This document shows, one piece after another, positions 1 to 64,000 of a DNA stretch of 64,000 nt; position 1 is the first letter of the stretch, and the number at the start of each line of letters is the position of its first letter. The translations under genes were made by a program, and so were the position numbers. The DNA is from Saccharicrinis fermentans DSM 9555 = JCM 21142 (lineage in GTDB: Bacteria; Bacteroidota; Bacteroidia; Bacteroidales; Marinilabiliaceae): positions 504,425-568,424 of the forward strand of contig NZ_KI912107.1 in the NCBI RefSeq assembly GCF_000517085.1. Reading direction: 5' to 3'. The notes beneath the pieces were generated by a model. That model was not told the DNA's origin and ran no database searches. It saw only the letters and a list, made by a program, of their open reading frames with translations.

Positions 1-66
1 GGAGAGAAGCGTTGAACCCGGAAAATACATTGGAAAATTCATTATACCTTTAAGTGGCTTTGAGGC
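1..66. repeat. Truncated left arm of a dispersed palindromic element
   Basis: Bases 1-66 resemble 9381-9446, sharing a gagag-type lead-in, AACCCGGAAAAT, an ATTGGAAAA/ATTAGAAAA block and TTTAA(G/A)TGGCTT. At 9396-9565 this sequence is the left arm of a 170-nt imperfect palindrome; here the similarity stops near base 66 and no right arm follows. It is therefore a partial or decayed copy of a dispersed intergenic repeat. No coding capacity is visible. Confidence 0.6.
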
Positions 67-156
67 CATGTTGATCACTTGTGTTTAACATCTATTTAAA
101 AATAAATGTTAAAATATTTGCAGGTATCATAAATAATATGGTATATTTGATCTAAT

Positions 157-175
157 AAACGTAAAAAGAACGTTT
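157..175. promoter_or_regulatory. Palindrome AAACGT-N7-ACGTTT, candidate Nudix-regulator operator
   Basis: A perfect 6-bp inverted repeat with a 7-bp spacer. The same arms and spacer occur at 3022-3040, five bases before the start codon of the Nudix-type regulator gene, and an imperfect version lies at 2912-2930. This copy is about 375 bp upstream of the exported protein gene that starts at 551. The match is seen directly; its use as an operator is inferred. Confidence 0.45.
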
Positions 176-275
176 AAAGATTGAATCAATCTTATTGAAT
201 CTTTAGTTTATGCATAAAATAAGGGAATTGTTTTATATACAAGGAATACGTTTAATTTAGTCGAGTCCCAGATGA

Positions 276-490
276 CTGTTAAAAATAAATATAATCATAT
301 GAAACTGGCATGGCTAGTGCAAAAAAAAATAGGGCGCCCAGGTGGATGATTGACATTTGTACTGGTTAATGAAGTTTCGTTAATTTTTAATCTTATGAAA
401 CGAGCCATGAGAGTGATCTCTCACACAGGTGAATGATTATCATGGCGAGTTCCATATGACCATTAAGAAACAAATTATAAACATATGAAA
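276..490 (+). repeat. Degenerate repeats ending in ATATGAAA; last 40 bp repeated at 10187
   Basis: Three related segments, near 278-313, 378-410 and 451-496, each carry a run of A/T followed by (A/T)TATGAAA. The last, 451-490, is repeated without mismatch at 10187-10226, in front of the DUF2851 gene. The ATG inside the shared block at 485 could be read as a start codon, but in the second copy the same ATG (10221) opens only a very short frame. This argues that the block is a repeat or leader and not coding. Confidence 0.6.
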
Positions 491-550
491 ATAGCTAATT
501 GGAAGAATGAGAAAGGGAGTTTTGAATCGAAAAGACTTTTTTTGAACTCA

Positions 551-1321
551 ATGCTTAAAAGGGCGTGGTATCTTAGAGCGATGGTCTTGTGGGTAGTTGT
601 TGCTTGTAGTAGTTCTTTGGTTGCGCAGCAAGAGCAAGATCAATACCGTCTTGTGAACGGACATTTAAGTTTACGAAATATGCATATGTGGCGTGGTTTT
701 GTGGTTACTCCTGGAGTAATGACATCAACCGCATTGGAATATAATAACAGAAATGGTAAATTAACGCTTGGATTGTGGGGTGGAGCAAGTTTTGATGGTA
801 GTTATAAGGAATTTTCTTACTATGGGGTGTATCGTTTTTCTGATAACTTTTATGTTGAAGTTGTAAGTCATAATAATTATTCCAATCAGGATGAGTCTGA
901 AATAGATATGTTTAGTTACGACAAGGATGTTTCGCCTAATTTTGTGGATATAGCTTTGGGGTATACTATTTCGGAAGACCTTCCTTTGAAATTGTTTTGG
1001 GCTACCATATTGGGGGGACAGGATCAGGATTACGAAGTGAAAGAGGGTGGTGAGAAAATAAATTCTTACTCTAATTATTTGGAGGCAAAATACAGAGTGT
1101 ATGATAAGGATGGTTACCAACTTAGTGTTTTTGCTGGTGGGGCTTTTTCCTTTTCAACTGATAAAACTTATTACTCCGAAAATGCTAATTTTGTTAATGT
1201 AGGACTGACTTTAAATAAGCATGTGGAGTTATTCAATAAAGAGATACCTGTTAATTTCAGTGGTATATGGAATCCAGAAAGTGGCAAGGGTGTTTTGCAG
1301 ATCGATGTTGTTTTATTTTAG
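551..1321 (+). CDS. Exported beta-barrel-like outer membrane protein
   Basis: About 256 residues with an N-terminal signal peptide (hydrophobic MVLWVVVACSSSLV, then AQQ), followed by alternating hydrophobic/aromatic strands typical of a small outer-membrane beta-barrel. The first strands (a W-R-G-F motif followed by segments such as LTLGLWGGASF and FSYYGVYRF) recall TorF-type putative porins, a family without a firmly known substrate; I make that link by eye only. The start at 551 is preferred over the in-frame ATG at 485, because 485 lies inside a 40-bp repeat and would put a long hydrophilic stretch before the signal peptide. It stands alone, with a possible AAACGT-N7-ACGTTT operator far upstream. 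Confidence 0.6.
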   Translation: MLKRAWYLRAMVLWVVVACSSSLVAQQEQDQYRLVNGHLSLRNMHMWRGFVVTPGVMTSTALEYNNRNGKLTLGLWGGASFDGSYKEFSYYGVYRFSDNFYVEVVSHNNYSNQDESEIDMFSYDKDVSPNFVDIALGYTISEDLPLKLFWATILGGQDQDYEVKEGGEKINSYSNYLEAKYRVYDKDGYQLSVFAGGAFSFSTDKTYYSENANFVNVGLTLNKHVELFNKEIPVNFSGIWNPESGKGVLQIDVVLF

Positions 1322-1395
1322 GTGTAGGAACTTTTTGCGTGTTTGTAATTGTTGCGCATGACCTCGTTTGTTAGGTGCTTGGGATTTGTGTTTTG

Positions 1396-2883
1396 TTAAT
1401 GAGACGAATTGATATTTCTTAGACATTTTTTTACTGTTTGTTTTCGCAATGCCTCAATGGCTTTTAGGTATTCGTCTACGAATATCTTTTCGTTGATTAA
1501 ATCTTTAAATACGGGTTCTATTTCCAAAAAACGAATGGGTGATTGGTGAGATAAAGCGGCTGTACGAATGAGTATGTCGCTAAGCTCATCGCTTATTTCG
1601 TAGTTATTTCCATTTTCATCCATTCCGTCGTTGTATTTGCACCAGGCAGCAATGATAAATGCTCCCAAACGAATATGCTTGTTGCTTTTTAGTTGATCTT
1701 GTATGGTAGGTAAAATAAATAGCGGGATTTTCGCAGAGCTTTCTTTGCAAATCCGGGTAAGGCTATCCTTGATATGGGAGTTTTGAAAACGTGCAATAAT
1801 ATTTTGTTTGTAGTTATTAATGTCGGTTTTTTTTGTTTTGTCTAGTGTGGGGCTAACTTCTTCTTGCATAAAATGTTCTACAAATGTCATTAAGTCATTG
1901 TCGCAAGCAGCTTCGTCTACTGTATGATAACCCAATAGGGTGCCTACGATTCCTAAGATGCTGTGACCGGCATTGAGTAGCCGTAATTTCATATTCTCGT
2001 AGGGACTTATGTCTTGGGTGAATTGGACGCCCACCTTGTCCCATTGGGGTCTTTGTGTGGCGAAGTTGTCTTCTATGATCCATTGCGAAAAAGGTTCGCA
2101 TACCACCGGCCATTGGTCTTCGGTCTGTAGGTCGTTTTTTAAATAGCTTAGGTCTTCTATTCTGGTTACTGGAGTAATGCGATCTACCATGGTATTAGGG
2201 AAGGTGATGTGTTGGTCTACCCAGTCTAGTAATTCAGGTTCGGCCTTCTCTAGATATTTAAAAAGGGAATTCTTTATGGTTGTTCCATTGGATGGGATGT
2301 TGTCGCAGGATATGATGGTACACCCTCCTATGTCTCTATGTTGTCTGAGTTTTAAGGCTTGGGTGAGGTAGCCAAAGACCGTGTTGGGAGAGAGTGGGTT
2401 TTTGAGATCTTCGGCAATGAGCGCTTGATTCATATCAAATTCTCCAGTTATTTCATTGAGGTGATATCCATCTTCTGCGATGGTTAAGGTGATGACTTGT
2501 ATGTTGGGGTGGGCCATTTTTTCGATGACGGCTACCGGGTTTTCTGGTGCAAAAAAGTATTCAACAATGGAACCTATAATCTTAATCCTGTTTACGCCGT
2601 TGGGTTGCTTGGTGATGAGTGTGTAGAGGCCATCCTGATCTTTTAGTATGCTATATATTTTCCTGTCTGAATCCAAGAGATCTATCCCGCATATGCCGCA
2701 ATCGGTAAAGCCATATTTATTCATTAGTTCATTGGTGTAATAGGCTTGGTGTGAGCGGTGAAAGTTGCTCACGCCGATATGAACGATGGTGGTAGTAATG
2801 TCGTTGCGGTTGTATGTTGGCCTAATGACATTGGCGGGCAGTAGACTTAAGTTCTCTTGGTTGAGGTAAAATGACTTTTGCAT
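1396..2883 (-). CDS. Mannitol dehydrogenase-family oxidoreductase (mannitol 2-dehydrogenase / fructuronate reductase type)
   Basis: A 495-residue member of the polyol-specific long-chain dehydrogenase family, which interconverts sugar alcohols or hexonates and ketoses with NAD(P) in the cytoplasm. Family hallmarks are visible: an N-terminal IVHIGVSNFHRSHQAYY nucleotide-binding region, MVDRITPVT near residue 231, and KLRLLNAGHS near residue 300, which supplies the catalytic Lys/Asn/His. Length is normal. Mannitol, fructuronate and tagaturonate enzymes cannot be told apart by eye, so no symbol is given. The gene is divergent from the Nudix-type regulator at 3046. An imperfect AAACGT-N7-ACG site lies 29 bp before its start and suggests control by that regulator. 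Confidence 0.85.
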   Translation of the reverse strand: MQKSFYLNQENLSLLPANVIRPTYNRNDITTTIVHIGVSNFHRSHQAYYTNELMNKYGFTDCGICGIDLLDSDRKIYSILKDQDGLYTLITKQPNGVNRIKIIGSIVEYFFAPENPVAVIEKMAHPNIQVITLTIAEDGYHLNEITGEFDMNQALIAEDLKNPLSPNTVFGYLTQALKLRQHRDIGGCTIISCDNIPSNGTTIKNSLFKYLEKAEPELLDWVDQHITFPNTMVDRITPVTRIEDLSYLKNDLQTEDQWPVVCEPFSQWIIEDNFATQRPQWDKVGVQFTQDISPYENMKLRLLNAGHSILGIVGTLLGYHTVDEAACDNDLMTFVEHFMQEEVSPTLDKTKKTDINNYKQNIIARFQNSHIKDSLTRICKESSAKIPLFILPTIQDQLKSNKHIRLGAFIIAAWCKYNDGMDENGNNYEISDELSDILIRTAALSHQSPIRFLEIEPVFKDLINEKIFVDEYLKAIEALRKQTVKKCLRNINSSH

Positions 2884-2911
2884 AAAAGTGAAATGAATGA
2901 TAACTGAAATT

Positions 2912-2930
2912 AAACGTATCTGCTACGCAC
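2912..2930. promoter_or_regulatory. Imperfect palindrome upstream of mannitol dehydrogenase gene
   Basis: AAACGT, a 7-base spacer, then ACGCAC. It has the same geometry as the perfect sites at 157-175 and 3022-3040, with three mismatches in the right arm. It lies 29 bp upstream of the dehydrogenase start on the minus strand, where a repressor could block transcription. Operator function is inferred from position and repetition. Confidence 0.4.
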
Positions 2931-3021
2931 AAGGTAAAAATAAAAGAAATAAATGAATAATAATATATGTTGGGAATATTAATGGTAGAATGCTACATTT
3001 GCAATGTACTAAGTAGAAACA

Positions 3022-3040
3022 AAACGTATTTTTAACGTTT
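3022..3040. promoter_or_regulatory. Palindrome AAACGT-N7-ACGTTT before Nudix regulator gene
   Basis: A perfect 6-bp inverted repeat with a 7-bp spacer, ending five bases before the ATG at 3046. Its position suggests autoregulation of the regulator gene. The same sequence pattern occurs at 157-175, and imperfectly at 2912-2930 on the other side of this divergent intergenic region. Confidence 0.5.
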
Positions 3041-3045
3041 GAAAT

Positions 3046-3771
3046 ATGGATTTCAGAAAAATTGACAACGTTTCGGTTGATTGTGTTATTTTTGGTTTGG
3101 GTTCCGATTCTTTAAATATTTTATTAAGCAAGCGAACCCTTGATATGTTTAATGACAATTATCCCGTTGTTGACGATTGGGTGGTAACAGGTCATCATAT
3201 CTTTAAGAGCGAAACACTAGACGAGGCAGCAGATAGAATTTTTAGTGAAATAAGTGGCTTTAATGATGTTTATAAAATACAGTTTCGTACTTATGGTAAT
3301 CCTTCTCGCATCCAAAGCGATAAAGATTTGTTGTGGGTTCGTAGCAGGGGAGGTAACCCACGTACCATGACAGTAGCCTATTATTTTCTGATACCCATGG
3401 ATAGGTTTGAGTTAAAGCAGAATACCTTGAAGTGGTTTTCCATCAAGTCATTGCCTAAGCTGGGTTTTGATCATCGCCAGTTAATTGAAGATGCGTACTC
3501 CGATCTTCAACAAAAAGTGATGGTAGAGCCTGTTATCTTTGATTTACTACGTGAAAAATTTACCTTAAATGAGCTGCAGGTGGCATTTGAGTTGGTTTTA
3601 AATATCAAAATTGATAATAGAAACTTCCGTAAAAAAGCACTTAGTAAAAGTTATATTGTTCCTCTGGAGGAAAAAAGACTGGGGGTCTCGAAAAAGCCAG
3701 CTAAATTATATATGTTTAGTAAAGATGTTTATGACAAGCTCAGCGGAGAAGGCTATATTATTAATATTTAG
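3046..3771 (+). CDS. Nudix-related transcriptional regulator (NrtR/AraR type)
   Basis: 241 residues: an N-terminal Nudix fold (about 8-150) and a C-terminal winged-helix region (about 160-241, containing FTLNELQVAFELVL and NFRKKALSKSYIV). The Nudix box at 49-72 is degenerate. The RE pair reads RI and only one of the paired glutamates remains, which fits a ligand-sensing domain without hydrolase activity, as in NrtR and the Bacteroidetes AraR regulators of sugar catabolism. It diverges from the mannitol dehydrogenase-family gene, and palindromes stand in front of both genes. It is likely a repressor of that gene and of itself, relieved by a sugar or nucleotide ligand; the ligand cannot be read from the sequence. 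Confidence 0.8.
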   Translation: MDFRKIDNVSVDCVIFGLGSDSLNILLSKRTLDMFNDNYPVVDDWVVTGHHIFKSETLDEAADRIFSEISGFNDVYKIQFRTYGNPSRIQSDKDLLWVRSRGGNPRTMTVAYYFLIPMDRFELKQNTLKWFSIKSLPKLGFDHRQLIEDAYSDLQQKVMVEPVIFDLLREKFTLNELQVAFELVLNIKIDNRNFRKKALSKSYIVPLEEKRLGVSKKPAKLYMFSKDVYDKLSGEGYIINI

Positions 3772-3788
3772 TTGTTAAGTTAGAAAAT

Positions 3789-3983
3789 ATGAACGAAGGA
3801 AAACTGCGAAAAAATATTGCAATAGGAGCCGAAGTGAAGGTGGTTCAGAAGCATCATCAGCGAACAGGAGAATTAACCCAGGGTTTTGTTAAAAAAATAC
3901 TCACTCATTCTCCCAACCATCCGCATGGTATAAAAGTAATGTTGGAATCCGGGATTGTGGGACGTGTGAAAAATGTACTTTAA
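3789..3983 (+). CDS. ywbE: YwbE family small protein
   Basis: 64 residues, basic, beginning RKNIAIGAEVKVVQKHHQR and ending in GIKVMLESGIVGRVKNVL. This is the conserved DUF2196/YwbE pattern at full family length. The function is not established; the small basic beta-rich sequence resembles KOW-like nucleic-acid-binding folds, which is only a suggestion. It begins 15 bp after the Nudix regulator stop and is probably co-transcribed with it. Confidence 0.85.
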   Translation: MNEGKLRKNIAIGAEVKVVQKHHQRTGELTQGFVKKILTHSPNHPHGIKVMLESGIVGRVKNVL

Positions 3984-4202
3984 TATAATTGTTTTTGGGG
4001 TGCCGACCAGGAGGGACTCTTTGTTTTAAGCAGATTTGATTGGATAATGTAAAATACCCCCTTAAAATTAATCTGTTAATAACTGTTAAATATTAATTTC
4101 TTTTTTATCTTTCTAGCCTGATTTATTGGTGAATTATTGTTGGATAATTTTTGAATAGTTCAGGCTTGAATGATTTTAAAGAATTTTTTAATTATATATG
4201 GA

Positions 4203-5093
4203 ATGAAGCGGGTAATTGTGTCAACGATTTGGGTCATGTTGTTTTTATCAGTCTCGGCTGTGAAACCTTATTGCCTGTTAGGGGAATCTAGTAAGACTGT
4301 TCATCAATTAACAGCTGAGGTGACACAGTTGTTAATGGAGAGCGACTTTGAGGTGTTGGGATTGTATCATCCTAATAATAATGAAAATCTATGTGTGGTC
4401 GTTTTTACTTGTGATGAGTTGAGTAGCATGGCAACCAGTGTGACTGATAAAGGAGCTTTTGGTACTACTTTAAAGATTGGATTGGTAGGGAGTGAAGGAA
4501 AGACTGATGTCACATTTTTGAATCCACATTATTTAAAACATGCATATTTTGGATCCACTACCAACAGAGATGAGGTTATGAGAATGACGGCTATTACTGA
4601 TTCGTTGGTAAAAGAAGCCTTGCGTCCAATAGGTGATCATCCGGTTTATTATGGATCGGATATGGAGGAGGACGAACTAAGTACCTATCATTTTTTACCC
4701 TTTTTGCCTAGATACCACGATGTGGTTGTATTGGATGAATACCTTGATTATGAAGAAGCAGTGGTTGCGATAAAAGATAAATTGTTGCATGGAGGAGATA
4801 ATTGTGAGTTGGTTTATGAATTGGCTTTTGAAGATAAAGAGATAAGTGTCTTGGGACTTGCTTTTTATGGTAAGGATAATCCGGATGAAGAAATGCTCGC
4901 TTTGATGGGTGTGGATTGTGTTTCATCCATGCCCATTGAAATACTGGTACAAGGAGACAAAGCTTATATGTTGGATGGTAGGTATAGGATCCCATTGTTC
5001 AAAAGCGATTTGAGTAAATGGAAAGTATTTCGACTGGCTGGTATAGCTGCTGATATGAAAAGCTGTGTTAAGAAATTGATATTGACAGAGTGA
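4203..5093 (+). CDS. Exported protein of unknown function
   Basis: About 296 residues from the ATG at 4203 (an ATG at 4170 in the same frame adds 11 residues before the signal peptide). A clear signal peptide (MKRVIVSTIWVMLFLSVSAV) is followed by an acidic, soluble, mixed alpha/beta protein without further membrane segments or recognisable catalytic motifs. The segment from about residue 30 (a helix, then FEVLGLYHPNNNENLCVVVF) faintly recalls DUF302-like folds, but I would not assign it. Upstream, CTGTTAA is repeated with 10-bp spacing (4073 and 4083). It is convergent with the response regulator gene at 5139. Confidence 0.6.
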   Translation: MKRVIVSTIWVMLFLSVSAVKPYCLLGESSKTVHQLTAEVTQLLMESDFEVLGLYHPNNNENLCVVVFTCDELSSMATSVTDKGAFGTTLKIGLVGSEGKTDVTFLNPHYLKHAYFGSTTNRDEVMRMTAITDSLVKEALRPIGDHPVYYGSDMEEDELSTYHFLPFLPRYHDVVVLDEYLDYEEAVVAIKDKLLHGGDNCELVYELAFEDKEISVLGLAFYGKDNPDEEMLALMGVDCVSSMPIEILVQGDKAYMLDGRYRIPLFKSDLSKWKVFRLAGIAADMKSCVKKLILTE

Positions 5094-5138
5094 TTTTATT
5101 TCATTGCTTTCCTCATGTTTGTATCCTTATTTTGCTCA

Positions 5139-5834
5139 TTATTCAGGAAGCTTCAATAAATATCCACTGCCGTGAATATTCACAATCTCTATCTTGGGCT
5201 CCTCTCTCAGGTATTTTCTTAGTTTGGTAATATAAACATCCATGCTTCGGGTTGTAAAATAGCTGTTTTCACCCCAAATACTTTTCAAAGCTTTTTCGCG
5301 AGGCATCACTTTATTGATATCCAGACAGAGCATTTTTAATAGTTCTGCTTCCTTGGGCGAAAGTTGGTGAACCTTATCGGGAGAGGTAAGGGTGCGTAAC
5401 TCATAATTAAATTCTATACGGCCCAATTGAAATAGACTGGGGGTATTTTCGTTTTCTTTACTGGAACTGCGGTTAAGGATAGCATTGATTTTAGCAATCA
5501 ATATTTCTGAGTCAAAAGGCTTGGTGATATAGTCGTCAGCTCCTATTCCAAAGCCTTCTAGTATATCTTCCTTGAGTGTTTTAGCTGTTAAAAATATAAG
5601 TGGAATTTCTTCTTCTTTGGCTTTTATTTCTCGGCCTATGGTGAACCCATCTACATTGGGTAGCATCACATCCAATATGCAAATGTCGAAGTGACCGGTT
5701 AAAAAAGTCTTTAGGGCATTTATGCCATCTTTTACCCAGGTAACTTCAAAACCATTGATTTCAAGATACGATTTCATTACCGTTCCAAAATTCTGGTCGT
5801 CCTCAACCATGAAAACTTTTTTCTTGTCACTCAT
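5139..5834 (-). CDS. OmpR-family response regulator, RprY-like
   Basis: 231 residues: a receiver domain (1-120) with acidic pocket ED at 11-12, phospho-acceptor Asp55 in CILDVMLP and Lys in TKPF, then an OmpR-type winged helix (about 135-231, with HQLSPKEAELLKML and RSMDVYITKLRKYLREE). It closely matches Bacteroides RprY. It follows its partner kinase gene on the same strand, but 128 bp separates kinase stop and regulator start, unlike the overlapping paralogous pair at 47687-49956. It probably acts on the TTAAC array at 7673-7709 and on genes of envelope stress or membrane physiology; the target claim is inference. Confidence 0.9.
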   Translation of the reverse strand: MSDKKKVFMVEDDQNFGTVMKSYLEINGFEVTWVKDGINALKTFLTGHFDICILDVMLPNVDGFTIGREIKAKEEEIPLIFLTAKTLKEDILEGFGIGADDYITKPFDSEILIAKINAILNRSSSKENENTPSLFQLGRIEFNYELRTLTSPDKVHQLSPKEAELLKMLCLDINKVMPREKALKSIWGENSYFTTRSMDVYITKLRKYLREEPKIEIVNIHGSGYLLKLPE

Positions 5835-5962
5835 ATTATGTCGTATTTATTTATTGCGCATATAAAAATGCGCGTGTTGTTATTTATTTAGGTATGATAG
5901 ATCTCTCTTTCTTCGATGGAAACGAAAGTATAAAAAATATGCCTTCTTTTCTTAGTATGGGT

Positions 5963-7588
5963 TTAACTGTATGGTAAAATTAACCTAAATGTAGTGCCTT
6001 CACCAAGTTTGCTTTTTACAAAAATATGACCGTTGTGTTGGTCTAAAATGGCTTTTACATAGCTTAGTCCAAGTCCAAATCCTTTAACATTGTGTATGTT
6101 GCCTTTGGTTGCTCTGAAGAACTTTTCAAAAGCCTTGGACTGTTGTTCTTTTGTCATGCCAATGCCATTGTCGCTTATGCGAATCTCTATTCCGCTGTTG
6201 GTGTTTTGTGTGCTTACCTTTATTTCAGGTGTTTTTTTAGCGTATTTTAATGCGTTTTCTAAGAGGTTCATAATCACATTGGTAAAATGTACCTCGTCCA
6301 CGTTAAAAACTGTGAGGTCAGCCTGTAAATCAGTTTGTATGACGGCTGATTTTTGCTCTGCCAGTAGTTTTATTTTCTCAACGGCTTCCTGGATTAAAAT
6401 ATGCAGGTCGGCCTTGATTTGTACCAGTTGAAAATCTTGTTTCTCAATCAAAGACATTTGCAGTACTCGTTCTACCTGGTTGTTCATGCGTTTATTTTCC
6501 TCTTTAATTATTTTAAGAAAAGGAGAGATATGCGCTGGTTTGTCTATAATCATGGGGTTTGCAATATTATCGGTAGCCAAGTTAATGGTAGCAATGGGTG
6601 TTTTAAATTCATGGGTCATGTTATTGATGAAATCTGATTTTATTTCAGAAAGTTTTTTCTGGTTAAGGATGGTCCTAAATGTGAAATAAAAGGTGATGAG
6701 AATAAATAGGGTGAATAGTAGTGAAGACCCCAGTAAAATGTGTAACGATTTATAGATGAATAATTTTTGATTGGGAAAGTATATGTCCAATGCCAGTGGC
6801 GACCAGCTTCGTATCAGGTCATCGGGAAACAGGTCTGCAACAAACCCAAAGTTGCTCTTGTCTCTGTCGTATTCGCTTGAGCAGATTCGGGTTTGTACAC
6901 CATTATTTTTGTTGATGACCGCATATTCGTACGCGAGGTCTATGCCTCGAGCTTTTAATTCATAATTTAATATTCGAGTAAGTGTTTCTGCGTCAACTCC
7001 ATCGGCAGGGTTTGTTGAACGTCTCTCGATTTCGAAACTAAATTGGTTGATAAAATTTAGGGCACTTAGATCAGCACTTTTTTTAATGACTTTTTTAATA
7101 GAATCTTGCCATAGCTTCAAGGTCTTCTGGGCGCGATAAATATCTTCTTCGCTGTTTACGTCAAAATTATTTTGTGCTATGATCACCTCTTTGGGCTGTC
7201 CGTTTTGTTGAAATTCTATGTGTGTTTCAATATGACCTCTGTTGAGCGCTTGATTAGTGGAGCTTTTCTTTTGTATGATATCTTCAGGAGAAAGTCTGTC
7301 TGCCTTGCCATTGGATGGTGGAAAATAAGGCGTGTTGCTTTGTGGCGATGTATCCATCTTAGGTATGCTACTATAGCGTTGAGGAATGAATTGACGAAAG
7401 AAATAGTTAGCCTGTTGTTCGCGCTGCATACGTATAACCGTGGCATTCATTGCATCGTAAATGGTGGCGTTAAATTTTTCTTTTCGTACTTTAATGGCAT
7501 TGTTCATCCATAAAAACTGAACCAAGATGATGCCCAATAATGAAAAGGTCATTAATGCCACTAATCCTGTAAACGATTTCTTCTTCAT
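5963..7588 (-). CDS. Sensor histidine kinase, RprX-like
   Basis: 541 residues. Transmembrane segment near 8-28, a periplasmic sensor of about 250 residues, a second transmembrane segment near 283-307, then a cytoplasmic kinase: H-box NNMTHEFKTPIATINLA, N-box NLLENALKYA, and G-boxes DNGIGM and FGLGLSYV. All catalytic landmarks are intact. It is the partner of the response regulator at 5139. It is paralogous to the kinase at 48343-49956, with near-identical H-box and G-box sequences and a divergent sensor domain. Transcription likely starts in the 7589-7941 interval, where an array of TTAAC repeats sits about 85-120 bp upstream of this start. Confidence 0.92.
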   Translation of the reverse strand: MKKKSFTGLVALMTFSLLGIILVQFLWMNNAIKVRKEKFNATIYDAMNATVIRMQREQQANYFFRQFIPQRYSSIPKMDTSPQSNTPYFPPSNGKADRLSPEDIIQKKSSTNQALNRGHIETHIEFQQNGQPKEVIIAQNNFDVNSEEDIYRAQKTLKLWQDSIKKVIKKSADLSALNFINQFSFEIERRSTNPADGVDAETLTRILNYELKARGIDLAYEYAVINKNNGVQTRICSSEYDRDKSNFGFVADLFPDDLIRSWSPLALDIYFPNQKLFIYKSLHILLGSSLLFTLFILITFYFTFRTILNQKKLSEIKSDFINNMTHEFKTPIATINLATDNIANPMIIDKPAHISPFLKIIKEENKRMNNQVERVLQMSLIEKQDFQLVQIKADLHILIQEAVEKIKLLAEQKSAVIQTDLQADLTVFNVDEVHFTNVIMNLLENALKYAKKTPEIKVSTQNTNSGIEIRISDNGIGMTKEQQSKAFEKFFRATKGNIHNVKGFGLGLSYVKAILDQHNGHIFVKSKLGEGTTFRLILPYS

Positions 7589-7672
7589 CTCCTTTTTGTC
7601 TTCTGCGCAAATAGTTATTTTTATTGGCTTTGCGATGTAAATATATGGTATTTTCAGGATGTTGATTTTATT

Positions 7673-7709
7673 TTAACTATTCCTTAACTGATTTTAACCC
7701 TACCTTAAC
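7673..7709 (+). promoter_or_regulatory. Four phased TTAAC repeats, candidate OmpR-family binding array
   Basis: TTAAC occurs at 7673, 7684, 7694 and 7705, a spacing of 11, 10 and 11 bp that places all copies on one face of the helix. Direct repeats at about one helical turn are the usual recognition pattern of OmpR/PhoB-family dimers. The array lies in the 353-bp divergent interval between the kinase gene and the exported protein at 7942, so autoregulation by the adjacent response regulator is the simplest reading. Nothing else notable is seen in 7589-7941. Confidence 0.5.
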
Positions 7710-7941
7710 CCTTGTTGTTGAGTGAGTTGATTAATTTTGAACTGTTAAAAAAAATATTGTGTAGCAAGGCAAAAGATAGTAACTTGATGTGTGATGTTTT
7801 TTAAGGTATCTCCTTGGCTGATAAGAAAGAGGAGGGTATGATGTTTGGTGGAGAGGATTTCAGTATTGTATGATCCTGATAGAACCAGAATCAGCTAGCG
7901 GTTTGGTAATTTTAGTTTAATTTTTACATAAAATCCCAGTT

Positions 7942-8979
7942 ATGAAAACAAAAGGTAATCAATCAAAGGTGTTTATCTTATGTGCTGTTTTCTTTGTTTC
8001 TGTTTCACTGATTGCGCAACAAAATGAAATAAAGATAAGTGCTCAGACAGATGACACTGATTCTACTTCTACTAGTCATTATTTTAGTACCATATTTGAT
8101 GTGGAAGATGTAGGAAAGATGCATGAAAAATTGGATAGTATTCTTTCTACCTTGGATGAAAAGCTGGATAAGAGTATTCGTGTAATGGCATTCAGTAATG
8201 ATTCATTATTTAATAGGTTTAATTTTGATTTTGATGGGCCTCTGGATTCTTTATTTTCATCTTTTCATTGGGGAATGGATGAGAACAGGATTCAACGTTT
8301 GCTGGATAGCTATGGTGGTAAGCAAGGAAGGAATGCTTGGAATTGGGATGATAGTTATCTGGATTCGTTGAGTCGTGAAGGCTTCGATGTTAGGATACAA
8401 AGAGATTCTGTGTATGAGGATGGACGAGTCGTTATAAAAAATGAAGTTATTGTTGAAGGAAAAGGTGAGGACGGAGAGTCAAAGGTGATTCAACGCTTCC
8501 TCAATCAAAAGGACAATAATAGGAGTGTACAAGATCATATGCATCGGTTTGGAATTCGACATCCGGAAGAGCATATTGCTGTTGAGGAGAATAAAATGCG
8601 CTTGAAGACGAAAGATGAAAAACATCGATATGTTGAAAAAATATCTATTTCTCATGCGGATATTTTGGTAAAGGGAGGTATTTCGCCCAAGGTGATTACG
8701 GCACCGGCTCTGGAGCCTAAAAATGTTGAGATCAAGATTGATGTTAAGGAGGAGTTTAATAAAAAAATAAAAACGATAGGTATGTCCATGCAATTTGACG
8801 ATACAAATGACTTGCATGTGCTTTTGCTAGCTAAGGATGGGCAACGTTTATTTGAAGAAAAATTGAAGAAGTTCACAGGTACATATCACAAAGATATTGA
8901 AATTAATGAGGCTTTTAGTCCGTATTATTTTGTTGTGATTCGTGATAAAAGAATGTTTGGTAGGTTGATTCATCAATGA
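7942..8979 (+). CDS. Exported protein of unknown function, divergent from two-component genes
   Basis: 345 residues with a signal peptide (VFILCAVFFVSVSLIAQQ), then an acidic, helix-rich, Asp/Ser-rich body without other membrane segments. The last 60 residues (from about 285, DLHVLLLAKDGQRLFEEKL to YYFVVIRDKRMFGRLI) have the length and beta-strand pattern of type IX secretion C-terminal sorting domains, but with no clear consensus, so this stays tentative. It has its own intrinsic terminator at 9017. Its divergence from the RprXY-like operon across a phased TTAAC array suggests it may be a target of that system. No enzymatic motif is recognised. Confidence 0.65.
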   Translation: MKTKGNQSKVFILCAVFFVSVSLIAQQNEIKISAQTDDTDSTSTSHYFSTIFDVEDVGKMHEKLDSILSTLDEKLDKSIRVMAFSNDSLFNRFNFDFDGPLDSLFSSFHWGMDENRIQRLLDSYGGKQGRNAWNWDDSYLDSLSREGFDVRIQRDSVYEDGRVVIKNEVIVEGKGEDGESKVIQRFLNQKDNNRSVQDHMHRFGIRHPEEHIAVEENKMRLKTKDEKHRYVEKISISHADILVKGGISPKVITAPALEPKNVEIKIDVKEEFNKKIKTIGMSMQFDDTNDLHVLLLAKDGQRLFEEKLKKFTGTYHKDIEINEAFSPYYFVVIRDKRMFGRLIHQ

Positions 8980-9016
8980 ATAGATAGTGTTTAATTTGTG
9001 ATTTAGGTTAGGGAGG

Positions 9017-9052
9017 AGCCGGTTCAATGTAAATGTTGAGCCGGCTTTTTTT
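9017..9052 (+). terminator. Intrinsic terminator
   Basis: An 11-bp stem (AGCCGGTTCAA with TTGAGCCGGCT, one G-U pair) and an 8-base loop, followed by seven Ts. It ends transcription of the exported protein gene that stops at 8979. Confidence 0.85.
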
Positions 9053-9074
9053 GAGGTTTGTTTTCCATAAATAT

Positions 9075-9146
9075 ACACAACAATCAGTAAAAAGACCGCA
9101 GGGCAGACTAGAACAATGACCCCGGGGCCGGCGTAGGCGAGAAGCT
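9075..9146. repeat. Intergenic direct repeat, copy 1
   Basis: This segment contains ATCAGTAAAAAGACCGCAGGG, a GAACAATG stretch and GGCCGGCGTAGGCGAGA. A diverged second copy lies at 9322-9395. It is GC-richer than its surroundings. It has no coding capacity and looks like a dispersed intergenic element. Confidence 0.6.
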
Positions 9147-9156
9147 TGATGGTGGC

Positions 9157-9289
9157 GAGTTGTTAAGTTATTGAAGTCGTTGAATTAGTTGAAGTTGTTA
9201 GCTTGTTAACTTGTTAGGTTGTTAGCTTGTAAGGTTGGCGAGCTGGTAAAGTCGTGGAGTTGTTGAAGTTGGGGAGTTGTTAAAGTAGT
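9157..9289. repeat. Degenerate GTTGTTA/GTTGAAG short-unit repeat tract
   Basis: About 130 bp built from variants of a 9-base unit (GTTGTTAAG, GTTGAAGTT, GTTAGCTTG, GTTAGGTTG). The tract is strongly biased to G and T on the plus strand. It separates the two copies of the direct repeat at 9075 and 9322. It probably expanded by slippage; no promoter or ORF is visible. Confidence 0.6.
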
Positions 9290-9321
9290 GTTTCTTATTT
9301 AATAAATATCTTCCGTTTATG

Positions 9322-9395
9322 TACGCAACTATCAGTAAAAGACCGCAGGGTTGGCCAGAACAATAGCCTTGGCCGGCGTTGGCGAGAGAGCTATG
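9322..9395. repeat. Intergenic direct repeat, copy 2
   Basis: Matches 9075-9146 with substitutions (ATCAGTAAAAGACCGCAGGG, then GAACAATAG, then GGCCGGCGTTGGCGAGAG). It runs directly into the 170-nt palindrome beginning at 9396, as also seems to be the case at the very start of the window. Confidence 0.6.
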
Positions 9396-9565
9396 AACCC
9401 GGAAAATGCATTAGAAAATCTATTACGCCTTTAAATGGCTTCAAAAGAAGTCACTTCGTTACTTTTCTCAACTTACCATAGCTGGTGCTATGCCTCGTCT
9501 CAGAAAAGCCTTCTTTTATTGCCATTTCAATGCTCATAACGAAGTTCTAATACATCATCCGGGTT
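9396..9565. repeat. 170-nt imperfect palindrome (MITE-like or structured-RNA element)
   Basis: The arms start with AACCCGG and end with CCGGGTT. Matching blocks continue inward: ATTAGAA with TTCTAAT, AAATGGCTTCAAAAGAAG with CTTCTTTTATTGCCATTT, and CTTTTCTCA with TCAGAAAAG. The apex is a short hairpin, CATAGC-TGGT-GCTATG, at 9477-9492. The left arm recurs at 1-66. This is either a miniature inverted-repeat element or the template of a long hairpin RNA. No start codon or ORF is conserved in it. Confidence 0.65.
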
Positions 9566-9711
9566 TCTGGGCGCACTTGAGGTGGTAGTGCTGTTGGCCT
9601 AGCGCAAAGGAAGTGTGCGCCGGACGGAAAGGGAAGTTGATGTAGGGCTGATAGTGATCTATTGTTCTAGACCTTTGGGGTCCTTTTTATGGCAATGACA
9701 ATAACGAAGTT

Positions 9712-10057
9712 ATCATGAGGGCTTTTGAAAATATACCTTCCCGAGTAATTCGGCGAAGCCTGATCATGAGGGCCTTTGAAAATATACCTTCCCGAGTAAT
9801 TTGGCGAAGCCTGATCATGAGGGCTTTTAAAAATATACCTTCCCGAGTAATTCGGCGAAGCCTGATCATGAGGGCCTTTGAAAATATACCTTCCCGAGTA
9901 ATTTGGCGAAGCCTGATCATGAGGACCTTTAAAAATAAACCTTCCCGAGTAATTTGGCGAAGCCTGATCATGAGGGCCTTTGAAAATATACCTTCCCGAG
10001 TAATTCGGCGAAGCCTGATCATGAGGGCCTTTGAAAATAAACCTCCCCGAGTAAAAC
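9712..10057. repeat. Seven tandem 51-bp repeats (VNTR)
   Basis: Units begin at 9712, 9763, 9814, 9865, 9916, 9967 and 10018; the last is truncated near 10057. Each starts ATCATGAGG and contains CTTCCCGAGTAATTYGGCGAAG, a small hairpin whose 5-nt loop is closed by CCGA and TCGG. Units differ by a few point changes (TTCGG or TTTGG, GGGCTTTT or GGGCCTTT), which points to duplication of single and paired units. Because 51 is divisible by three, long open frames appear on both strands; I regard these as artefacts. Confidence 0.85.
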
Positions 10058-10186
10058 GGACATATCAATAAGCAGCAAGAGCAAGGTCTGTATTAAAAGA
10101 ATCAATCTATCCTCTCTATACAGAACCAATATTTTCAATTTTGAAAACAAATCCAAGTAGAACATAGAAGTTCTCAATTATAAAAA

Positions 10187-10226
10187 TCCATATGACCATT
10201 AAGAAACAAATTATAAACATATGAAA
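10187..10226 (+). repeat. Exact 40-bp copy of 451-490
   Basis: Starts TCCATATGACCATTAAG and ends AACATATGAAA, identical over 40 bases to the block before the exported protein gene near 551. It lies about 70 bp before the DUF2851 start. It may be a shared regulatory leader or the edge of a duplicated intergenic segment. Confidence 0.75.
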
Positions 10227-10296
10227 GGAATATTTTAATGATTAAATAATGTTTAGTAAATTATGGTGGAAATCATCAACCAAACATTACAATTGT

Positions 10297-11574
10297 ATGC
10301 ACGAAGAATTTCTGCATTATTTATGGCAGTATAAGATGTATAATAACAGGTCACTGAAAACGCAATGTGGCTTGCATGTAGAGGTTATTCATCCGGGAAC
10401 GTATAATGTCAATGCGGGACCAGATTTTTTTAATGCTAAAATAAAAATCGGAGATACCCTTTGGGCTGGAAATGTAGAGGTGCATATCAATGCCTCAGAT
10501 TGGAATGAGCATAAGCACCAAATGGACAAAGCCTACGATAATGTTATTTTGCATGTTGTAGAAAAGGACGATGTGCCAATAACCCGGAGCAATGGACAAC
10601 TGATACCGGTATTGAAAATCACCTATGCGAGTAGATTGTTGAACGAATATTTGCAGCTCACCAACAGTAATGATTGGTTAGCTTGTGCAGCGCACCTCAA
10701 AGAGGTTAGTTCATTTGATATTTCCCTGTGGATGCAGCGTATGCTGATAGAGAAGCTGGAACATAAGACGATGGATATTCAGCGTATGTTAGATTTAACT
10801 ATCCAAAATTGGGACGAAACATTTTATAGGTTGCTTTTTCGTAGTTTTGGCTTTGGAGTGAATGGAGATCCGTTTGAATTACTGGCCCAATCTATTCCCT
10901 TGAAAATATTACTTAAATATTGTGATAACAGGCTTCTTGTAGAAGCTTTGCTTTTTGGGCAGGCAGGATTTCTGGAGGAAGTGAATGAAGAAGGCTATGT
11001 TAATCATTTGGTGAGAGATTATCGCTTCTTGAAGGACAAGCATGGCCTGCGTCCCATAGAGAAGCATTTATGGAAATTCCTGAGGTTGCGCCCCTCTAAT
11101 TTTCCAACCATTCGTATGGCACAGCTTGCGGCACTGTTGATTAAATTGAAAGGAGTATTTGGTATGCTTATTAATGAGCCGGATATTAAAAGGGTTAATA
11201 AGTTTTTCGAGGTGGAGGTGTCTCCCTACTGGCAACAGCACTATACATTTCAAAGAAAATCATGTAAAAAAGGAAAGAATATTGGAATTCATTCAAGAAA
11301 TCTTATTATTATTAATACTATTGTTCCTTATTTATTTGCCTATGGAAAGTTGAATGGTGATAATGGATACATACAGAGGTCATTGGATTGGCTGAGTGGA
11401 ATCAGAGCCGAGAAAAATGCCCTGTTGGATCAATGGGTAGCCAAGGAAATATCGGTGAATAATGCAGGAGATTCACAGGCTTTAATATATTTGTCTAAAA
11501 ATTATTGCAAATTAAAAAAATGCCTACGGTGTAGGATCGGACATCAGGTTTTGGCCATTAAAAACGACGCGTGA
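10297..11574 (+). CDS. DUF2851 family protein
   Basis: About 425 residues from the ATG at 10297 (MHEEFLHYLWQYKMY); an in-frame ATG at 10249 adds 16 residues. The N-terminal block, including GLHVEVIHPGTYNVNAGPDF and a W-A-G-N-V-E-V-H stretch, is the DUF2851 hallmark, a family confined mainly to Bacteroidota with no established function. Conserved acidic and histidine residues in the VEVH/NVILHVV region look nuclease-like to me, but this is unproven. No signal peptide or membrane segment is seen, so it is cytoplasmic. Its stop codon overlaps the GTG start of the K+ channel gene, implying translational coupling. Confidence 0.8.
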   Translation: MHEEFLHYLWQYKMYNNRSLKTQCGLHVEVIHPGTYNVNAGPDFFNAKIKIGDTLWAGNVEVHINASDWNEHKHQMDKAYDNVILHVVEKDDVPITRSNGQLIPVLKITYASRLLNEYLQLTNSNDWLACAAHLKEVSSFDISLWMQRMLIEKLEHKTMDIQRMLDLTIQNWDETFYRLLFRSFGFGVNGDPFELLAQSIPLKILLKYCDNRLLVEALLFGQAGFLEEVNEEGYVNHLVRDYRFLKDKHGLRPIEKHLWKFLRLRPSNFPTIRMAQLAALLIKLKGVFGMLINEPDIKRVNKFFEVEVSPYWQQHYTFQRKSCKKGKNIGIHSRNLIIINTIVPYLFAYGKLNGDNGYIQRSLDWLSGIRAEKNALLDQWVAKEISVNNAGDSQALIYLSKNYCKLKKCLRCRIGHQVLAIKNDA

Positions 11575-12605
11575 AGCAAGGAACTTTATATTTAGATAAT
11601 TTTAAAACCATCGTTTACGGGGTAGCCGCTTTAATTTTAATTGTTCTGTTTGGTAGTGTCGGTTTTATGTTGATTGAGCATTATTCGTTTGTTGATGCCT
11701 TGTACATGACCATGATCACCGTGTCAACAGTGGGATTTAGAGAAGTGTTTCCCTTGTCCGATGGAGGGAAGCTTTTTACAGTCCTTCTTATTATATTTAG
11801 TTTAGGAATATTTGGTTATGCCATCACTTCTATTACTCGCTTGGTAGTTGAAGGAGCATTACAACAGTCGTATAAATCGTATCAGTTGAAAAAGAAGATC
11901 GTAAAACTTGAAGACCATATTATTGTATGTGGGTATGGTAGAAATGGTTACCAGGCTTGTGTCGAATTAAAGGATCATGGTGAAAAATTTGTCATCCTGG
12001 AAAAGCGAGATAATGTGGTGGCCAGAATTCTGGAAGATCCCACATTGCTTTATGTACAAGGGGATGCCAGTTCTGAAGAAGTGTTGGATGTGGCACAAAT
12101 AAGAAGAGCCAAGGCTTTAATTACAGCTCTTCCGAATGATGCAGATAATATGTTTGTGGTGTTGACCGCCAGGGAATTAAATCCTAAGCTAAAAATCATA
12201 AGCCGAGCCAGTGATTTTCGATCCGATGTTAAGTTGCGACATGCGGGAGCTACCAATGTGATTATGCCAGACCGAATAGGTGGGCAGCGAATGGCCAAGC
12301 TGGTGATACAACCCGATGTGGTGGAGTTTGTGGAGTATATATTATTGCAAAAAAGTAAAGAGGTTAAGCTGACGGAAATTGAATGTGAAATGATGGATCC
12401 GCTTAACGAAAGCAGAACGATCCAGGAATTAAATCTTAGAAAAAAGACAGGAGCTAACCTGATGGGTCTAAAGACTCCTGAAGGAACCTATATTTATAAC
12501 CCATCACCTCAAATAAAAATTTCGCCCCGTGATAAGTTATTTGTTTTGGGTACCGATGAGCAGGTGGAGCTGTTTAAAGAAATTCTAAAAGATAGTAGAA
12601 TGTGA
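11571..12605 (+). CDS. Ion channel with TrkA-N/TrkA-C regulatory domains (Kch-like)
   Basis: 344 residues. Transmembrane helices near 12-34 and 67-92 flank a pore loop with filter T53-V-G-F-R-E58, then a RCK/TrkA-N Rossmann domain (about 114-235, starting IIVCGYGRNGYQ) and a TrkA-C domain (about 260-340). This is the architecture of ligand-gated two-helix K+ channels. The filter departs from the TVGYGD consensus: F for Y and RE for GD, so strict K+ selectivity is uncertain. Translation starts at GTG and overlaps the preceding DUF2851 stop by 4 bp (GTGA), so the two form an operon. Confidence 0.85.
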   Translation: MKQGTLYLDNFKTIVYGVAALILIVLFGSVGFMLIEHYSFVDALYMTMITVSTVGFREVFPLSDGGKLFTVLLIIFSLGIFGYAITSITRLVVEGALQQSYKSYQLKKKIVKLEDHIIVCGYGRNGYQACVELKDHGEKFVILEKRDNVVARILEDPTLLYVQGDASSEEVLDVAQIRRAKALITALPNDADNMFVVLTARELNPKLKIISRASDFRSDVKLRHAGATNVIMPDRIGGQRMAKLVIQPDVVEFVEYILLQKSKEVKLTEIECEMMDPLNESRTIQELNLRKKTGANLMGLKTPEGTYIYNPSPQIKISPRDKLFVLGTDEQVELFKEILKDSRM

Positions 12606-12998
12606 ATTTTATTTGTGTTGATTGGAATATTATGAATATTCATTTGTAATTTTGAAGCGAAACTAACCTTATTTATTTGTGAATTGCTGTAATGAATATC
12701 TAAAAAGTAAAGAGAAAAAGCAAAACGGAGTTTTTTAGTTTGCAGAAATAGTGAACTATTTAAACACTAGAAACGTAGCATGGGAATTATTTTAGATACT
12801 GGTGTATGATTAATTTCGGTGTGTTTCATGTGATCAATGAAAATGAAATTTTAACACATGAAGAGTAATATTGCTTTTTAACAAAGCTGTTTAGGTTTAT
12901 AATTAATCATTTGTAAATAGGTCAGGTAAGATTAAGTTATACTTTGGCTTTATTTTTGAATAATGTTTTTTAGTGAATACTAACCAAAAATGTATATT
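12606..12998. other. Long AT-rich intergenic region
   Basis: A 393-bp interval between the channel stop and the lipoprotein start. It is very A/T-rich, with no open frame of note and no strong hairpin. A promoter for the lipoprotein gene is expected near its 3' end (around TATACTTTGG, 12941-12950), but the match to the Bacteroidota consensus is poor. I see nothing else. Confidence 0.4.
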
Positions 12999-13586
12999 AT
13001 GAAATTGAAACAAACAATTGGACTTGGCGCTCTTGCTGTATGCCTAACTTTTGGCGCTTATAGCTGTAAGTCAAAAGAAAAAGTGGCTACCAACAGTGAA
13101 GTGGGTGAAATATTGCAAGATATGCCTTGTGAAAAAAATGGCAAATCAGATAAAAACTACTTTAGAGCATTCTCAATGGCTACCAGTAGCGATTTGAGCC
13201 TTTCCAAGGAAAAAGCCTTGTTGTTGGCTAAACAGCGTTTGGTAACCTTGATTCAATCAAACACCAAATCAGTGACTGATCGTTATGTGAATGAACGTGA
13301 AGTAGGCTCTGCATCTGAATTTGAGCAAAAATTTGAGAATTTAACCCGTGAAGTTGCTGATCAAACCATCAGCAATATTGTTGTGGCTTGTGAAAAGTCG
13401 AGTGTTTTACCCGATAAAAAGTATCGTTCATTTGTAGCTATTGAAGTTGAAAAAGAAGAGTTGTTAAACTCCTTGAATAACAGCATTTCTAAAGATGCTA
13501 AATTACAAGTTGATTACGACAAGAAAAAATACGAAGAGATCTTTAATCAGGAAATGGAAAAGATGGCAGAAGAAAGTGGATATTAA
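12999..13586 (+). CDS. LPP20-like lipoprotein
   Basis: About 195 residues from ATG 12999; an upstream in-frame ATG at 12990 adds three residues. A lipoprotein signal (LGALAVCLTFGAYSC) gives an acylated Cys, followed by Lys/Ser/Glu, so it is probably an outer- or inner-membrane lipoprotein. The region from FRAFSMATSSDLSLSKEKALLLAKQRLV onward has the A-x3-A helix pattern of LPP20/FlgO-type domains, here presumably unrelated to flagella. The C-terminus is Lys/Glu-rich and helical (KKKYEEIFNQEMEKMAEE). It is monocistronic, with a strong terminator shared with the converging gene. Confidence 0.65.
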   Translation: MKLKQTIGLGALAVCLTFGAYSCKSKEKVATNSEVGEILQDMPCEKNGKSDKNYFRAFSMATSSDLSLSKEKALLLAKQRLVTLIQSNTKSVTDRYVNEREVGSASEFEQKFENLTREVADQTISNIVVACEKSSVLPDKKYRSFVAIEVEKEELLNSLNNSISKDAKLQVDYDKKKYEEIFNQEMEKMAEESGY

Positions 13587-13633
13587 AAAATATACCTTGT
13601 ATTGATAAAAATAAGTGCCAAGATAATCGAAGA

Positions 13634-13672
13634 AGAGCTTGTTCATTCATAGAACAAGCTCTTTATTTTATT
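13634..13672. terminator. Bidirectional intrinsic terminator
   Basis: An 11-bp perfect stem (AGAGCTTGTTC / GAACAAGCTCT) with a 7-base loop and TTTATTTTATTT after it. It lies between the convergent lipoprotein and cysteine-cluster genes. The A-rich left flank makes it usable on the minus strand as well. Confidence 0.8.
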
Positions 13673-14132
13673 TAGCGTTCCATCCTAGTTCTACTTTTAA
13701 ATGCTCGCAAATATTATAGACGATAGGACATATTTCATAATTTTGAAGTATACCCACTATTCGTGATACAAATTGATCCCTGTCCATATAAGGATATAAC
13801 CTGCATTCTTCAGGGCGATCAAGGTATTGGGTGCATTTTTTATTTTTAACATGCTTGCATGTTATGCTCATCGCATATTTTACTTCTTCAATTTTATCCA
13901 AATCAACAAATTGCTTGAGCACTTCCACAGAAGCTATTGGTCTGAGTTTTGTGCAGCAATTGCCACACGCTGTACAATCTATCTGAGGTGTAATTTCCTT
14001 ATTTAGTCTTAAGACAATGTCATCTATCTGATCTGATTCTTGACCTTCCAGGAAAATTCGGAATGCCTGATTGTGTTCTCTTTTTTGAAGAGCAATTTCT
14101 TGTATTTTTTTTAGATTTGTTTCTAATGTCAT
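13668..14132 (-). CDS. YkgJ family cysteine cluster protein
   Basis: About 154 residues from ATG 14132 (MTLETNLKKIQEIALQ); a longer reading to 14171 is possible. It carries the family's cysteine set, IDCTACGNCC near the middle, then CKH, C in KKCTQYL, CRLYP and a later Cys in ICPIVYNIC. These are thought to bind zinc or iron, perhaps as an iron-sulfur cluster. There is no signal or membrane segment. The role is not established in any organism I can name. It stands alone, convergent with the lipoprotein gene. Confidence 0.8.
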   Translation of the reverse strand: MTLETNLKKIQEIALQKREHNQAFRIFLEGQESDQIDDIVLRLNKEITPQIDCTACGNCCTKLRPIASVEVLKQFVDLDKIEEVKYAMSITCKHVKNKKCTQYLDRPEECRLYPYMDRDQFVSRIVGILQNYEICPIVYNICEHLKVELGWNAK

Positions 14133-14387
14133 GTATAAAGTGTGTGCCTGCATGAGCATCAATGCACCCACTCCAGAGTTTATAAAAAACGAAAGTACAA
14201 TTAATAATCAACAAAAAGCTGATATGTGTTGATATTCGTTTAATCCAGATGATGCGTGATAATTTAGGAGTAGATATGTCATTGCATTTTCCGGCTTTAA
14301 TATGGGGTGCCATGTGTTAGACACCCCGTGTATGATAATCCCTACATATTGCTTTCTGCATTTAAGGGATGTGAAATGTGTGGCTTG

Positions 14388-14648
14388 CTATTTCTTCTTT
14401 TGTTTTAAGACAACGAAGCCAATGGCTCCAAGCGCCGCAACGGCAATGAGAATGCCAATGATTACACCATTAGAGGATGCTTCTTCCTCTTCGTAGGCAT
14501 CTTCATCGTACAATACAGGAGCCATGTCATCAATGGACAACGAGTCGGTTACAGCATCATGATCTTGTGCATAGGTAACAGCTCCTGATCCGATCGCTAA
14601 AAAGCATATCAGAAATAATTTTAAAGCTAACTTTTTCATCATTTTCAT
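14388..14648 (-). CDS. Small exported single-pass membrane protein
   Basis: About 86 residues from ATG 14648 (MKMMKKLALKLFLICFLA). A signal peptide ends near AQD, then come about 30 very acidic residues (DEDAYEEEEASS), a hydrophobic helix (VIIGILIAVAALGAIGFVVL) and a short basic tail (KQKKK). The order signal, acidic linker, membrane helix and basic tail fits a C-terminally anchored envelope protein and superficially resembles sorting or anchoring modules; I know no named family. It is separated by 57 bp from the membrane glycosyltransferase gene upstream on the same strand and may share its transcript. Confidence 0.6.
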   Translation of the reverse strand: MKMMKKLALKLFLICFLAIGSGAVTYAQDHDAVTDSLSIDDMAPVLYDEDAYEEEEASSNGVIIGILIAVAALGAIGFVVLKQKKK

Positions 14649-14705
14649 TTTTAATGGATAGATATTTGTTTGTTTATTCGAAGCGTATATAACAACCATG
14701 GAAAT

Positions 14706-16721
14706 TTAATTATTTAATCTTCGTTTCATTTTAATGGCTCGTTTATAATGGGGGTTGATCATTAAACATTGGTTCAGTAACCGGTTTGCATTTGTTGTGT
14801 CGTTTAAAAGTTCTTTTAACTGCGCATAGGCTAAGTAGGTTTGATAGCTTTTATTATTATTTTCTAAGATCTCTTGGTAATATGTTTCTGCTTTTTCCAT
14901 TTCGCCATGGAGCAAAGCTGTTTGAGCCAGATAATACATGCTGGGCTCATACTGAGGTATCATTTTTAAACATTGGGTAAAAGCATTTTTGGCTTTTTTA
15001 TAATGGTTGTTTTTTAAGTATGATTTACCTAGGTTGATCCACGCAATTTCGTTTCCGGGATCCACCTGGGTGGCTCTTTGTAGGTGCTTAATGGCCTGTT
15101 GGTAGTTTGCTTTTTCGTAAGCTATTTTTCCCCGATAATCATCGTAGGTTTGCCTTTTGACGATGGCACAAACGGTTACTCCTTGAGTTTTGATGCATTT
15201 TATGGTGCCAGCTGGGGGCCATAATTTTTGTTTTATCTGTGCAGGTGCAATGGTTGTTCGGTAAAAAATACCATAATCCCAATCAGTATTTCCTCTCGAG
15301 TAATATGGTGTGTAGACCAGAGATATGGCTCTGTTACTTTTTTTTAGGTAGACATCTATTCCATAATTAGAAGCCACCTTTATCTGATTGGTGTCTTTTT
15401 TTTCGATATGTTCTTTTAACCATAAGGAAGCTTTACGAACGCTGTGGTAATAATAGTCTAATTCATAATTGATGGAAGCATCTTTATAATTGCCTGCTAG
15501 GCGGTTAAAATATGTGTATTCTATGGGGTGATTCTTGATTATAAATAGTACAGAAGGTAAAAGACTCAGCATAAATGCAAGGGATATTCCTAGTCGTATG
15601 GATTTAGCATTGATGCGATTTATGAGCCAAGACAGTGATGTGGAAGCTAAAATTACCAAAGGAGGATAGATGAATAACAGATGACGCCATGCTCCATATA
15701 CATTTGAATGGACTATAGATGTATAGGCAAAAGGGAAAATAATGACAAATATTAAAATTAGCTTCTGGAGAAATAAAATAGCTGATTTTTGTTTCTTTAG
15801 GAGCTCTATAACAGAAATGAGACAAAGAGGAAATATGATGATGGGGATGGTAATGATTACATATTTTATTAAATAGTATCTGGGTAACTGATCACTCCAA
15901 TAAATTTCTCCTTCAAATAGTTGACGAATTCGGATGGGGTAGTCAGACATCATCTTCATTGAAGTGAGTGGATGGATAATCGGGTTTTCAAGCGCATAGG
16001 GCCAGAATAGTAGTCCTATTAAATAGGATAAAAGAACAATGGTGGCCATGCGAAGTGCAAAAGGCATTATTTGTAGTGTATTGTTGTTCTGCTTTTGCAT
16101 GATAAGGAAAGTCATGCCCGCAAAGAAAATAAAGTAACAAAGTACCAGTAATCCTCCTGGACGAATGCTAAGGGTAAAGGCCATGGACAATGTTAATCCT
16201 AGCGCATGTTGTATTCGAATATTTTGTAGATGGGATATCAGCTTTATCATATAAAATAAGGAGGCAACATATCCTAAGGCAAAGGGTATATCTTTTAAGT
16301 TATTGAATGAATGTCCCATGAACCGGGGAGAGGCTGCCATTATCAATATGGTAAATATGGCAGCTCTATGGCCACTTAAATGTATAGCAAGGCGTGATGT
16401 AAATAAAATACAAAGCCAACCAATGATTGAATTGCAAATATGGCGGAATGTGTAAATATCTTCTATACCCAGTAAATGGGATAGTAGGGTGGTTAAATTG
16501 TCAAATGATTGACCATAATATTTTAAGTTGGTTACAGGAGTATGGATTGCCGACTTGTCCTGTCCCCAACTGGCAAAATATTGAAGCACTAACTCTGCTT
16601 GTTCCAGATGTACCTTTTCATCACCAGAGATGCCTGCGTCCAGGCTCATGATAGGCATTATCACCAGCAATGTCGCCAATAATAGATATACTGTATTTCG
16701 GGGTGACCTAAGCCAATTCAT
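14706..16721 (-). CDS. Polytopic GT39-like glycosyltransferase with C-terminal TPR repeats
   Basis: About 671 residues. Ten or so transmembrane helices (about 10-430) are preceded by a periplasmic loop with GISGDEKVH, the acidic motif of GT-C enzymes that use polyprenyl-phosphate sugars (GT39/PMT type). A soluble region of about 100 residues and at least three TPR repeats (about 545-665) follow. The start at ATG 16721 (MNWLRSPRNTVYLLLA) overlaps the end of the upstream GT2 gene by 14 bp, so a long N-terminal extension in the same frame is not used. With the GT2 enzyme it probably forms a pair that makes and then uses a lipid-linked sugar for an envelope glycan or glycoprotein. The TPR tail is unusual for GT-C enzymes. 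Confidence 0.75.
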   Translation of the reverse strand: MNWLRSPRNTVYLLLATLLVIMPIMSLDAGISGDEKVHLEQAELVLQYFASWGQDKSAIHTPVTNLKYYGQSFDNLTTLLSHLLGIEDIYTFRHICNSIIGWLCILFTSRLAIHLSGHRAAIFTILIMAASPRFMGHSFNNLKDIPFALGYVASLFYMIKLISHLQNIRIQHALGLTLSMAFTLSIRPGGLLVLCYFIFFAGMTFLIMQKQNNNTLQIMPFALRMATIVLLSYLIGLLFWPYALENPIIHPLTSMKMMSDYPIRIRQLFEGEIYWSDQLPRYYLIKYVIITIPIIIFPLCLISVIELLKKQKSAILFLQKLILIFVIIFPFAYTSIVHSNVYGAWRHLLFIYPPLVILASTSLSWLINRINAKSIRLGISLAFMLSLLPSVLFIIKNHPIEYTYFNRLAGNYKDASINYELDYYYHSVRKASLWLKEHIEKKDTNQIKVASNYGIDVYLKKSNRAISLVYTPYYSRGNTDWDYGIFYRTTIAPAQIKQKLWPPAGTIKCIKTQGVTVCAIVKRQTYDDYRGKIAYEKANYQQAIKHLQRATQVDPGNEIAWINLGKSYLKNNHYKKAKNAFTQCLKMIPQYEPSMYYLAQTALLHGEMEKAETYYQEILENNNKSYQTYLAYAQLKELLNDTTNANRLLNQCLMINPHYKRAIKMKRRLNN

Positions 16722-17652
16722 GGCGTTTAATTTTCTTTTGATCCGTATGGAATTCACGCACAAAATAAATGGGTCTATTCTGTGATTCACGATAAATGCG
16801 AAATACGTACTCGCCCAATATTCCAAGAAATATTAGCTGAATAGAACCCAGAAAAAATATACTGGTCAAAGTAGATGACCAGCCAAGGGGGGAGAGTGCC
16901 AATGTTTTTGAAAGAAGAATGTATATGCCAGCTAAAAAAGAAGTGATAATACCGATGATACCCATGATTAAACAGAATTTCAGTGGCAACTTTGAGAAAG
17001 AGAAAATGGCGTCACATGCCAATGTGAAAAGTTGGCGGGTGCTCATGGAACAGCCGGACCCTCGTTTCTCACGTTGGTAGCTGATGGATGTTTTTCTAAA
17101 GCCTATGAAATGGCGAAGTCCTGGTAGGTATCTGCTCTTCTCCGTTAATGTGCGTAAAGCATGGGTAGCTGCCTTATTTAGCATTGAAAAGTTGCCGATA
17201 TGTTCAATGTCTTCCATTGCTGATAGTCGTTTAAATAATTGGTGAAATATCCGGGTATATATATTTCGTGTGAATCGGGACGTGTTGGCTTTTCTATATC
17301 CATTTACGATATCAAAGGATCCGGAATTTAACAATGTGAACATTTGAGGGATTAATTCGGGAGGATCTTGTAGGTCTCCATCCATGAGTACCAAATATTC
17401 GCCCTGTGCATAATCAATACCAGCGGTGTAGGCTGCTTGATGTCCAAAGTTGCGTGATAAGGACATGATTTTGATTCGTTTATCAATGGTGTGGAGTTGA
17501 AGCAATAGATCCATACTATTGTCGGTAGATCCATCATCCACAAATAAGAGCTCAAAATCCTGCCCAGTGTGTTGGAGCGCTGTTATGGTACGCTTCACCA
17601 ACTCACCTAGCAGTGATTCTTCGTTGTATATGGGTATTACGACTGAAATCAT
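16708..17652 (-). CDS. GT2 polyprenyl-phosphate glycosyltransferase (DPM1/GtrB/ArnC-like)
   Basis: 314 residues: a GT-A catalytic domain (1-225) with VVIPIYNEE, DDGSTDNS and the metal-binding region DGDLQDPPELIP, then two C-terminal transmembrane helices (about 228-250 and 262-285). This is the form that transfers a sugar from a nucleotide donor to undecaprenyl phosphate on the cytoplasmic face. The stop overlaps the start of the GT39-like gene, a strong sign that the product is the lipid-linked donor used by that enzyme. The sugar cannot be deduced. Confidence 0.85.
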   Translation of the reverse strand: MISVVIPIYNEESLLGELVKRTITALQHTGQDFELLFVDDGSTDNSMDLLLQLHTIDKRIKIMSLSRNFGHQAAYTAGIDYAQGEYLVLMDGDLQDPPELIPQMFTLLNSGSFDIVNGYRKANTSRFTRNIYTRIFHQLFKRLSAMEDIEHIGNFSMLNKAATHALRTLTEKSRYLPGLRHFIGFRKTSISYQREKRGSGCSMSTRQLFTLACDAIFSFSKLPLKFCLIMGIIGIITSFLAGIYILLSKTLALSPLGWSSTLTSIFFLGSIQLIFLGILGEYVFRIYRESQNRPIYFVREFHTDQKKIKRHELA

Positions 17653-17737
17653 ATCACTATGTATTTGTATGAATGGTCGGTGCTATGGGGCTAGGTTATG
17701 GACGGGTCTGTGATGGTAGAGAGTCCATAACTTTTTT

Positions 17738-18871
17738 CTATAGCTCTTTCCAAATATTGCCTTCTTTGTTAGATTCTACTACATTTTTGATGAACTTCAT
17801 GCCACGTACTCCATCCAGTACGCCTGGGAATTCTCCATCGAAGGTGTCTTCTCCGCGTATAGATTTGGCCATCCCCTTGTAGATGTTACCCAATGCCTCG
17901 TATATTCCCTCTGGGTGTCCCGATGGCATCATATGACTGGCTTCTGCAAATTGAGTGTTATATTCATGTGCCGGCTTATAAACTTTTGTGGGTTCGGTAT
18001 CACTTAGCATATATAAAAAGTTAGGATTCTCTTGACTCCATTTTAAGCTGGCCTTGGAACCATAGATGCCAATGGTCAGATTGTTCTCTTCACCTGCTGT
18101 TACTTGGCTTGAACGGATCACTCCTTTGATATTGTGGGGTAACTGCAGTAGTACTGTTCCATCCAGATCAAGTTGAATATGGTCTTTCACTGGACTTAGA
18201 TCAGAAAGTACACGGCTTACACAAAGACCAGTGGTATATTCAATTAAATGAAATGCATGTACGCCTATATCTCCCATGCAACTGCTTAGTCCTGCGTGCT
18301 GAGGGTCTAGTCGCCATACTCCTTGAATACCGGAGTCTGTTCCTTGAATCATCGAATTTACCCATCCCTGGTAATATTGCGCATCAACGCGATGGATATT
18401 GCCCAGTATTCCGGATTTAACCAGTTCTCTCATCTGGCGTACCATGGGGTAACCAGCATAAGTGTGTGCAAGGGCAAAGCTGAGACCGCTTTTCTTTACT
18501 GTTTTCTGTAAATCTTCTGCTTCTTCTACGGTAACGGTCATCGGCTTTTCGCAGATCACGTGAAAGCCTGCTTTTAATAATTTGCTGGCCGATTGGTAAT
18601 GAAGTGCATTGGGTGTTACAATGGATACTGCTTCTATTCTTTCGTTGGCTGATAGAGCCATCTCCCTTTCAATAAAAGTATTTAGATCGGGGTAACACCT
18701 ATGGGTGTCCAGGCCTTCGTGTGCAGCAAACAGCTTTCCTTTTTCAAAATCCTTACTAAAGACTCCACCTATGAGTTGAAAATCGTTGCATATACGGGAG
18801 GCTCTTCGGTGTGCATCTCCTATAAAAGCGCCGGTTCCGCCTCCAATCATTCCTAATTTTATTTTTTTCAT
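17738..18871 (-). CDS. Gfo/Idh/MocA family oxidoreductase, cytoplasmic
   Basis: 377 residues. An N-terminal Rossmann fold begins KLGMIGGGTGAFIGDAHRRA, with the family EKP motif in HVICEKPMTV (about 110-118), followed by the alpha/beta C-terminal domain with GDIGVHAFHL. There is no signal peptide, unlike the two Tat-exported paralogues at 22918 and 24390. Such enzymes oxidise or reduce hydroxyl groups of sugars and inositols with NAD(P). As the last gene of the co-directional sugar locus it may act on the product after import. The substrate is unknown. Confidence 0.85.
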   Translation of the reverse strand: MKKIKLGMIGGGTGAFIGDAHRRASRICNDFQLIGGVFSKDFEKGKLFAAHEGLDTHRCYPDLNTFIEREMALSANERIEAVSIVTPNALHYQSASKLLKAGFHVICEKPMTVTVEEAEDLQKTVKKSGLSFALAHTYAGYPMVRQMRELVKSGILGNIHRVDAQYYQGWVNSMIQGTDSGIQGVWRLDPQHAGLSSCMGDIGVHAFHLIEYTTGLCVSRVLSDLSPVKDHIQLDLDGTVLLQLPHNIKGVIRSSQVTAGEENNLTIGIYGSKASLKWSQENPNFLYMLSDTEPTKVYKPAHEYNTQFAEASHMMPSGHPEGIYEALGNIYKGMAKSIRGEDTFDGEFPGVLDGVRGMKFIKNVVESNKEGNIWKEL

Positions 18872-18951
18872 TTTCTTGGTGTTATAAGCTATTAATGGGT
18901 ATGTACGATAAAAGTATTTCTATTGGGTTTGTTCAGACTCAGAGATATTTG

Positions 18952-19953
18952 CTACTGGTTTTCCGTGTCGAAGGCTGCATCAAACGCTAAGTTTGAGGGT
19001 GTAAAATCGACCTGTTTCACATAACGACATGATTCGGAGGCTCCTTGTTCTCTGTCCATGGCACCATCTTCCCATTCAACAGAAAGGGGGCCTGTGTAAT
19101 TTATGCGATTGAGCGCTCTGATTATCTTTTCAAAGTTGATATTACCTCGTCCCATACTTCTGAAATCCCAAAAGCGTCGCGCATCACCAAAATTTGTATG
19201 TCCACCAAAAACACCCGCTTCTGTGGGCGTATCACTCCATGCGACATCTTTCATATGTACGTGTACAATATGTTGGGCGAATTTGTTGATAAATTTCACA
19301 TAGTCAACTCCTTGGTAACCCAGGTGGCTGGGGTCGTAGTTAAAACCGAAGCTGGGGTGGTAATGAATGGCTTGCAATGTTCTTTCGGCCGAGGCAATAT
19401 CAAAAGCTATTTCAGTGGGGTGAACTTCTAGTGCGTACTGGATTCCTAATTTATCATATGCATCCAGTATGGGAGTCCAGCGTTCGGAAAAGTCTTTGAA
19501 TCCTGCATCTATCATTTCTTGTGGTGCAGGTGGAAAGGCGTACAATAAGTGCCAGATAGAACTGCCGGTGAATCCGTTCACAATTTTTACGCCCAGTCTT
19601 TTAGCTGCTTCGGCTGTTTTAATTATTTCAGCTGCGGCTCTTTGTCTGACACCCTCGGGTTTACCATCGCCATATATATAGTTGGGTAAGATTGCTTTGT
19701 GGCGCTCATCTATGTGGTCACATACGGCTTGCCCAATCAGGTGGGTTGAGATAGCATAGACTTTTAAATCGTATTTTTTTAGGATGGCCTGTTTTTCATC
19801 ACAATAGGCCTGATCTGCTTTGTCCACCTCAAAATGGTTTCCCCAGCAAGCTAATTCTAGTCCGTCGTAACCAAAGCTATGGGCTTTTTGACATATGGTT
19901 TCAAAATCTAAATCGGCCCATTGACCGGTGAATAAGGTGACTTTTCTGCTCAT
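18952..19953 (-). CDS. Sugar phosphate isomerase/epimerase-like TIM barrel, cytoplasmic
   Basis: 333 residues of the xylose-isomerase-like/AP-endonuclease-2 TIM-barrel superfamily. Likely metal ligands are visible: Glu in [10 protein letters not shown], Asp-His in [11 protein letters not shown], His in VHVHMKDV and Glu in SVEWEDG. There is no signal peptide. Members act as isomerases, epimerases or, in 3-keto-glycoside pathways, as lyases. Located between a cytoplasmic oxidoreductase and a DUF1080 protein, it probably processes the same sugar intermediate. It is distinct from the exported TIM barrel at 20812. Confidence 0.85.
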
Positions 19954-19975
19954 ATCTTTAATGGTTTAAAAAGAA

Positions 19976-20731
19976 TTATAGTTCTCGAATCCAAATATTA
20001 CGATAACTCACTTTGTTGTTGTGATCTTGTAAAGAGATGGGCCCCTTGGCCTCATGGTACTTGTATGAGGGGCGTCCAATAAATGTTGTTGGTCCTTTTA
20101 TTTCAACATGGTTCTGTACCAATATGCCATTATGTATGACCGTAATATATGCAGGTGATTTTAAGGTTTTATCGGAATTAAATGTGGGTGCCGTGAATAT
20201 GATATCATAACTTTGCCATTTTCCAGGCTTTAAGGTGGCATTGGCCAAGGGAATATGTTGTTTGTAAATGCTGGATGCCATCCCGTTATAATAGGTTTCG
20301 TTTTCAAAAGAATTCAATACCTGTACTTCATATAAGCCCATTAAGAAGATACCACTGTTACCGCATTTCTGGCCTGTTTTTCCGGCTTTTACATCTTGTA
20401 CTGGAGTTTTCCATTCTATATGTAATTGACAATCACCAAATTTCTGCCTGCTTTCTATTCCACCTTTTGGGGGGCTGACTTGCATCTTTTTTCTTTTCAC
20501 CTTCCAGTCGGCAGGCTCGTTGCTTCCTTGTTTTTTCCATCTATCCAGATTTTTTCCATTAAACAAAACGATGGCGTCCGATGGCGGATTTCTTTTTGTT
20601 CCAGGGCTCACGACTGGCGGTTTTCTACTCCAATCTTCGGTTTCCTTGGGTTGCATCTTATGATTGTCCTGGCCATATGAAACAGAAAATCCGGTAAAGA
20701 GAAGTGTTAGTATTAGTAATCTTATTTTCAT
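19976..20731 (-). CDS. Exported DUF1080 (3-keto-disaccharide hydrolase-type) protein
   Basis: About 251 residues from ATG 20731, with a signal peptide (MKIRLLILTLLFTGFSVSYGQ). The mature part is a concanavalin-like beta-sandwich with the DUF1080 hallmarks: AIVLFNGKNLDRWKK, FGDCQLHIEW, GNSGIFLMGLYEVQVL and the closing ISLQDHNNKVSYRNIWIREL. Family members have been tied to 3-keto-glycoside cleavage or hydration. Its neighbours, a Tat-exported oxidoreductase and an exported TIM barrel, fit that chemistry in the periplasm. Exact activity is inferred. Confidence 0.85.
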   Translation of the reverse strand: MKIRLLILTLLFTGFSVSYGQDNHKMQPKETEDWSRKPPVVSPGTKRNPPSDAIVLFNGKNLDRWKKQGSNEPADWKVKRKKMQVSPPKGGIESRQKFGDCQLHIEWKTPVQDVKAGKTGQKCGNSGIFLMGLYEVQVLNSFENETYYNGMASSIYKQHIPLANATLKPGKWQSYDIIFTAPTFNSDKTLKSPAYITVIHNGILVQNHVEIKGPTTFIGRPSYKYHEAKGPISLQDHNNKVSYRNIWIREL

Positions 20732-20811
20732 GGGTGTGTGATTCATTTTTTGTTAAAATAACGGTGACTTATCAAATGTATGTCGTAAGGCAGTGCTGTT
20801 CAGTATTTTAA

Positions 20812-21624
20812 TCACTGGGTGTTCAATTTGAAAAAGAGAATGTTTTTGTGTAGGTCTGGTACAGGATTGTCCCAGTTGTATTCATGTTCAATGACAAACT
20901 TACCCTTAAACTGTTGACGTTCTAATTCACTAAAAACCTTTGGCCAGTCCATAATTCCTTCTCCAAAGACCACCGCATGTCCTTGTTTATCTGTGCGGTT
21001 CACATCTTTTGTATGGATTTCAAATATGTGTCCTTCTAGTTTTTTCAGGCATTCGCTTGCCTCTAAACCTGAGCGTGTCCAGTGACCAATATCCGCACAT
21101 ACACCGATGTATTGACTGCGGTGAACCAAGGCTTTTAATACAATATGAGGATTCCAATAGGGGGTTGGCTCAGGGTGGTTGTGAATAGCCACTCTTATTT
21201 TGTATTGTTGGCATAAGCTATCTATAAATGGGAGTAAGGCCTGTTGCGGCTCCGAGACAATGGTTTTGATATTCATTTTTTCAGCGAATTCAAATAGCTG
21301 TTCCCATTCGTTTTCATGTGTTGGAGTGACAACACCATAACTACTAATTTTTATATGATGTTTTTTTAGCAGTGCTTTTAATCGAATTATCTCGTCGTCC
21401 GACATGGAAAAGTGGGTTGTGCCCTGCTGGTCTGGTGCTACTTTTTGTTCTGGGTACAATTCTATGTGCCTAATACCTAGCTTTTCCATTTGTATCAGTG
21501 TTTCGCTCAAAGTAAAACGATGAAAGGTCCAGGCCTGACATGCGAGCTCCCATTGCTTGGCTTCGGTCTTGGATGTGGATAGCATAGTGCAGATTATTAA
21601 AATAAAAAAATATGAAATTCTCAT
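20812..21624 (-). CDS. Exported sugar isomerase/epimerase-like TIM barrel
   Basis: 270 residues with a signal peptide (MRISYFFILIICTMLSTSKTEA). The mature protein is a xylose-isomerase-like barrel with likely metal ligands: Glu in SEPQ, His in AIHNHPEP, Asp in CADIGHW, His in EIHTKDV and Glu in VIEHEYNWDN. Export of this fold is typical of glycoside-modifying loci and not of sugar-phosphate metabolism, so a free or glycosidic sugar is the likely substrate. It is 18 bp from the ThuA gene, in the same transcript. Confidence 0.82.
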   Translation of the reverse strand: MRISYFFILIICTMLSTSKTEAKQWELACQAWTFHRFTLSETLIQMEKLGIRHIELYPEQKVAPDQQGTTHFSMSDDEIIRLKALLKKHHIKISSYGVVTPTHENEWEQLFEFAEKMNIKTIVSEPQQALLPFIDSLCQQYKIRVAIHNHPEPTPYWNPHIVLKALVHRSQYIGVCADIGHWTRSGLEASECLKKLEGHIFEIHTKDVNRTDKQGHAVVFGEGIMDWPKVFSELERQQFKGKFVIEHEYNWDNPVPDLHKNILFFKLNTQ

Positions 21625-21641
21625 GATTGATTTCGTTTTTT

Positions 21642-22865
21642 CTAATTCTTAGATTGTAGGCGTCTTATGGCAAACTGCGCCATCTCGGCAGTTTCGGCTT
21701 TTTTAGACAAGGCTTTTAATACGGAAATGGATTTAGGAGAGCCTAACCAGCTTATTTCTTTGCAGATGAAATTTTTAGCATCCGTAGTACAATCATCAGC
21801 ACTTAATAGTTTAATCATTTCGTCTTCAACTTTCTCCAGGTAATCTTTATCAGTGCTATGATTTCTGATGCGCTGCAGAATCAGGTTGAGGTATTTTTTA
21901 GATTTGCCGATTTCGTATTTCCTGGCATTTCTGAAAAGATCCTCAAGCGTGAAATCCTTGTAAGCAGGTAAGATGAGTGCTGAGCTTTGGTTGGGAAGAT
22001 CTTCTGGTATTGCTTGCGTGACCTTACCGGTGGCTGCCCATTCTGTTCCTCTCTGCATTGCATAAATAAAAAATGCACTTTTGTATGGCGTCATATCTTC
22101 ATCTTGGCCCACATGACCAAGTACGTTATGGAAAATGCGTCCCTTGCCGTAGTTTACCGTAAATAAGATAGGCTCGTGGTTGCCTGTCCCTCCTGTTTTA
22201 GGGTTAGAAAAGGCTGTAGCCAATACATTCATATTTTCTGCAGGACCTCTTAATTTGCCGTATAATTCATCGGTTGCATGCATGCTTTTCATTGGTAACC
22301 CCTTCATGATAGGGTGTTGAGGTGCTCTGGTATCTATAACAAATGGAGTTTTTTTACCATGGGTTCCTCCTTTACCAGGGGAGTTGTCTTTGATAATTTT
22401 CCCATTCTCCCAACGTACGTAGGGGCCATCTTTTTCTGTCCTACCTTTCCAACCCCCCAAGGCAGTCATTTGGTTGAACGCTTCCCATTGCGGAAAGCTG
22501 TTGTTAGTACCGTGAAAAACAACCACGCCACCACCATTTTTGACATATTCTTCAAAATTTGTCTGGGTGGTATTGGGCCATGGATCGCCATCGTAATCAA
22601 TAATGACTACGTCGTAAGATTTAAAATCCGGCGTGAAGGAAGACATGTCGGCTCCTTGTTCTGGACTAATAACTACATCAACAGAAAATAAACCTGTATT
22701 GTTGATGATCTGTTTTACTGCATTGTGCGATGCTTTCCAATGATGTGATTTGTTGCTCTGTCCGGTGACAATTAGTGCATCATATTTTTTAGTACCACAA
22801 GAACTTATTGTCAGTATGCAGCCAAGTACCAAATAATAAAGCGATAGTTTTATGTAGCTTTTCAT
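21642..22865 (-). CDS. ThuA-like domain lipoprotein
   Basis: 407 residues. A lipoprotein signal (LVLGCILTISSC, Cys about 23) is followed by a ThuA-like class-I glutamine-amidotransferase fold (about 28-270, with VIDYDGDPW, GGGVVVFHGTNNSFP and GKGRIFHNVLGH). A helical C-terminal region of about 120 residues resembles HEAT-like repeats. ThuA proteins are linked genetically to trehalose and other disaccharide use through 3-keto sugars, though their reaction is unsettled. It sits between the exported TIM barrel and the Tat-exported oxidoreductase. Confidence 0.82.
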   Translation of the reverse strand: MKSYIKLSLYYLVLGCILTISSCGTKKYDALIVTGQSNKSHHWKASHNAVKQIINNTGLFSVDVVISPEQGADMSSFTPDFKSYDVVIIDYDGDPWPNTTQTNFEEYVKNGGGVVVFHGTNNSFPQWEAFNQMTALGGWKGRTEKDGPYVRWENGKIIKDNSPGKGGTHGKKTPFVIDTRAPQHPIMKGLPMKSMHATDELYGKLRGPAENMNVLATAFSNPKTGGTGNHEPILFTVNYGKGRIFHNVLGHVGQDEDMTPYKSAFFIYAMQRGTEWAATGKVTQAIPEDLPNQSSALILPAYKDFTLEDLFRNARKYEIGKSKKYLNLILQRIRNHSTDKDYLEKVEDEMIKLLSADDCTTDAKNFICKEISWLGSPKSISVLKALSKKAETAEMAQFAIRRLQSKN

Positions 22866-22917
22866 GTTTAATTTTTTTAATGGTAGATTTTTTTAAGATG
22901 TTGAAAACTTGTTTGAT

Positions 22918-24270
22918 TTATTGTTGAAGCTGCCAAGGTTTTCGGAAAGGGCGGCTTAGTAATAGGTTTGCTTTAGAGCTGTTTGTGAATTGTTCAGTTT
23001 TACCATCCCATTTCAGTTTTTCATTGGTAAGCATGGCTATTTCGCCTAACAAGCCTACACTGATGGAGTTGTGCGCAATACGTGCCGGAGTGATAGTTTC
23101 TTTGCCCGATTTAATGCAATCAATAAAATTTTGCCAATGGTTATTACTTTGATAGATAGGTGTTTTTATCTGCGAGGCCGGTGTGTCTAAAATGCTTTGA
23201 TCGCTTGCCCACAGACCTTTTCTACTTACGTGAATCCAGCCTTTCTCTCCGTACCAAACGGTTCCCATTCCCCATCTCTTATGTTGCATATCGGTTCCTT
23301 CACCTTTTCTGTTGGGGTAGGCACTTGCATTGGCTACACGGAGTGTGACACCAGTGTCATATGTGCATGTGAAGTCGTAGGCCGTTGGTACATCGTAAAT
23401 GCCTTCGATAGGATAAACCCCTTTCCCTTCTACTTCAACGGGTGTTTTATGGTCATATCCTAATCCCCAGTGCGCAATGTCTATATGATGGCCGGCCCAA
23501 TCAGTCAGTTGACCACCAGAATAATCCATGATCCATCTCCAATGAAAATGCAAAACACCGCGGAATGGTACTTTGGGTGCAGGGCCGAGCCACATATCCC
23601 AGTCAACACTTTCTGGTGGGGTTTGAATAGGTGGCGTGCCAATGGATGCCTTTCCATCAGGCAATCCTACCTCTACGTGGTTAACCTTTCCGATAGCTCC
23701 ATTCTGAACCAGTTCTGCTGCTCTATGAAAATTAGCTACGGATCTTTGCCAACTGCCAGTTTGCCATATGATATTATTTTGGTCTACTGCCTCTACAATG
23801 GCTCTTCCTTCTTTGATGGTGCGAGCTAGTGGCTTTTCGCCATAGATATGGATGCCTTTGTTGGCTACATGGGTGGCCATTATGCTATGCCAGTGATCAG
23901 GAAGAGCGAGGATGGCTGCATCCAGATGCGTTGTTTCCAGTAAATCTCTGAAATCTCTGTATGCATGGGCATCGTATTTACCACGGATATCTGTAATTAT
24001 TTTTTTTGCGTTTTCTATTTGTTTGTTGTCTACATCGCATAAGGCAACTAATTCAACTTGTTTATTCTTGAGATTTAGTAGATTCTTCATGTTAGCACGT
24101 CCCATCCCTCCGCATCCGATAAGCCCCATTTGTATTCGGTCACTAGGAGCCGTAAAGCCATTTCTACCTAAGGCAGATGCAGGTATAATAGAGGGGAAAA
24201 GGGTAGCGCCGGCCACTGCAGCAGCGCTTTTTTTTATGAAGTTTCTACGACTTTGAGATTTATTTTTCAT
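22918..24270 (-). CDS. Tat-exported Gfo/Idh/MocA oxidoreductase 1
   Basis: 450 residues. A twin-arginine signal (QSRRNFIKKSAAAVAGATLF) precedes a Rossmann domain (IQMGLIGCGGMGRANMKNLL) with the EKP motif in HIYGEKPLAR and a C-terminal domain with DWAGHHIDIAHWGL. Tat export of this family (as for glucose-fructose oxidoreductase) implies folding with bound NAD(P) in the cytoplasm and action in the periplasm. It is likely to oxidise a sugar hydroxyl of a glycoside. How the cofactor is reoxidised is not known; the tetraheme protein encoded at 25771 is a candidate partner by proximity only. Confidence 0.87.
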   Translation of the reverse strand: MKNKSQSRRNFIKKSAAAVAGATLFPSIIPASALGRNGFTAPSDRIQMGLIGCGGMGRANMKNLLNLKNKQVELVALCDVDNKQIENAKKIITDIRGKYDAHAYRDFRDLLETTHLDAAILALPDHWHSIMATHVANKGIHIYGEKPLARTIKEGRAIVEAVDQNNIIWQTGSWQRSVANFHRAAELVQNGAIGKVNHVEVGLPDGKASIGTPPIQTPPESVDWDMWLGPAPKVPFRGVLHFHWRWIMDYSGGQLTDWAGHHIDIAHWGLGYDHKTPVEVEGKGVYPIEGIYDVPTAYDFTCTYDTGVTLRVANASAYPNRKGEGTDMQHKRWGMGTVWYGEKGWIHVSRKGLWASDQSILDTPASQIKTPIYQSNNHWQNFIDCIKSGKETITPARIAHNSISVGLLGEIAMLTNEKLKWDGKTEQFTNSSKANLLLSRPFRKPWQLQQ

Positions 24271-24389
24271 GGTAATATATGATTTTAAGGATGTTTTTTA
24301 TTGGGTGTATTTGAATAGTAAACGCTGTATTATTCGTCTATTAAAGTAGCGATTCCTTTAGGGATTACAAAAAAATAAAGGAATGCTTA

Positions 24390-25730
24390 TTAGCTCGATT
24401 TAATTGGAGTTCCTGGTATGGGAACAGGAAACTCCATGTCCACATCACCCATGTGATATTTTTGCGGACCCAGTCGCAGTTCGGATTTCATGATTTCTTC
24501 CCAAGTAATCTTTTTTCCCGTATAAGCCGATTCGCGTCCCATGATAGCTGTTAGATTTGATAGGGCGGTTTGTTCTGCTTCATTAACATATTTATTGGTT
24601 CGTATGGCAGTAACTAAATGGATGTGTTCCTGTATATAGGGTGAAATCTTGACCACATTGGTTGATTTTCCATCCTTGTCTTTGGGGTATTCGTATTGCC
24701 ATTTTATACGTCCATCATGGTTGTAAATGGTGTTTTTGCAGTTTGTGTAGCCTTTAGTGCCCATGATAAATTCGCCGGTGGCATTGGCACAGTTATCTAT
24801 TTGACGACTCATGCTATGTGAAAATAATCCATTGCCATAATCGAAATCAATGCTAAAGAAGTCGTACTGATCGCCAGTTACCCTTCGGTGCCTTCCTCCA
24901 TAGCCAACGGCACTGATGGGGTGTTGACCAGTAAACCAATTGATCACATCTATATTGTGAATGTGAGTGTCCAATATGTGGTCGCCACATAGCCAGCAGA
25001 AATTATTCCAGTTGCGAAGCATATATTCCATATCTGTCCAACCTTCTTGTCGACGACGGAACCACACATGCTCCTGGTTCCAGAATGCTTTAGCCCCCAC
25101 AATATCTCCGATAGCACCGTTTACTACCTGTTTATAAGTAGCGATATAATCGCGTTGGTGGCGGCGTTGGGTCCCGGTGACCACATTTAATCCTTTTACT
25201 TTTGCCTTTTTAGCAGTAGCAATAATGGAACGTATGCCAACAGGGTCTACAGCAACCGGCTTTTCTAAAAATACATGTTTGTTATGTGCGATTGCTGTTT
25301 TAAAATGTTGGGGACGAAAGTGGGGTGGTGTAACAAGTAATACCACATCAACGTCGGTTTTAATTAGTTTTTCGTATGCATCTAAGCCAACAAAACATTT
25401 TTCGTCAGGAACGTCTAATTTGTATTGCTTAAGTCTGGACTTACAAGCTTCTACCTTATCTTCAAAAACATCAGCCAGTGCCCCAACTTCTACACCAGGG
25501 CCTGTACTTAAGAAATTTAATAGGGCACCAGTTCCTCTGTGGCCACATCCGACTAAACCGGCTTTTAGCTTTTTGCCTTTAGGAGCTCTGTCTAGCAATG
25601 GAGGTAAACCTAATTCTTCGTTTGTTTTGTGCCCACAGGATGATAGTATGGATGATAGTCCGCTTGCTCCGATCACAGTTGCGGCTGTTGATTTCATTAA
25701 AAAACTTCTTCTGGATTCTTTATTTTTCAT
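24390..25730 (-). CDS. Tat-exported Gfo/Idh/MocA oxidoreductase 2 (probable lipoprotein)
   Basis: 446 residues. A Tat signal (ESRRSFLMKSTAATVIGASG) ends in ILSSCG, so the mature protein may be lipid-anchored. The Rossmann domain begins LKAGLVGCGHRGTGALLNFL, EKP occurs in HVFLEKPVAV, and the C-terminal domain holds GDHILDTHIHNIDVINW. It is only distantly similar to the neighbouring Tat oxidoreductase, so this is probably a different step or substrate and not a recent duplicate. It lies 40 bp from the cytochrome-SUMF1 gene upstream. Confidence 0.87.
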   Translation of the reverse strand: MKNKESRRSFLMKSTAATVIGASGLSSILSSCGHKTNEELGLPPLLDRAPKGKKLKAGLVGCGHRGTGALLNFLSTGPGVEVGALADVFEDKVEACKSRLKQYKLDVPDEKCFVGLDAYEKLIKTDVDVVLLVTPPHFRPQHFKTAIAHNKHVFLEKPVAVDPVGIRSIIATAKKAKVKGLNVVTGTQRRHQRDYIATYKQVVNGAIGDIVGAKAFWNQEHVWFRRRQEGWTDMEYMLRNWNNFCWLCGDHILDTHIHNIDVINWFTGQHPISAVGYGGRHRRVTGDQYDFFSIDFDYGNGLFSHSMSRQIDNCANATGEFIMGTKGYTNCKNTIYNHDGRIKWQYEYPKDKDGKSTNVVKISPYIQEHIHLVTAIRTNKYVNEAEQTALSNLTAIMGRESAYTGKKITWEEIMKSELRLGPQKYHMGDVDMEFPVPIPGTPIKSS

Positions 25731-25770
25731 GATCTCTGATTTTTATAGACGATGGATAATGAAGGGCTTT

Positions 25771-27300
25771 TTATTCAATGATGTCAGCTTCACAGACAAC
25801 ACGAAAGCCCACATCAATACAGTCTGAGTACCACCAAATACTTTTAGGCATTTGAGGGTCTGTTTGTAACCACCTGCGGGTTTCGGTAAAGCCTCGTGCT
25901 GCACTTCTCAACTCACTGGCATCTGATTTAAAGGACCCACCGCGTATTACGTGTTCTCTTCCCTTGCTGGGTCCCTGGGGGTCAATGGTTGTTTCTTTTG
26001 TATATTGAGTATAGGTTTGCGGATGATAATAATCGGAACAGAATTCATGAACGTTGCCTATCATATTTTTTAGCCCGAATGGATTAGCTGCTACCCGTGA
26101 AGGCTCTTGTGTTTTACCGTCACTGTTGGCATCAAAAATTACGTAGGAGGCGATGATGGCAGTGTCAATACCAAATATTTTGTTCCAGATTCCTTTTTTG
26201 GAATAATCGCTGGGGACACCATCAAAAAAATAGGGAGTAGATGTGCCTCCTCTGGCTGCATATTCCCATTCGGCTTCCGTAGGCAAACGATATTTTTTAC
26301 CACTTACTTGTGATAACCACTTACAGTATGTTAGCGCAGCGTGATGGCTCATGGTGATAGCCGGACGTTTTCCTTTGCCCCATCCCTGATCTGGAGCGCC
26401 CCATGGTGGAGTTGCCCCTGAAATAGCATCCACATCATCTTTACTTTGTTGTATTTTCTGTACAGTCTCTTTCCTGCCTTCAGCAGCAGTAGCATTAAAA
26501 AAGGCCAGGTATTCATCCCATGTTACTTCTATTTTTCCCATAAAGAATGGGCTTACTTTTACTTTTCGTTGCGGACCCTCATCATTTTGTCTATACTTTT
26601 CTTTAGAGGGACTTCCTATGATAAACTCACCACCCGGAATAGCCACCATATCGAAAGATACACTGGTGCCTGGTATTTGTTCTGTGAAATTTTCAAATTG
26701 GTGGACGATAGTGGCTGTGGTGAATTTTTCCTGAGCTACATTGTGGGTGGCGAAAGCAATATTGTGCGTATGTAGGGCATGGGGATTGTAGTGTCCAGTA
26801 TGCATATGGCAGTTTAAACAGGTCATTTCCTCTCTTCTTGATTCGTAATATAAATGAGAATCTTCTCCTTTTACTGATAGACCAGAAGGAAAGATGTTGG
26901 AATGACATTTTAAACAGGATGCCTCATAAACAAATTTGTCGGCCTTTTCTTTTGTTCTTTTAGATTCCCATTTGTAATCCGCGGAATCCTTAAATAGCAT
27001 TCCGTACAGGTCTTTTGATCCATGTTTGGCTTTGGCCATTAATTGCCCATGTCCTTTGGGTGGAAGGTGGCAGTCTACACAGTGTACAATCACACCAGAC
27101 TTGTTGTCAACATGAGCTGATAATCGCCATGAGTCTTCTGCATGATCATGTATGTGACATGAAAAACAGTATTGATCTGTTGACGTATATTCAACAGCCT
27201 TACCTCCGGAGTAACTAAAAATAAAAGCGGCTATTATACCCAGTAAAAAAATAAAGTAGAATTTGTAAAATTGTCTTTTTAACCAAGATTTTTTAATCAT
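25771..27300 (-). CDS. Tetraheme NapC/NirT-like cytochrome fused to a SUMF1-like domain
   Basis: About 509 residues. One N-terminal membrane anchor (about 12-32), then four CxxCH heme sites (CFSCH, CVDCH, CLKCH, CLNCH) within 160 residues, as in NrfH/NapC quinol dehydrogenases. A SUMF1/FGE-like domain follows (about 215-505: MVAIPGGEFIIGSPS, YRLPTEAEWEYAARGG, GNVHEFCSDYY, HVIRGGSFKSDASELRSAARG). The two catalytic cysteines of formylglycine-generating enzymes, expected just after RGGS, are absent (Lys-Ser-Asp-Ala instead), so it is not a sulfatase activator. Its position at the head of the sugar locus suggests electron transfer between the quinone pool and periplasmic oxidoreductases. That role is inference. 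Confidence 0.85.
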   Translation of the reverse strand: MIKKSWLKRQFYKFYFIFLLGIIAAFIFSYSGGKAVEYTSTDQYCFSCHIHDHAEDSWRLSAHVDNKSGVIVHCVDCHLPPKGHGQLMAKAKHGSKDLYGMLFKDSADYKWESKRTKEKADKFVYEASCLKCHSNIFPSGLSVKGEDSHLYYESRREEMTCLNCHMHTGHYNPHALHTHNIAFATHNVAQEKFTTATIVHQFENFTEQIPGTSVSFDMVAIPGGEFIIGSPSKEKYRQNDEGPQRKVKVSPFFMGKIEVTWDEYLAFFNATAAEGRKETVQKIQQSKDDVDAISGATPPWGAPDQGWGKGKRPAITMSHHAALTYCKWLSQVSGKKYRLPTEAEWEYAARGGTSTPYFFDGVPSDYSKKGIWNKIFGIDTAIIASYVIFDANSDGKTQEPSRVAANPFGLKNMIGNVHEFCSDYYHPQTYTQYTKETTIDPQGPSKGREHVIRGGSFKSDASELRSAARGFTETRRWLQTDPQMPKSIWWYSDCIDVGFRVVCEADIIE

Positions 27301-27591
27301 AGTGCGCATTCTTTTTTTATGGTCACTAAGTAAATGGTATGGCCTTATTGGACAATTAAAATTGTGTTTAATGCGTATTAAAAAGTTATTAATTGGATAT
27401 TAATTTTATTTTTAATAAGCAGTATATCAGTGTTGTATGTGTATTTGTAAAAAGTATAAAGTTTGCGCAATGAAAGAATGAAGTAAGTGCGGATAAAAAG
27501 TTATTTTACGACTTGCAGTTCGGAAAAATGAAAGGTATTGAACATGGTGTTGGATCGTTTTAGGGGTAATTAGGGGCGGTGAGGGAGTGAC

Positions 27592-30141
27592 TTATCGGAT
27601 TAGATCCTCGTAAGAGATGGGGAGTTCTTGATTGTATATTTTTTGATAGCGTTGTTGATAGGATTTGAATAGAAATCGGGCCTCGTTATTTTGACGTAGC
27701 ACCAATAGTGCTTTTATTTTGTATTTTATGGCATCTTCATTAAGATCGTCGGTTTTTAATATTCGATTGGCAATCTTCACTATTATTTCTGGATGCTGGC
27801 TCATGTCAAAGTCAAACATTAAACGGGTTAGTACGTCTATTACTTTGTTGGAAAATTTGCCTTTGATTTCATCAAAAGTGCTTTCTTGGCAGTCTTGTAA
27901 ATAAGCTCCCCGCTGAACGGTACTTAAAAAAATATGTAGGTTTTCACGGTTATTAAATAGGTTACTATCGAGTTTCTCCAAACATTCGTAATAATCACAA
28001 TATACATTGCTTGTTATTTCAAGTTTCCATCTCTCGTGGTGATTTGATATGTATATCTTGTCCATTGCTTCCAGTATGTTGCGCAGTTTACTGAGGGAAA
28101 CGCCTCTGTTGTTGATGGCTTTCTTGCGATCGAAATTTGGCCATATCATTTGAATGAATTCATCTGAAGAGATGCCATGGGGTTCTTCTTTGCTGTAAAT
28201 AAGTAGATAAATAAATATTTGTTTCAGACGTGGGGTGAAACAGTGGGTAATATCTTCTCCATTTTTATCCAATATTTGAAAGTCTCCAAACAATTTAATA
28301 GCATTCTTTTTGGGGGCTTTTTGTTTTAGGTCAATATTCTCTATCACTTTGTCTGTGGGAGTTGTTTTGCTTTTTCGGGTAAAGAGGATGAGGGTTACCA
28401 ATAAAAATATAAATGCGCCCATCCAGTATTTGTTTCGCATGATGAAATGAACAATGGAATCTTCTTGTATATCGGAAATATCCTGCGATAAATGCCAAAT
28501 TTCCTCTTTTCCTAGTGCTCGGTTCCAGATGAGTAAATTATCTATTCTTCCTTCAAAAAGGTTATCCTGACTGATAGAGCGGCCAATGTAAATATGGGAA
28601 TTGCTAACAAAGGGAGGATGATTTAAAGAAGAGACGTCTTCTTTACCGTCTACAAAAATAGCTTGCTCTTGGGTGTATTTAGTATACCTCCATACCACAT
28701 GATACCACTTGCCGGGTATAAATTTGGTATTTCCCCATAAGTCGTTGGAAAAGAAACCAAAATAGGGTCTGTTGTCTCTGGATTGAAGGTGCAAGCCTCC
28801 TCTGTAATAATTTTCTTGCGTTCCTAATATGGAGAAGTCGCGTTGATCTGCTTCATTGTTTCTGGCTAGTTTAATCCACGCACTTACTGTAAAATCAGAA
28901 TCGGAGATGCCTAGATCATTTGCTTTAGCAATGGTAATGTAGGATTTGCCATCTAATTCAATGACGTTGTTTCGTTGGCCATCATGGACAATTTTGCAGC
29001 CTTTGTTTTCTAACTCGAACTGATGAGGTCCTTCGTCCTTAATGTTGCTATCGAATGGATAGTAGGCACGTATGCTATGATTGAGGGTGAGAGGAATGGC
29101 AATGAAATTTTGAGTGACATCTTTTGTGATGCCCTCAATGTGTATTTCTTCAGGTACAAACTTAAAACCAGGACATTCGGGGCGAAGTTTTACTACCTCG
29201 TTTAAGGTAGCAGGAAAATTATATTCGCCGTATGTTACCGCATTGAAATCCCCTTGCCAAAACACTTTGTCGATGGCTTGTCTATTGTAGGAAATGGTAC
29301 CTGAGATGCTTCGCTGACTCAGTAGATGACCTTTTAATCCCTTGTAGTTCTTCTGCTTGTCGTCATATACTATAAAGTTAATGACTTTGCCGGTGTTCTT
29401 CCAGCTGTTTAAGGCGTGAGAAATGAAAAAAGGATCTTGATTTGTGTCTATCCATGTCTGGCGACTCTGGGAGGGGGGATCGTGGGCAAATGTTTGATAG
29501 CTTGTTAGGTATAGTAGCTTGTTTTGTATGTTTCCATGGCAAAATTCTCCGTTTAGTTTGGGCTCAATTTCTTTAGAATCGCAGGGATTGGCTGCGTAAT
29601 CCCATAAATAATGGATAAAGGGAGATGGTGAATTTTTGCCTGTGTAAGCAAAGCAAATGATTTGTTTGTTGTTCGAAATTAGGTGAGCCATCGTAGGCCA
29701 TTGGGCATTGAAATCACCTTGCCAAATATGTTGATGGATGGGGTGAGATTTTAAAAAATGAACAAGGAGCTTAGGATCAAAGTGGTAGTTAAAAAATATG
29801 CTTAGCACATGAAGGGTGTCTTGCTGGCAGTATGTTGCAAGAGAATCACAAACAGTGGCGAAGTCGGTGATCCATTTTTTATTTTGATGAAGTACTTCTA
29901 TCTTATTGCTGTCTTTGCTGAGTTGTAAATCAAGTATAAAGCCATTTATTCCTTGATTGTTTAGTCGGTTTGTAGGGTGTGATTTGAAATTATACAAGCT
30001 GTTATGCTCATAATGATTGATCAGATTGATCACTTCGTTGTATTTGATCTCCGCTAACTTTTTCTGTGCTACTATCGTTTGTGTGAAGAGCAAGCAGGTG
30101 ATCCATGAAGTTAAATATAGTTGAAAGCGAAAAGAACGCAT
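27592..30141 (-). CDS. Transmembrane one-component regulator: PLC-like, LamG, membrane helix, SARP-like DNA-binding and BTAD domains
   Basis: About 849 residues from ATG 30141. After a signal peptide (to about residue 26, TIVAQ) comes a region resembling PI-PLC-X phosphodiesterases (about 27-340: HNS, LNNQGINGFILDL, WPTMAHLI, a second block FPATLNEVV). A LamG beta-sandwich follows (about 357-552) and one transmembrane helix (about 569-590). The cytoplasmic part is a winged helix of OmpR/SARP type (about 613-710, IKLFGDFQIL, AINNRGVSLSKLRNIL) plus a BTAD-like helical domain to the end. It should sense an extracytoplasmic ligand, perhaps a glycan, and bind DNA without a kinase. It lies upstream of, and in the same direction as, the sugar locus it may control. 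Confidence 0.75.
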   Translation of the reverse strand: MRSFRFQLYLTSWITCLLFTQTIVAQKKLAEIKYNEVINLINHYEHNSLYNFKSHPTNRLNNQGINGFILDLQLSKDSNKIEVLHQNKKWITDFATVCDSLATYCQQDTLHVLSIFFNYHFDPKLLVHFLKSHPIHQHIWQGDFNAQWPTMAHLISNNKQIICFAYTGKNSPSPFIHYLWDYAANPCDSKEIEPKLNGEFCHGNIQNKLLYLTSYQTFAHDPPSQSRQTWIDTNQDPFFISHALNSWKNTGKVINFIVYDDKQKNYKGLKGHLLSQRSISGTISYNRQAIDKVFWQGDFNAVTYGEYNFPATLNEVVKLRPECPGFKFVPEEIHIEGITKDVTQNFIAIPLTLNHSIRAYYPFDSNIKDEGPHQFELENKGCKIVHDGQRNNVIELDGKSYITIAKANDLGISDSDFTVSAWIKLARNNEADQRDFSILGTQENYYRGGLHLQSRDNRPYFGFFSNDLWGNTKFIPGKWYHVVWRYTKYTQEQAIFVDGKEDVSSLNHPPFVSNSHIYIGRSISQDNLFEGRIDNLLIWNRALGKEEIWHLSQDISDIQEDSIVHFIMRNKYWMGAFIFLLVTLILFTRKSKTTPTDKVIENIDLKQKAPKKNAIKLFGDFQILDKNGEDITHCFTPRLKQIFIYLLIYSKEEPHGISSDEFIQMIWPNFDRKKAINNRGVSLSKLRNILEAMDKIYISNHHERWKLEITSNVYCDYYECLEKLDSNLFNNRENLHIFLSTVQRGAYLQDCQESTFDEIKGKFSNKVIDVLTRLMFDFDMSQHPEIIVKIANRILKTDDLNEDAIKYKIKALLVLRQNNEARFLFKSYQQRYQKIYNQELPISYEDLIR

Positions 30142-30241
30142 AGATTTTTTACGAAATGTTTGGTCTAAAAATATATATTCCATCCAACTTAACCAACAAA
30201 TTATCCAATTACAGTTTTTGATGTTTTTTGCTAACGAATAT

Positions 30242-30272
30242 GTTGTAACTTGTAATTTATTGATTATCTTTG
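30242..30272 (+). promoter_or_regulatory. Bacteroidota-type promoter of rpsO
   Basis: TTG at 30243-30245 (-33 region) and TATCTTTG at 30265-30272 (-7 region, consensus TAnnTTTG), separated by 19 bases. The start codon follows 27 bases later. Confidence 0.7.
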
Positions 30273-30299
30273 CACCGCAAATTTTTTAAATATATACAC

Positions 30300-30569
30300 A
30301 TGTACTTGACAGCTGAAAAAAAGCAAGAGATCTTTGAGAAGTACGGAAAGTCGAATACTGACACTGGTTCCACAGAAGGCCAGATAGCATTATTTACCTA
30401 CCGTATCGCTCACTTAACCGAACATTTAAAGGTTAATAAGAAAGATTATAGCACAGAGCATGCTTTGGTTAAATTAGTTGGTAAGCGTCGTAGCCTTTTG
30501 GATTATTTAAAGGCTAAAGACATTGAAGGTTACCGTAATTTAATTAAAGAATTAGGATTACGTAAGTAA
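30300..30569 (+). CDS. rpsO: 30S ribosomal protein S15
   Basis: 89 residues from the ATG at 30300 (MYLTAEKKQEIFEKYG), the normal length for S15; an in-frame ATG at 30270 falls inside the promoter's -7 element. The signature regions STEGQIALFTYRIAHLTEHL and KLVGKRRSLLDYL are intact. S15 binds the central domain of 16S rRNA and organises small-subunit assembly. The gene has its own promoter and terminator and lies upstream of pnp, the classical rpsO-pnp order, but here the genes are separated by a terminator and about 425 bp. Confidence 0.97.
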   Translation: MYLTAEKKQEIFEKYGKSNTDTGSTEGQIALFTYRIAHLTEHLKVNKKDYSTEHALVKLVGKRRSLLDYLKAKDIEGYRNLIKELGLRK

Positions 30570-30593
30570 CTCCAGTCTCGGCTAAAAAAAAAG

Positions 30594-30626
30594 AAAAAGG
30601 TAATCCTGAATGGATTACCTTTTTTT
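30594..30626 (+). terminator. Intrinsic terminator after rpsO
   Basis: A 9-bp stem (AGGTAATCC / GGATTACCT), extended by A-T pairs, with a 5-base loop and a run of seven or more Ts. Confidence 0.85.
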
Positions 30627-30714
30627 GATTGATAGGGCATGGTAATAGTACAAGTGAGCGCTTTGGTGTGTTGTTTGTGCACAGCAAATTAAAGAATGGA
30701 ATAAGAAGTAAAGC

Positions 30715-30766
30715 TGTCTTTGATAAGAAAGCTTCAAAGACAAGGCTTTCAATATATTTTGAAAGC
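30715..30766. other. Two tandem hairpins in the rpsO-pnp interval
   Basis: The first has a perfect 9-bp stem (TGTCTTTGA 30715-30723 / TCAAAGACA 30734-30742). The second has a perfect 8-bp stem (GCTTTCAA 30745-30752 / TTGAAAGC 30759-30766). They lie two bases apart in an interval (30627-31051) that otherwise shows no ORF. They may be RNase processing or autoregulatory structures, as known for enteric pnp leaders, or part of a small RNA. There is no T-run, so they are unlikely to be terminators. Confidence 0.5.
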
Positions 30767-31051
30767 AAGGAGTTTACTGATTGTAAATGGCTGTTTCAAA
30801 AATGAGAATAATGCAGTATTTGGAGTTATTTGCAAAGATTATTTAGGAACCATCCGAGAAAGGAAAGGGGTGGTCAAAAGTGTATTTGTGAAATAGTTTG
30901 TGTATCTCATAGGCCATCTGCTCGATTTCAAGAAAAAATGAACGAAAAAAACATTACAATCTTATCGTATTAAAAATAAATCATCTTATCTAATTATAAT
31001 AGAAACAGATTGCATATATTTGGGACGATAAAAAGAGATAAAGAAAGAAAT

Positions 31052-33181
31052 ATGATTACTCCAATTGAAAAAAAGATTGATCTGGGTGATGGAAGGTCCA
31101 TTACCATTGAAACTGGAAAATTAGCAAAACAAGCTGACGGTGCAGTCGTTGTAAAAATGAACAACACTTATTTGTTGGCTACAGTGGTATCTGCTAAGGA
31201 TGCCATGCCGGGTACTGATTTTATGCCACTGTCAGTAGAATATAAAGAGAAGTTTTCGGCCATTGGTCGTTTCCCTGGTGGTTTTATGAAAAGAGAGGCG
31301 CGTCCTTCTGATAATGAAATATTGGTTTGTCGTTTGGTTGATAGGGCTTTACGTCCTTTGTTTCCGGAAGACTATCATGCAGAAACATTTGTGACTATCC
31401 ACTTGATTTCAGGTGATAAAGAAGATATGCCGGATGCATTAGCCGGATTGGCAGCTTCAGCTGCATTAGCTGTTTCAGATGTTCCTTTTAACGGACCCAT
31501 TTCCGAAGTACGTGTGGCTCGTGTAAAAGGTGAGCTGGTTGTGAACCCAACACGCATACAAATTGAAGAAGCTGACATGGAACTTGTGGTGGGTGCTACC
31601 ATCGAGAATATTTTAATGGTTGAAGGAGAGATGGAAGAGGTTTCAGAGCAGGAAATGCTGGAAGCTATGAAAGTTGCTCATGAAGCCATTAAGGTTCAGT
31701 GTAAAGCACAGATAGAGTTGATGGAAGAGGTTGGTAAGACTGAAAAAAGGTCTTACAATCACGAAGAAAATGATGCTGAACTAAAAGAGCATATTAAAGC
31801 TGCTACTTACGATAAAGTTTATGAAGTGGCCAAAGCTGGTCTTCCTAAGCATGAACGTGCAGATAAGTTTGCGGCTATCAAGGAAGAATATATTGCGGAT
31901 AATTATGCTGATGCTGAAGAAGGAGAAGTTCCATTGGCTTTGATCGGTAAATATTATCACGATGTGGAAAAAGAAGCGGTTCGTCGTTGTGTATTGGATG
32001 AAAGAGTACGCTTGGATGGTCGTAAAACGGATGAAATACGTCCTATATGGAGTGAGGTGGATTATCTTCCGGGTCCTCACGGGTCAGCTATCTTTACACG
32101 TGGAGAAACTCAGTCCTTGTCTACTGTTACCTTAGGTACCAAATTGGATGAGAAGATTGTGGATGATGTGTTAAATAAAACAGTAGAACGTTTTTTATTA
32201 CATTATAATTTCCCTCCTTTTTCAACTGGTGATGCAAGAGCTTCTAGAGGTACAAGTCGACGTGAAATAGGTCATGGTAACCTGGCTTTTAGAGCATTGA
32301 AAAATATGCTTCCGGATAATTATCCATATACCATACGTATCATGTCTGATATTCTGGAGTCTAACGGCTCGTCTTCTATGGCAACCGTATGTGCTGGTAC
32401 ATTGGCTTTGATGGATGCTGGTGTGCCCATTAAAAAACCAGTGACAGGTATTGCTATGGGACTGATAACCGATGAAAACAAAAACTTTGCTGTTTTGTCT
32501 GATATCTTAGGAGATGAGGATCATTTAGGTGATATGGATTTTAAAGTAACTGGTACCAGAGATGGTATTACGGCTACGCAGATGGATATTAAAGTGGATG
32601 GCCTTTCTTACGAAGTATTAGAAAAAGCGCTTTTACAAGCAAGAGAAGGACGTTTGCATATTATGGATAAGATCATGGAAACGATGGATGAGCCACGTGA
32701 AGATCTTAAGCCACATGCACCTCGAATTGAAACAATTAATATTCCTAAGGATATGATTGGTGCAGTGATCGGACCGGGAGGAAAGATTATTCAGGAAATA
32801 CAAGCCACTACCGAATCTACAATCACCATAGAGGAAGACGGAGATATTGGTAAAGTAAGTGTTTCTGCTGATAATGCAGCTGCTATTAACGCCGCAATGG
32901 CCAAAATAAAAGGTATTGTTGCTGTGCCAGAAGTAGGTGAGGTGTATAAAGGAAAAATTAAGTCAATCGTTCCTTTTGGTGCTTTTGTTGAAATATTGCC
33001 AGGAAAAGAAGGATTGCTTCATATTTCTGAAATAGAGTGGAAACGTCTTGAAAAAGTTGAAGATGTACTAAAAGAGGGTGAAGAGGTAGAGGTTAAGTTG
33101 ATTGAAGTAGATCAACGATCAGGGAAATTAAAACTTTCTCGCAAAGCCTTATTACCTCGTCCGGAACGTAAGTCCAACTAG
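31052..33181 (+). CDS. pnp: Polyribonucleotide nucleotidyltransferase (PNPase)
   Basis: 709 residues from the ATG at 31052 ([17 protein letters not shown]); a leading extension to 31010 in the same frame contains a TATATTTG promoter-like element (31015-31022) and is unlikely to be translated. Two RNase PH domains flank a helical linker, followed by a KH domain ([16 protein letters not shown]) and an S1 domain ([15 protein letters not shown]). The phosphorolytic core includes [26 protein letters not shown]. It degrades mRNA 3' to 5', releasing nucleoside diphosphates. Length and domains are normal. A strong terminator follows. Confidence 0.97.
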
Positions 33182-33210
33182 AATAGAGTAAATTTATTTA
33201 AAAATGATAT

Positions 33211-33235
33211 AAAAAAGGCCGTAAGGCCTTTTTTT
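33211..33235 (+). terminator. Intrinsic terminator after pnp
   Basis: AAAAAAGGCC, a GTAA tetraloop and GGCC followed by seven Ts. Compact and strong; the A-rich left arm also makes it bidirectional. Confidence 0.85.
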
Positions 33236-33316
33236 ATGACTAAGAAATTAAATTATTTATCGCTAACTTAAATGCATAATTGAATTCGTAAAATTGTGTA
33301 CTGAAAGCTGATTGAA

Positions 33317-33808
33317 ATGACTGATTTATTACTGTATGACCAGTGGCTAGATGCCTTGGAAGAAAAAGCAACCCGCATTCCTAAAGTACAAGGGGTTTTC
33401 TCTAATTTTGAAGTGCTACCTCGGATGGGAAAGCTTCTTTCTGAAAAAGCAAAAGAGTGCCCAGAATGCAAAATGTATTGGAAAAAGTTACAGGAAGCAA
33501 CGGAACATTTAGATGAATTTTTTAATGATGGAAATAGCTATTCTGCCGATTTTGATGAGTTAGTTGGAGAGGTTCTTCGCCATTTGAAGGCGACGCATGC
33601 CATTCGGCCTAAGGGCTTGGTATTATCCATTTATACAGTTGTGGGAATGGCATTGGGACTTGGTGTAGGCGGAGCGTGGGTGCTTTTGTTTCATCTGGAA
33701 TCATTTAAAGGAGGTGTTGTGTTGGGGTGGCTTGTAGGGGTGATGATTGGATGGTTTGCAGGAAAGTTTAAGGAGGAAAGAATGCGTAAAGAGAACCAAA
33801 TATTTTAA
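33317..33808 (+). CDS. Membrane protein of unknown function with N-terminal soluble domain
   Basis: 163 residues. A helical, charged N-terminal part of about 95 residues contains a CPECKMYW pair of cysteines, which might bind metal. Two transmembrane helices follow (about 98-122 and 128-148, Gly/Val-rich), with a basic C-terminal tail (KFKEERMRKENQ). The layout resembles small anti-sigma or scaffold proteins, but no family is recognised. It begins about 80 bp after the pnp terminator and is followed closely by the prolyl oligopeptidase gene. Confidence 0.6.
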   Translation: MTDLLLYDQWLDALEEKATRIPKVQGVFSNFEVLPRMGKLLSEKAKECPECKMYWKKLQEATEHLDEFFNDGNSYSADFDELVGEVLRHLKATHAIRPKGLVLSIYTVVGMALGLGVGGAWVLLFHLESFKGGVVLGWLVGVMIGWFAGKFKEERMRKENQIF

Positions 33809-33881
33809 CCTGTTTTATTCATGGGAATTTTGAGGGTTGAAAACTTTTTTGACTCTTCAAAGACTACTTAAAAATAATTAT

Positions 33882-36020
33882 ATGAACCTTCATTTAATCA
33901 ATAAACTCACATGCGTGACTATCGGTATTGCGATGGTGGCCTGTAATACAAGTACTACAATGGAAAAACTTACTTATCCAAATACAAAGAAGGTAGATAC
34001 AACGGATATATATTTTGGTACGGAGGTTTCTGATCCGTATAGATGGTTAGAGGATGATATGTCGGCTGAAACAAAAGATTGGGTGGTGGAACAGAATAAG
34101 GTAACAGATGCATTCCTGGATCAGATACCTTACAGGAAAGCGATAGAAGATAGACTAACCCAAATCTGGAATTATGAAAAGATAGGTACGCCTTTTAAAA
34201 AGGCAGAATTGTTGGTTTATGCTAAAAATGATGGACTTCAAAACCAATCTATTTATTATTATAAAAAAACAACTGATGACGAAGAAAAAGTATTGATTGA
34301 TCCTAATAAGCTTTCAGAAGATGGGACTGTGTCTCTGGGATCATTTAGTATATCTGACGATGGTAGGTACTTGGGGTATACCATTTCGCGAGGAGGTTCC
34401 GATTGGCGGGAAATATTTGTGAAGGATATAGAAAGTGGTAAATTATTGGACGACCATATTCAATGGGTTAAGTTTTCTGGAATTTCCTGGTTTAAGAATG
34501 GTTTCTTTTATACGCGTTTCGATACGCCAAAAGAAGGTGATGAGCTCAAGGGAGAGAACAAAAATCCGAAAGTGTATTATCATCAGTTAGGTGATGAGGT
34601 AGTCAATGATGCCGTAATATTTGATGACCCCGCTCACCCTGATAGGATTAGCACCTGCAGTGTAACGGATGATCATCAATATCTTGTGTTATACCAAACA
34701 GAATCTACGAGTGGTAATGCTTTGTATATTAAAGACCTTACTACAGAATCGGCTGAGATTGTAAAGGTGGTGGACGATTTTGAACACGATCATCGTATTC
34801 TAGATCACTCAGATGGGGTTTTTCTGTTGTCAACGAATTATGGAGCTCCGAAGGAACGTATTGTTAAATTCTCGCTCAAGGGATTGAATAAAGATGAATG
34901 GGTTGATCTGATACCAGAGCAAAAGGATGTGTTGAGTGGTATTTCTATTGTGGGAAATAAAATAATAACCACTTATATGACGGATGCCCATGATCTTGTG
35001 AAGGTATTTAATATAAACGGAGAATATTTGTATAATGTGGATTTGCCAACCATTGGATCAGTAGATGGCTTTGTGGGTGAAAAAGATGATGAGGAGTGTT
35101 ATTTTTCTTTTAATTCCTTTGTATACCCTTCTGCTATCTACAAGTATAATGTGGTTAAAAATACAACGGAATTGTTTTGGAAGCCCGAAATTGATATTGA
35201 TTTTGACCTTTATGAAACCAAACAAGTGTTTTTTGAAAGTAAAGATGGTACTAAGGTGCCTATGTTTATTGTTTATAAAAAAGGACTCGAGCTGGATGGG
35301 AACAATCCAACCATGCTCTATGGTTATGGCGGTTTTAATATTTCGCTAACCCCATCCTTTTCAGTGAGTAGAATGGTATTGCTTGAAAATGGCGGCGTGT
35401 ATGCCATGGTGAACCTACGAGGAGGAGGTGAATATGGTAAAGAGTGGCATCAGGCTGGTACCAAACTGCAAAAACAAAATGTGTTTGATGACTGTATTGC
35501 AGCTGCTGAATATTTAATAGATAAGAAGTATACTTCGGCCGATAAGTTATCGTTAATGGGAGGCTCCAACGGTGGCTTGTTAGTTGGAGCAGTGACCAAT
35601 CAGCGGCCTGATTTATTTGAAGTATCTATTCCTGCCGTCGGCGTGATGGATATGTTACGTTATCATAAGTTTACCATTGGTAGATTTTGGGCTACGGATT
35701 ATGGTACTTCAGAAGATAGTAAAGAAATGTTTGATTATCTGTATGGATATTCGCCAGTGCATAATGTGAAGGAGGGAGTTGACTATCCTGCTATAATGGT
35801 GATGACAGCCGATCATGACGATCGAGTGGTGCCTGCCCATTCTTTTAAATATATTGCAGCTCTTCAGGACAAATACAAAGGTGACCATCCAGTAATCATT
35901 CGAATTGAGCGTAAAGCAGGTCATGGGGCAGGTAAACCAACCAGTAAGATGATTGAGGAGGCAGCGGATCTGTATTCCTTTATATTTTATCATCTGGGTG
36001 TGGAACCAATGTATAAGTAG
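33882..36020 (+). CDS. Prolyl oligopeptidase family (S9A) lipoprotein
   Basis: About 712 residues from ATG 33882 with a lipoprotein signal (IGIAMVACNTS). The mature protein starts with YPNTKKVDTTDIYFGTEVSDPYRWLEDD, followed by the seven-bladed propeller and a C-terminal alpha/beta hydrolase. Catalytic residues are Ser in GGSNGGLLVG, Asp in ADHDDRVVPAHS and His in KAGHGAGKP. It cleaves short proline-containing peptides, here in the periplasm or at the outer membrane. Full length and intact. Confidence 0.93.
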   Translation: MNLHLINKLTCVTIGIAMVACNTSTTMEKLTYPNTKKVDTTDIYFGTEVSDPYRWLEDDMSAETKDWVVEQNKVTDAFLDQIPYRKAIEDRLTQIWNYEKIGTPFKKAELLVYAKNDGLQNQSIYYYKKTTDDEEKVLIDPNKLSEDGTVSLGSFSISDDGRYLGYTISRGGSDWREIFVKDIESGKLLDDHIQWVKFSGISWFKNGFFYTRFDTPKEGDELKGENKNPKVYYHQLGDEVVNDAVIFDDPAHPDRISTCSVTDDHQYLVLYQTESTSGNALYIKDLTTESAEIVKVVDDFEHDHRILDHSDGVFLLSTNYGAPKERIVKFSLKGLNKDEWVDLIPEQKDVLSGISIVGNKIITTYMTDAHDLVKVFNINGEYLYNVDLPTIGSVDGFVGEKDDEECYFSFNSFVYPSAIYKYNVVKNTTELFWKPEIDIDFDLYETKQVFFESKDGTKVPMFIVYKKGLELDGNNPTMLYGYGGFNISLTPSFSVSRMVLLENGGVYAMVNLRGGGEYGKEWHQAGTKLQKQNVFDDCIAAAEYLIDKKYTSADKLSLMGGSNGGLLVGAVTNQRPDLFEVSIPAVGVMDMLRYHKFTIGRFWATDYGTSEDSKEMFDYLYGYSPVHNVKEGVDYPAIMVMTADHDDRVVPAHSFKYIAALQDKYKGDHPVIIRIERKAGHGAGKPTSKMIEEAADLYSFIFYHLGVEPMYK

Positions 36021-36126
36021 CTTGTGTTTTATGAGGGAATATCGAGTTATGAAACGCCATTCGTATATTGGAAGATGATTCATATTGGAGCGTTTCATGT
36101 GAGCGTTGAAAATGAAATTTAATCAT

Positions 36127-36759
36127 ATGGGTAATAGGTTCATTGTTATAGAGGGTAACATTGGCGCAGGTAAAACAACATTGGCTACAAAGTTGGCCGA
36201 CGAGATGAAGGCCAAGCTGGTGTTGGAAACTTTTGAAGATAATCCATTCCTTCCTAAGTTTTACAAAGACCAGAAACGCTATGCTTTTCCTCTTGAACTA
36301 TCCTTTTTGGCAGCACGATATCAGCAGCTGAAAAGTGATCTTAAGCAAGGGGATTTGTTTAATAGCATAATAATTGCTGATTATTATTTGATGAAATCCT
36401 TTATTTTTGCTAAAATTACGTTGTCGGATGATGAGTTCAGGCTTTATAGGCAGTTCTTTGATTTGATTCGGTCTTTCTCGGCAAAGCCAGATATACTTTT
36501 TTATATTCATCGAGAGGTGAGTGTTTTGAAAAATAATATTATGAACAGGGGGAGAGTGTATGAAAAAGATCTGGATACCGAATATTTATCATCCGTTTCT
36601 AGAGGCTATTTTAACTACTTTAAAGAAGTGAGGGATTTTCCTGTCGTTGTTGTAGATGCAACAGAGGCCGATTTCCAAAATAAAAAATATTACAGAGAAT
36701 TTGCTGAATTGTTGAACCGGAAATTTCCTTGCGGAGTAACAAATATTAAAGTTATTTGA
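36127..36759 (+). CDS. Deoxynucleoside kinase
   Basis: About 210 residues from ATG 36127 (MGNRFIVIEGNIGAGKTT); ATGs at 36106 and 36112 are also possible. P-loop GNIGAGKTT, then the dNK-family region LELSFLAARYQQL and ADYYLMKSFIFAKITL, and the LID-like arginines in NNIMNRGRVYEKDL. It phosphorylates deoxyadenosine/deoxyguanosine or deoxypyrimidines for nucleotide salvage; specificity cannot be read by eye. It is a single gene with no clear operon partner. Confidence 0.87.
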   Translation: MGNRFIVIEGNIGAGKTTLATKLADEMKAKLVLETFEDNPFLPKFYKDQKRYAFPLELSFLAARYQQLKSDLKQGDLFNSIIIADYYLMKSFIFAKITLSDDEFRLYRQFFDLIRSFSAKPDILFYIHREVSVLKNNIMNRGRVYEKDLDTEYLSSVSRGYFNYFKEVRDFPVVVVDATEADFQNKKYYREFAELLNRKFPCGVTNIKVI

Positions 36760-36849
36760 ATGTTATGTTCCGTTAAAATGGTTTTTGGTTGAACAGCTTC
36801 AAAAAAATCGATTTTATTTTGTAAATATTCGGATTTAATATTGTGGTAA

Positions 36850-36881
36850 TTGTTTTTATTTTCATAGAATATCTATATTTG
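36850..36881 (+). promoter_or_regulatory. Bacteroidota-type promoter of the TPR/OmpA-like lipoprotein
   Basis: TTG at 36850-36852 and TATATTTG at 36874-36881 with a 21-base spacer. This predicts a leader of about 90 nt before the ATG at 36978. Confidence 0.65.
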
Positions 36882-36977
36882 CAATAAATGAGAGCGAGAC
36901 TTTTATTTTTTTAAAACATTATTAAATTTGTAAAACTTATCGAAAGTTAATTGAAAACACATAATTAGGTTAATATT

Positions 36978-38699
36978 ATGAAACAATCAAGAATCAACGT
37001 TTTTGCTTCGATAGCTTTGGCAGCCATACTTGCTAGCTGTGCAGGCTTAAACAAAATGAAAAGTAAAGCAGAAGACGTAACGTATACTGTTACTCCTGAA
37101 GTATTGGAAGCACATGCTGGTAGAGTAGATGTTACTGTGAAGGTAAAAGTGCCTGAAAATTACATGGACAAAAAAGCGACTGTAGAGCTTACTCCTGTAT
37201 TAAAATACGAGGGGGGTGAAACTGCATTTGACTCAAAAACAGTTCAAGGAGAAAAGGCTGAAGGTAACAATCAGGTAATTTCCTACCTTAACGGTGGTCA
37301 GTACACTTACACAGGTTCTGTACCATATAATGAAAACATGAAAGTATCTGACCTTGTGGTTCGCATTAAAGCGACCAAAAGCGGACAGAGCATGGAGTTT
37401 GATGATGTAAAAATTGCTGAAGGTGTTATTGCTACTGCAGGTTTAGTAGAAGATAAAGGTGCAGCTGTTGCTCTTGGAAAAGATAACTTCCAACGAGTTA
37501 TTCCAGAAAGTAAAGATGCTGATATCTATTTTCTTATTCAACAAGCTGCTTTGCGTGGTACTGAATTAAGAAAAGAAGAAATCAAAGCGCTGAAAGATTA
37601 TATCAAAGAAGCTAAAGCTGCTGAGAATAAAGAATTCAAAGGCGTTTCTATATCTGCTTACGCTTCTCCTGATGGTCCTACAGACTTAAATACAACTTTG
37701 TCTGAAAAAAGACAAAAAGCTGCTAAGGGTTATTTGGCTAAAGAGTTAAGGAGAGCTAAAGTAGACGAGTCTGCTGAGGATTTCTTTGATCTAAAAAATA
37801 CACCAGAAGACTGGGAAGGATTTAAAGCTTTGATGGAAACTTCAAGCATTCAAGATAAAGAACTTATCTTAAGAGTTCTTTCTATGTATTCAGATCCTGA
37901 AGTACGTGAAAAAGAGATTAAAAATATGTCTGAGACTTACAAAGTAATCAAAGATGATATTTTACCTCAATTGCGTCGTTCTAAAGTAGCTGTTAATGTT
38001 GAAGTGATTGGAAAATCAGACGAAGAAATTTCAGAGTTAGCTTCTTCTAACCCAAGCGAGCTTAATGTAGAAGAGATTCTTTATGCTGCTACTTTAACAG
38101 AAGGATTAGATGCTAAATTAGATATCTACAAAAAAGCAGCTAAACAATTCCCTAAATGTTGGAGAGCGCAAAACGATATAGCTTACATCTTAGTGATGCA
38201 AGATAAATTAGATGACGCTAAAAGTGCTTTGGATAAAGCAAATGAGCTTTCTCCTAATAACGCTATTGTAAATAATAACCTAGGTGTGGTTGCTCTTCGT
38301 CAAGGTGATCTAGCTAAAGCAGAAGAGTATTTCGGTGCTGCTGCAGGTGCTGGTCCTGAATTAGACAATAACTTAGGTATCGTTTCTATTCATAAAGGAG
38401 ATTACGATGCTGCTATGCGTTACTTCGGAAATAGCACAAGCACAAATGCTGCGCTTGCTAAAATATTAGCAGGTAAATATGATGCTGCTCTTTCTACTTT
38501 GAATGCAAATACGCAAGAGGTTGGTTTTAAATATTACCTAAAAGCTATCGTTGGTGCACGTACTGCTGATAACGATATGGTATTTGATAGCCTACGTAAA
38601 GCTGTGGAACTTGATGCTTCTTTAAAAGCAGATGCTGCTAAAGACAAAGAGTTTGCTAAATTCATGGAAGATGCTAGCTTTAAAGCTATTATTCAGTAA
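36978..38699 (+). CDS. OmpA-like/TPR lipoprotein, probably abundant
   Basis: 573 residues. A lipoprotein signal (IALAAILASCAG, Cys about 22), a beta-rich N-terminal domain (about 35-150), then an OmpA-like segment (about 215-260, VSISAYASPDGP, LSEKRQKAAKGYLAKEL) that may contact peptidoglycan. Three to four TPR-like repeats follow (about 370-500, including WRAQNDIAYILVMQDKLDDA and NNAIVNNNLGVVALRQGDLA). Codons are strongly biased to a few forms (GCT, AAA, GAA), more so than in neighbouring genes, which with the good promoter and perfect terminator suggests high expression. It likely links the outer membrane and cell wall; the exact role is unknown. Confidence 0.75.
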   Translation: MKQSRINVFASIALAAILASCAGLNKMKSKAEDVTYTVTPEVLEAHAGRVDVTVKVKVPENYMDKKATVELTPVLKYEGGETAFDSKTVQGEKAEGNNQVISYLNGGQYTYTGSVPYNENMKVSDLVVRIKATKSGQSMEFDDVKIAEGVIATAGLVEDKGAAVALGKDNFQRVIPESKDADIYFLIQQAALRGTELRKEEIKALKDYIKEAKAAENKEFKGVSISAYASPDGPTDLNTTLSEKRQKAAKGYLAKELRRAKVDESAEDFFDLKNTPEDWEGFKALMETSSIQDKELILRVLSMYSDPEVREKEIKNMSETYKVIKDDILPQLRRSKVAVNVEVIGKSDEEISELASSNPSELNVEEILYAATLTEGLDAKLDIYKKAAKQFPKCWRAQNDIAYILVMQDKLDDAKSALDKANELSPNNAIVNNNLGVVALRQGDLAKAEEYFGAAAGAGPELDNNLGIVSIHKGDYDAAMRYFGNSTSTNAALAKILAGKYDAALSTLNANTQEVGFKYYLKAIVGARTADNDMVFDSLRKAVELDASLKADAAKDKEFAKFMEDASFKAIIQ

Positions 38700-38720
38700 T
38701 TAATAGTTACCAAATATATA

Positions 38721-38753
38721 AAAGGCCGATCTGTACAGATCGGCCTTTTTTTT
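38721..38753 (+). terminator. Intrinsic terminator, perfect palindrome
   Basis: AAAGGCCGATCTG pairs with CAGATCGGCCTTT around a minimal TA centre and is followed by a run of eight Ts. It terminates the lipoprotein gene. The interval 38754-38969 holds nothing else I can name. Confidence 0.9.
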
Positions 38754-38969
38754 CATATCCGAAAGTTGTTTACTACAAATGAGTTTTCGAAAATTCCATA
38801 ACTGATAATCAGCTACATACAAAATTAAGCTATCAGAAAAAAGTCCGATTTTGCCAAAAAAAAGGCTGAAATTTGTTAAAAACGCTCAAGATGGGTTAAC
38901 CTCGAACCTTTAGCTTCATTTAACCTCATATATGCGTTAGAAAATTGAGGACTATGTTTTTATAACACC

Positions 38970-39506
38970 TTAAACCATACCTCTCATTTGTTTGGTAGCT
39001 TCCCAGAGTACGATTCCGGCACTTACACTAATGTTTAAGGAATGCTTAGTCCCAAATTGTGGAATCTCGATACAGCCGTCTGAACTATCAATAACCGTTT
39101 GCTGTACACCTTTTACCTCGTTGCCAAAAACCAAGGCGATCTTTTCGTTGATGGCAGGTTTGAAATCAATCAATGATGTACTTCCCTCTGCTTGCTCTAC
39201 GCAATATACTTTGTAGCCTTGTTTCTGTAAGGCAATAACAGCAGTGAGGGTGTTTTCGTGGTAACTCCAGGTCATTGAGTCTTCGGCTCCAAGTGCAGTT
39301 TTGTGTATATCGTTGTGGGGCGGTGTTGGGGTGATGCCACATAGATATATTTCTTCCAGACAAAGCGCGTCGGAAGTTCTGAAAACGGATCCTACGTTAT
39401 TGAGGCTTCTCACATTATCTAATAAGGCGATAATGGGTGTTTTTGCACTTGCTTTGAACTCTTCTACACTTAATCTGTTTAATTCTTTGTTTCGCAGTTT
39501 TCTCAT
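38970..39506 (-). CDS. TrmH/SpoU family RNA methyltransferase
   Basis: 178 residues with the three SPOUT motifs: LDNVRSLNNVGSVFRTSDAL (motif 1), ALVFGNEVKGVQQ (motif 2) and EIPQFGTKHSLNISVSAG (motif 3). It methylates a ribose 2'-OH in tRNA or rRNA using SAM; the substrate is not evident. It lacks the N-terminal substrate-binding domain of larger RlmB-like enzymes, which fits a TrmL-like or small TrmH form. Encoded alone on the minus strand, divergent from sucC. Confidence 0.88.
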   Translation of the reverse strand: MRKLRNKELNRLSVEEFKASAKTPIIALLDNVRSLNNVGSVFRTSDALCLEEIYLCGITPTPPHNDIHKTALGAEDSMTWSYHENTLTAVIALQKQGYKVYCVEQAEGSTSLIDFKPAINEKIALVFGNEVKGVQQTVIDSSDGCIEIPQFGTKHSLNISVSAGIVLWEATKQMRGMV

Positions 39507-39632
39507 ATAATGATCATTTGAACTGCAAAAATAAACATTTTGATGGTTTTATTTGTGCATCCAAAATTGTACATTACACTAGAATTAAAAGATTGTAATT
39601 ATATATCTAAGCTTTTTTAAATTAAATCTACC

Positions 39633-40823
39633 ATGAATATACACGAATATCAAGGTCAGGAGATCCTTAAACGATATGGCGTTCGCGTTTCTGAAGGAAT
39701 TGTTGCAGATAACCCGGATGATGCAGTGAAGGCAGCCAAAAGATTAAGCCAAAAAACAGGAACCGGCATATGGGTAGTAAAAGCCCAAATTCATGCGGGT
39801 GGACGAGGAAAAGGTGGTGGCGTAAAGGTGGCTAAATCATTGGAGGAGGTTCGAGACCTTACAAAACAAATTTTAGGTATGCAGTTGGTGACTCACCAGA
39901 CCGGGCCTGAAGGTAAAAGGGTTAATAAGGTGCTGATTGCGCAAAATGTTTTTTATCCAGGTGAATCTGAGCCTGAAGAGTATTACATGAGTGTATTGTT
40001 AGATAGAGATTCGGGACGTAATATTATTATGTATTCTACTGAAGGAGGCATGGATATTGAAAAGGTAGCTGCTGAAACACCTCATTTAATTTATAAGGAG
40101 GAGGTGGATCCTGCTACAGGTATATTGCCGTTTCAGGCACGTAGAATTGCCTTTAACCTGGGATTGTCAGGTACTGCTTTTAAGGAAATGACCAAGTTTG
40201 TGCCTGCCCTTTATAAAGCCTATGAAGGTGCTGATGCATCCTTGGTGGAGATAAATCCGGTATTAAAGACCTCTGATAATTTGATTATGGCCATTGATGC
40301 CAAATTAGATATAGATGATAATGCCTTGTACCGTCACGCTGATATAGCAGAAATGCGTGATCTTAGCGAAGAGGATCCTGCTGAAATAGAAGCCTCAAAG
40401 CATAGTCTTAATTTCGTTAAGTTAGACGGAAATGTGGGCTGTATGGTGAACGGGGCAGGTCTTGCTATGGCTACGATGGATATTATAAAGTTGTCGGGAG
40501 GAGAGCCGGCTAACTTCCTTGATGTAGGTGGTGGTGCCAATGCGCAAACCGTGGAGGCTGGTCTGAAGATCATATTGTCTGATCCTAATGTAAATGCCAT
40601 TCTTATTAATATTTTTGGAGGAATTGTACGTTGTGACAGAGTGGCTAATGGTGTTGTGGAAGCATATAAGAAGATTGGAGAGATAAAAGTGCCCATTATT
40701 GTTCGATTACAAGGAACAAATGCCGAAGGTGGTAAAAAAATAATTGATGAATCTGGCTTGAAAGTTTATTCGGCCATTACGTTAAAAGAGGCTTCTGATT
40801 TGGTTCAGGAGTTGGTGGCTTAG
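39633..40823 (+). CDS. sucC: Succinyl-CoA ligase (ADP-forming) beta subunit
   Basis: 396 residues: an ATP-grasp domain ([42 protein letters not shown]) and a CoA-ligase domain with [20 protein letters not shown] and [18 protein letters not shown]. It forms the beta half of the TCA-cycle enzyme converting succinyl-CoA to succinate with ATP synthesis. No sucD is adjacent, which is common in Bacteroidota. It is convergent with the epimerase gene, with a strong hairpin between. Confidence 0.95.
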
Positions 40824-40833
40824 GAGAAAAAAT

Positions 40834-40873
40834 ATCGTGATCAGTCATCGATTGTCTGATGACTGATCATGAT
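40834..40873. terminator. Strong hairpin between convergent sucC and epimerase genes
   Basis: A 16-bp stem (ATCGTGATCAGTCATC with GATGACTGATCATGAT, one G-U pair) and an 8-base loop. It lacks a clear T-run on either side (AATAATATAATGAC follows), so it may act as a bidirectional transcript end or RNA-stabilising structure and not as a classical terminator. Confidence 0.6.
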
Positions 40874-40884
40874 AATATAATGAC

Positions 40885-41859
40885 TTATTTTTTAAGCTGA
40901 ATAGGACAGGTTAAATACCATTCCTTGAATGCTGTCAATCCTTCTTTTAAAGAAGTCTTAGGTTCATAGCCTATCATTCGTTGTGCTTTGCTGATATCTG
41001 CAAAGGTAATATCTACATCACCAGGTTGCATTGGTAGTTGTTCTATTGTAAGTTTCTGATTGGTTACTTCTGCAATGGTCTTGATTAGATCGATAAGTTT
41101 TACAGGAGAGTTATTGCCCAGATTCATATTTTCAAATACCCCGTCGCGACTGTTAATATATTCTATCGATTTAATAATTCCAGAAACAATATCCTGCACA
41201 AAGGTATAATCCCTAGCTGTAGATCCATCGCCGTACATGGGAATGGCTTGTCCCTCATAAAGCAAACGTGTGAATTTGTTAATGGCCAAGTCTGGACGTT
41301 GGCGAGGACCAAAAACAGTAAAAAATCTGACGTTAATAAAATCTAAACCATAAAGGTGGTGATAAGAATGATTTAAAAGTTCGCATGATTTTTTAGAAAA
41401 TGCATAGGGCGAAATAGGTTTGGATACATCCAATTCCTCGTTCCAGGGTGTGTCAGGTATATTACCATATACAGATGATGAACTGGCAAATATCATTTTT
41501 TTTGAGGCCGTGTCTTTCATTAGGTCTAGCAGACACCGTGTAGCACTAATATTGTTATCGATATAACTTTGTGGATTTTCAATAGAAGGGCGAACACCTG
41601 CTTTGGCAGCAAGATGGACGATACAGTCGAATTTCTCTTCTAATTTTTGCCGAACTGATGTTTCATCACATAAGTCCAACTCATGAAAGGTGAAATTCGG
41701 ATGTGACGAAACTTGGGATAAATTGGCTTCTTTTAATTTTCGATCATAATAGGGATCAAAATTATCTACCCCCACAACCTGATAGCCTTGGGCTAAAAGA
41801 GCTTCGGTTAAGTGTGAGCCGATAAAACCGGCACTACCGGTAACTAATATTTTATGCAT
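40885..41859 (-). CDS. NAD-dependent nucleotide-sugar epimerase (UDP-glucuronate 4-epimerase-like)
   Basis: 324 residues of the extended short-chain dehydrogenase family: TGSAGFIGSHLTEALL (NAD binding), SSSSVYGN and YAFSKKSCE (the catalytic Tyr-x3-Lys appears as Y-A-F-S-K), and FTVFGPRQRPDLAI. The DPYYDRKLKEANL stretch after the second strand is typical of UDP-glucuronate/galacturonate 4-epimerases. It probably supplies an acidic or galacto-configured nucleotide sugar for surface polysaccharide. It is divergent from lepA. Confidence 0.88.
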   Translation of the reverse strand: MHKILVTGSAGFIGSHLTEALLAQGYQVVGVDNFDPYYDRKLKEANLSQVSSHPNFTFHELDLCDETSVRQKLEEKFDCIVHLAAKAGVRPSIENPQSYIDNNISATRCLLDLMKDTASKKMIFASSSSVYGNIPDTPWNEELDVSKPISPYAFSKKSCELLNHSYHHLYGLDFINVRFFTVFGPRQRPDLAINKFTRLLYEGQAIPMYGDGSTARDYTFVQDIVSGIIKSIEYINSRDGVFENMNLGNNSPVKLIDLIKTIAEVTNQKLTIEQLPMQPGDVDITFADISKAQRMIGYEPKTSLKEGLTAFKEWYLTCPIQLKK

Positions 41860-42067
41860 GAATCATATCTTTTGTACAAAGATATACATATCTGTTGTTG
41901 TCCGAATATTTTTACGAATAAAGTGGCTATATTTTAAAGTTAAAATTATAATGAGATAAAAATGAATTTTATTTAGAATGATTTGAATATCTTTGGAAAT
42001 TCAAATCTAAGGCAATTGTCCTTTGTATGACGACAGATTAATTTTACGAGTACGGGAATAACAAATT

Positions 42068-43855
42068 ATGAAGAATATAAGAAACTTTTGTATTATTGCT
42101 CATATCGACCATGGTAAGAGTACTTTGGCGGATAGATTATTGGAATTTACTTCTACTGTTTCAGAGCGTGATGCTCAGGAACAAGTATTGGACGATATGG
42201 ACATTGAACGGGAGAGGGGCATTACCATTAAAAGCCATGCTATTCAAATGGATTATGAAGTAGATGGTGAAAAATACGTGCTTAATTTGATTGATACCCC
42301 AGGACACGTTGATTTTTCATATGAAGTATCACGGTCTATCGCCGCATGTGAGGGAGCATTGCTTATTGTTGATTCCACACAGGGTATTCAGGCCCAAACA
42401 ATATCTAATTTGTACCAGGCCATTGAGCACGATTTGCACATTATACCCGTCATGAATAAGATGGATCTGCCCAATGCGATGCCTGATGAGGTGGAAGATC
42501 AAATCATCGACTTAATTGGCGGCAAGCGCGAAGATATTATTAGAGCGAGTGGAAAAACAGGACAGGGAGTAGAAGATATATTACAAGCCATTGTTGATAA
42601 GGTTCCGGCTCCGGTTGGTGATCCAAAGCAAGCATTACAGTGTCTTATCTTTGATTCTGTATTTAACTCCTTTCGAGGTATAATCGCTTATTTTAAGGTG
42701 GTGAATGGTGAAATTCACAAAGGGGACTTGGTGAAGTTTATGGCCACTGGAAAAGAATATAATGCGGATGAGATTGGTGTGCTTCGTTTGGATATGGAGC
42801 CGAGGAAAGTGCTTAGTACAGGAGATGTAGGTTATATAATATCTGGAATTAAAACAAGTAAAGAGGTAAAGGTAGGTGATACTATTACGCATGTTAAAGG
42901 TGCTTGTGAGAATCGAATTGAAGGCTTTGAAGAGGTGAAACCTATGGTTTTTGCTGGTGTTTATCCTATTGAGAGTGACGATTATGAAGATTTACGTGCT
43001 TCCATGGAAAAACTACAGCTTAATGATGCATCACTCACCTTTGAACCAGAATCCTCGGCTGCATTGGGATTTGGCTTCCGTTGCGGATTCCTGGGTATGC
43101 TTCATATGGAAATTATACAGGAACGTCTGGATAGAGAGTTTGATATGAACGTGATTACAACCGTACCTAACGTTCCGTATATCGTTCATACCAAAAAAGG
43201 TGAAAGGATGGAGGTGCATAACCCTTCAGGGCTTCCGGAGCCAACAGTTGTGGACCGCATAGATGAACCTTATATTCATGCTCAAATCATCACTAAATCG
43301 GAGTTTATAGGACAGATCATGACCTTGTGTTTGGCCAAACGAGGGGAGCTGGTGAAGCAGGATTACCTGACCTCCGATAGGGTTGAGCTAAGTTATAATA
43401 TGCCTTTGGCCGAAATTGTATTTGATTTTTACGATAAGTTGAAAAGTATTTCGAAAGGTTATGCATCCTTCGATTATTATTCAACAGGATTTAAACAGGC
43501 CAAATTAATTAAGCTGGATATTCTTTTGAATGGAGAAAGTGTGGATGCATTATCCACCCTTATTCATTTTGATAATGCCTATACCTTAGGACGTAGAATG
43601 TGTGAAAAACTGAAGGAACTAATACCTCGCCAACAATTTGATATTGCTATACAGGCTGCTATTGGAACTAAAATTATAGCCCGTGAAACAGTAAAGGCAG
43701 TTCGTAAAGATGTGACAGCAAAATGTTATGGTGGTGATATCAGTAGAAAACGGAAGTTGCTGGAGAAACAGAAAAAAGGTAAGAAACGAATGAAGCAAGT
43801 GGGAAATGTTGAAGTGCCACAGAAAGCCTTCTTAGCTGTGCTGAAACTGGATTAG
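42068..43855 (+). CDS. lepA: Elongation factor 4 (LepA)
   Basis: 595 residues, normal length. GTPase motifs [36 protein letters not shown] and NKMDLPNA; then the domain II/III region and the LepA-specific C-terminal domain ending [19 protein letters not shown]. It acts on ribosomes, promoting back-translocation or initiation under stress. A TATCTTTG -7-like element lies at 41988-41995 without a good -33 match. The left end of the IS256 element lies only 24 bp after the stop, so the native terminator may be displaced. Confidence 0.97.
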
Positions 43856-43998
43856 GATTGGAATTTTAATAGGATATAGGGACTTTGGTCGTGGACTAAA
43901 GGGGAATGTTAGCTGAACTCTGTCCTGTTGTTTTTTTACGATTTCAAATTAACTCATTATTTTTCTTTTAACCAATTTCTAAAAGCTTCATCGGGGAG

Positions 43999-44065
43999 CT
44001 TATGATTTTTGCCAAGGGCGGCTGAGGTACGAAGCCGTTTATATACCCTTGGCAGAACTCATAAG
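43999..44065. other. 67-nt hairpin inside the IS256 element
   Basis: CTTATGA...TGCCAAGGG...GGCT pairs with AGCC...CCCTTGGCA...TCATAAG, with small internal loops and a nine-base apex. It lies downstream of the transposase stop, so it could end or protect the transposase mRNA or block read-through from lepA. There is no T-run. Confidence 0.6.
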
Positions 44066-44100
44066 CGGACCTACCTTCGCTTTTATAATTTGGTGTGTGC

Positions 44101-45333
44101 TCACAGATTGATAACAAACCTCCCCTCAAACATGATACAAAGCTGCTGGGCTGTCAATGCCCAGTTCTGTATGGGTTGAGTCCACTTTTTCGATATGTTT
44201 TCGGTGGCCAGATAAATGAGTTTCATCAAAGCCATGTCGCTGGAAAACGCACCCTTGGTCTTGGTTACCTTGCGAACCTGCCTGTGGAAGCCTTCGACGG
44301 CGTTTGTGGTATAAATCAGCTTCCTAATGGGGGCGTCATATTTAAAGTAAGCGGACAGCTCCTCCCAGTTGTCGTTCCACGAGCGCAGCACCACGGGGTA
44401 CTTTTTGCCCCACGTTACTTCTAGGTTAATCAGCTCGCTCTCGGCTTGTGACTTGGTTGGGGCTTGGTACACTTTTTTCAAGTCCTTCATAAATTCTTTC
44501 TGGTCTTTGGAGACCACGTATTTGAGCGAATTCCGAATTTGGTGTATCACGCACTTTTGAATTTCTGTATCGGGGAATATGCTTAATATCGCCTGTGAAA
44601 AACCCGTCAGATTATCCGTACAGGCAATCAGGATATCCTTTACTCCGCGGCTCTTTAGGTCTGTCAATACCGACAGCCAGAAGTTAGCGCCCTCGCTTTC
44701 GGAAATGTACATCCCTATGAGTTCCTTCCTGCCGCTTTTGTTGATAGCCAAAATATTGTATACGGCGCGCGATACTACCCTTCCCCCGTCCCTTACCTTG
44801 TAGTGCATAGCATCCATCCAAACAATGGGGTAAACATCGTCTAGGGGTCGGTTCTGCCACTCCTTGACCTGTGGGATCACCCTGTCGGTAATGTTGCTCA
44901 AAACGGTTGGGGAAACCTCAACGTCGTACATGTCCCGGATATATGATCCGATGTCACGTAGGCTCATACCCTTGCCGTAAAGGCTAATAATCTTGGGGGC
45001 AAGGCTGTCTGCCAAAACGGTCTGCCGCTTCTTTACTATTTCGGGCTCAAAATCCCCGTGGCGGTCATAGGGCGGTTCAATGTCCACACTACCGCCTTCG
45101 GATCTAACCGTTTTGTTACCCTTGCCGTTGCGCTTATTGCCCTGGGAGCGCCGCTCGGAGGTCAAATGCTCGTCCATCTCGGCCTCCAAAGCGCTCTCCA
45201 AAAACTCCTTTATAATGGGTGCAAAAACTCCACCCTTACCCGTCAGGGATTTACCGCTCTTTAACTGTTCGAGTGCCATATCACGCATAGCGATATACTC
45301 GGGGTTCAATTCTTTTTTTTCCATAATCCTCAA
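44101..45333 (-). CDS. IS256-family (DDE) transposase
   Basis: 410 residues, full length. The mutator-type DDE catalytic residues are visible in VWMDAMHYKV, IACTDNLTGF and TTNAVEGFHRQVRK, and the C-x2-H signature in KCVIHQIRNSLKYV. No frameshift is present, so the enzyme may be active. Base composition is visibly more GC-rich than the neighbouring genes, as expected for a recent arrival. It is oriented against lepA. Confidence 0.95.
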   Translation of the reverse strand: MRIMEKKELNPEYIAMRDMALEQLKSGKSLTGKGGVFAPIIKEFLESALEAEMDEHLTSERRSQGNKRNGKGNKTVRSEGGSVDIEPPYDRHGDFEPEIVKKRQTVLADSLAPKIISLYGKGMSLRDIGSYIRDMYDVEVSPTVLSNITDRVIPQVKEWQNRPLDDVYPIVWMDAMHYKVRDGGRVVSRAVYNILAINKSGRKELIGMYISESEGANFWLSVLTDLKSRGVKDILIACTDNLTGFSQAILSIFPDTEIQKCVIHQIRNSLKYVVSKDQKEFMKDLKKVYQAPTKSQAESELINLEVTWGKKYPVVLRSWNDNWEELSAYFKYDAPIRKLIYTTNAVEGFHRQVRKVTKTKGAFSSDMALMKLIYLATENISKKWTQPIQNWALTAQQLCIMFEGRFVINL

Positions 45334-45443
45334 AAATATAATTTTTAAATTATGGACAGAGTTGAGTTTACAGTCTCGACTAAAGTCCCTTTTTTTTTAT
45401 TTATTGGCCTATTTACACACCTGGCTATTTATTTGCTTATTGC

Positions 45444-46140
45444 TTAAGACTGTTCTCTCGTAAAAAAGCTATGGTAATTTTTAGAAACATTTAATGGATC
45501 ACCAACTTCCTTTTGAAGTTTTTGAAACTGTTTAAAAAGCCTATCCATTACTTTCTTGTATTTTATGTCACTTGCCAGATCATTCATTTCTTCAGGATCT
45601 TCAACCATATTGTATAGTCTGACCACGTTGGCAAGTGGGTAAATAATCATTTTATATTTATCCGTTCGGATCATACGTTGATTGCTTAGGTAGGCACCAT
45701 AAACAGCCTTATATCCTTTTTTAGAATTGTTTTTACAAAGAGGTAAAAGAGAATTGAAATCTACGTCTTTTATTACATTACTTCCTGCAATATCCAATGA
45801 GGTTGCCATAACATCCTGTAAATATACCTTTTCTTGGATGACTTTGCCTGCTTTAATGCCTGGGCCTGCTAATAGTAAAGGAACTCTGATACTGCGGTCG
45901 TACATATTTTGTTTGCCAACAAAGCCATGGTCTCCTAAAGCCAAACCATGATCAGCAGTAAAAATGATGTAGGTGTTTTTTGCTTTTCCACTCGCTTCAA
46001 GTGCATCCAATATACGGCCAATCTGATTATCCATGTGAGTAATAAGCGCGTAGTATTCTTGACGGTTTACTTTTATGGAATATGCTGTTCGTGGAAAAGG
46101 AGCTAATTTTTCATTATAATTTGATTTTAAATATATTTTG
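45444..46140 (-). pseudogene. C-terminal fragment of a type I sulfatase
   Basis: About 230 residues matching the C-terminal half of S1 sulfatases: EYYALITHMDNQIGRILDAL, FTADHGLALGDHGFVGKQNMYD, RVPLLLAGPGI, RLYNMVEDPEEMNDLA. The N-terminal half with the CxPxR formylglycine site is missing. The frame upstream of about 46140 runs on into unrelated sequence that overlaps the end of another gene fragment in a different frame. The remnant therefore lacks its nucleophile and cannot be an active sulfatase. IS256 lies 55 bp downstream of its end. Confidence 0.8.
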
Positions 46141-46670
46141 GCCATAATTTCGAACAGCCTTAATATGTATAGTTTTTCCAACGTTCTCTTGTAAAATGTC
46201 TTGTAGTTCAGAGGTGTTATGAACATCATTGTTGTTTACTTGCTGAATAATCCAGGTTTCAGAAAGACCGGCATCTAACCATGCTTTTCCTTTTAGGGGA
46301 TCAATAGATCTGATAAAGCAACCCGTATTGTATCCGCCTGAGGCGTCGATTAAATCGGGATCATCAGCAATATTTACCATCAAAGCGCCATTGACCATCA
46401 TTTTTATAGCCTTTGTCGCTTCTTTCTTTTGTGATCCTGTATATTTACCAGCCAACAATGTACTATACCAACTTGGATATTCTACCTTGTTTACTTTATT
46501 GAAGCGGGCTTCGTTCGTGAAACCTACAGGGTTTCCATTAGAATCAAAGGTCTGTGTTTTTATATGTGTCGACTGGGTAAGTTTAATAGTTCCAGAATAT
46601 AAGGGGGAATGAATGGTAGGTTCAGAGCCGTCCACAGTAAAATGTAAAGTATATTTCTTTTTTCTCGAGA
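46114..46670 (-). pseudogene. Fragment: chitobiase-C-like domain plus PDZ-like end of a larger protein
   Basis: About 185 residues. The segment LHFTVDGSEPTIHSPLYSG is the CHB_HEX_C/Fn3-like domain found at the ends of carbohydrate-active enzymes. The last 70 residues (AWLDAGLSETWIIQQVNNND to KTIHIKAVRNYGQNIFKIKL) look like a PDZ domain and seem to end naturally. No start or catalytic domain precedes it; its first codons overlap the sensor fragment in another frame. It is the 3' end of a deleted gene. Confidence 0.65.
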
Positions 46671-47470
46671 TTTGCATTTACCTGAATAATGCTATCTGCC
46701 ATATTCTCTTGGTTAAAGAGGTGTATTGGCTTGTCATCCAATACCATTGTTGAAATAAGTACTCTGTGGGGTATTTTTGATGTGGTTTGTTTTAATGGGC
46801 TGAAATAATTAACGCCATTCACACTACCAAAATAATAAGTATTTGTTTTTCTATCCCAATGGATACTGTTTCTGTTATATTTCTCATCAATTAAACCATC
46901 TGAAAACGTATAGGGTGTAAATTGACATAGCCAAGTGTTGGAAGGTTCATATTTTACAATACCTTTCCAAGTGCTCATCCATAAGGCACCATTCTCATCC
47001 GGTAAAATCCCCGATACATAATTATGTGTAAGTCCGCCTTCTTTGAAAAAACCGTGAAATGAAATATTTTCTGGCTTTGCAATGAATAGTTTGTTATTGG
47101 TGCAGCTGTATACGCCATCACTGGTACCTACCCAAAGGTTACCTTTTGAATCCTGGCAGATGGAGTGTATTGTGTTAGAACGAAATGTAGGTTGGTTGTC
47201 TTTTGTGAAACGAATAATAGATTTCTTTTTATCGATCAATAAAAGACCCGAACTCGCAGTTCCTACCTAAATACGCTTATTGTTATCTAAGTAAAATTGG
47301 ATAACAGGCGAATTGTTTTTGGACCAAATTTTAACGATTGTAAATTCATTTTCAGAAAGTCGCTTCGCCTCCACGATCTTATTGCCTATTCCTATCCAGT
47401 AATTTCCTTCAATCTTTTTTAAAGGAAAGACCAGAAAGGCGAGCAATATCAGAAGTGGGAAATATTTCAT
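46640..47470 (-). pseudogene. Remnant of a hybrid two-component sensor (Reg_prop beta-propeller), with an in-frame TAG
   Basis: A signal peptide (MKYFPLLILLAFLVF, start at 47470) is followed by propeller blades such as DSKGNLWVGTSDGVY and DENGALWMSTWKGIVKY, and the beginning of a Y_Y_Y-like segment. The frame is broken by TAG near 47265: reading on gives NKRI-stop-VGTASSGLLLID, where the blade motif predicts Trp, so TGG to TAG is likely. Only about 270 residues of a sensor that normally has 14 blades plus kinase remain. The frame ends near 46640 at the junction with the next fragment. Confidence 0.75.
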
Positions 47471-47530
47471 TGCATCTTTTTTTCGCAAGACCCAACTTTT
47501 GAACATGATCCCTCAGTAGGAGGATCACCG

Positions 47531-47578
47531 TGAAAAAATACCCGATACAATCATAATGAGGTATCGGGTATTTTGGGT
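47531..47578. terminator. Bidirectional terminator near the second two-component operon
   Basis: A 12-bp perfect stem (AATACCCGATAC / GTATCGGGTATT). Read on the minus strand it is followed by seven Ts and terminates the response regulator gene that stops at 47687. Confidence 0.75.
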
Positions 47579-47686
47579 ATTTTTTTGTCATAGATAATAT
47601 CCATGACTCGTTTTATTGTTGTTGATAAATGCGAGACTTGGGTGGTAAAAATGTTTCCTATGTATGAATCATTATTGTACCATTAA

Positions 47687-48370
47687 CTACATTACCAGTT
47701 TGTATCCCTTACCGTGAACATTTATGATTTCAACGGAAGTTTCTTCCTTCAGGTGTTTTCTTAATTTAGTAATATATACATCCATACTACGAGCATTGAA
47801 ATAATTATCATCTACCCAGATAGTTTTTAGTGCAAAATTACGTTCAAGTACCTTGTTGGCATTATTACATAATAACTTAAGTAATTCGGACTCTTTCGTA
47901 GTTAGTTTAACAATTTCGTCACCTTCTATAAGTTGTTGTTTTTGAGTGTCGAATTTGTATTTACCCAACTGGTATACATCCTGAATTGCATTGGTTCCCT
48001 TTGTTCTTCTGATAATGGCTTCTAACCTAAAAAGTAGTTCTTCCATGCTGAAAGGTTTGGTGATGTAATCGTCTGCACCAATTTTAAAACCTTGAAAAAC
48101 ATCTTCCTTCATAGATTTTGCTGTCAGGAAGATAATAGGAATATCGGCATTGATTAAACGAATGTCCTTGGCTAGGGTAAAGCCATCCTTTTTAGGCATC
48201 ATCACGTCTAAAACACAAAGATCGTACGTGTTTGCCGTAAATGCTTTGTAAGCTTCTTCTCCATCCGGACAAAGATCCGTTTCATATCCTTTAGCTTCCA
48301 GGTATTCTCGCAATAACATACCTAGGTTCTCATCATCTTCCGCTAAAAGAAGTTTGTATTCTTTTTCCAT
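47687..48370 (-). CDS. OmpR-family response regulator (second RprY-like)
   Basis: 227 residues: a receiver domain with ED at 11-12, Asp55 in CVLDVMMPKKDGF and TKPFSMEELL, then a winged helix with LTTKESELLKLLCNN and RSMDVYITKLRKHLKEE. It is a clear paralogue of the regulator at 5139. Its start overlaps the end of the partner kinase gene by 28 bp, so translation is coupled. The near-identical recognition-helix region in the two regulators suggests overlapping DNA sites and possible cross-talk. Confidence 0.92.
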   Translation of the reverse strand: MEKEYKLLLAEDDENLGMLLREYLEAKGYETDLCPDGEEAYKAFTANTYDLCVLDVMMPKKDGFTLAKDIRLINADIPIIFLTAKSMKEDVFQGFKIGADDYITKPFSMEELLFRLEAIIRRTKGTNAIQDVYQLGKYKFDTQKQQLIEGDEIVKLTTKESELLKLLCNNANKVLERNFALKTIWVDDNYFNARSMDVYITKLRKHLKEETSVEIINVHGKGYKLVM

Positions 48371-49956
48371 TCTTTTGTGCTTTTAATCGGTAAAAAGATT
48401 TCAAATTTTGTTCCTACGTTTAATTCACTTTTTGCAACAATGTTACCTCCGTGGTCATCCACAATCTTCTTTACATACGCTAGTCCTAGTCCAAATCCCT
48501 TAACGTTATGAACGTTCCCTGTTGGTACGCGGTAGAATTTCTCGAAGATACGGTTGAGGTTTTCCTTAGAGATTCCCATTCCATTGTCTTTAACAGAAAT
48601 GACCACTCCATTATCTTTATTCCACGTTTTTACCTGTAAAATAGGAGTCCCTTTTCTGTACTTAAAAGCGTTATCAAATAAATTATAAATCACATTGGTA
48701 AAATGAACTTCATCAACATAAACAGTGCTATTTCTAGCATCCAAACTTTCTATTATTTTACCTTTTTTATTTTCTACTTTGAGCTTAAAGTTAGTAGAAA
48801 CATTGTGAATTAAGTGATTTATGTCTAATTTTTTTATTTTAAGGCCTGATTTTCCCTTGTCAAAGATAGCCATTTGAAGCACTTTTTCTACCTGAAAGCT
48901 CAATCTTTTACTTTCATCCTGTATCACTCCTGATATATGTTGGAGTGTTTTGGGTGTTTTGGCAACACTGGGATCTTTTAACATTTGAGAGGCCAACGAT
49001 ATGGTTGAGATAGGTGTTTTAAATTCATGGGTCATATTATTGATGAAGTCATTTTTTATTTCATCAAGTCGTTTTTGCTTAAAAATAATCATAATGGTGA
49101 TGATAGAAGTGAAGATCATTACCAGTGTGAAAGCGGCAGAAGGGATAAAAGTTGCAATGGATTGTACTACAAAATTGGGCCTTTCTGTAAAAAACAGATT
49201 TAAATGATGGGCCTCAGGGTGTGGGTCATTGGGGAATAAGTATTTTTGATAAATGGTCTTTGATTCATCTGGCTTATATCCTGTGGTAGCCATGGCCATT
49301 TTACCTTTGCCATCGTAAATGGCAAATTCAAATTGCAAGGTAATACCTCTGTCCTCCAGTTCTTTCATTAATAATACGTCTACCTTTTCTCTGTCAACAC
49401 GTTCTGTGATAGTCCTTTTAGGAAAGAAGGTGTTCAAGATCATCTCTGCTTTGTCTTCAACCTTTGATTTGAGTTCGTCTTGTATGCTCAATAAAGCACT
49501 GGTAAGTGGACCAAATTTACTGGAACGGGTTGAAATAGGTGAGCGATTATCCAGACTGAAAATTAACGAGTCTTGGTTAAAGGTTTGAAGTGTGGTGCTG
49601 ATATTGTTGTTTTGTAACTGAAAGCGAAATGATATGTCCAATATTTCATCATCACTTAAAGCGCTTTCTTGTTCTTCACCATTAAAGTACTTAGGGTCTC
49701 TTTGTAATTCCTTGGGAAGGTTTTTGGATGCTTGTATTTTTTTTCGATATTCTTTTTTAAGCGAGGTGGCAAGTTCTGAGTTTTCTTCGCGTTCAAGCCT
49801 TTCTATTACTTTGCCCATAGCTTGCTTCACTAATTTATCAAACTCTTGCTCTTTTCTTTTGCTGTCGTTTTTCATCCAAAGAGTTTGGATATAGATGATA
49901 CCACCCAGACTAGCTGCTATGATAAATGATAAAAGATATATGTATTTTTTATTCAT
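48343..49956 (-). CDS. Sensor histidine kinase (second RprX-like)
   Basis: About 537 residues from ATG 49956 (MNKKYIYLLSFIIAASLGG). Transmembrane helix about 4-25, a periplasmic sensor of about 245 residues, a second helix about 270-295, then H-box NNMTHEFKTPISTISLA, N-box NLFDNAFKYRKG, and G-boxes DNGMGIS and FGLGLAYV. All kinase residues are intact. The sensor part has diverged from the kinase at 5963 while the catalytic half remains very similar, as in duplicated systems that acquired different signals. Confidence 0.92.
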   Translation of the reverse strand: MNKKYIYLLSFIIAASLGGIIYIQTLWMKNDSKRKEQEFDKLVKQAMGKVIERLEREENSELATSLKKEYRKKIQASKNLPKELQRDPKYFNGEEQESALSDDEILDISFRFQLQNNNISTTLQTFNQDSLIFSLDNRSPISTRSSKFGPLTSALLSIQDELKSKVEDKAEMILNTFFPKRTITERVDREKVDVLLMKELEDRGITLQFEFAIYDGKGKMAMATTGYKPDESKTIYQKYLFPNDPHPEAHHLNLFFTERPNFVVQSIATFIPSAAFTLVMIFTSIITIMIIFKQKRLDEIKNDFINNMTHEFKTPISTISLASQMLKDPSVAKTPKTLQHISGVIQDESKRLSFQVEKVLQMAIFDKGKSGLKIKKLDINHLIHNVSTNFKLKVENKKGKIIESLDARNSTVYVDEVHFTNVIYNLFDNAFKYRKGTPILQVKTWNKDNGVVISVKDNGMGISKENLNRIFEKFYRVPTGNVHNVKGFGLGLAYVKKIVDDHGGNIVAKSELNVGTKFEIFLPIKSTKEWKKNTNFF

Positions 49957-50144
49957 TCTTGTCTTTAACTTTATGGTGTATGCCTTTATTTTTGACATTT
50001 AACTGCTAGGTTGTCAAATTTTTAAGGCTTACAAAATGTACTTTTCACCATACTTAATGAAGTCAACGGAAAAGTTTTTGCAATATAGTTATTTGCACTT
50101 TAATATGGCAAATATAATGTGAGTTAAGTTGTCGCTTTTATGAA

Positions 50145-50888
50145 TTATTTTGAATTGTTTTTTCTAAGGGAAACATTTTGTAGGGCTTCCATGGCTGCAT
50201 TTTGTTGTGATTCCTTTTTAGAGGTGCCTTCGCCTCGGCCAAATACGATTTGTTCAACTTCAACAGACGAAACAAATAGAGGTACGTGGTGCAGAGTACC
50301 GGGTATTTCATCGGTAATAAATTGTATGTCTTTTTTGTTTTTCTGTCCCCATTCAATAAGTAATGATTTATAGTTACTGTCTTTGTTGGTTATTTCGTTT
50401 AGATTCACAAAGGGAATCAGTATTTTTTTTAGGATGAACTTGCGGCATTTTTGATAGCCCCCATCCACAAATATGGCTCCAATTAAGGCTTCTAAAGCAT
50501 CGCCGGGAATATTGGTTTTTTCAAGAGATATTTTGGATTGGGATATGATTAGTTTGTTTAAGCCTATTTTATTGGCTGTTTCATTTAAAAAAGCACGATT
50601 AACAATTTTGGAGCGAGTCTTTGTTAAAAAACCTTCGTTTACGTATGGATATTTACTGTATAATTCTTGCGCAACAATGGCACCCAATATGGCATCGCCT
50701 AAAAATTCCAGACGCTCGTTATTGACCATTTTGCCAAGCTTATTTTTCTTCATGGCAGATTTATGAATTAATGATAACTCATAAATATTCAGGTTTTTAG
50801 GATAAAAACCAACCATGGATTTTAATAACAAATAAAGCCTTCTCCTTTGAGGAGAAAGCTTTATCCTGTTCAATAATATTTTTATCAC
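50145..50888 (-). CDS. rnc: Ribonuclease III
   Basis: 247 residues: an RNase III domain with signature NERLEFLGDAILGAIVA and the catalytic Glu/Asp region ALEALIGAIFVDGG, then a double-stranded RNA-binding domain (about 165-240, NYKSLLIEWGQKNKK, GTSKKESQQNAAMEAL). It processes rRNA precursors and cleaves structured mRNAs. It starts 6 bp after fabF, as the last gene of an acpP-fabF-rnc operon, an arrangement common in Bacteroidota. Confidence 0.95.
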   Translation of the reverse strand: MIKILLNRIKLSPQRRRLYLLLKSMVGFYPKNLNIYELSLIHKSAMKKNKLGKMVNNERLEFLGDAILGAIVAQELYSKYPYVNEGFLTKTRSKIVNRAFLNETANKIGLNKLIISQSKISLEKTNIPGDALEALIGAIFVDGGYQKCRKFILKKILIPFVNLNEITNKDSNYKSLLIEWGQKNKKDIQFITDEIPGTLHHVPLFVSSVEVEQIVFGRGEGTSKKESQQNAAMEALQNVSLRKNNSK

Positions 50889-50894
50889 AATCGA

Positions 50895-52142
50895 TTAAAT
50901 TGCTTTAAATATAACAGATGCATTATGACCTCCAAAACCAAATGTGTTTGATAAGGCAACATTAACTTCGCGTTTTTGTGCCTTATTAAAAGTCATGTTT
51001 AATTTAGGGTCGATCTCAGGATCATCCTCAAAGTGGTTAATTGTAGGAGGAACAATATTGTGTTTGATCGCTAAAATACATGTAATAGACTCAACAGCTC
51101 CTGCTGCACCTAAAAGGTGTCCAGTCATTGATTTTGTTGAGCTGATATTTAAATCGTATGCATGTTGACCAAAAACTTCTTTGATGGCAATGGTTTCAGC
51201 AATGTCTCCACGAGGAGTAGCTGTACCATGAACATTGATATAATCAATATCTTCTGGTTTAGTACCGTTGTCTTTCAAGGCCATCAACATAACATTTTTG
51301 GCTCCGATACCATCGGGATGTGGAGCTGTCAAGTGGTATGCGTCGGCAGTCATTCCTGTACCTACTACCTCACAATAGATTTTAGCACCGCGTTTCACCG
51401 CATGCTCATATTCTTCCAATATCAATGATGCACCTCCTTCTCCCATTACAAAACCATCACGGTCTTTGTCAAAAGGACGAGAAGCTGTTTTGGGATCATC
51501 GTTACGGGTTGAACAAGCTTGCATTGAATTAAAACCTCCCATACCTGCTTCACTGATGGCTGCTTCTGAACCTCCAGTAACAAATGCTTTTGCTTTACCT
51601 AAACGTATAAGGTTATAGGCATCACTAATCGCATTAGTGGAGGAGGCGCAAGCCGAAACGGTATTGAAATTGGGGCCTCTAAATCCGTATTTCATTGAAA
51701 TATGACCAGCAGCAATATCGCCAATCATCATTGGTATAAAAAATGGGCTGAAACGTGGAGTACCATTGCCTTCCACAAAACCCTTAACCTCTTTTGTAAA
51801 TGTTTGAATTCCACCAATACCAGCACCCCAGACAACACCTACCTCATCGTGGTTGATGCTTTCGTGGTTGATGCCAGAGTCTTGAACAGCCTGCTCAGCT
51901 GCTATCATAGCAAACTGAGCAAACATGTCAAGTTTTCTTGCTTCTTTGCGATCAAAATATTCATTCGGATCGTAATTTTTTACTTCGCAAGCAAATTTTG
52001 TCTTGAAATTGGTGGCGTCAAATCGAGTAATGGGTGCGGCACCGCTTACTCCTTCAACCAGGTTCTTCCATAGTTCATCAATGGATTTACCCAAAGGAGT
52101 GATGGCTCCTAATCCCGTTACTACTACTCTTTTTAACTCCAT
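50895..52142 (-). CDS. fabF: 3-oxoacyl-ACP synthase II
   Basis: 415 residues, full length. Active-site Cys in VSACASSTNAI, His in NVHGTATPRGD and His in MTGHLLGAAGAVE complete the Cys-His-His triad. FabF condenses malonyl-ACP with acyl-ACP during fatty acid elongation and gives temperature control of membrane lipids. It lies 36 bp downstream of acpP and 6 bp upstream of rnc. Confidence 0.96.
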   Translation of the reverse strand: MELKRVVVTGLGAITPLGKSIDELWKNLVEGVSGAAPITRFDATNFKTKFACEVKNYDPNEYFDRKEARKLDMFAQFAMIAAEQAVQDSGINHESINHDEVGVVWGAGIGGIQTFTKEVKGFVEGNGTPRFSPFFIPMMIGDIAAGHISMKYGFRGPNFNTVSACASSTNAISDAYNLIRLGKAKAFVTGGSEAAISEAGMGGFNSMQACSTRNDDPKTASRPFDKDRDGFVMGEGGASLILEEYEHAVKRGAKIYCEVVGTGMTADAYHLTAPHPDGIGAKNVMLMALKDNGTKPEDIDYINVHGTATPRGDIAETIAIKEVFGQHAYDLNISSTKSMTGHLLGAAGAVESITCILAIKHNIVPPTINHFEDDPEIDPKLNMTFNKAQKREVNVALSNTFGFGGHNASVIFKAI

Positions 52143-52178
52143 AACTTCGTTTAAAATGTAAACTTCGTTTAATTTAGC

Positions 52179-52415
52179 TTACTTAGCATTTTCCTCTATA
52201 TAAGAGACGGCATCGCCTACGGTGCCAATGTTTTCCGCTTGATCATCAGGAATTGCGATATTGAATTCCTTTTCAAACTCCATGATCAACTCAACAGTGT
52301 CAAGAGAGTCAGCTCCTAAATCATTTGTGAAGCTTGCTTCAGTTGTAACTTCAGTTTCGTCAACTCCTAGTTTGTCTACGATGATTGCTTTTACTCTTGA
52401 TGCAATGTCAGACAT
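52179..52415 (-). CDS. acpP: Acyl carrier protein
   Basis: 78 residues, acidic, four-helix ACP with the phosphopantetheine-attachment Ser in [13 protein letters not shown]. It carries growing acyl chains for fatty acid synthesis. As first gene of the operon it follows a well-formed Bacteroidota promoter at 52467-52498. Confidence 0.97.
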
Positions 52416-52466
52416 AGCTTTTAATTTTAAGTTAATAATTAAAATTTATTGATTAAAATAACTTTG

Positions 52467-52498
52467 CAAAGGAAAAAAAATCGGCATAATCAGCCAAA
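52467..52498 (-). promoter_or_regulatory. Bacteroidota-type promoter of acpP-fabF-rnc
   Basis: Reading the minus strand: TTTG (52495-52498) in the -33 region, 20 bases, then TTCCTTTG (52467-52474) in the -7 region. The predicted leader is about 45 nt. Confidence 0.65.
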
Positions 52499-52587
52499 TA
52501 TTATTTCAATAAAATCATTTCGGGACGTTTTTTTTCTAATTTTGAGCACTGTAAAATCGCTATTAATAAACCTATATATAACAGGAA

Positions 52588-53160
52588 ATGAGTAAGGTTG
52601 CAATTTTTGCCTCGGGGTCTGGAAGTAATGCAGAAAACATTGTAAAATATTTAAAAGAGAGGTCTAAATCGGTCGATTTTCACTTTTTTACCAACAACAG
52701 TAATGCTTATGTCAATGAGCGAGCGCTTAAATTGGATGTTGGCATCACTTTATTTTCGCGTGAAGCGTTTTATCAATCGGATAAAATAATCCGACTTTTA
52801 AAACAAGAAGAGTTTGATCTTATCGTATTGGCAGGTTTTTTATGGTTGATCCCCGAAAATTTGGTGGAAGCTTTTAAGGGACGTATTATTAATATACATC
52901 CAGCCTTGTTGCCTAAGTATGGTGGAAAAGGAATGTATGGTAAAAAAATTCATGAGGCTATTGTTGCCAATCATGAAGATGAAACGGGAATCACCATTCA
53001 TTTTGTGGATGCTAATTATGATGAAGGAAAGATTATCCAGCAGGTTTCATGTGAAGTATTGCCATCGGATACGGCTGATGATGTGGAGGCCAAAGTGCAT
53101 GCCTTGGAGTATGAACACTATCCTAAGGTCATTGCACAATTATTGGACTTATTGGAATAG
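52588..53160 (+). CDS. purN: Phosphoribosylglycinamide formyltransferase
   Basis: 190 residues: N-terminal VAIFASGSGSNAENIVKYL, formyl-folate site INIHPALLPKYGGKGMYG with catalytic Asn-His, and DANYDEGKIIQQ with the essential Asp. It adds a formyl group to GAR from 10-formyl-THF in the third step of purine synthesis. It is divergent from acpP. A TAACTTTG element at 52459-52466 on this strand may be its -7 region. Confidence 0.95.
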   Translation: MSKVAIFASGSGSNAENIVKYLKERSKSVDFHFFTNNSNAYVNERALKLDVGITLFSREAFYQSDKIIRLLKQEEFDLIVLAGFLWLIPENLVEAFKGRIINIHPALLPKYGGKGMYGKKIHEAIVANHEDETGITIHFVDANYDEGKIIQQVSCEVLPSDTADDVEAKVHALEYEHYPKVIAQLLDLLE

Positions 53161-53251
53161 TTGAGAGATACTGCTTGGTACATTGTATGTATGTCTAATT
53201 TTTTTGGAGAGGTTTGTATTAGTCGGGATTTATTTCTATATTAAAAAGAAA

Positions 53252-53989
53252 ATGTCTACGCTTTTAGATGCTGCTTATATAACCGATAAATTGGGTATCG
53301 ACCTTCCATTGATTGCTGTTTATGATGCCCCTCATGATGCTTCTTTTGAGAGAGTGATTGTACCGGTGGCGCATCGAAGAACTTGTATTTTTGCCTATTT
53401 CAATGCTTGGATGCGAGGACAGACTTTAATGTTGACCTCTGCCAATTGTGGTTGTAAAGATTGTAGTTACTGGTTGTTGGGTAAGGAGAATAGGAGTAGA
53501 AAGGATCTTATTGAATTGCTGGTGGGAGAGGAAGGCGTGAAGTGTTCGGACGAAATAGCTGCCGCTTGGTTGAATGCGACACCTCATTATCGCCCCAAAC
53601 ACACATGTTTGTATATTGGATTTTTAAAGAACGCTATGATAGAGTATCTTAAAACGGTTACTTTCTTTGTAACCCCCGATCAGTTGAGTGCTTTAGTTGT
53701 GGCGGCAAATTATCATGTCGGCTCGCAACAGGTGAGCCCAGTGGAAATCCCTTTTGGATCGGGGTGTATGCAACTGCTAGCTCCAGCTTCTGCGCTTGAA
53801 AAACCCAAGGCGGTGCTTGGAGCCTCAGATTTGGCTATGCGCAAGTACTTACCTGATAATGTGATGGCTTTTACTGTTAATGGAAAGATGTTTGAAATCC
53901 TTTGCTCCATTGATGATAATAGCTTTTTAAATAAAGCCTATTTACGTGAGTTGATGGAGTTCAGAAAATTTTCAAAATCCTCTGAATAG
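53252..53989 (+). CDS. DUF169 family protein
   Basis: About 245 residues from ATG 53252 (MSTLLDAAYITDKLGIDLP). Cysteine-rich in the middle (SANCGCKDCSYWLLG) with further conserved Cys in SDEIAAAW-adjacent and PFGSGCMQLL regions, matching DUF169 proteins, whose function is unknown. The cysteines might bind a metal or cluster. There is no signal peptide or membrane helix, so it is cytoplasmic. It starts about 90 bp after purN and may be co-transcribed. Confidence 0.75.
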   Translation: MSTLLDAAYITDKLGIDLPLIAVYDAPHDASFERVIVPVAHRRTCIFAYFNAWMRGQTLMLTSANCGCKDCSYWLLGKENRSRKDLIELLVGEEGVKCSDEIAAAWLNATPHYRPKHTCLYIGFLKNAMIEYLKTVTFFVTPDQLSALVVAANYHVGSQQVSPVEIPFGSGCMQLLAPASALEKPKAVLGASDLAMRKYLPDNVMAFTVNGKMFEILCSIDDNSFLNKAYLRELMEFRKFSKSSE

Positions 53990-54053
53990 CTGAGGTATAG
54001 GTCAAGTTGTCTTGAGGGCCTTTTGTACAGCTATTCTTCTTATGCCTGTTTTA

Positions 54054-55328
54054 TCATTGTTTCACAGGAAGCGATAAGTTGTCAATGGATTCTTTTAAGG
54101 GTTTGTAGAACTCTTTGAATCTTCTCATATCCTCTTTCTTTACGGGTTCAACTGGTGGTGCTTTTACCTTTAATGGATCAATGGGTTTACCATTTTTGAA
54201 GACTCTGAAGTCAAGATGCGGACCCGTTGAAAGACCCGTTGATCCCACATAAGCGATTAGTTCTCCTTGTTTTACTTTTTTGCCTTTGACAATGCCTTTG
54301 GCAAACCCATTAAGATGCATATAAACGGTTGTATAAACACTGTTGTGTTTTATCTTAAGGTAGTTTCCTCCACCTTTAGCCTGATATCCCTTGGCGATGA
54401 TTCTTCCATCTCCTATGGAAAATACATGGGTGCCTTTGGGCGCTGCATAATCTACACCGTGGTGTGGTCGTCTTATTTTTAGTACGGGATGATATCTGCT
54501 GTTGGAAAAACGACTGCTGATACGTGAAAATTTCAAAGGTGCTTTTAGAAAGGCTTTGCGGAGACTTTTACCATCTTCGTCGAAATAGTTGGATGTGAGG
54601 CTGTCTTCTTGAAAATTAAAAGCATAATAATCGTCGCCCCGGTGATGAAAAAGTGCCGCTTCAATGGAGTTTATACCAACAGAAGTTGAATCTACGTAAT
54701 TCTCGGTGTACATTACTTTAAAATAGTCACCTCTTTCAATACCAAAAAAATCGACTGTCCATGCATAAATATCGGATAATTCCAGCGCCAATAATGGACT
54801 GGTATTATTTTCTGTCATGGCGTTCCACAATGAAGAGTTTATTTGTCCGGACGCTGTTTTTTGTATTCTTTTCACTTCTTTTTTCCCCTTGGAGAAGGTG
54901 ATTGAATCGTTCAGTTGGTAAACGATATAGTTTATTTTATCTATCTCATATACAAAATAGGCGGCGGTATGTAAACTATCCTTATTAAGAAAAACATGGT
55001 ATGGATTACCTACTTTTATTTTTTTTACATCGAAGGTGTCTTTGCTTTTGTGTGCCAATAAATCAATTTGTTTGTAGGGTATGTTGTATTTAAGCAGGAT
55101 GGATGCCAGGAATTCGTTTCTCTTTACCCTATTACGTTCTACGATAAAAGAGTCTACGGGTAAACCAAACTTTAGGTTGATAGGCTCCTTCTCTTTAACG
55201 AGGGTAGTTGAATCAACGGATGTTTTTTTGCTTTCGCTCTTTTTGTCGGATGAGCAACTTACCACTGTGGAGATGATAATGAGTAACAATAGATATTGAA
55301 ATGGTGTTTTTTTGAGAGTTATATGCAT
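54054..55328 (-). CDS. M23 family metallopeptidase lipoprotein
   Basis: About 424 residues from ATG 55328. A lipoprotein signal (YLLLLIIISTVVSCSS) leads to a two-part N-terminal region (about 45-255, opioid-growth-factor/LytM-associated type, possibly LysM-like) and a C-terminal M23 domain (about 285-400: RPHHGVDYAAPKGT, YMHLNGFAKG, GLSTGPHLDFRVFKNGKP). The usual H-x-H zinc ligand near the end reads H-L-D, a variant I have seen in other Bacteroidota homologues. It may cut peptidoglycan cross-links or act as a scaffold. It is convergent with the DUF169 gene. Confidence 0.85.
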   Translation of the reverse strand: MHITLKKTPFQYLLLLIIISTVVSCSSDKKSESKKTSVDSTTLVKEKEPINLKFGLPVDSFIVERNRVKRNEFLASILLKYNIPYKQIDLLAHKSKDTFDVKKIKVGNPYHVFLNKDSLHTAAYFVYEIDKINYIVYQLNDSITFSKGKKEVKRIQKTASGQINSSLWNAMTENNTSPLLALELSDIYAWTVDFFGIERGDYFKVMYTENYVDSTSVGINSIEAALFHHRGDDYYAFNFQEDSLTSNYFDEDGKSLRKAFLKAPLKFSRISSRFSNSRYHPVLKIRRPHHGVDYAAPKGTHVFSIGDGRIIAKGYQAKGGGNYLKIKHNSVYTTVYMHLNGFAKGIVKGKKVKQGELIAYVGSTGLSTGPHLDFRVFKNGKPIDPLKVKAPPVEPVKKEDMRRFKEFYKPLKESIDNLSLPVKQ

Positions 55329-55477
55329 CATGCTTTTAAAAATTGTATTGTGTTTTGCAGTTTGATATCGCAAGTTATCACATCAAACGAATAAATCAAG
55401 AGAGAAATTGTCGATTTCTGGCAAAAAGTTTTAAAAAAGATGAATATGAACGATCTTTCCATTGTACAGTAATTTTA

Positions 55478-56344
55478 TCATCCTTTAATTCTGTCAAAAC
55501 CTTTACCAAAAACATTAGAGACATTTCCCATTGTTACAAAGGCCTCCGGATCGACATCCTTTATGATTTTTAGTAGGATAGAGGATGTGCGTTTTTTTGA
55601 GATGACCAATAATATTTTTCGGTGCTCCCGGGTATAGCCACCAATACTGTCAATCATCGTTACGCCTTTATTACCTACTGTGATTATTTGATCCATCATT
55701 GTTTCGTATTTGTCTGTGATGATAAATATTTGTACGGTTTGTTTGTTGCCGGATATTATCATGTCAATACAGTAGCTATAAATGGCCATTGATATTAAGC
55801 CGTACATAATTTTTTCAATGTCCTGAAAAACGATATAACTAGTGGAAATAATGACAATGTCGAAAGTGAGTAGGAGACGTCCTAAGCTGTAATTTTTATA
55901 TTTATTTATGATCATGGCAATGATTTCGGTGCCACCCGTACTGCCTCCGTTGATAAATAAAATAGCGGTGCCCCCACCTCCTAATACAGCACCAATTAAT
56001 GTAGCCATAAAAATATCGCTGACTACAGGTTCAGTAAAGTGCTTGGTGAGTATGGATAACATGGTTGAAAATAAGACGATGCAGTAAACCGTTTTTATAC
56101 CGTAGGACAGACCTAATATTTTTACGGCGAGCAATATCAATAAGGCATTGATAATTAGTGAAGTGATGCCGATATCCCATCCCCATAGAAAATAGAAGGT
56201 GCTGGATAATCCGGTGATTCCGCCACCAACAATGTCTGAAGGAATAAGAAATCCTGCCCATCCAAGGCTTGAAACGCACACTGCAAAGGTGAGTATTACA
56301 TATATCTTTAGCTCATTAAATACTTTTGTTGATTCCATAAACAT
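55478..56344 (-). CDS. YitT family membrane protein, copy 1
   Basis: 288 residues: five hydrophobic helices in the first 180 residues (with the family features FLIPSDIVGGGITGLSSTF and NGGSTGGTEIIAMIINKY), then a soluble DUF2179 domain (about 200-288, RKILLVISKKRTSSILLKIIKDVDPEAFVTMGNVSNVFGKGF). The function is unknown; the fold suggests a transporter or regulator. It is a tandem paralogue of the next gene upstream, and the C-terminal domains are very similar. Confidence 0.9.
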   Translation of the reverse strand: MFMESTKVFNELKIYVILTFAVCVSSLGWAGFLIPSDIVGGGITGLSSTFYFLWGWDIGITSLIINALLILLAVKILGLSYGIKTVYCIVLFSTMLSILTKHFTEPVVSDIFMATLIGAVLGGGGTAILFINGGSTGGTEIIAMIINKYKNYSLGRLLLTFDIVIISTSYIVFQDIEKIMYGLISMAIYSYCIDMIISGNKQTVQIFIITDKYETMMDQIITVGNKGVTMIDSIGGYTREHRKILLVISKKRTSSILLKIIKDVDPEAFVTMGNVSNVFGKGFDRIKG

Positions 56345-56473
56345 AGAAATTTATCAGACATTAATTATTTTTCAAAAGCGACTACCTAATGATTGTTTTA
56401 TGATTTATTTTGTGTTTACCCATTTGCTTAACATGTTTATTTGTACTTGCCATTGAATACTTGGAATAATCAA

Positions 56474-57334
56474 CTATACCTTAAGTTGGTCGAATCCTCT
56501 ACCGTAAACACCCGAAACGGTTCCCATGGTTACAAAGGCATCAGGATCAATGTCTTTGATGATGCGAAAAAGGATGGTAGAGGTTCGTTTCTTGGAGATT
56601 ACCATTAATACCTTTTTTTCATCTCCAGTGTAGGCACCTATGCCATCAAGTATGGTACAACCTTTTTCCGTTTTAGCAATTATACTATCAGCTATTCTTT
56701 TATATTTTTCGCTAATAATGAATAACTGAACGGTTTGTTTATTGCCTGTAATAACCAGATCTACTGCATAGCCAAAAATGGCCATGGTGATAAAGCCATA
56801 CATGACAATTTCTATGTTTTGAAAAACAAAGTATCCAGTAAATATGATAAATACATCGCAAAGTAATAATAACCTTCCTAAACTTATGTTTTTATATTTA
56901 TTGATGATCATGGCAATAATATCTGTACCTCCGGTACTACCTCCATTGATAAAGATTAAGCCTCCTCCTGTTCCTGCTAGAGAAGAGCCAATAAGCGTAG
57001 ACATAAAAGTATCTTCAGTAAGCGGTGTTTTAAAATAGCGCGTTAAAACGGAAAGCAAGATGCCAAATAGTATGATGCAATAAATACTTTTGATACCAAA
57101 TGAAAAACCTAGCATTTTGATGGCTAAGATAATGAGTATTGCGTTGATGGAGATAGAAACCAATCCCACATCCCATCCCCATAAAAAATGAAAAGTACTG
57201 GCTAAACCAGTTATTCCTCCTCCTACAATTCCGGCGGGAATGATAAAGGCGGACCACCCTATAGATGCAATGCAGAGGGAAAGAGTCAACATTAAGTATG
57301 ACTTAACTTCCCGATAAATTTTTTGCTTTTCCAT
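56474..57334 (-). CDS. YitT family membrane protein, copy 2
   Basis: 286 residues with the same layout as the gene at 55478: helices carrying FIIPAGIVGGGITGLASTF and NGGSTGGTDIIAMIINKYKNIS, and the DUF2179 domain ending VTMGTVSGVYGRGFDQL. The two copies align without large gaps and are clearly the result of tandem duplication, followed by divergence of about a third or more of positions. The 130-bp spacer between them suggests one transcript or separate promoters; no terminator is seen there. Confidence 0.9.
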   Translation of the reverse strand: MEKQKIYREVKSYLMLTLSLCIASIGWSAFIIPAGIVGGGITGLASTFHFLWGWDVGLVSISINAILIILAIKMLGFSFGIKSIYCIILFGILLSVLTRYFKTPLTEDTFMSTLIGSSLAGTGGGLIFINGGSTGGTDIIAMIINKYKNISLGRLLLLCDVFIIFTGYFVFQNIEIVMYGFITMAIFGYAVDLVITGNKQTVQLFIISEKYKRIADSIIAKTEKGCTILDGIGAYTGDEKKVLMVISKKRTSTILFRIIKDIDPDAFVTMGTVSGVYGRGFDQLKV

Positions 57335-57682
57335 TGCTGATGCTTAAAATATAAACCGTTTTTTTGTTTGTAAAAAATGATCATTGAAATTTCGGCAAAG
57401 TAAACGAAAGCTAGCTATATGAAAATGATACTAATGTCATGTTTTGTGTCTTATTTTATATGATTTTTCTCATGGGTCTTATGCGTTGGAAAAGTTAAAG
57501 GTATTTAGTCTCTTTGTTTAACCTGGATTTGTACATAAAGGGATCATTGATTTTGGCGAGTTTTATATGGCTTTTAAAAATTTAATTATATGGAGTGAGC
57601 TAGCAAGCGACTTGATTGGTAGTAGTTTTAATTTATAATAGATTTTCTAATGTATTTTGCGGGTTTAATAGCAGGTTAATTG
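57335..57682. other. Intergenic region between YitT copy 2 and leuS
   Basis: About 350 bp, A/T-rich, upstream of the YitT gene at 57334. It must hold that gene's promoter, but I find no good -33/-7 pair. No ORF, repeat or strong hairpin is seen apart from the leuS terminator at its far end. Confidence 0.4.
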
Positions 57683-57714
57683 ATAAAAAAAGGCCGACAT
57701 TGTTTGCCGGCCTT
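57683..57714 (-). terminator. Intrinsic terminator after leuS
   Basis: On the minus strand AAGGCCG pairs with CGGCCTT around an 11-base loop and is followed by seven Ts. It lies 24 bp beyond the leuS stop. Confidence 0.8.
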
Positions 57715-57737
57715 CTCTGAATATTTAGTGTTTATTT

Positions 57738-60524
57738 TTATCCGATCACTACATTGATGATTTTATTGGGAACAATGATGATTTTTCTTATTGTTTTTCC
57801 TTCCAGCCATTTTTGTGCACTTTCGTGACTTTTAACAGCTTCTTCAATCTCTTTGTTGGAGGCATCCACTGGCATATTCATCTTAAATCGCATTTTTCCG
57901 TTAAATGAAACGGGGTAATTAAAAGAGGATTCTGCTAGGTGAGATGCATTGAATAAAGGCCATGGAGCATCACATACAGATGTTGTATGGCCTAATTTTT
58001 CCCATAGTTCTTCACATAGGTGAGGCGCAAATGGCGCAAGTAATATGGTCAGAGGTTCAAGAATTTGGCGTTTATTACATTGGAGTGCCCCAAGTTCATT
58101 CACGCATATCATAAATGCACTTACACAGGTGTTAAAGGAGAACTTCTCAATATCGTCACTGATTTTTTTAATGGTCTTGTGAAGCACCTTTAGTTCCTCC
58201 TTAGTGGCTTCTTCATTGGATACTTCTAGCTTGTTATCCTTGTTAAAAAATAAGCGCCAGGTTTTTCGTAAGAATTTGTGGACTCCATCAATACCGTTGG
58301 TATCCCATGGTTTACTTTGTTCCAGTGGTCCTAGGAACATTTCGTATAAGCGCAATGTGTCAGCCCCATAGTCTTCAATGATGTCGTCTGGATTAACAAC
58401 ATTGAACATTGATTTAGACATTTTTTCTACGGCCCAGCCACAAATATATTTTCCATCCTCTAAAATAAATTCAGCATCTTTGTATTCAGGGTTCCATCCC
58501 TTAAATTTCTCAATGTCTAAGATGTCATTGCTCACTATGTTCACATCCACATGAATAGCTGTTGTTTTGTATTCGTTTTTTAGGTGGAGAGATACGAACT
58601 TATTGGTGCCATTGATTCGGTAAACGAAGTTAGAGCGCCCCTGTATCATTCCTTGGTTAATCAATTTTTTGTAGGGTTCGTCTTTTACAACATAGCCCAT
58701 GTCGAATAAAAACTTATTCCAAAAACGTGAATAAATCAGGTGTCCGGTGGCATGTTCTGTACCTCCGATATATAAATCAACATCTTGCCAATATTCGTTA
58801 GCCTCTTTACCGACCAAAGCCTGCTTGTTTTTTGGATCCATGTAACGTAAGTAATAAGCAGATGATCCTGCAAAGCCGGGCATGGTATTTAGCTCCAAGG
58901 GGTAGGCATCTTTATATACCCAGTTTTTGGCACGCCCCAATGGCGGCTCTCCTTTTTCTGTGGGCAAGAATTTGTCTATTTCGGGAAGCTTCAATGGTAG
59001 ATCAGCCTCGTCAACCGTTTGTGGCATATCATCTTTGTAATAGACAGGGAATGGCTCTCCCCAATAACGTTGACGACTAAAAATAGCATCGCGTAAGCGG
59101 TAATTTATTTTAACGTCGCCCACATTCATTTTACGAATGTAGTCTTTTGTTTTTGCAATGGCTTCGGGCACCTTTAAGCCATTCAAGAATCCTGAATTTA
59201 TCATGATGCCGGCCTTGGAGTCTTTAGAGTCATCCCATGTAGCTGGGTCGGAGGCTTCTTCTCCTTCAGGGATTACCACTTGTATAATGGGTAAATTAAA
59301 GTGTTTGGCAAAAGCAAAGTCACGAGAGTCGTGGGCAGGAACGGCCATGATGGCACCTGTACCATAACCGGCCAGTACGTAATCGCCAATCCAAATGGGA
59401 ATTTCTTCGCCCGATAAAGGGTTGATGGCATAAGAGCCAGAGAATACTCCGGTTACCTTTTTTACCTCGGCAAGACGTTCGCGCTCTGTTCTTTTTTTTG
59501 TTTCTGCAATGTAATGATCAACTGCGTCTCTCTGGTCCTTTGTGGTCAATTGATCTACCAATTCACTTTCGGGAGCTAAAACCATAAATGTAACCCCAAA
59601 GACGGTATCGGCACGGGTAGTAAAGATATCCATCTCTATTGAGGAATCCTTAACCTTGAATTTCATCTCTGCACCTTCGCTTTTGCCAATCCAGTTACGT
59701 TGAATCTCCTTTAATGAATCTGTCCAGTCTACTTTGTTCAAACCATCCAATAGTCTTTCTGAATAGGCAGATACGCGCAATAGCCATTGGCGCATTACTT
59801 TTTGTTCTACCGGGTGTCCGCCTCGTACAGATATTCCTTCTTTCACTTCGTCGTTGGCTAAAACGGTTCCCAAGGCAGGACACCAATTGACCATGGTGTC
59901 GGCCAGGTAAGCCAAACGATAATTCATTAATATCTGTTGTTGTTCTTTGTCAGATTTAGCTGTCCACTCATCAGCGGTAAACTCAAGGTTCTCTGTTTGG
60001 GCTACGTGCAAGCCTGATGTTCCATTTGTGTTAAAAGCTTTTATTAACTCCGAAATAGGAAGTGCTTTTTGGCTTTTGTTACAATAATAGCTGTTAAACA
60101 TTTTGATAAATGCCCATTGAGTCCAGTGGTAATATTCAGGATCACAGGTTTTTATTTCTCGATCCCAATCATAACAAAATCCAATTTTGTCTAACTGTTC
60201 TCTATATCTGTTCAGGTTTTTTTCGGTTGTAATTGCCGGATGTTGACCTGTTTGGATGGCGTATTGTTCTGCAGGCAGCCCATAGGCATCGTATCCCATA
60301 GGATGTAATACGTTAAAGCCATTTAGCCTTTTAAAACGGCTGTATATGTCAGAAGCAATATAGCCGAGTGGGTGACCAACGTGTAAACCTGCTCCCGAAG
60401 GATAGGGAAACATATCCAAAACATAGTATTTCGGACGGTTTTTATCAATCTCCACTTTGTAAGTCTTGTCACTTATCCATTGTTTCTGCCATTTTGTTTC
60501 AATGGCTTTAAAATTGTAATCCAT
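57738..60524 (-). CDS. leuS: Leucyl-tRNA synthetase
   Basis: 928 residues. A class I synthetase with HIGH-type motif ([19 protein letters not shown]) and KMSKS ([16 protein letters not shown]), plus the CP1 editing domain (starting around 230, with [18 protein letters not shown] and the threonine-rich editing site). Length and domains are complete. It charges tRNA-Leu in the cytoplasm. It is transcribed away from the tRNA-Arg gene and has its own terminator. Confidence 0.97.
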
Positions 60525-60608
60525 GTTGTTACGAGTGTTTTGTTCTTTTTAAGCACCTAAAAATAATACGCTTTAGGCGTGAATGTGCGAAATTATAAAA
60601 TCTTTTTA

Positions 60609-60616
60609 TAAATTTG
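60609..60616 (+). promoter_or_regulatory. Possible -7 element of the tRNA-Arg promoter
   Basis: TAAATTTG matches TAnnTTTG; a TGTG about 20 bases upstream is only a weak -33 match. The tRNA begins 58 bases downstream. Confidence 0.3.
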
Positions 60617-60673
60617 CCCCACTTTTAATAGGAGCTAGCTATATTATAAAATATTTAGCTTTTATTTTTATTA

Positions 60674-60745
60674 GGCCCCTTAGTTCAATGGATAGAATAC
60701 TGGATTCCGGTTCCAGCGATATGAGTTCGAATCTCGTAGGGGTCA
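60674..60745 (+). tRNA. tRNA-Arg (anticodon CCG)
   Basis: 72 nt without encoded CCA. Acceptor stem GGCCCCT/AGGGGTC (one G-T pair), D-arm GTTC/GAAT, anticodon stem-loop CTGGA-TTCCGGT-TCCAG with anticodon CCG (reads CGG), T-arm with GTTCGAATC, discriminator A. All arms fold. Confidence 0.93.
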
Positions 60746-60751
60746 CTAAAA

Positions 60752-60783
60752 AAAACCTTCTGACTCACAGAAGGTTTTTTTTT
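60752..60783 (+). terminator. Intrinsic terminator after tRNA-Arg
   Basis: AACCTTCTG / CAGAAGGTT stem with a 5-base loop and a run of eight or more Ts, just 6 bases from the tRNA 3' end. Confidence 0.85.
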
Positions 60784-61020
60784 GGTGTACCAGCATTGTG
60801 AAAGTATGCCTTTTGTTAGAATTTGTATTTCTTTGGATCAATGGTTTAATCAAATCAAAATTGCCAATGTTTCATTACTTTAGGTTTTATACATGATTGT
60901 TCTTTACACTTGTGAATCAGTTGATGGATTATCAGAAAGATGGTTGTGATGGATGCTAATATGTGCAAAATAGCGCTATCTTTGTTTGGTAAAAATTATT
61001 AACGAGAAACCTAAAACGGG

Positions 61021-62055
61021 ATGTTTATTATTTTACAAATAAAACCAGAAATATCACTGGCCATAGGATTGCTTGTTACTTTCGTGTTTTTTTGGTTCAT
61101 ATGGCCTAATAGTGGAGGTCTTGCTTTAATTACAAAATTCCTTAGAAATAATAAAAGAGTCCTGCTGGAAGATGCATTGAAGTTTATTTTTGATTGTGAG
61201 TACAATAAAATGATTTGCAATATCAATAGCCTTTCTGGAAACTTAAATATCACACTAGAGAAATCAAGTAGTATTCTGAATCAGTTGACGGAGTTAGAAT
61301 TGGTTACCATCAATCATCAGTCTGTTTCATTAACCGATGAAGGGCGTTCCTATGCATTACGTATTGTGCGGATACACCGGATATGGGAACGCTATCTAGC
61401 AGATCAAACGAGTATAGAGCCGGCGGACTGGCACAATGAAGCCGATCGTATAGAGCATTTGGTTACAGAGGAAGAAACAGAGTTATTAGCTGCTCAAATG
61501 GGTAATCCTGTATTTGATCCGCATGGTGACCCTATTCCAACTACCGAAGGGATTCTACCCAAAGCGAAAGGTGTTCTTTTGAGTGCTTTGCAAGAAGGAG
61601 AGATGGGGCGCATTATCCATTTGGAAGATGAACCTAAAAGTATTTACGAGCAGTTGGTTGTACTTGGCTTATATCCTGGTATGCAGATTTATGTGATTGA
61701 TGTCACGGAAAAGAAAATTACTTTTGTTGCCAATGGTGAAGAGTGTATGTTGACACCTTTATTTGCGGGATATATTACCATCGAAAAAACTTCTGATGAA
61801 TCAGTACGCGCTCACAAATATGAATTACTGTCGTCGCTTCGTATAGGAGAAGAAGCTGAAGTATTAGGTATCTCTCAAAATTGTCGTGGTCTGCAACGAA
61901 GGCGGCTGATGGATCTAGGTATGGTTCCCGGAAGTCAGATATCTGCAGTGATGAAAAGTGCTTCAGGTGATCCTATGGGTTATCGGGTTATGGGAACAAC
62001 CATAGGTATCCGAAAACAGCATGCCGATTATGTATTTGTTAAACGAAATGAATAA
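61021..62055 (+). CDS. Membrane-anchored DtxR-like regulator fused to two FeoA domains
   Basis: 344 residues. One N-terminal transmembrane helix (about 11-29), a DtxR-type winged helix (about 42-110), the DtxR metal-binding/dimerisation region (about 111-175, with HRIWERYL, DRIEHLVT and FDPHGDPIP), then two FeoA/SH3-like domains (about 186-258 and 268-342, including RLMDLGMVPGSQI). FeoA normally aids FeoB, and DtxR proteins repress iron genes. Joining both, and adding a membrane anchor, suggests an iron sensor held beside the FeoB transporter. Whether the HTH still binds DNA is open. It is followed 5 bp later by the feoB GTPase gene. Confidence 0.82.
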   Translation: MFIILQIKPEISLAIGLLVTFVFFWFIWPNSGGLALITKFLRNNKRVLLEDALKFIFDCEYNKMICNINSLSGNLNITLEKSSSILNQLTELELVTINHQSVSLTDEGRSYALRIVRIHRIWERYLADQTSIEPADWHNEADRIEHLVTEEETELLAAQMGNPVFDPHGDPIPTTEGILPKAKGVLLSALQEGEMGRIIHLEDEPKSIYEQLVVLGLYPGMQIYVIDVTEKKITFVANGEECMLTPLFAGYITIEKTSDESVRAHKYELLSSLRIGEEAEVLGISQNCRGLQRRRLMDLGMVPGSQISAVMKSASGDPMGYRVMGTTIGIRKQHADYVFVKRNE

Positions 62056-62060
62056 AAAAC

Positions 62061-62849
62061 ATGCATACTAAAGATAATTGCGCAACTTGTCCTGCACATA
62101 ATAAGGCTAACCTTGTAAAATTAGGCATTAACCTTGAGAATGTGGATTTTGTCATCACCATGGCGGGAAATCCCAATACAGGTAAGAGTACTGTCTTTAA
62201 TAATCTAACCGGATTACGCCAGCATACGGGTAATTGGCCCGGTAAAACAGTTTCTAGAGCGGAGGGTGGTTTTATTTTTAATGATAAGCGTTATAAGGTC
62301 GTAGATTTACCTGGAACTTATTCCTTATTGTCTACCAGCACCGATGAAGAAGTTGCCCGCGATTTTATCTTGTTTGGTCAGCCTGATGTGACTGTTATTG
62401 TGGTGGATGCAACACGTCTGGAGCGTAATTTAAATTTGGTGTTACAAATACTGGAACTGACCGATAGGGCGGTAATGTGCGTTAATCTAATGGATGAAGC
62501 TAAACGAAATAATTTGGAAATTGATATTCGTACTCTTTCAAAAGAATTAGGGATTCCTGTTATACCAGCTTCTGCTCGAAGAAAAGAAGGAATGAATGAA
62601 TTACTGCAGGCAATTGAAGAAGTTGCGACAGGTAAGTATCTGTGTAGGCCGCCTAAGATCAAAAGTCGTTCTAAAAAGCTAAAACATGCCATTGAAACTC
62701 TTTCTGTAAAAATCAAAGAAAGCTATCCACGACTGCAAAATGTAAAGTGGGTAGCCATGCGTTTGCTTGAGGGAGATAACAGTATAATAGAAGCTGTTCG
62801 TTCTGGCGAAATAGGAAACTTACATGAAAAGCAGCTAAAGCGTGAATGA
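62061..62849 (+). CDS. FeoB small GTPase protein (split FeoB, N-terminal part)
   Basis: 262 residues. A Cys pair (NCATCPAHN) at the N-terminus, then a FeoB-type G domain: GNPNTGKSTVFN (G1), DLPGTYSLL (G3), NLMDE (G4), SARRKEG (G5). A helical GDI-like region follows (about 195-262, KWVAMRLLEGDNSIIEAV). It stops at TGA 62847-62849, before any transmembrane helix. The permease half is a separate ORF 64 bp downstream in another frame. Both parts look intact at their ends, so this is probably a genuine two-protein FeoB. It should drive ferrous iron uptake with the permease. Confidence 0.85.
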   Translation: MHTKDNCATCPAHNKANLVKLGINLENVDFVITMAGNPNTGKSTVFNNLTGLRQHTGNWPGKTVSRAEGGFIFNDKRYKVVDLPGTYSLLSTSTDEEVARDFILFGQPDVTVIVVDATRLERNLNLVLQILELTDRAVMCVNLMDEAKRNNLEIDIRTLSKELGIPVIPASARRKEGMNELLQAIEEVATGKYLCRPPKIKSRSKKLKHAIETLSVKIKESYPRLQNVKWVAMRLLEGDNSIIEAVRSGEIGNLHEKQLKRE

Positions 62850-62913
62850 TCTAAATTGACAAACACACACAGATGATTGATCAAATATATGGGCGTAGAT
62901 TTAAGTATTGAAA

Positions 62914-64000
62914 ATGAATCAGGATCGTATGCAAAATAACACAATAAAATCAAAAGGTGAAGAGATTATAGCATTGGCAAATACTGTCAGATGGGATTTA
63001 GGGATTGATTTCCATGATTCCATTATAGAATCCATATACGAAGATGCTTCACTCATTGCAAAAAAAACAGTTCAACAAACAGGAGAAAAGGAAGCTTATA
63101 GTTTTGATTTAAAAATTGATAAGATTGTGACCAGTAAATGGTTGGGTTTTCCGTTGATGTTTCTAATGTTGACAGTTGTATTTTGGCTTACTGTGGCAGG
63201 TGCAAATTATCCATCCGGTTTATTGGCTTCATTGTTAATTGATACCATGCACCCAATACTTAAAGGGTTTGCCGCTTCCGTGAATATGCCCTGGTGGCTC
63301 GATGGTGTGCTTATTGACGGTGCTTATCTTTCTATGGCATGGGTTATAGCGGTTATGTTGCCTCCAATGGCTATTTTCTTTCCTATTTTTACTTTGCTCG
63401 AAGATCTGGGGTATCTGCCACGTGTGGCTTTTAATATGGATAGTCTTTTTCGTAAAGCTGGCGCCCATGGTAAACAAGCTCTTACTATGAGCATGGGCTT
63501 TGGGTGTAATGCGGCAGGTGTTGTCGCCGCTCGGGTGATCGACAGTCCTAGAGAACGGCTAATCGCCATTATTACCAATAATTTCTCTTTGTGCAACGGT
63601 CGTTGGCCAACCCAAATTCTTATTGCTTCTATTTTTATGGGAAGCTTAGTGCCTGCAGGGATGGCCGGTATTGTTTCAGCGGGAGCTGTTGTTGCAATAG
63701 CTTTGTTGGGTATCTTTTTTAGTTTGGTTGTATCTTGGGTTTTAAGTAAGTCGGTTTTAAAGGGGGAAGCCTCCTCTTTTAGCTTGGAGTTGCCACCTTA
63801 TCGTCCTCCACGTGTTCTGCAAACTTTATATACCTCACTTATTGATCGTACTATTATTGTTCTCTGGCGTGCAGTCGTTTTTGCAGTTCCAGCTGGTGTG
63901 TTTATTTGGTTAGTTGCTAATATTCATATGGGTGATTTAAGTATTGCTGAACATTTTATTCAATGGTCTAATCCATTTGCCATAATATTTGGTTTAAATG
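62914..64000 (+). CDS. FeoB permease part (split FeoB), cut by the window end
   Basis: From ATG 62914 (start MNQDRMQNNTIKSKGEE) the frame stays open to the window edge, 362 codons. A helical lead-in of about 65 residues is followed by several transmembrane helices. FeoB gate motifs are present: SMGFGCNAAGVVAARVID (conserved Cys) and NNFSLCNGRWPTQI (second conserved Cys). There is no GTPase domain. It belongs with the GTPase gene just upstream; together they should form the inner-membrane ferrous iron channel. The C-terminal half of the protein is outside the window. Confidence 0.85.
   Translation, partial: MNQDRMQNNTIKSKGEEIIALANTVRWDLGIDFHDSIIESIYEDASLIAKKTVQQTGEKEAYSFDLKIDKIVTSKWLGFPLMFLMLTVVFWLTVAGANYPSGLLASLLIDTMHPILKGFAASVNMPWWLDGVLIDGAYLSMAWVIAVMLPPMAIFFPIFTLLEDLGYLPRVAFNMDSLFRKAGAHGKQALTMSMGFGCNAAGVVAARVIDSPRERLIAIITNNFSLCNGRWPTQILIASIFMGSLVPAGMAGIVSAGAVVAIALLGIFFSLVVSWVLSKSVLKGEASSFSLELPPYRPPRVLQTLYTSLIDRTIIVLWRAVVFAVPAGVFIWLVANIHMGDLSIAEHFIQWSNPFAIIFGLN

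Follow-up and report, generated by a model that had tools for sequence, protein, structure and literature searches.

Enzymes of the Gfo/Idh/MocA family that are exported from the cytoplasm are wide in Bacteroidota, and it may be asked how the NAD bound to them on the outer side is reoxidised. Our study concerns a locus of Saccharicrinis fermentans DSM 9555 (genome of 5.98 Mb, four contigs) that may bear on this question and lies in one 64-kb stretch of DNA, called the window here. The first gene of the locus codes for a protein of 512 amino acids, here named CYTSUMF (25771..27309, minus strand), in which the ORF, Pfam, alignment and structure modeling have highlighted a membrane anchor and NapC/NirT tetraheme domain (residues 1-180) and a SUMF1 domain (residues ~205-512). 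An earlier note on this DNA had recognised the fusion and placed its reading frame at 25771-27300; the fusion stood but the end did not, as the true end is 27309 and 27300 is the internal codon M4. The following gene codes for a Gfo/Idh/MocA dehydrogenase, GFO_A, and the two proteins together probably form an undescribed route for sugar electrons into the respiratory membrane. Neither the fusion nor the SUMF1/GFO_A pairing was found described in the available portions of the literature searched (including PMC9007349, PMC11501099, PMC10628242, PMC8238504, PMC12052999 and PMC10979944), to which an article on the 3-keto pathway that appeared in Nature in 2024 would have to be added.

The tetraheme domain (residues 14-179; 26773..27270, minus strand; Pfam and alignment) matched Cytochrom_NNT (PF03264) over residues 14-177 with 96.7 bits against a Pfam cut-off of 24.1. 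Its hemes are placed at C48/C51-H52, C77/C80-H81, C132/C135-H136 and C164/C167-H168, and in an alignment of 63 homologues none of these twelve residues varied, while over 81 sequences their conservation was 97% or more; His54, His66, His152 and His173 are likewise invariant among the aligned homologues. The AlphaFold2 model showed an N-terminal helix (6-42) and the SUMF1 fold, at a mean pLDDT of only 71.7 and a pTM of 0.60; confidence was low in the half that holds the cytochrome and in the signature loops. The four CxxCH sites and the membrane anchor noticed earlier are thus borne out by the Pfam score, the invariant heme residues and the helix. With the NapC/NirT/NrfH proteins (PF03264; NrfH structure 2j7a) CYTSUMF has in common the N-terminal anchor, four CxxCH sites and an aligned Lys and Asp. 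These are Lys93 and Asp100, kept in 80/81 and 81/81 sequences, which align with Lys82 and Asp89 of the NrfH quinol site. Unlike NrfH, the protein has a C-terminal SUMF1 domain and carries CxxCHxH at heme 1, this motif replacing CxxCHxM in 81/81 sequences of the family. The linked gene is also different, being a Gfo/Idh/MocA enzyme and not a nitrite or nitrate reductase. NrfH and NapC were rejected as names, the scores being below the equivalog cut-offs (67.2 bits against 134.2 for NrfH, TIGR03153).

The SUMF1 domain (25774..26697, minus strand; Pfam, alignment and model) has its loop at D294-AISGATPPWGAPDQGWG and its tail as DPQMPKSIWWYSD, and it matched FGE-sulfatase (PF03781) over residues 220-475 with 147.3 bits against a Pfam cut-off of 23.3. 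The fold of formylglycine-generating enzyme (FGE) is therefore present, and its two active-site cysteines are absent: the first aligns with Ser462 (GGSFLC in 6s07, GGSFKS in CYTSUMF) and no Cys was found in the residues directly following Ser462. Four cysteines are found outside this pair (C329, C424, C497 and C506), so that the earlier description of the domain as cysteine-less holds for the catalytic pair and not for the domain overall. The NCBIfam equivalogs of PvdO and GldK gave 93.6 and 99.9 bits, far below their respective cut-offs of 500 and 350. An FGE-like catalytic or nonheme-iron site was considered and set aside, as no Cys pair or metal ligands were recognised in the domain; the nonheme-iron idea of the earlier note, though conceivable, found no evidence. 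Further differences from FGE, PvdO and GldK are a DxxSG[AP]TPPW-like loop and a DPQxPKSxWW tail. In the Gfo-linked SUMF1 proteins generally, the common loop is D-x-x-[ST]-x-[AP]-[ST] and the tail reads DPQxP[KR]SxWW, both with variation; none of 17 control SUMF1 sequences compared contained the loop. Three linked proteins (L199, L207 and L209) are shortened to 257-298 amino acids and still keep both loop and tail, which suggests that these two elements form the working surface.

CYTSUMF heads ten co-directional genes on the minus strand (27309 to 14706), in agreement with the earlier note. GFO_A (24390..25730; Pfam, alignment and model) has a twin-arginine start with invariant R7, R8 and F10 and a lipobox-like Cys32; the signal was read by eye, and the Tat profile model gave no match on this protein. 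Its Rossmann domain (PF01408) scored 53.3 bits, and the residues of the G-x-G-x-x-G and EKP motifs (G61, G63, G66, E156, K157 and P158) were invariant in 45 aligned sequences. The structure model was confident (pLDDT 87.1, pTM 0.85) and showed the Gfo/Idh/MocA fold; scyllo-inositol dehydrogenase, RgNanOx and aldose-aldose oxidoreductase were among the nearest folds, and GFOR was a further fold match. It is followed by GFO_B (22918..24270), a second Gfo/Idh/MocA protein whose Tat signal was matched by TIGR01409 in the profile search. The best named match of GFO_B is NF058561 (BT_2158_fam), at 176 bits and below the cut-off of 750, and GFO_A reached only 35.6 bits, so a BT2158-type enzyme was rejected as a name for GFO_A. 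Pfam further assigned a ThuA-family protein with a lipoprotein-like start by eye (PF06283; 21642..22865), a TIM-barrel sugar isomerase/epimerase with a signal-peptide-like start by eye (PF01261; 20812..21624), a protein with a DUF1080 '3-keto-disaccharide hydrolase' domain (PF06439; 19976..20746) and a TIM-barrel isomerase that by eye has no signal peptide (PF01261; 18952..19953). Profile searches identified the remaining genes, all on the same strand, as GFO_C (Gfo/Idh/MocA, by eye without signal peptide; 17738..18871), a GT2 glycosyltransferase, also seen in locus clustering (16708..17652), and a TPR-containing membrane protein that matched PMT_2 only weakly, at 0.0037 (14706..16826).

To see how constant this arrangement is, database contigs were scanned and the best 80 of 198 CYTSUMF relatives were kept, all titled Bacteroidota or its groups; among these best 80 the closest named match was Labilibacter marinus, followed by Saccharicrinis aurantiacus. 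All 80 loci gave an ORF of 480 amino acids or more, and in 77 of these best 80 the next same-strand gene after CYTSUMF was GFO_A. The two were direct ORF neighbours in 76 loci, at a median gap of 21.5 bp, and one locus (L061) had a small antisense ORF between them. The three remaining contigs stop after CYTSUMF, at 0 (L085), 238 (L106) and 378 bp (L103); the 378 bp of L103 contain repeats and no GFO_A start, and this locus may be a true exception. The earlier note had given constant linkage to unrelated genes as a ground for refutation; the search has shown the fusion linked to GFO_A instead. Of the linkage to Tat oxidoreductases that it described, the part concerning GFO_A is near-obligate, and GFO_B-like genes were found only in 42/80 loci and ThuA in 35/80 (by clustering, many loci being cut by contig ends).

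A comparable picture was obtained from 149 related genomes, the own genome included, which were searched with CYTSUMF (E<=1e-20) and GFO_A (E<=1e-60) and counted by hand. The fusion was found in 36 of them and GFO_A in the identical 36, the remaining 113 having neither at these thresholds; a SUMF1-only match was present in 21 of the 113. The Fisher p value of 2e-35 for this co-occurrence is only indicative, as the sequences are related and relatedness was ignored. Since 36/149 genomes carry the fusion and all 80 loci have the long ORF, the fusion is not due to chance, and it is near certain that it is genuine and defines a conserved family. By coordinates the two genes are neighbours in 34/36 genomes and lie on different contigs in the other two (G026 and G036). 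These results make it very probable that CYTSUMF and GFO_A act together. Copy numbers differ in some genomes: one (G107; L177-L179) combines seven or more GFO_A genes with a single CYTSUMF, G084 has three and one (L186), G014 two and one, and G016 and G022 two and two. The paralogues beside a single CYTSUMF in G107, G084 and G014 give the impression of many dehydrogenases sharing one cytochrome.

Outside the fused family, 395 Bacteroidota genomes were searched with CYTSUMF, scoring at most three candidates per genome (four for the GFO_A query), and 70 matched at 1e-30. The full fusion was present only in three of these (G000, G492 and G494), and the rest matched the SUMF1 half. From the better matches, 20 stand-alone SUMF1 loci were selected by hand. 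SUMF1 is adjoined by a GFO_A homologue of 37-41% identity in 15 of them by ORF calls and in 16 when L146 is added by coordinates; the ORF caller drops overlapping ORFs, missed GFO_A in L146 and may have overlooked further genes, also in the control loci. A small antisense ORF lies between the two genes in L147, and the four loci with no adjacent GFO_A (L133, L134, L135 and L150) belong to genomes carrying it elsewhere. No Gfo match was found beside SUMF1 genes of other types in 20 control loci (six of them under 7 kb), which were chosen by hand from the weaker matches in both CYTSUMF searches. By hand count, a GFO_A homologue (E<=1e-50) occurred in 41/41 genomes having a match that reaches residue 505 or beyond and in 1/29 genomes (G161) having only other SUMF1 matches, a contrast less independent than it looks because 28 of the 29 are one genus. 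In the opposite direction, a SUMF1 of the CYTSUMF subfamily was nearby in 7/20 loci chosen by GFO_A copies previously unseen (L192, a few genes away; L196, divergent; L198, L199, L205, L207 and L209); L210 has a SUMF1 of another type and 12 have none recognised, the GFO_A gene itself being missed by the ORF caller in three of the 20 (L200, L203 and L204).

SUMF1, and not the cytochrome, is thus the wider partner of GFO_A in Bacteroidota. The idea of the cytochrome fusion as partner, put forward in the earlier note, is supported by the linkage in the fused loci; the note had missed the stand-alone SUMF1. A CxxCH protein was found in only 3/20 stand-alone loci, with planctomycete-type cytochrome domains in L133 and L134 and a Tll0287-like one in L148, so the pair does not in general require a cytochrome. 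In the SUMF1 tree, one branch (100/99) sets off the 49 fused sequences, another (100/98) the 19 stand-alone ones, and 13 controls lie apart from both (100/100); the GFO_A tree shows a parallel split of the partners, weak on the fused side (56) and 93 on the other. From these trees, the tetraheme part looks like a single later addition to SUMF1, and one fusion event after the SUMF1/GFO_A pair existed would be the simplest reading, provided that the controls are a fair outgroup.

The sugar setting assumed in the earlier note was supported by the domains of the operon and by glycan-catabolic neighbours at three other loci inspected, namely a sulfatase, a GH109-type Gfo and a LacZ-type GH2 (L182), a fucosidase and a hybrid two-component regulator (L180), and DUF1080, TIM-barrel and galactokinase genes (L183). 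The substrate of GFO_A is likely to be a sugar or glycoside. Its Gfo/Idh/MocA fold is common to GFOR of Zymomonas and the aldose-aldose oxidoreductase of Caulobacter. GFOR is periplasmic with a tightly bound cofactor, both enzymes recycle the cofactor with a second sugar, and we know of no cytochrome partner for either. BT2156-BT2160, the 3-keto-glycoside pathway of Bacteroides thetaiotaomicron, resembles the window operon in combining Gfo/Idh/MocA and DUF1080 proteins; to our knowledge it has no cytochrome-SUMF1 partner, and GFO_A and GFO_B score far under the cut-off of the BT_2158 family. LacABC is a three-component enzyme that includes a flavoprotein (GMC) subunit, whereas no such subunit was found among the ten co-directional genes. 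In the portion of PMC9007349 available, membrane-bound LacABC of Caulobacter oxidises lactose in the periplasm, a DUF1080 protein is proposed as the 3'-ketolactose hydrolase, BT2157 is named as a DUF1080 protein, and in Pedobacter the dehydrogenase mattered and a phenotype was seen for no DUF1080 gene. The lactose 3-dehydrogenase of LacABC type (PMC9007349, in part) and the CYTSUMF cluster would both be membrane-bound systems of periplasmic sugar oxidation near DUF1080, as read from the genes in our case. The cluster looks like a counterpart of LacABC, by analogy and not by membership, in which the enzyme is of the nicotinamide type and the electrons leave by another route. Deletion of BT2157 or BT2158 is stated in the available portion of PMC11501099 to cause no growth defect on raffinose-family sugars, and this calls for caution with any 3-keto-pathway reading.

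Our best reading, to which we give a probability of about 50%, is that CYTSUMF and GFO_A form a membrane-attached two-protein dehydrogenase module in which electrons would pass from sugar to bound NAD(P), to the hemes and to menaquinone. GFO_A, as an exported lipoprotein, would oxidise a sugar or glycoside outside the cytoplasm with NAD(P) staying bound, the SUMF1 domain would dock it and perhaps relay electrons, and the tetraheme domain would accept them and reduce menaquinone. Processing of the oxidised, probably 3-keto, product would then fall to the ThuA, DUF1080 and TIM-barrel proteins that the operon encodes. Here we infer the binding, the bound NAD, the electron direction, the substrate and the step from hydride to single electrons. 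The docking role of SUMF1 is rather favoured, and the direction from GFO_A to quinone is an even call whose chief gap is the transfer from the hydride of bound NADH to heme. Such direct transfer to a c-heme is unfavourable without flavin or something similar; no relay of this kind was identified, and this counts against the reading. The finding of one CYTSUMF with at least seven GFO_A genes in G107 supports the feeding of electrons into the cytochrome because it fits a shared acceptor. Points against the reading are the low model confidence noted above, the presence of a CxxCH protein in only 3/20 stand-alone loci, the mere 7/20 GFO_A-chosen loci with SUMF1, the extra GFO_A genes without their own CYTSUMF in G107, G084 and G014, locus L103, and the GT2/GT-C genes in about half of the loci, which it does not explain. 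If it is true, a co-inherited, dedicated cytochrome partner would answer the question of NAD reoxidation for one group, the SUMF1 subfamily would gain a role, and glycan breakdown in aquatic and sediment Bacteroidota would have an extra respiratory entry point. The pair is small and two sequence signatures mark it.

Many members of the Gfo/Idh/MocA family regenerate their NAD by themselves and require no acceptor, which also counts against the best reading. GFO_A may likewise be redox-neutral with an internal NAD cycle, as in GH109, GFOR and RgNanOx, so that SUMF1 would do no more than anchor or mature it, and the cytochrome would rescue NADH-stranded enzyme or have an unrelated job. The pairing elsewhere of SUMF1 alone with GFO_A homologues, mostly without a cytochrome, and the fold matches to RgNanOx, aldose-aldose oxidoreductase and GFOR are in line with this, but a tetraheme domain that was apparently fused once and keeps all heme residues in all fused sequences aligned is needless for an anchor, and we hold this explanation to be unlikely. 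The characterised NapC/NirT proteins mostly oxidise quinol, opposite to the proposed direction, and this is a further point against the best reading. In the reverse scheme, electrons would run from menaquinol through the tetraheme and SUMF1 domains to GFO_A or to some other acceptor in the periplasm, as in the reduction of a keto-sugar, and the retained residues aligned with the NrfH quinol site would suit this flow. The catabolic look of the neighbourhood, the single CYTSUMF beside the many GFO_A genes of G107 and the lack of a known terminal reductase among the ten operon genes make it quite doubtful. It is also conceivable that SUMF1 is itself the catalyst, performing PvdO/EgtB-like oxidative chemistry fed by the hemes while GFO_A acts on a related substrate or its product. 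This is very improbable: the domain has no catalytic Cys pair and no recognised metal site, its shortened stand-alone forms still keep the two loops, and some carriers, such as Alkaliflexus, are known anaerobes, which speaks against the use of O2.

The apbE gene, whose product attaches FMN to extracytoplasmic proteins, was found in 7/20 stand-alone SUMF1 loci and 5/20 GFO_A-chosen loci (12/40, with six genomes feeding both sets), compared with 1/80 fused loci (L103), 0/16 further loci, mostly from fusion-bearing genomes, and 0/20 controls. The twelve stand-alone-pair loci are L133, L136, L138, L140, L142, L146, L149, L198, L205, L207, L208 and L209. The window loop D294-A-I-S-G-A-T300 fits exactly the flavinylation motif of ApbE, D-x-x-[S/T]-G-A-[S/T], as given in the available part of PMC12052999. 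The exact motif is present in 37/81 sequences, the window protein included, and Ala299 is replaced by Pro in 44/81. The stand-alone loop is mostly D-x-x-[ST]-x-P-[ST], departing from it by A or E at the first place (L198 and L146) and A or P at the fourth (L141, L151 and L146). A stricter scan for ApbE-target motifs found nothing in L133-L152, a looser one of the apbE loci L198, L205, L207, L208 and L209 gave two matches in unrelated-looking genes, and none of the loci scanned showed a standard ApbE target that could be recognised. In view of these departures from the motif, flavinylation was rejected as the main reading, and SUMF1 as a flavin carrier is most improbable. The apbE genes are hinting at a flavin in the stand-alone systems, and it is a lead that these use flavin, and the fused ones hemes, for the electrons from GFO_A. 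A further, very speculative idea takes the system for an extracytoplasmic dehydrogenase of a new, quinone-linked class with captive nicotinamide in place of flavin or PQQ. In it, the Cys-less SUMF1 would convert hydride to electrons, possibly through ApbE-attached FMN at T300, and pass them to the fused tetraheme in Marinilabiliales or to other carriers in distant Bacteroidota, where apbE is often adjacent. The own genome has two apbE places away from the CYTSUMF locus, one of them matched in two pieces.

Upstream of CYTSUMF, a gene for a possible membrane sensor-regulator of 863 amino acids with a Laminin_G_3 domain (27592..30183, minus strand; profile search) ends at a distance of 282 bp. 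By eye it has one membrane span and a SARP/BTAD-like C-terminus, and it is possibly a membrane-bound one-component glycan sensor. Its relatives lie directly upstream of CYTSUMF in 19/80 loci, and same-strand relatives of the GT2 gene occur in 40/80, both by clustering with many loci cut by contig ends. A same-strand TPR protein of 689 amino acids lies 3' of GT2 in relatives, its cluster being present in 41/80 loci. About half of the 80 loci thus contain the GT2 and TPR/PMT_2-like pair together with CYTSUMF, and any link of glycosylation with the redox module lies outside the module reading. In the own genome, the cytochrome c assembly family PF01578 gave one match, and a second, separate NapC/NirT-family match is found at G000:C3:5584125-5584562 in an open frame of 199 amino acids. 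Elsewhere in the window, positions 44101-47239 of the minus strand hold a Mutator-family transposase with pieces resembling a sulfatase C-terminus, chitobiase-C/PDZ and a regulator propeller, which are apparently broken genes. A 51-bp tandem repeat (6.7 copies, 94% matches) at 9712-10054 can be read as an ORF repeating 17 amino acids and may not be a gene.
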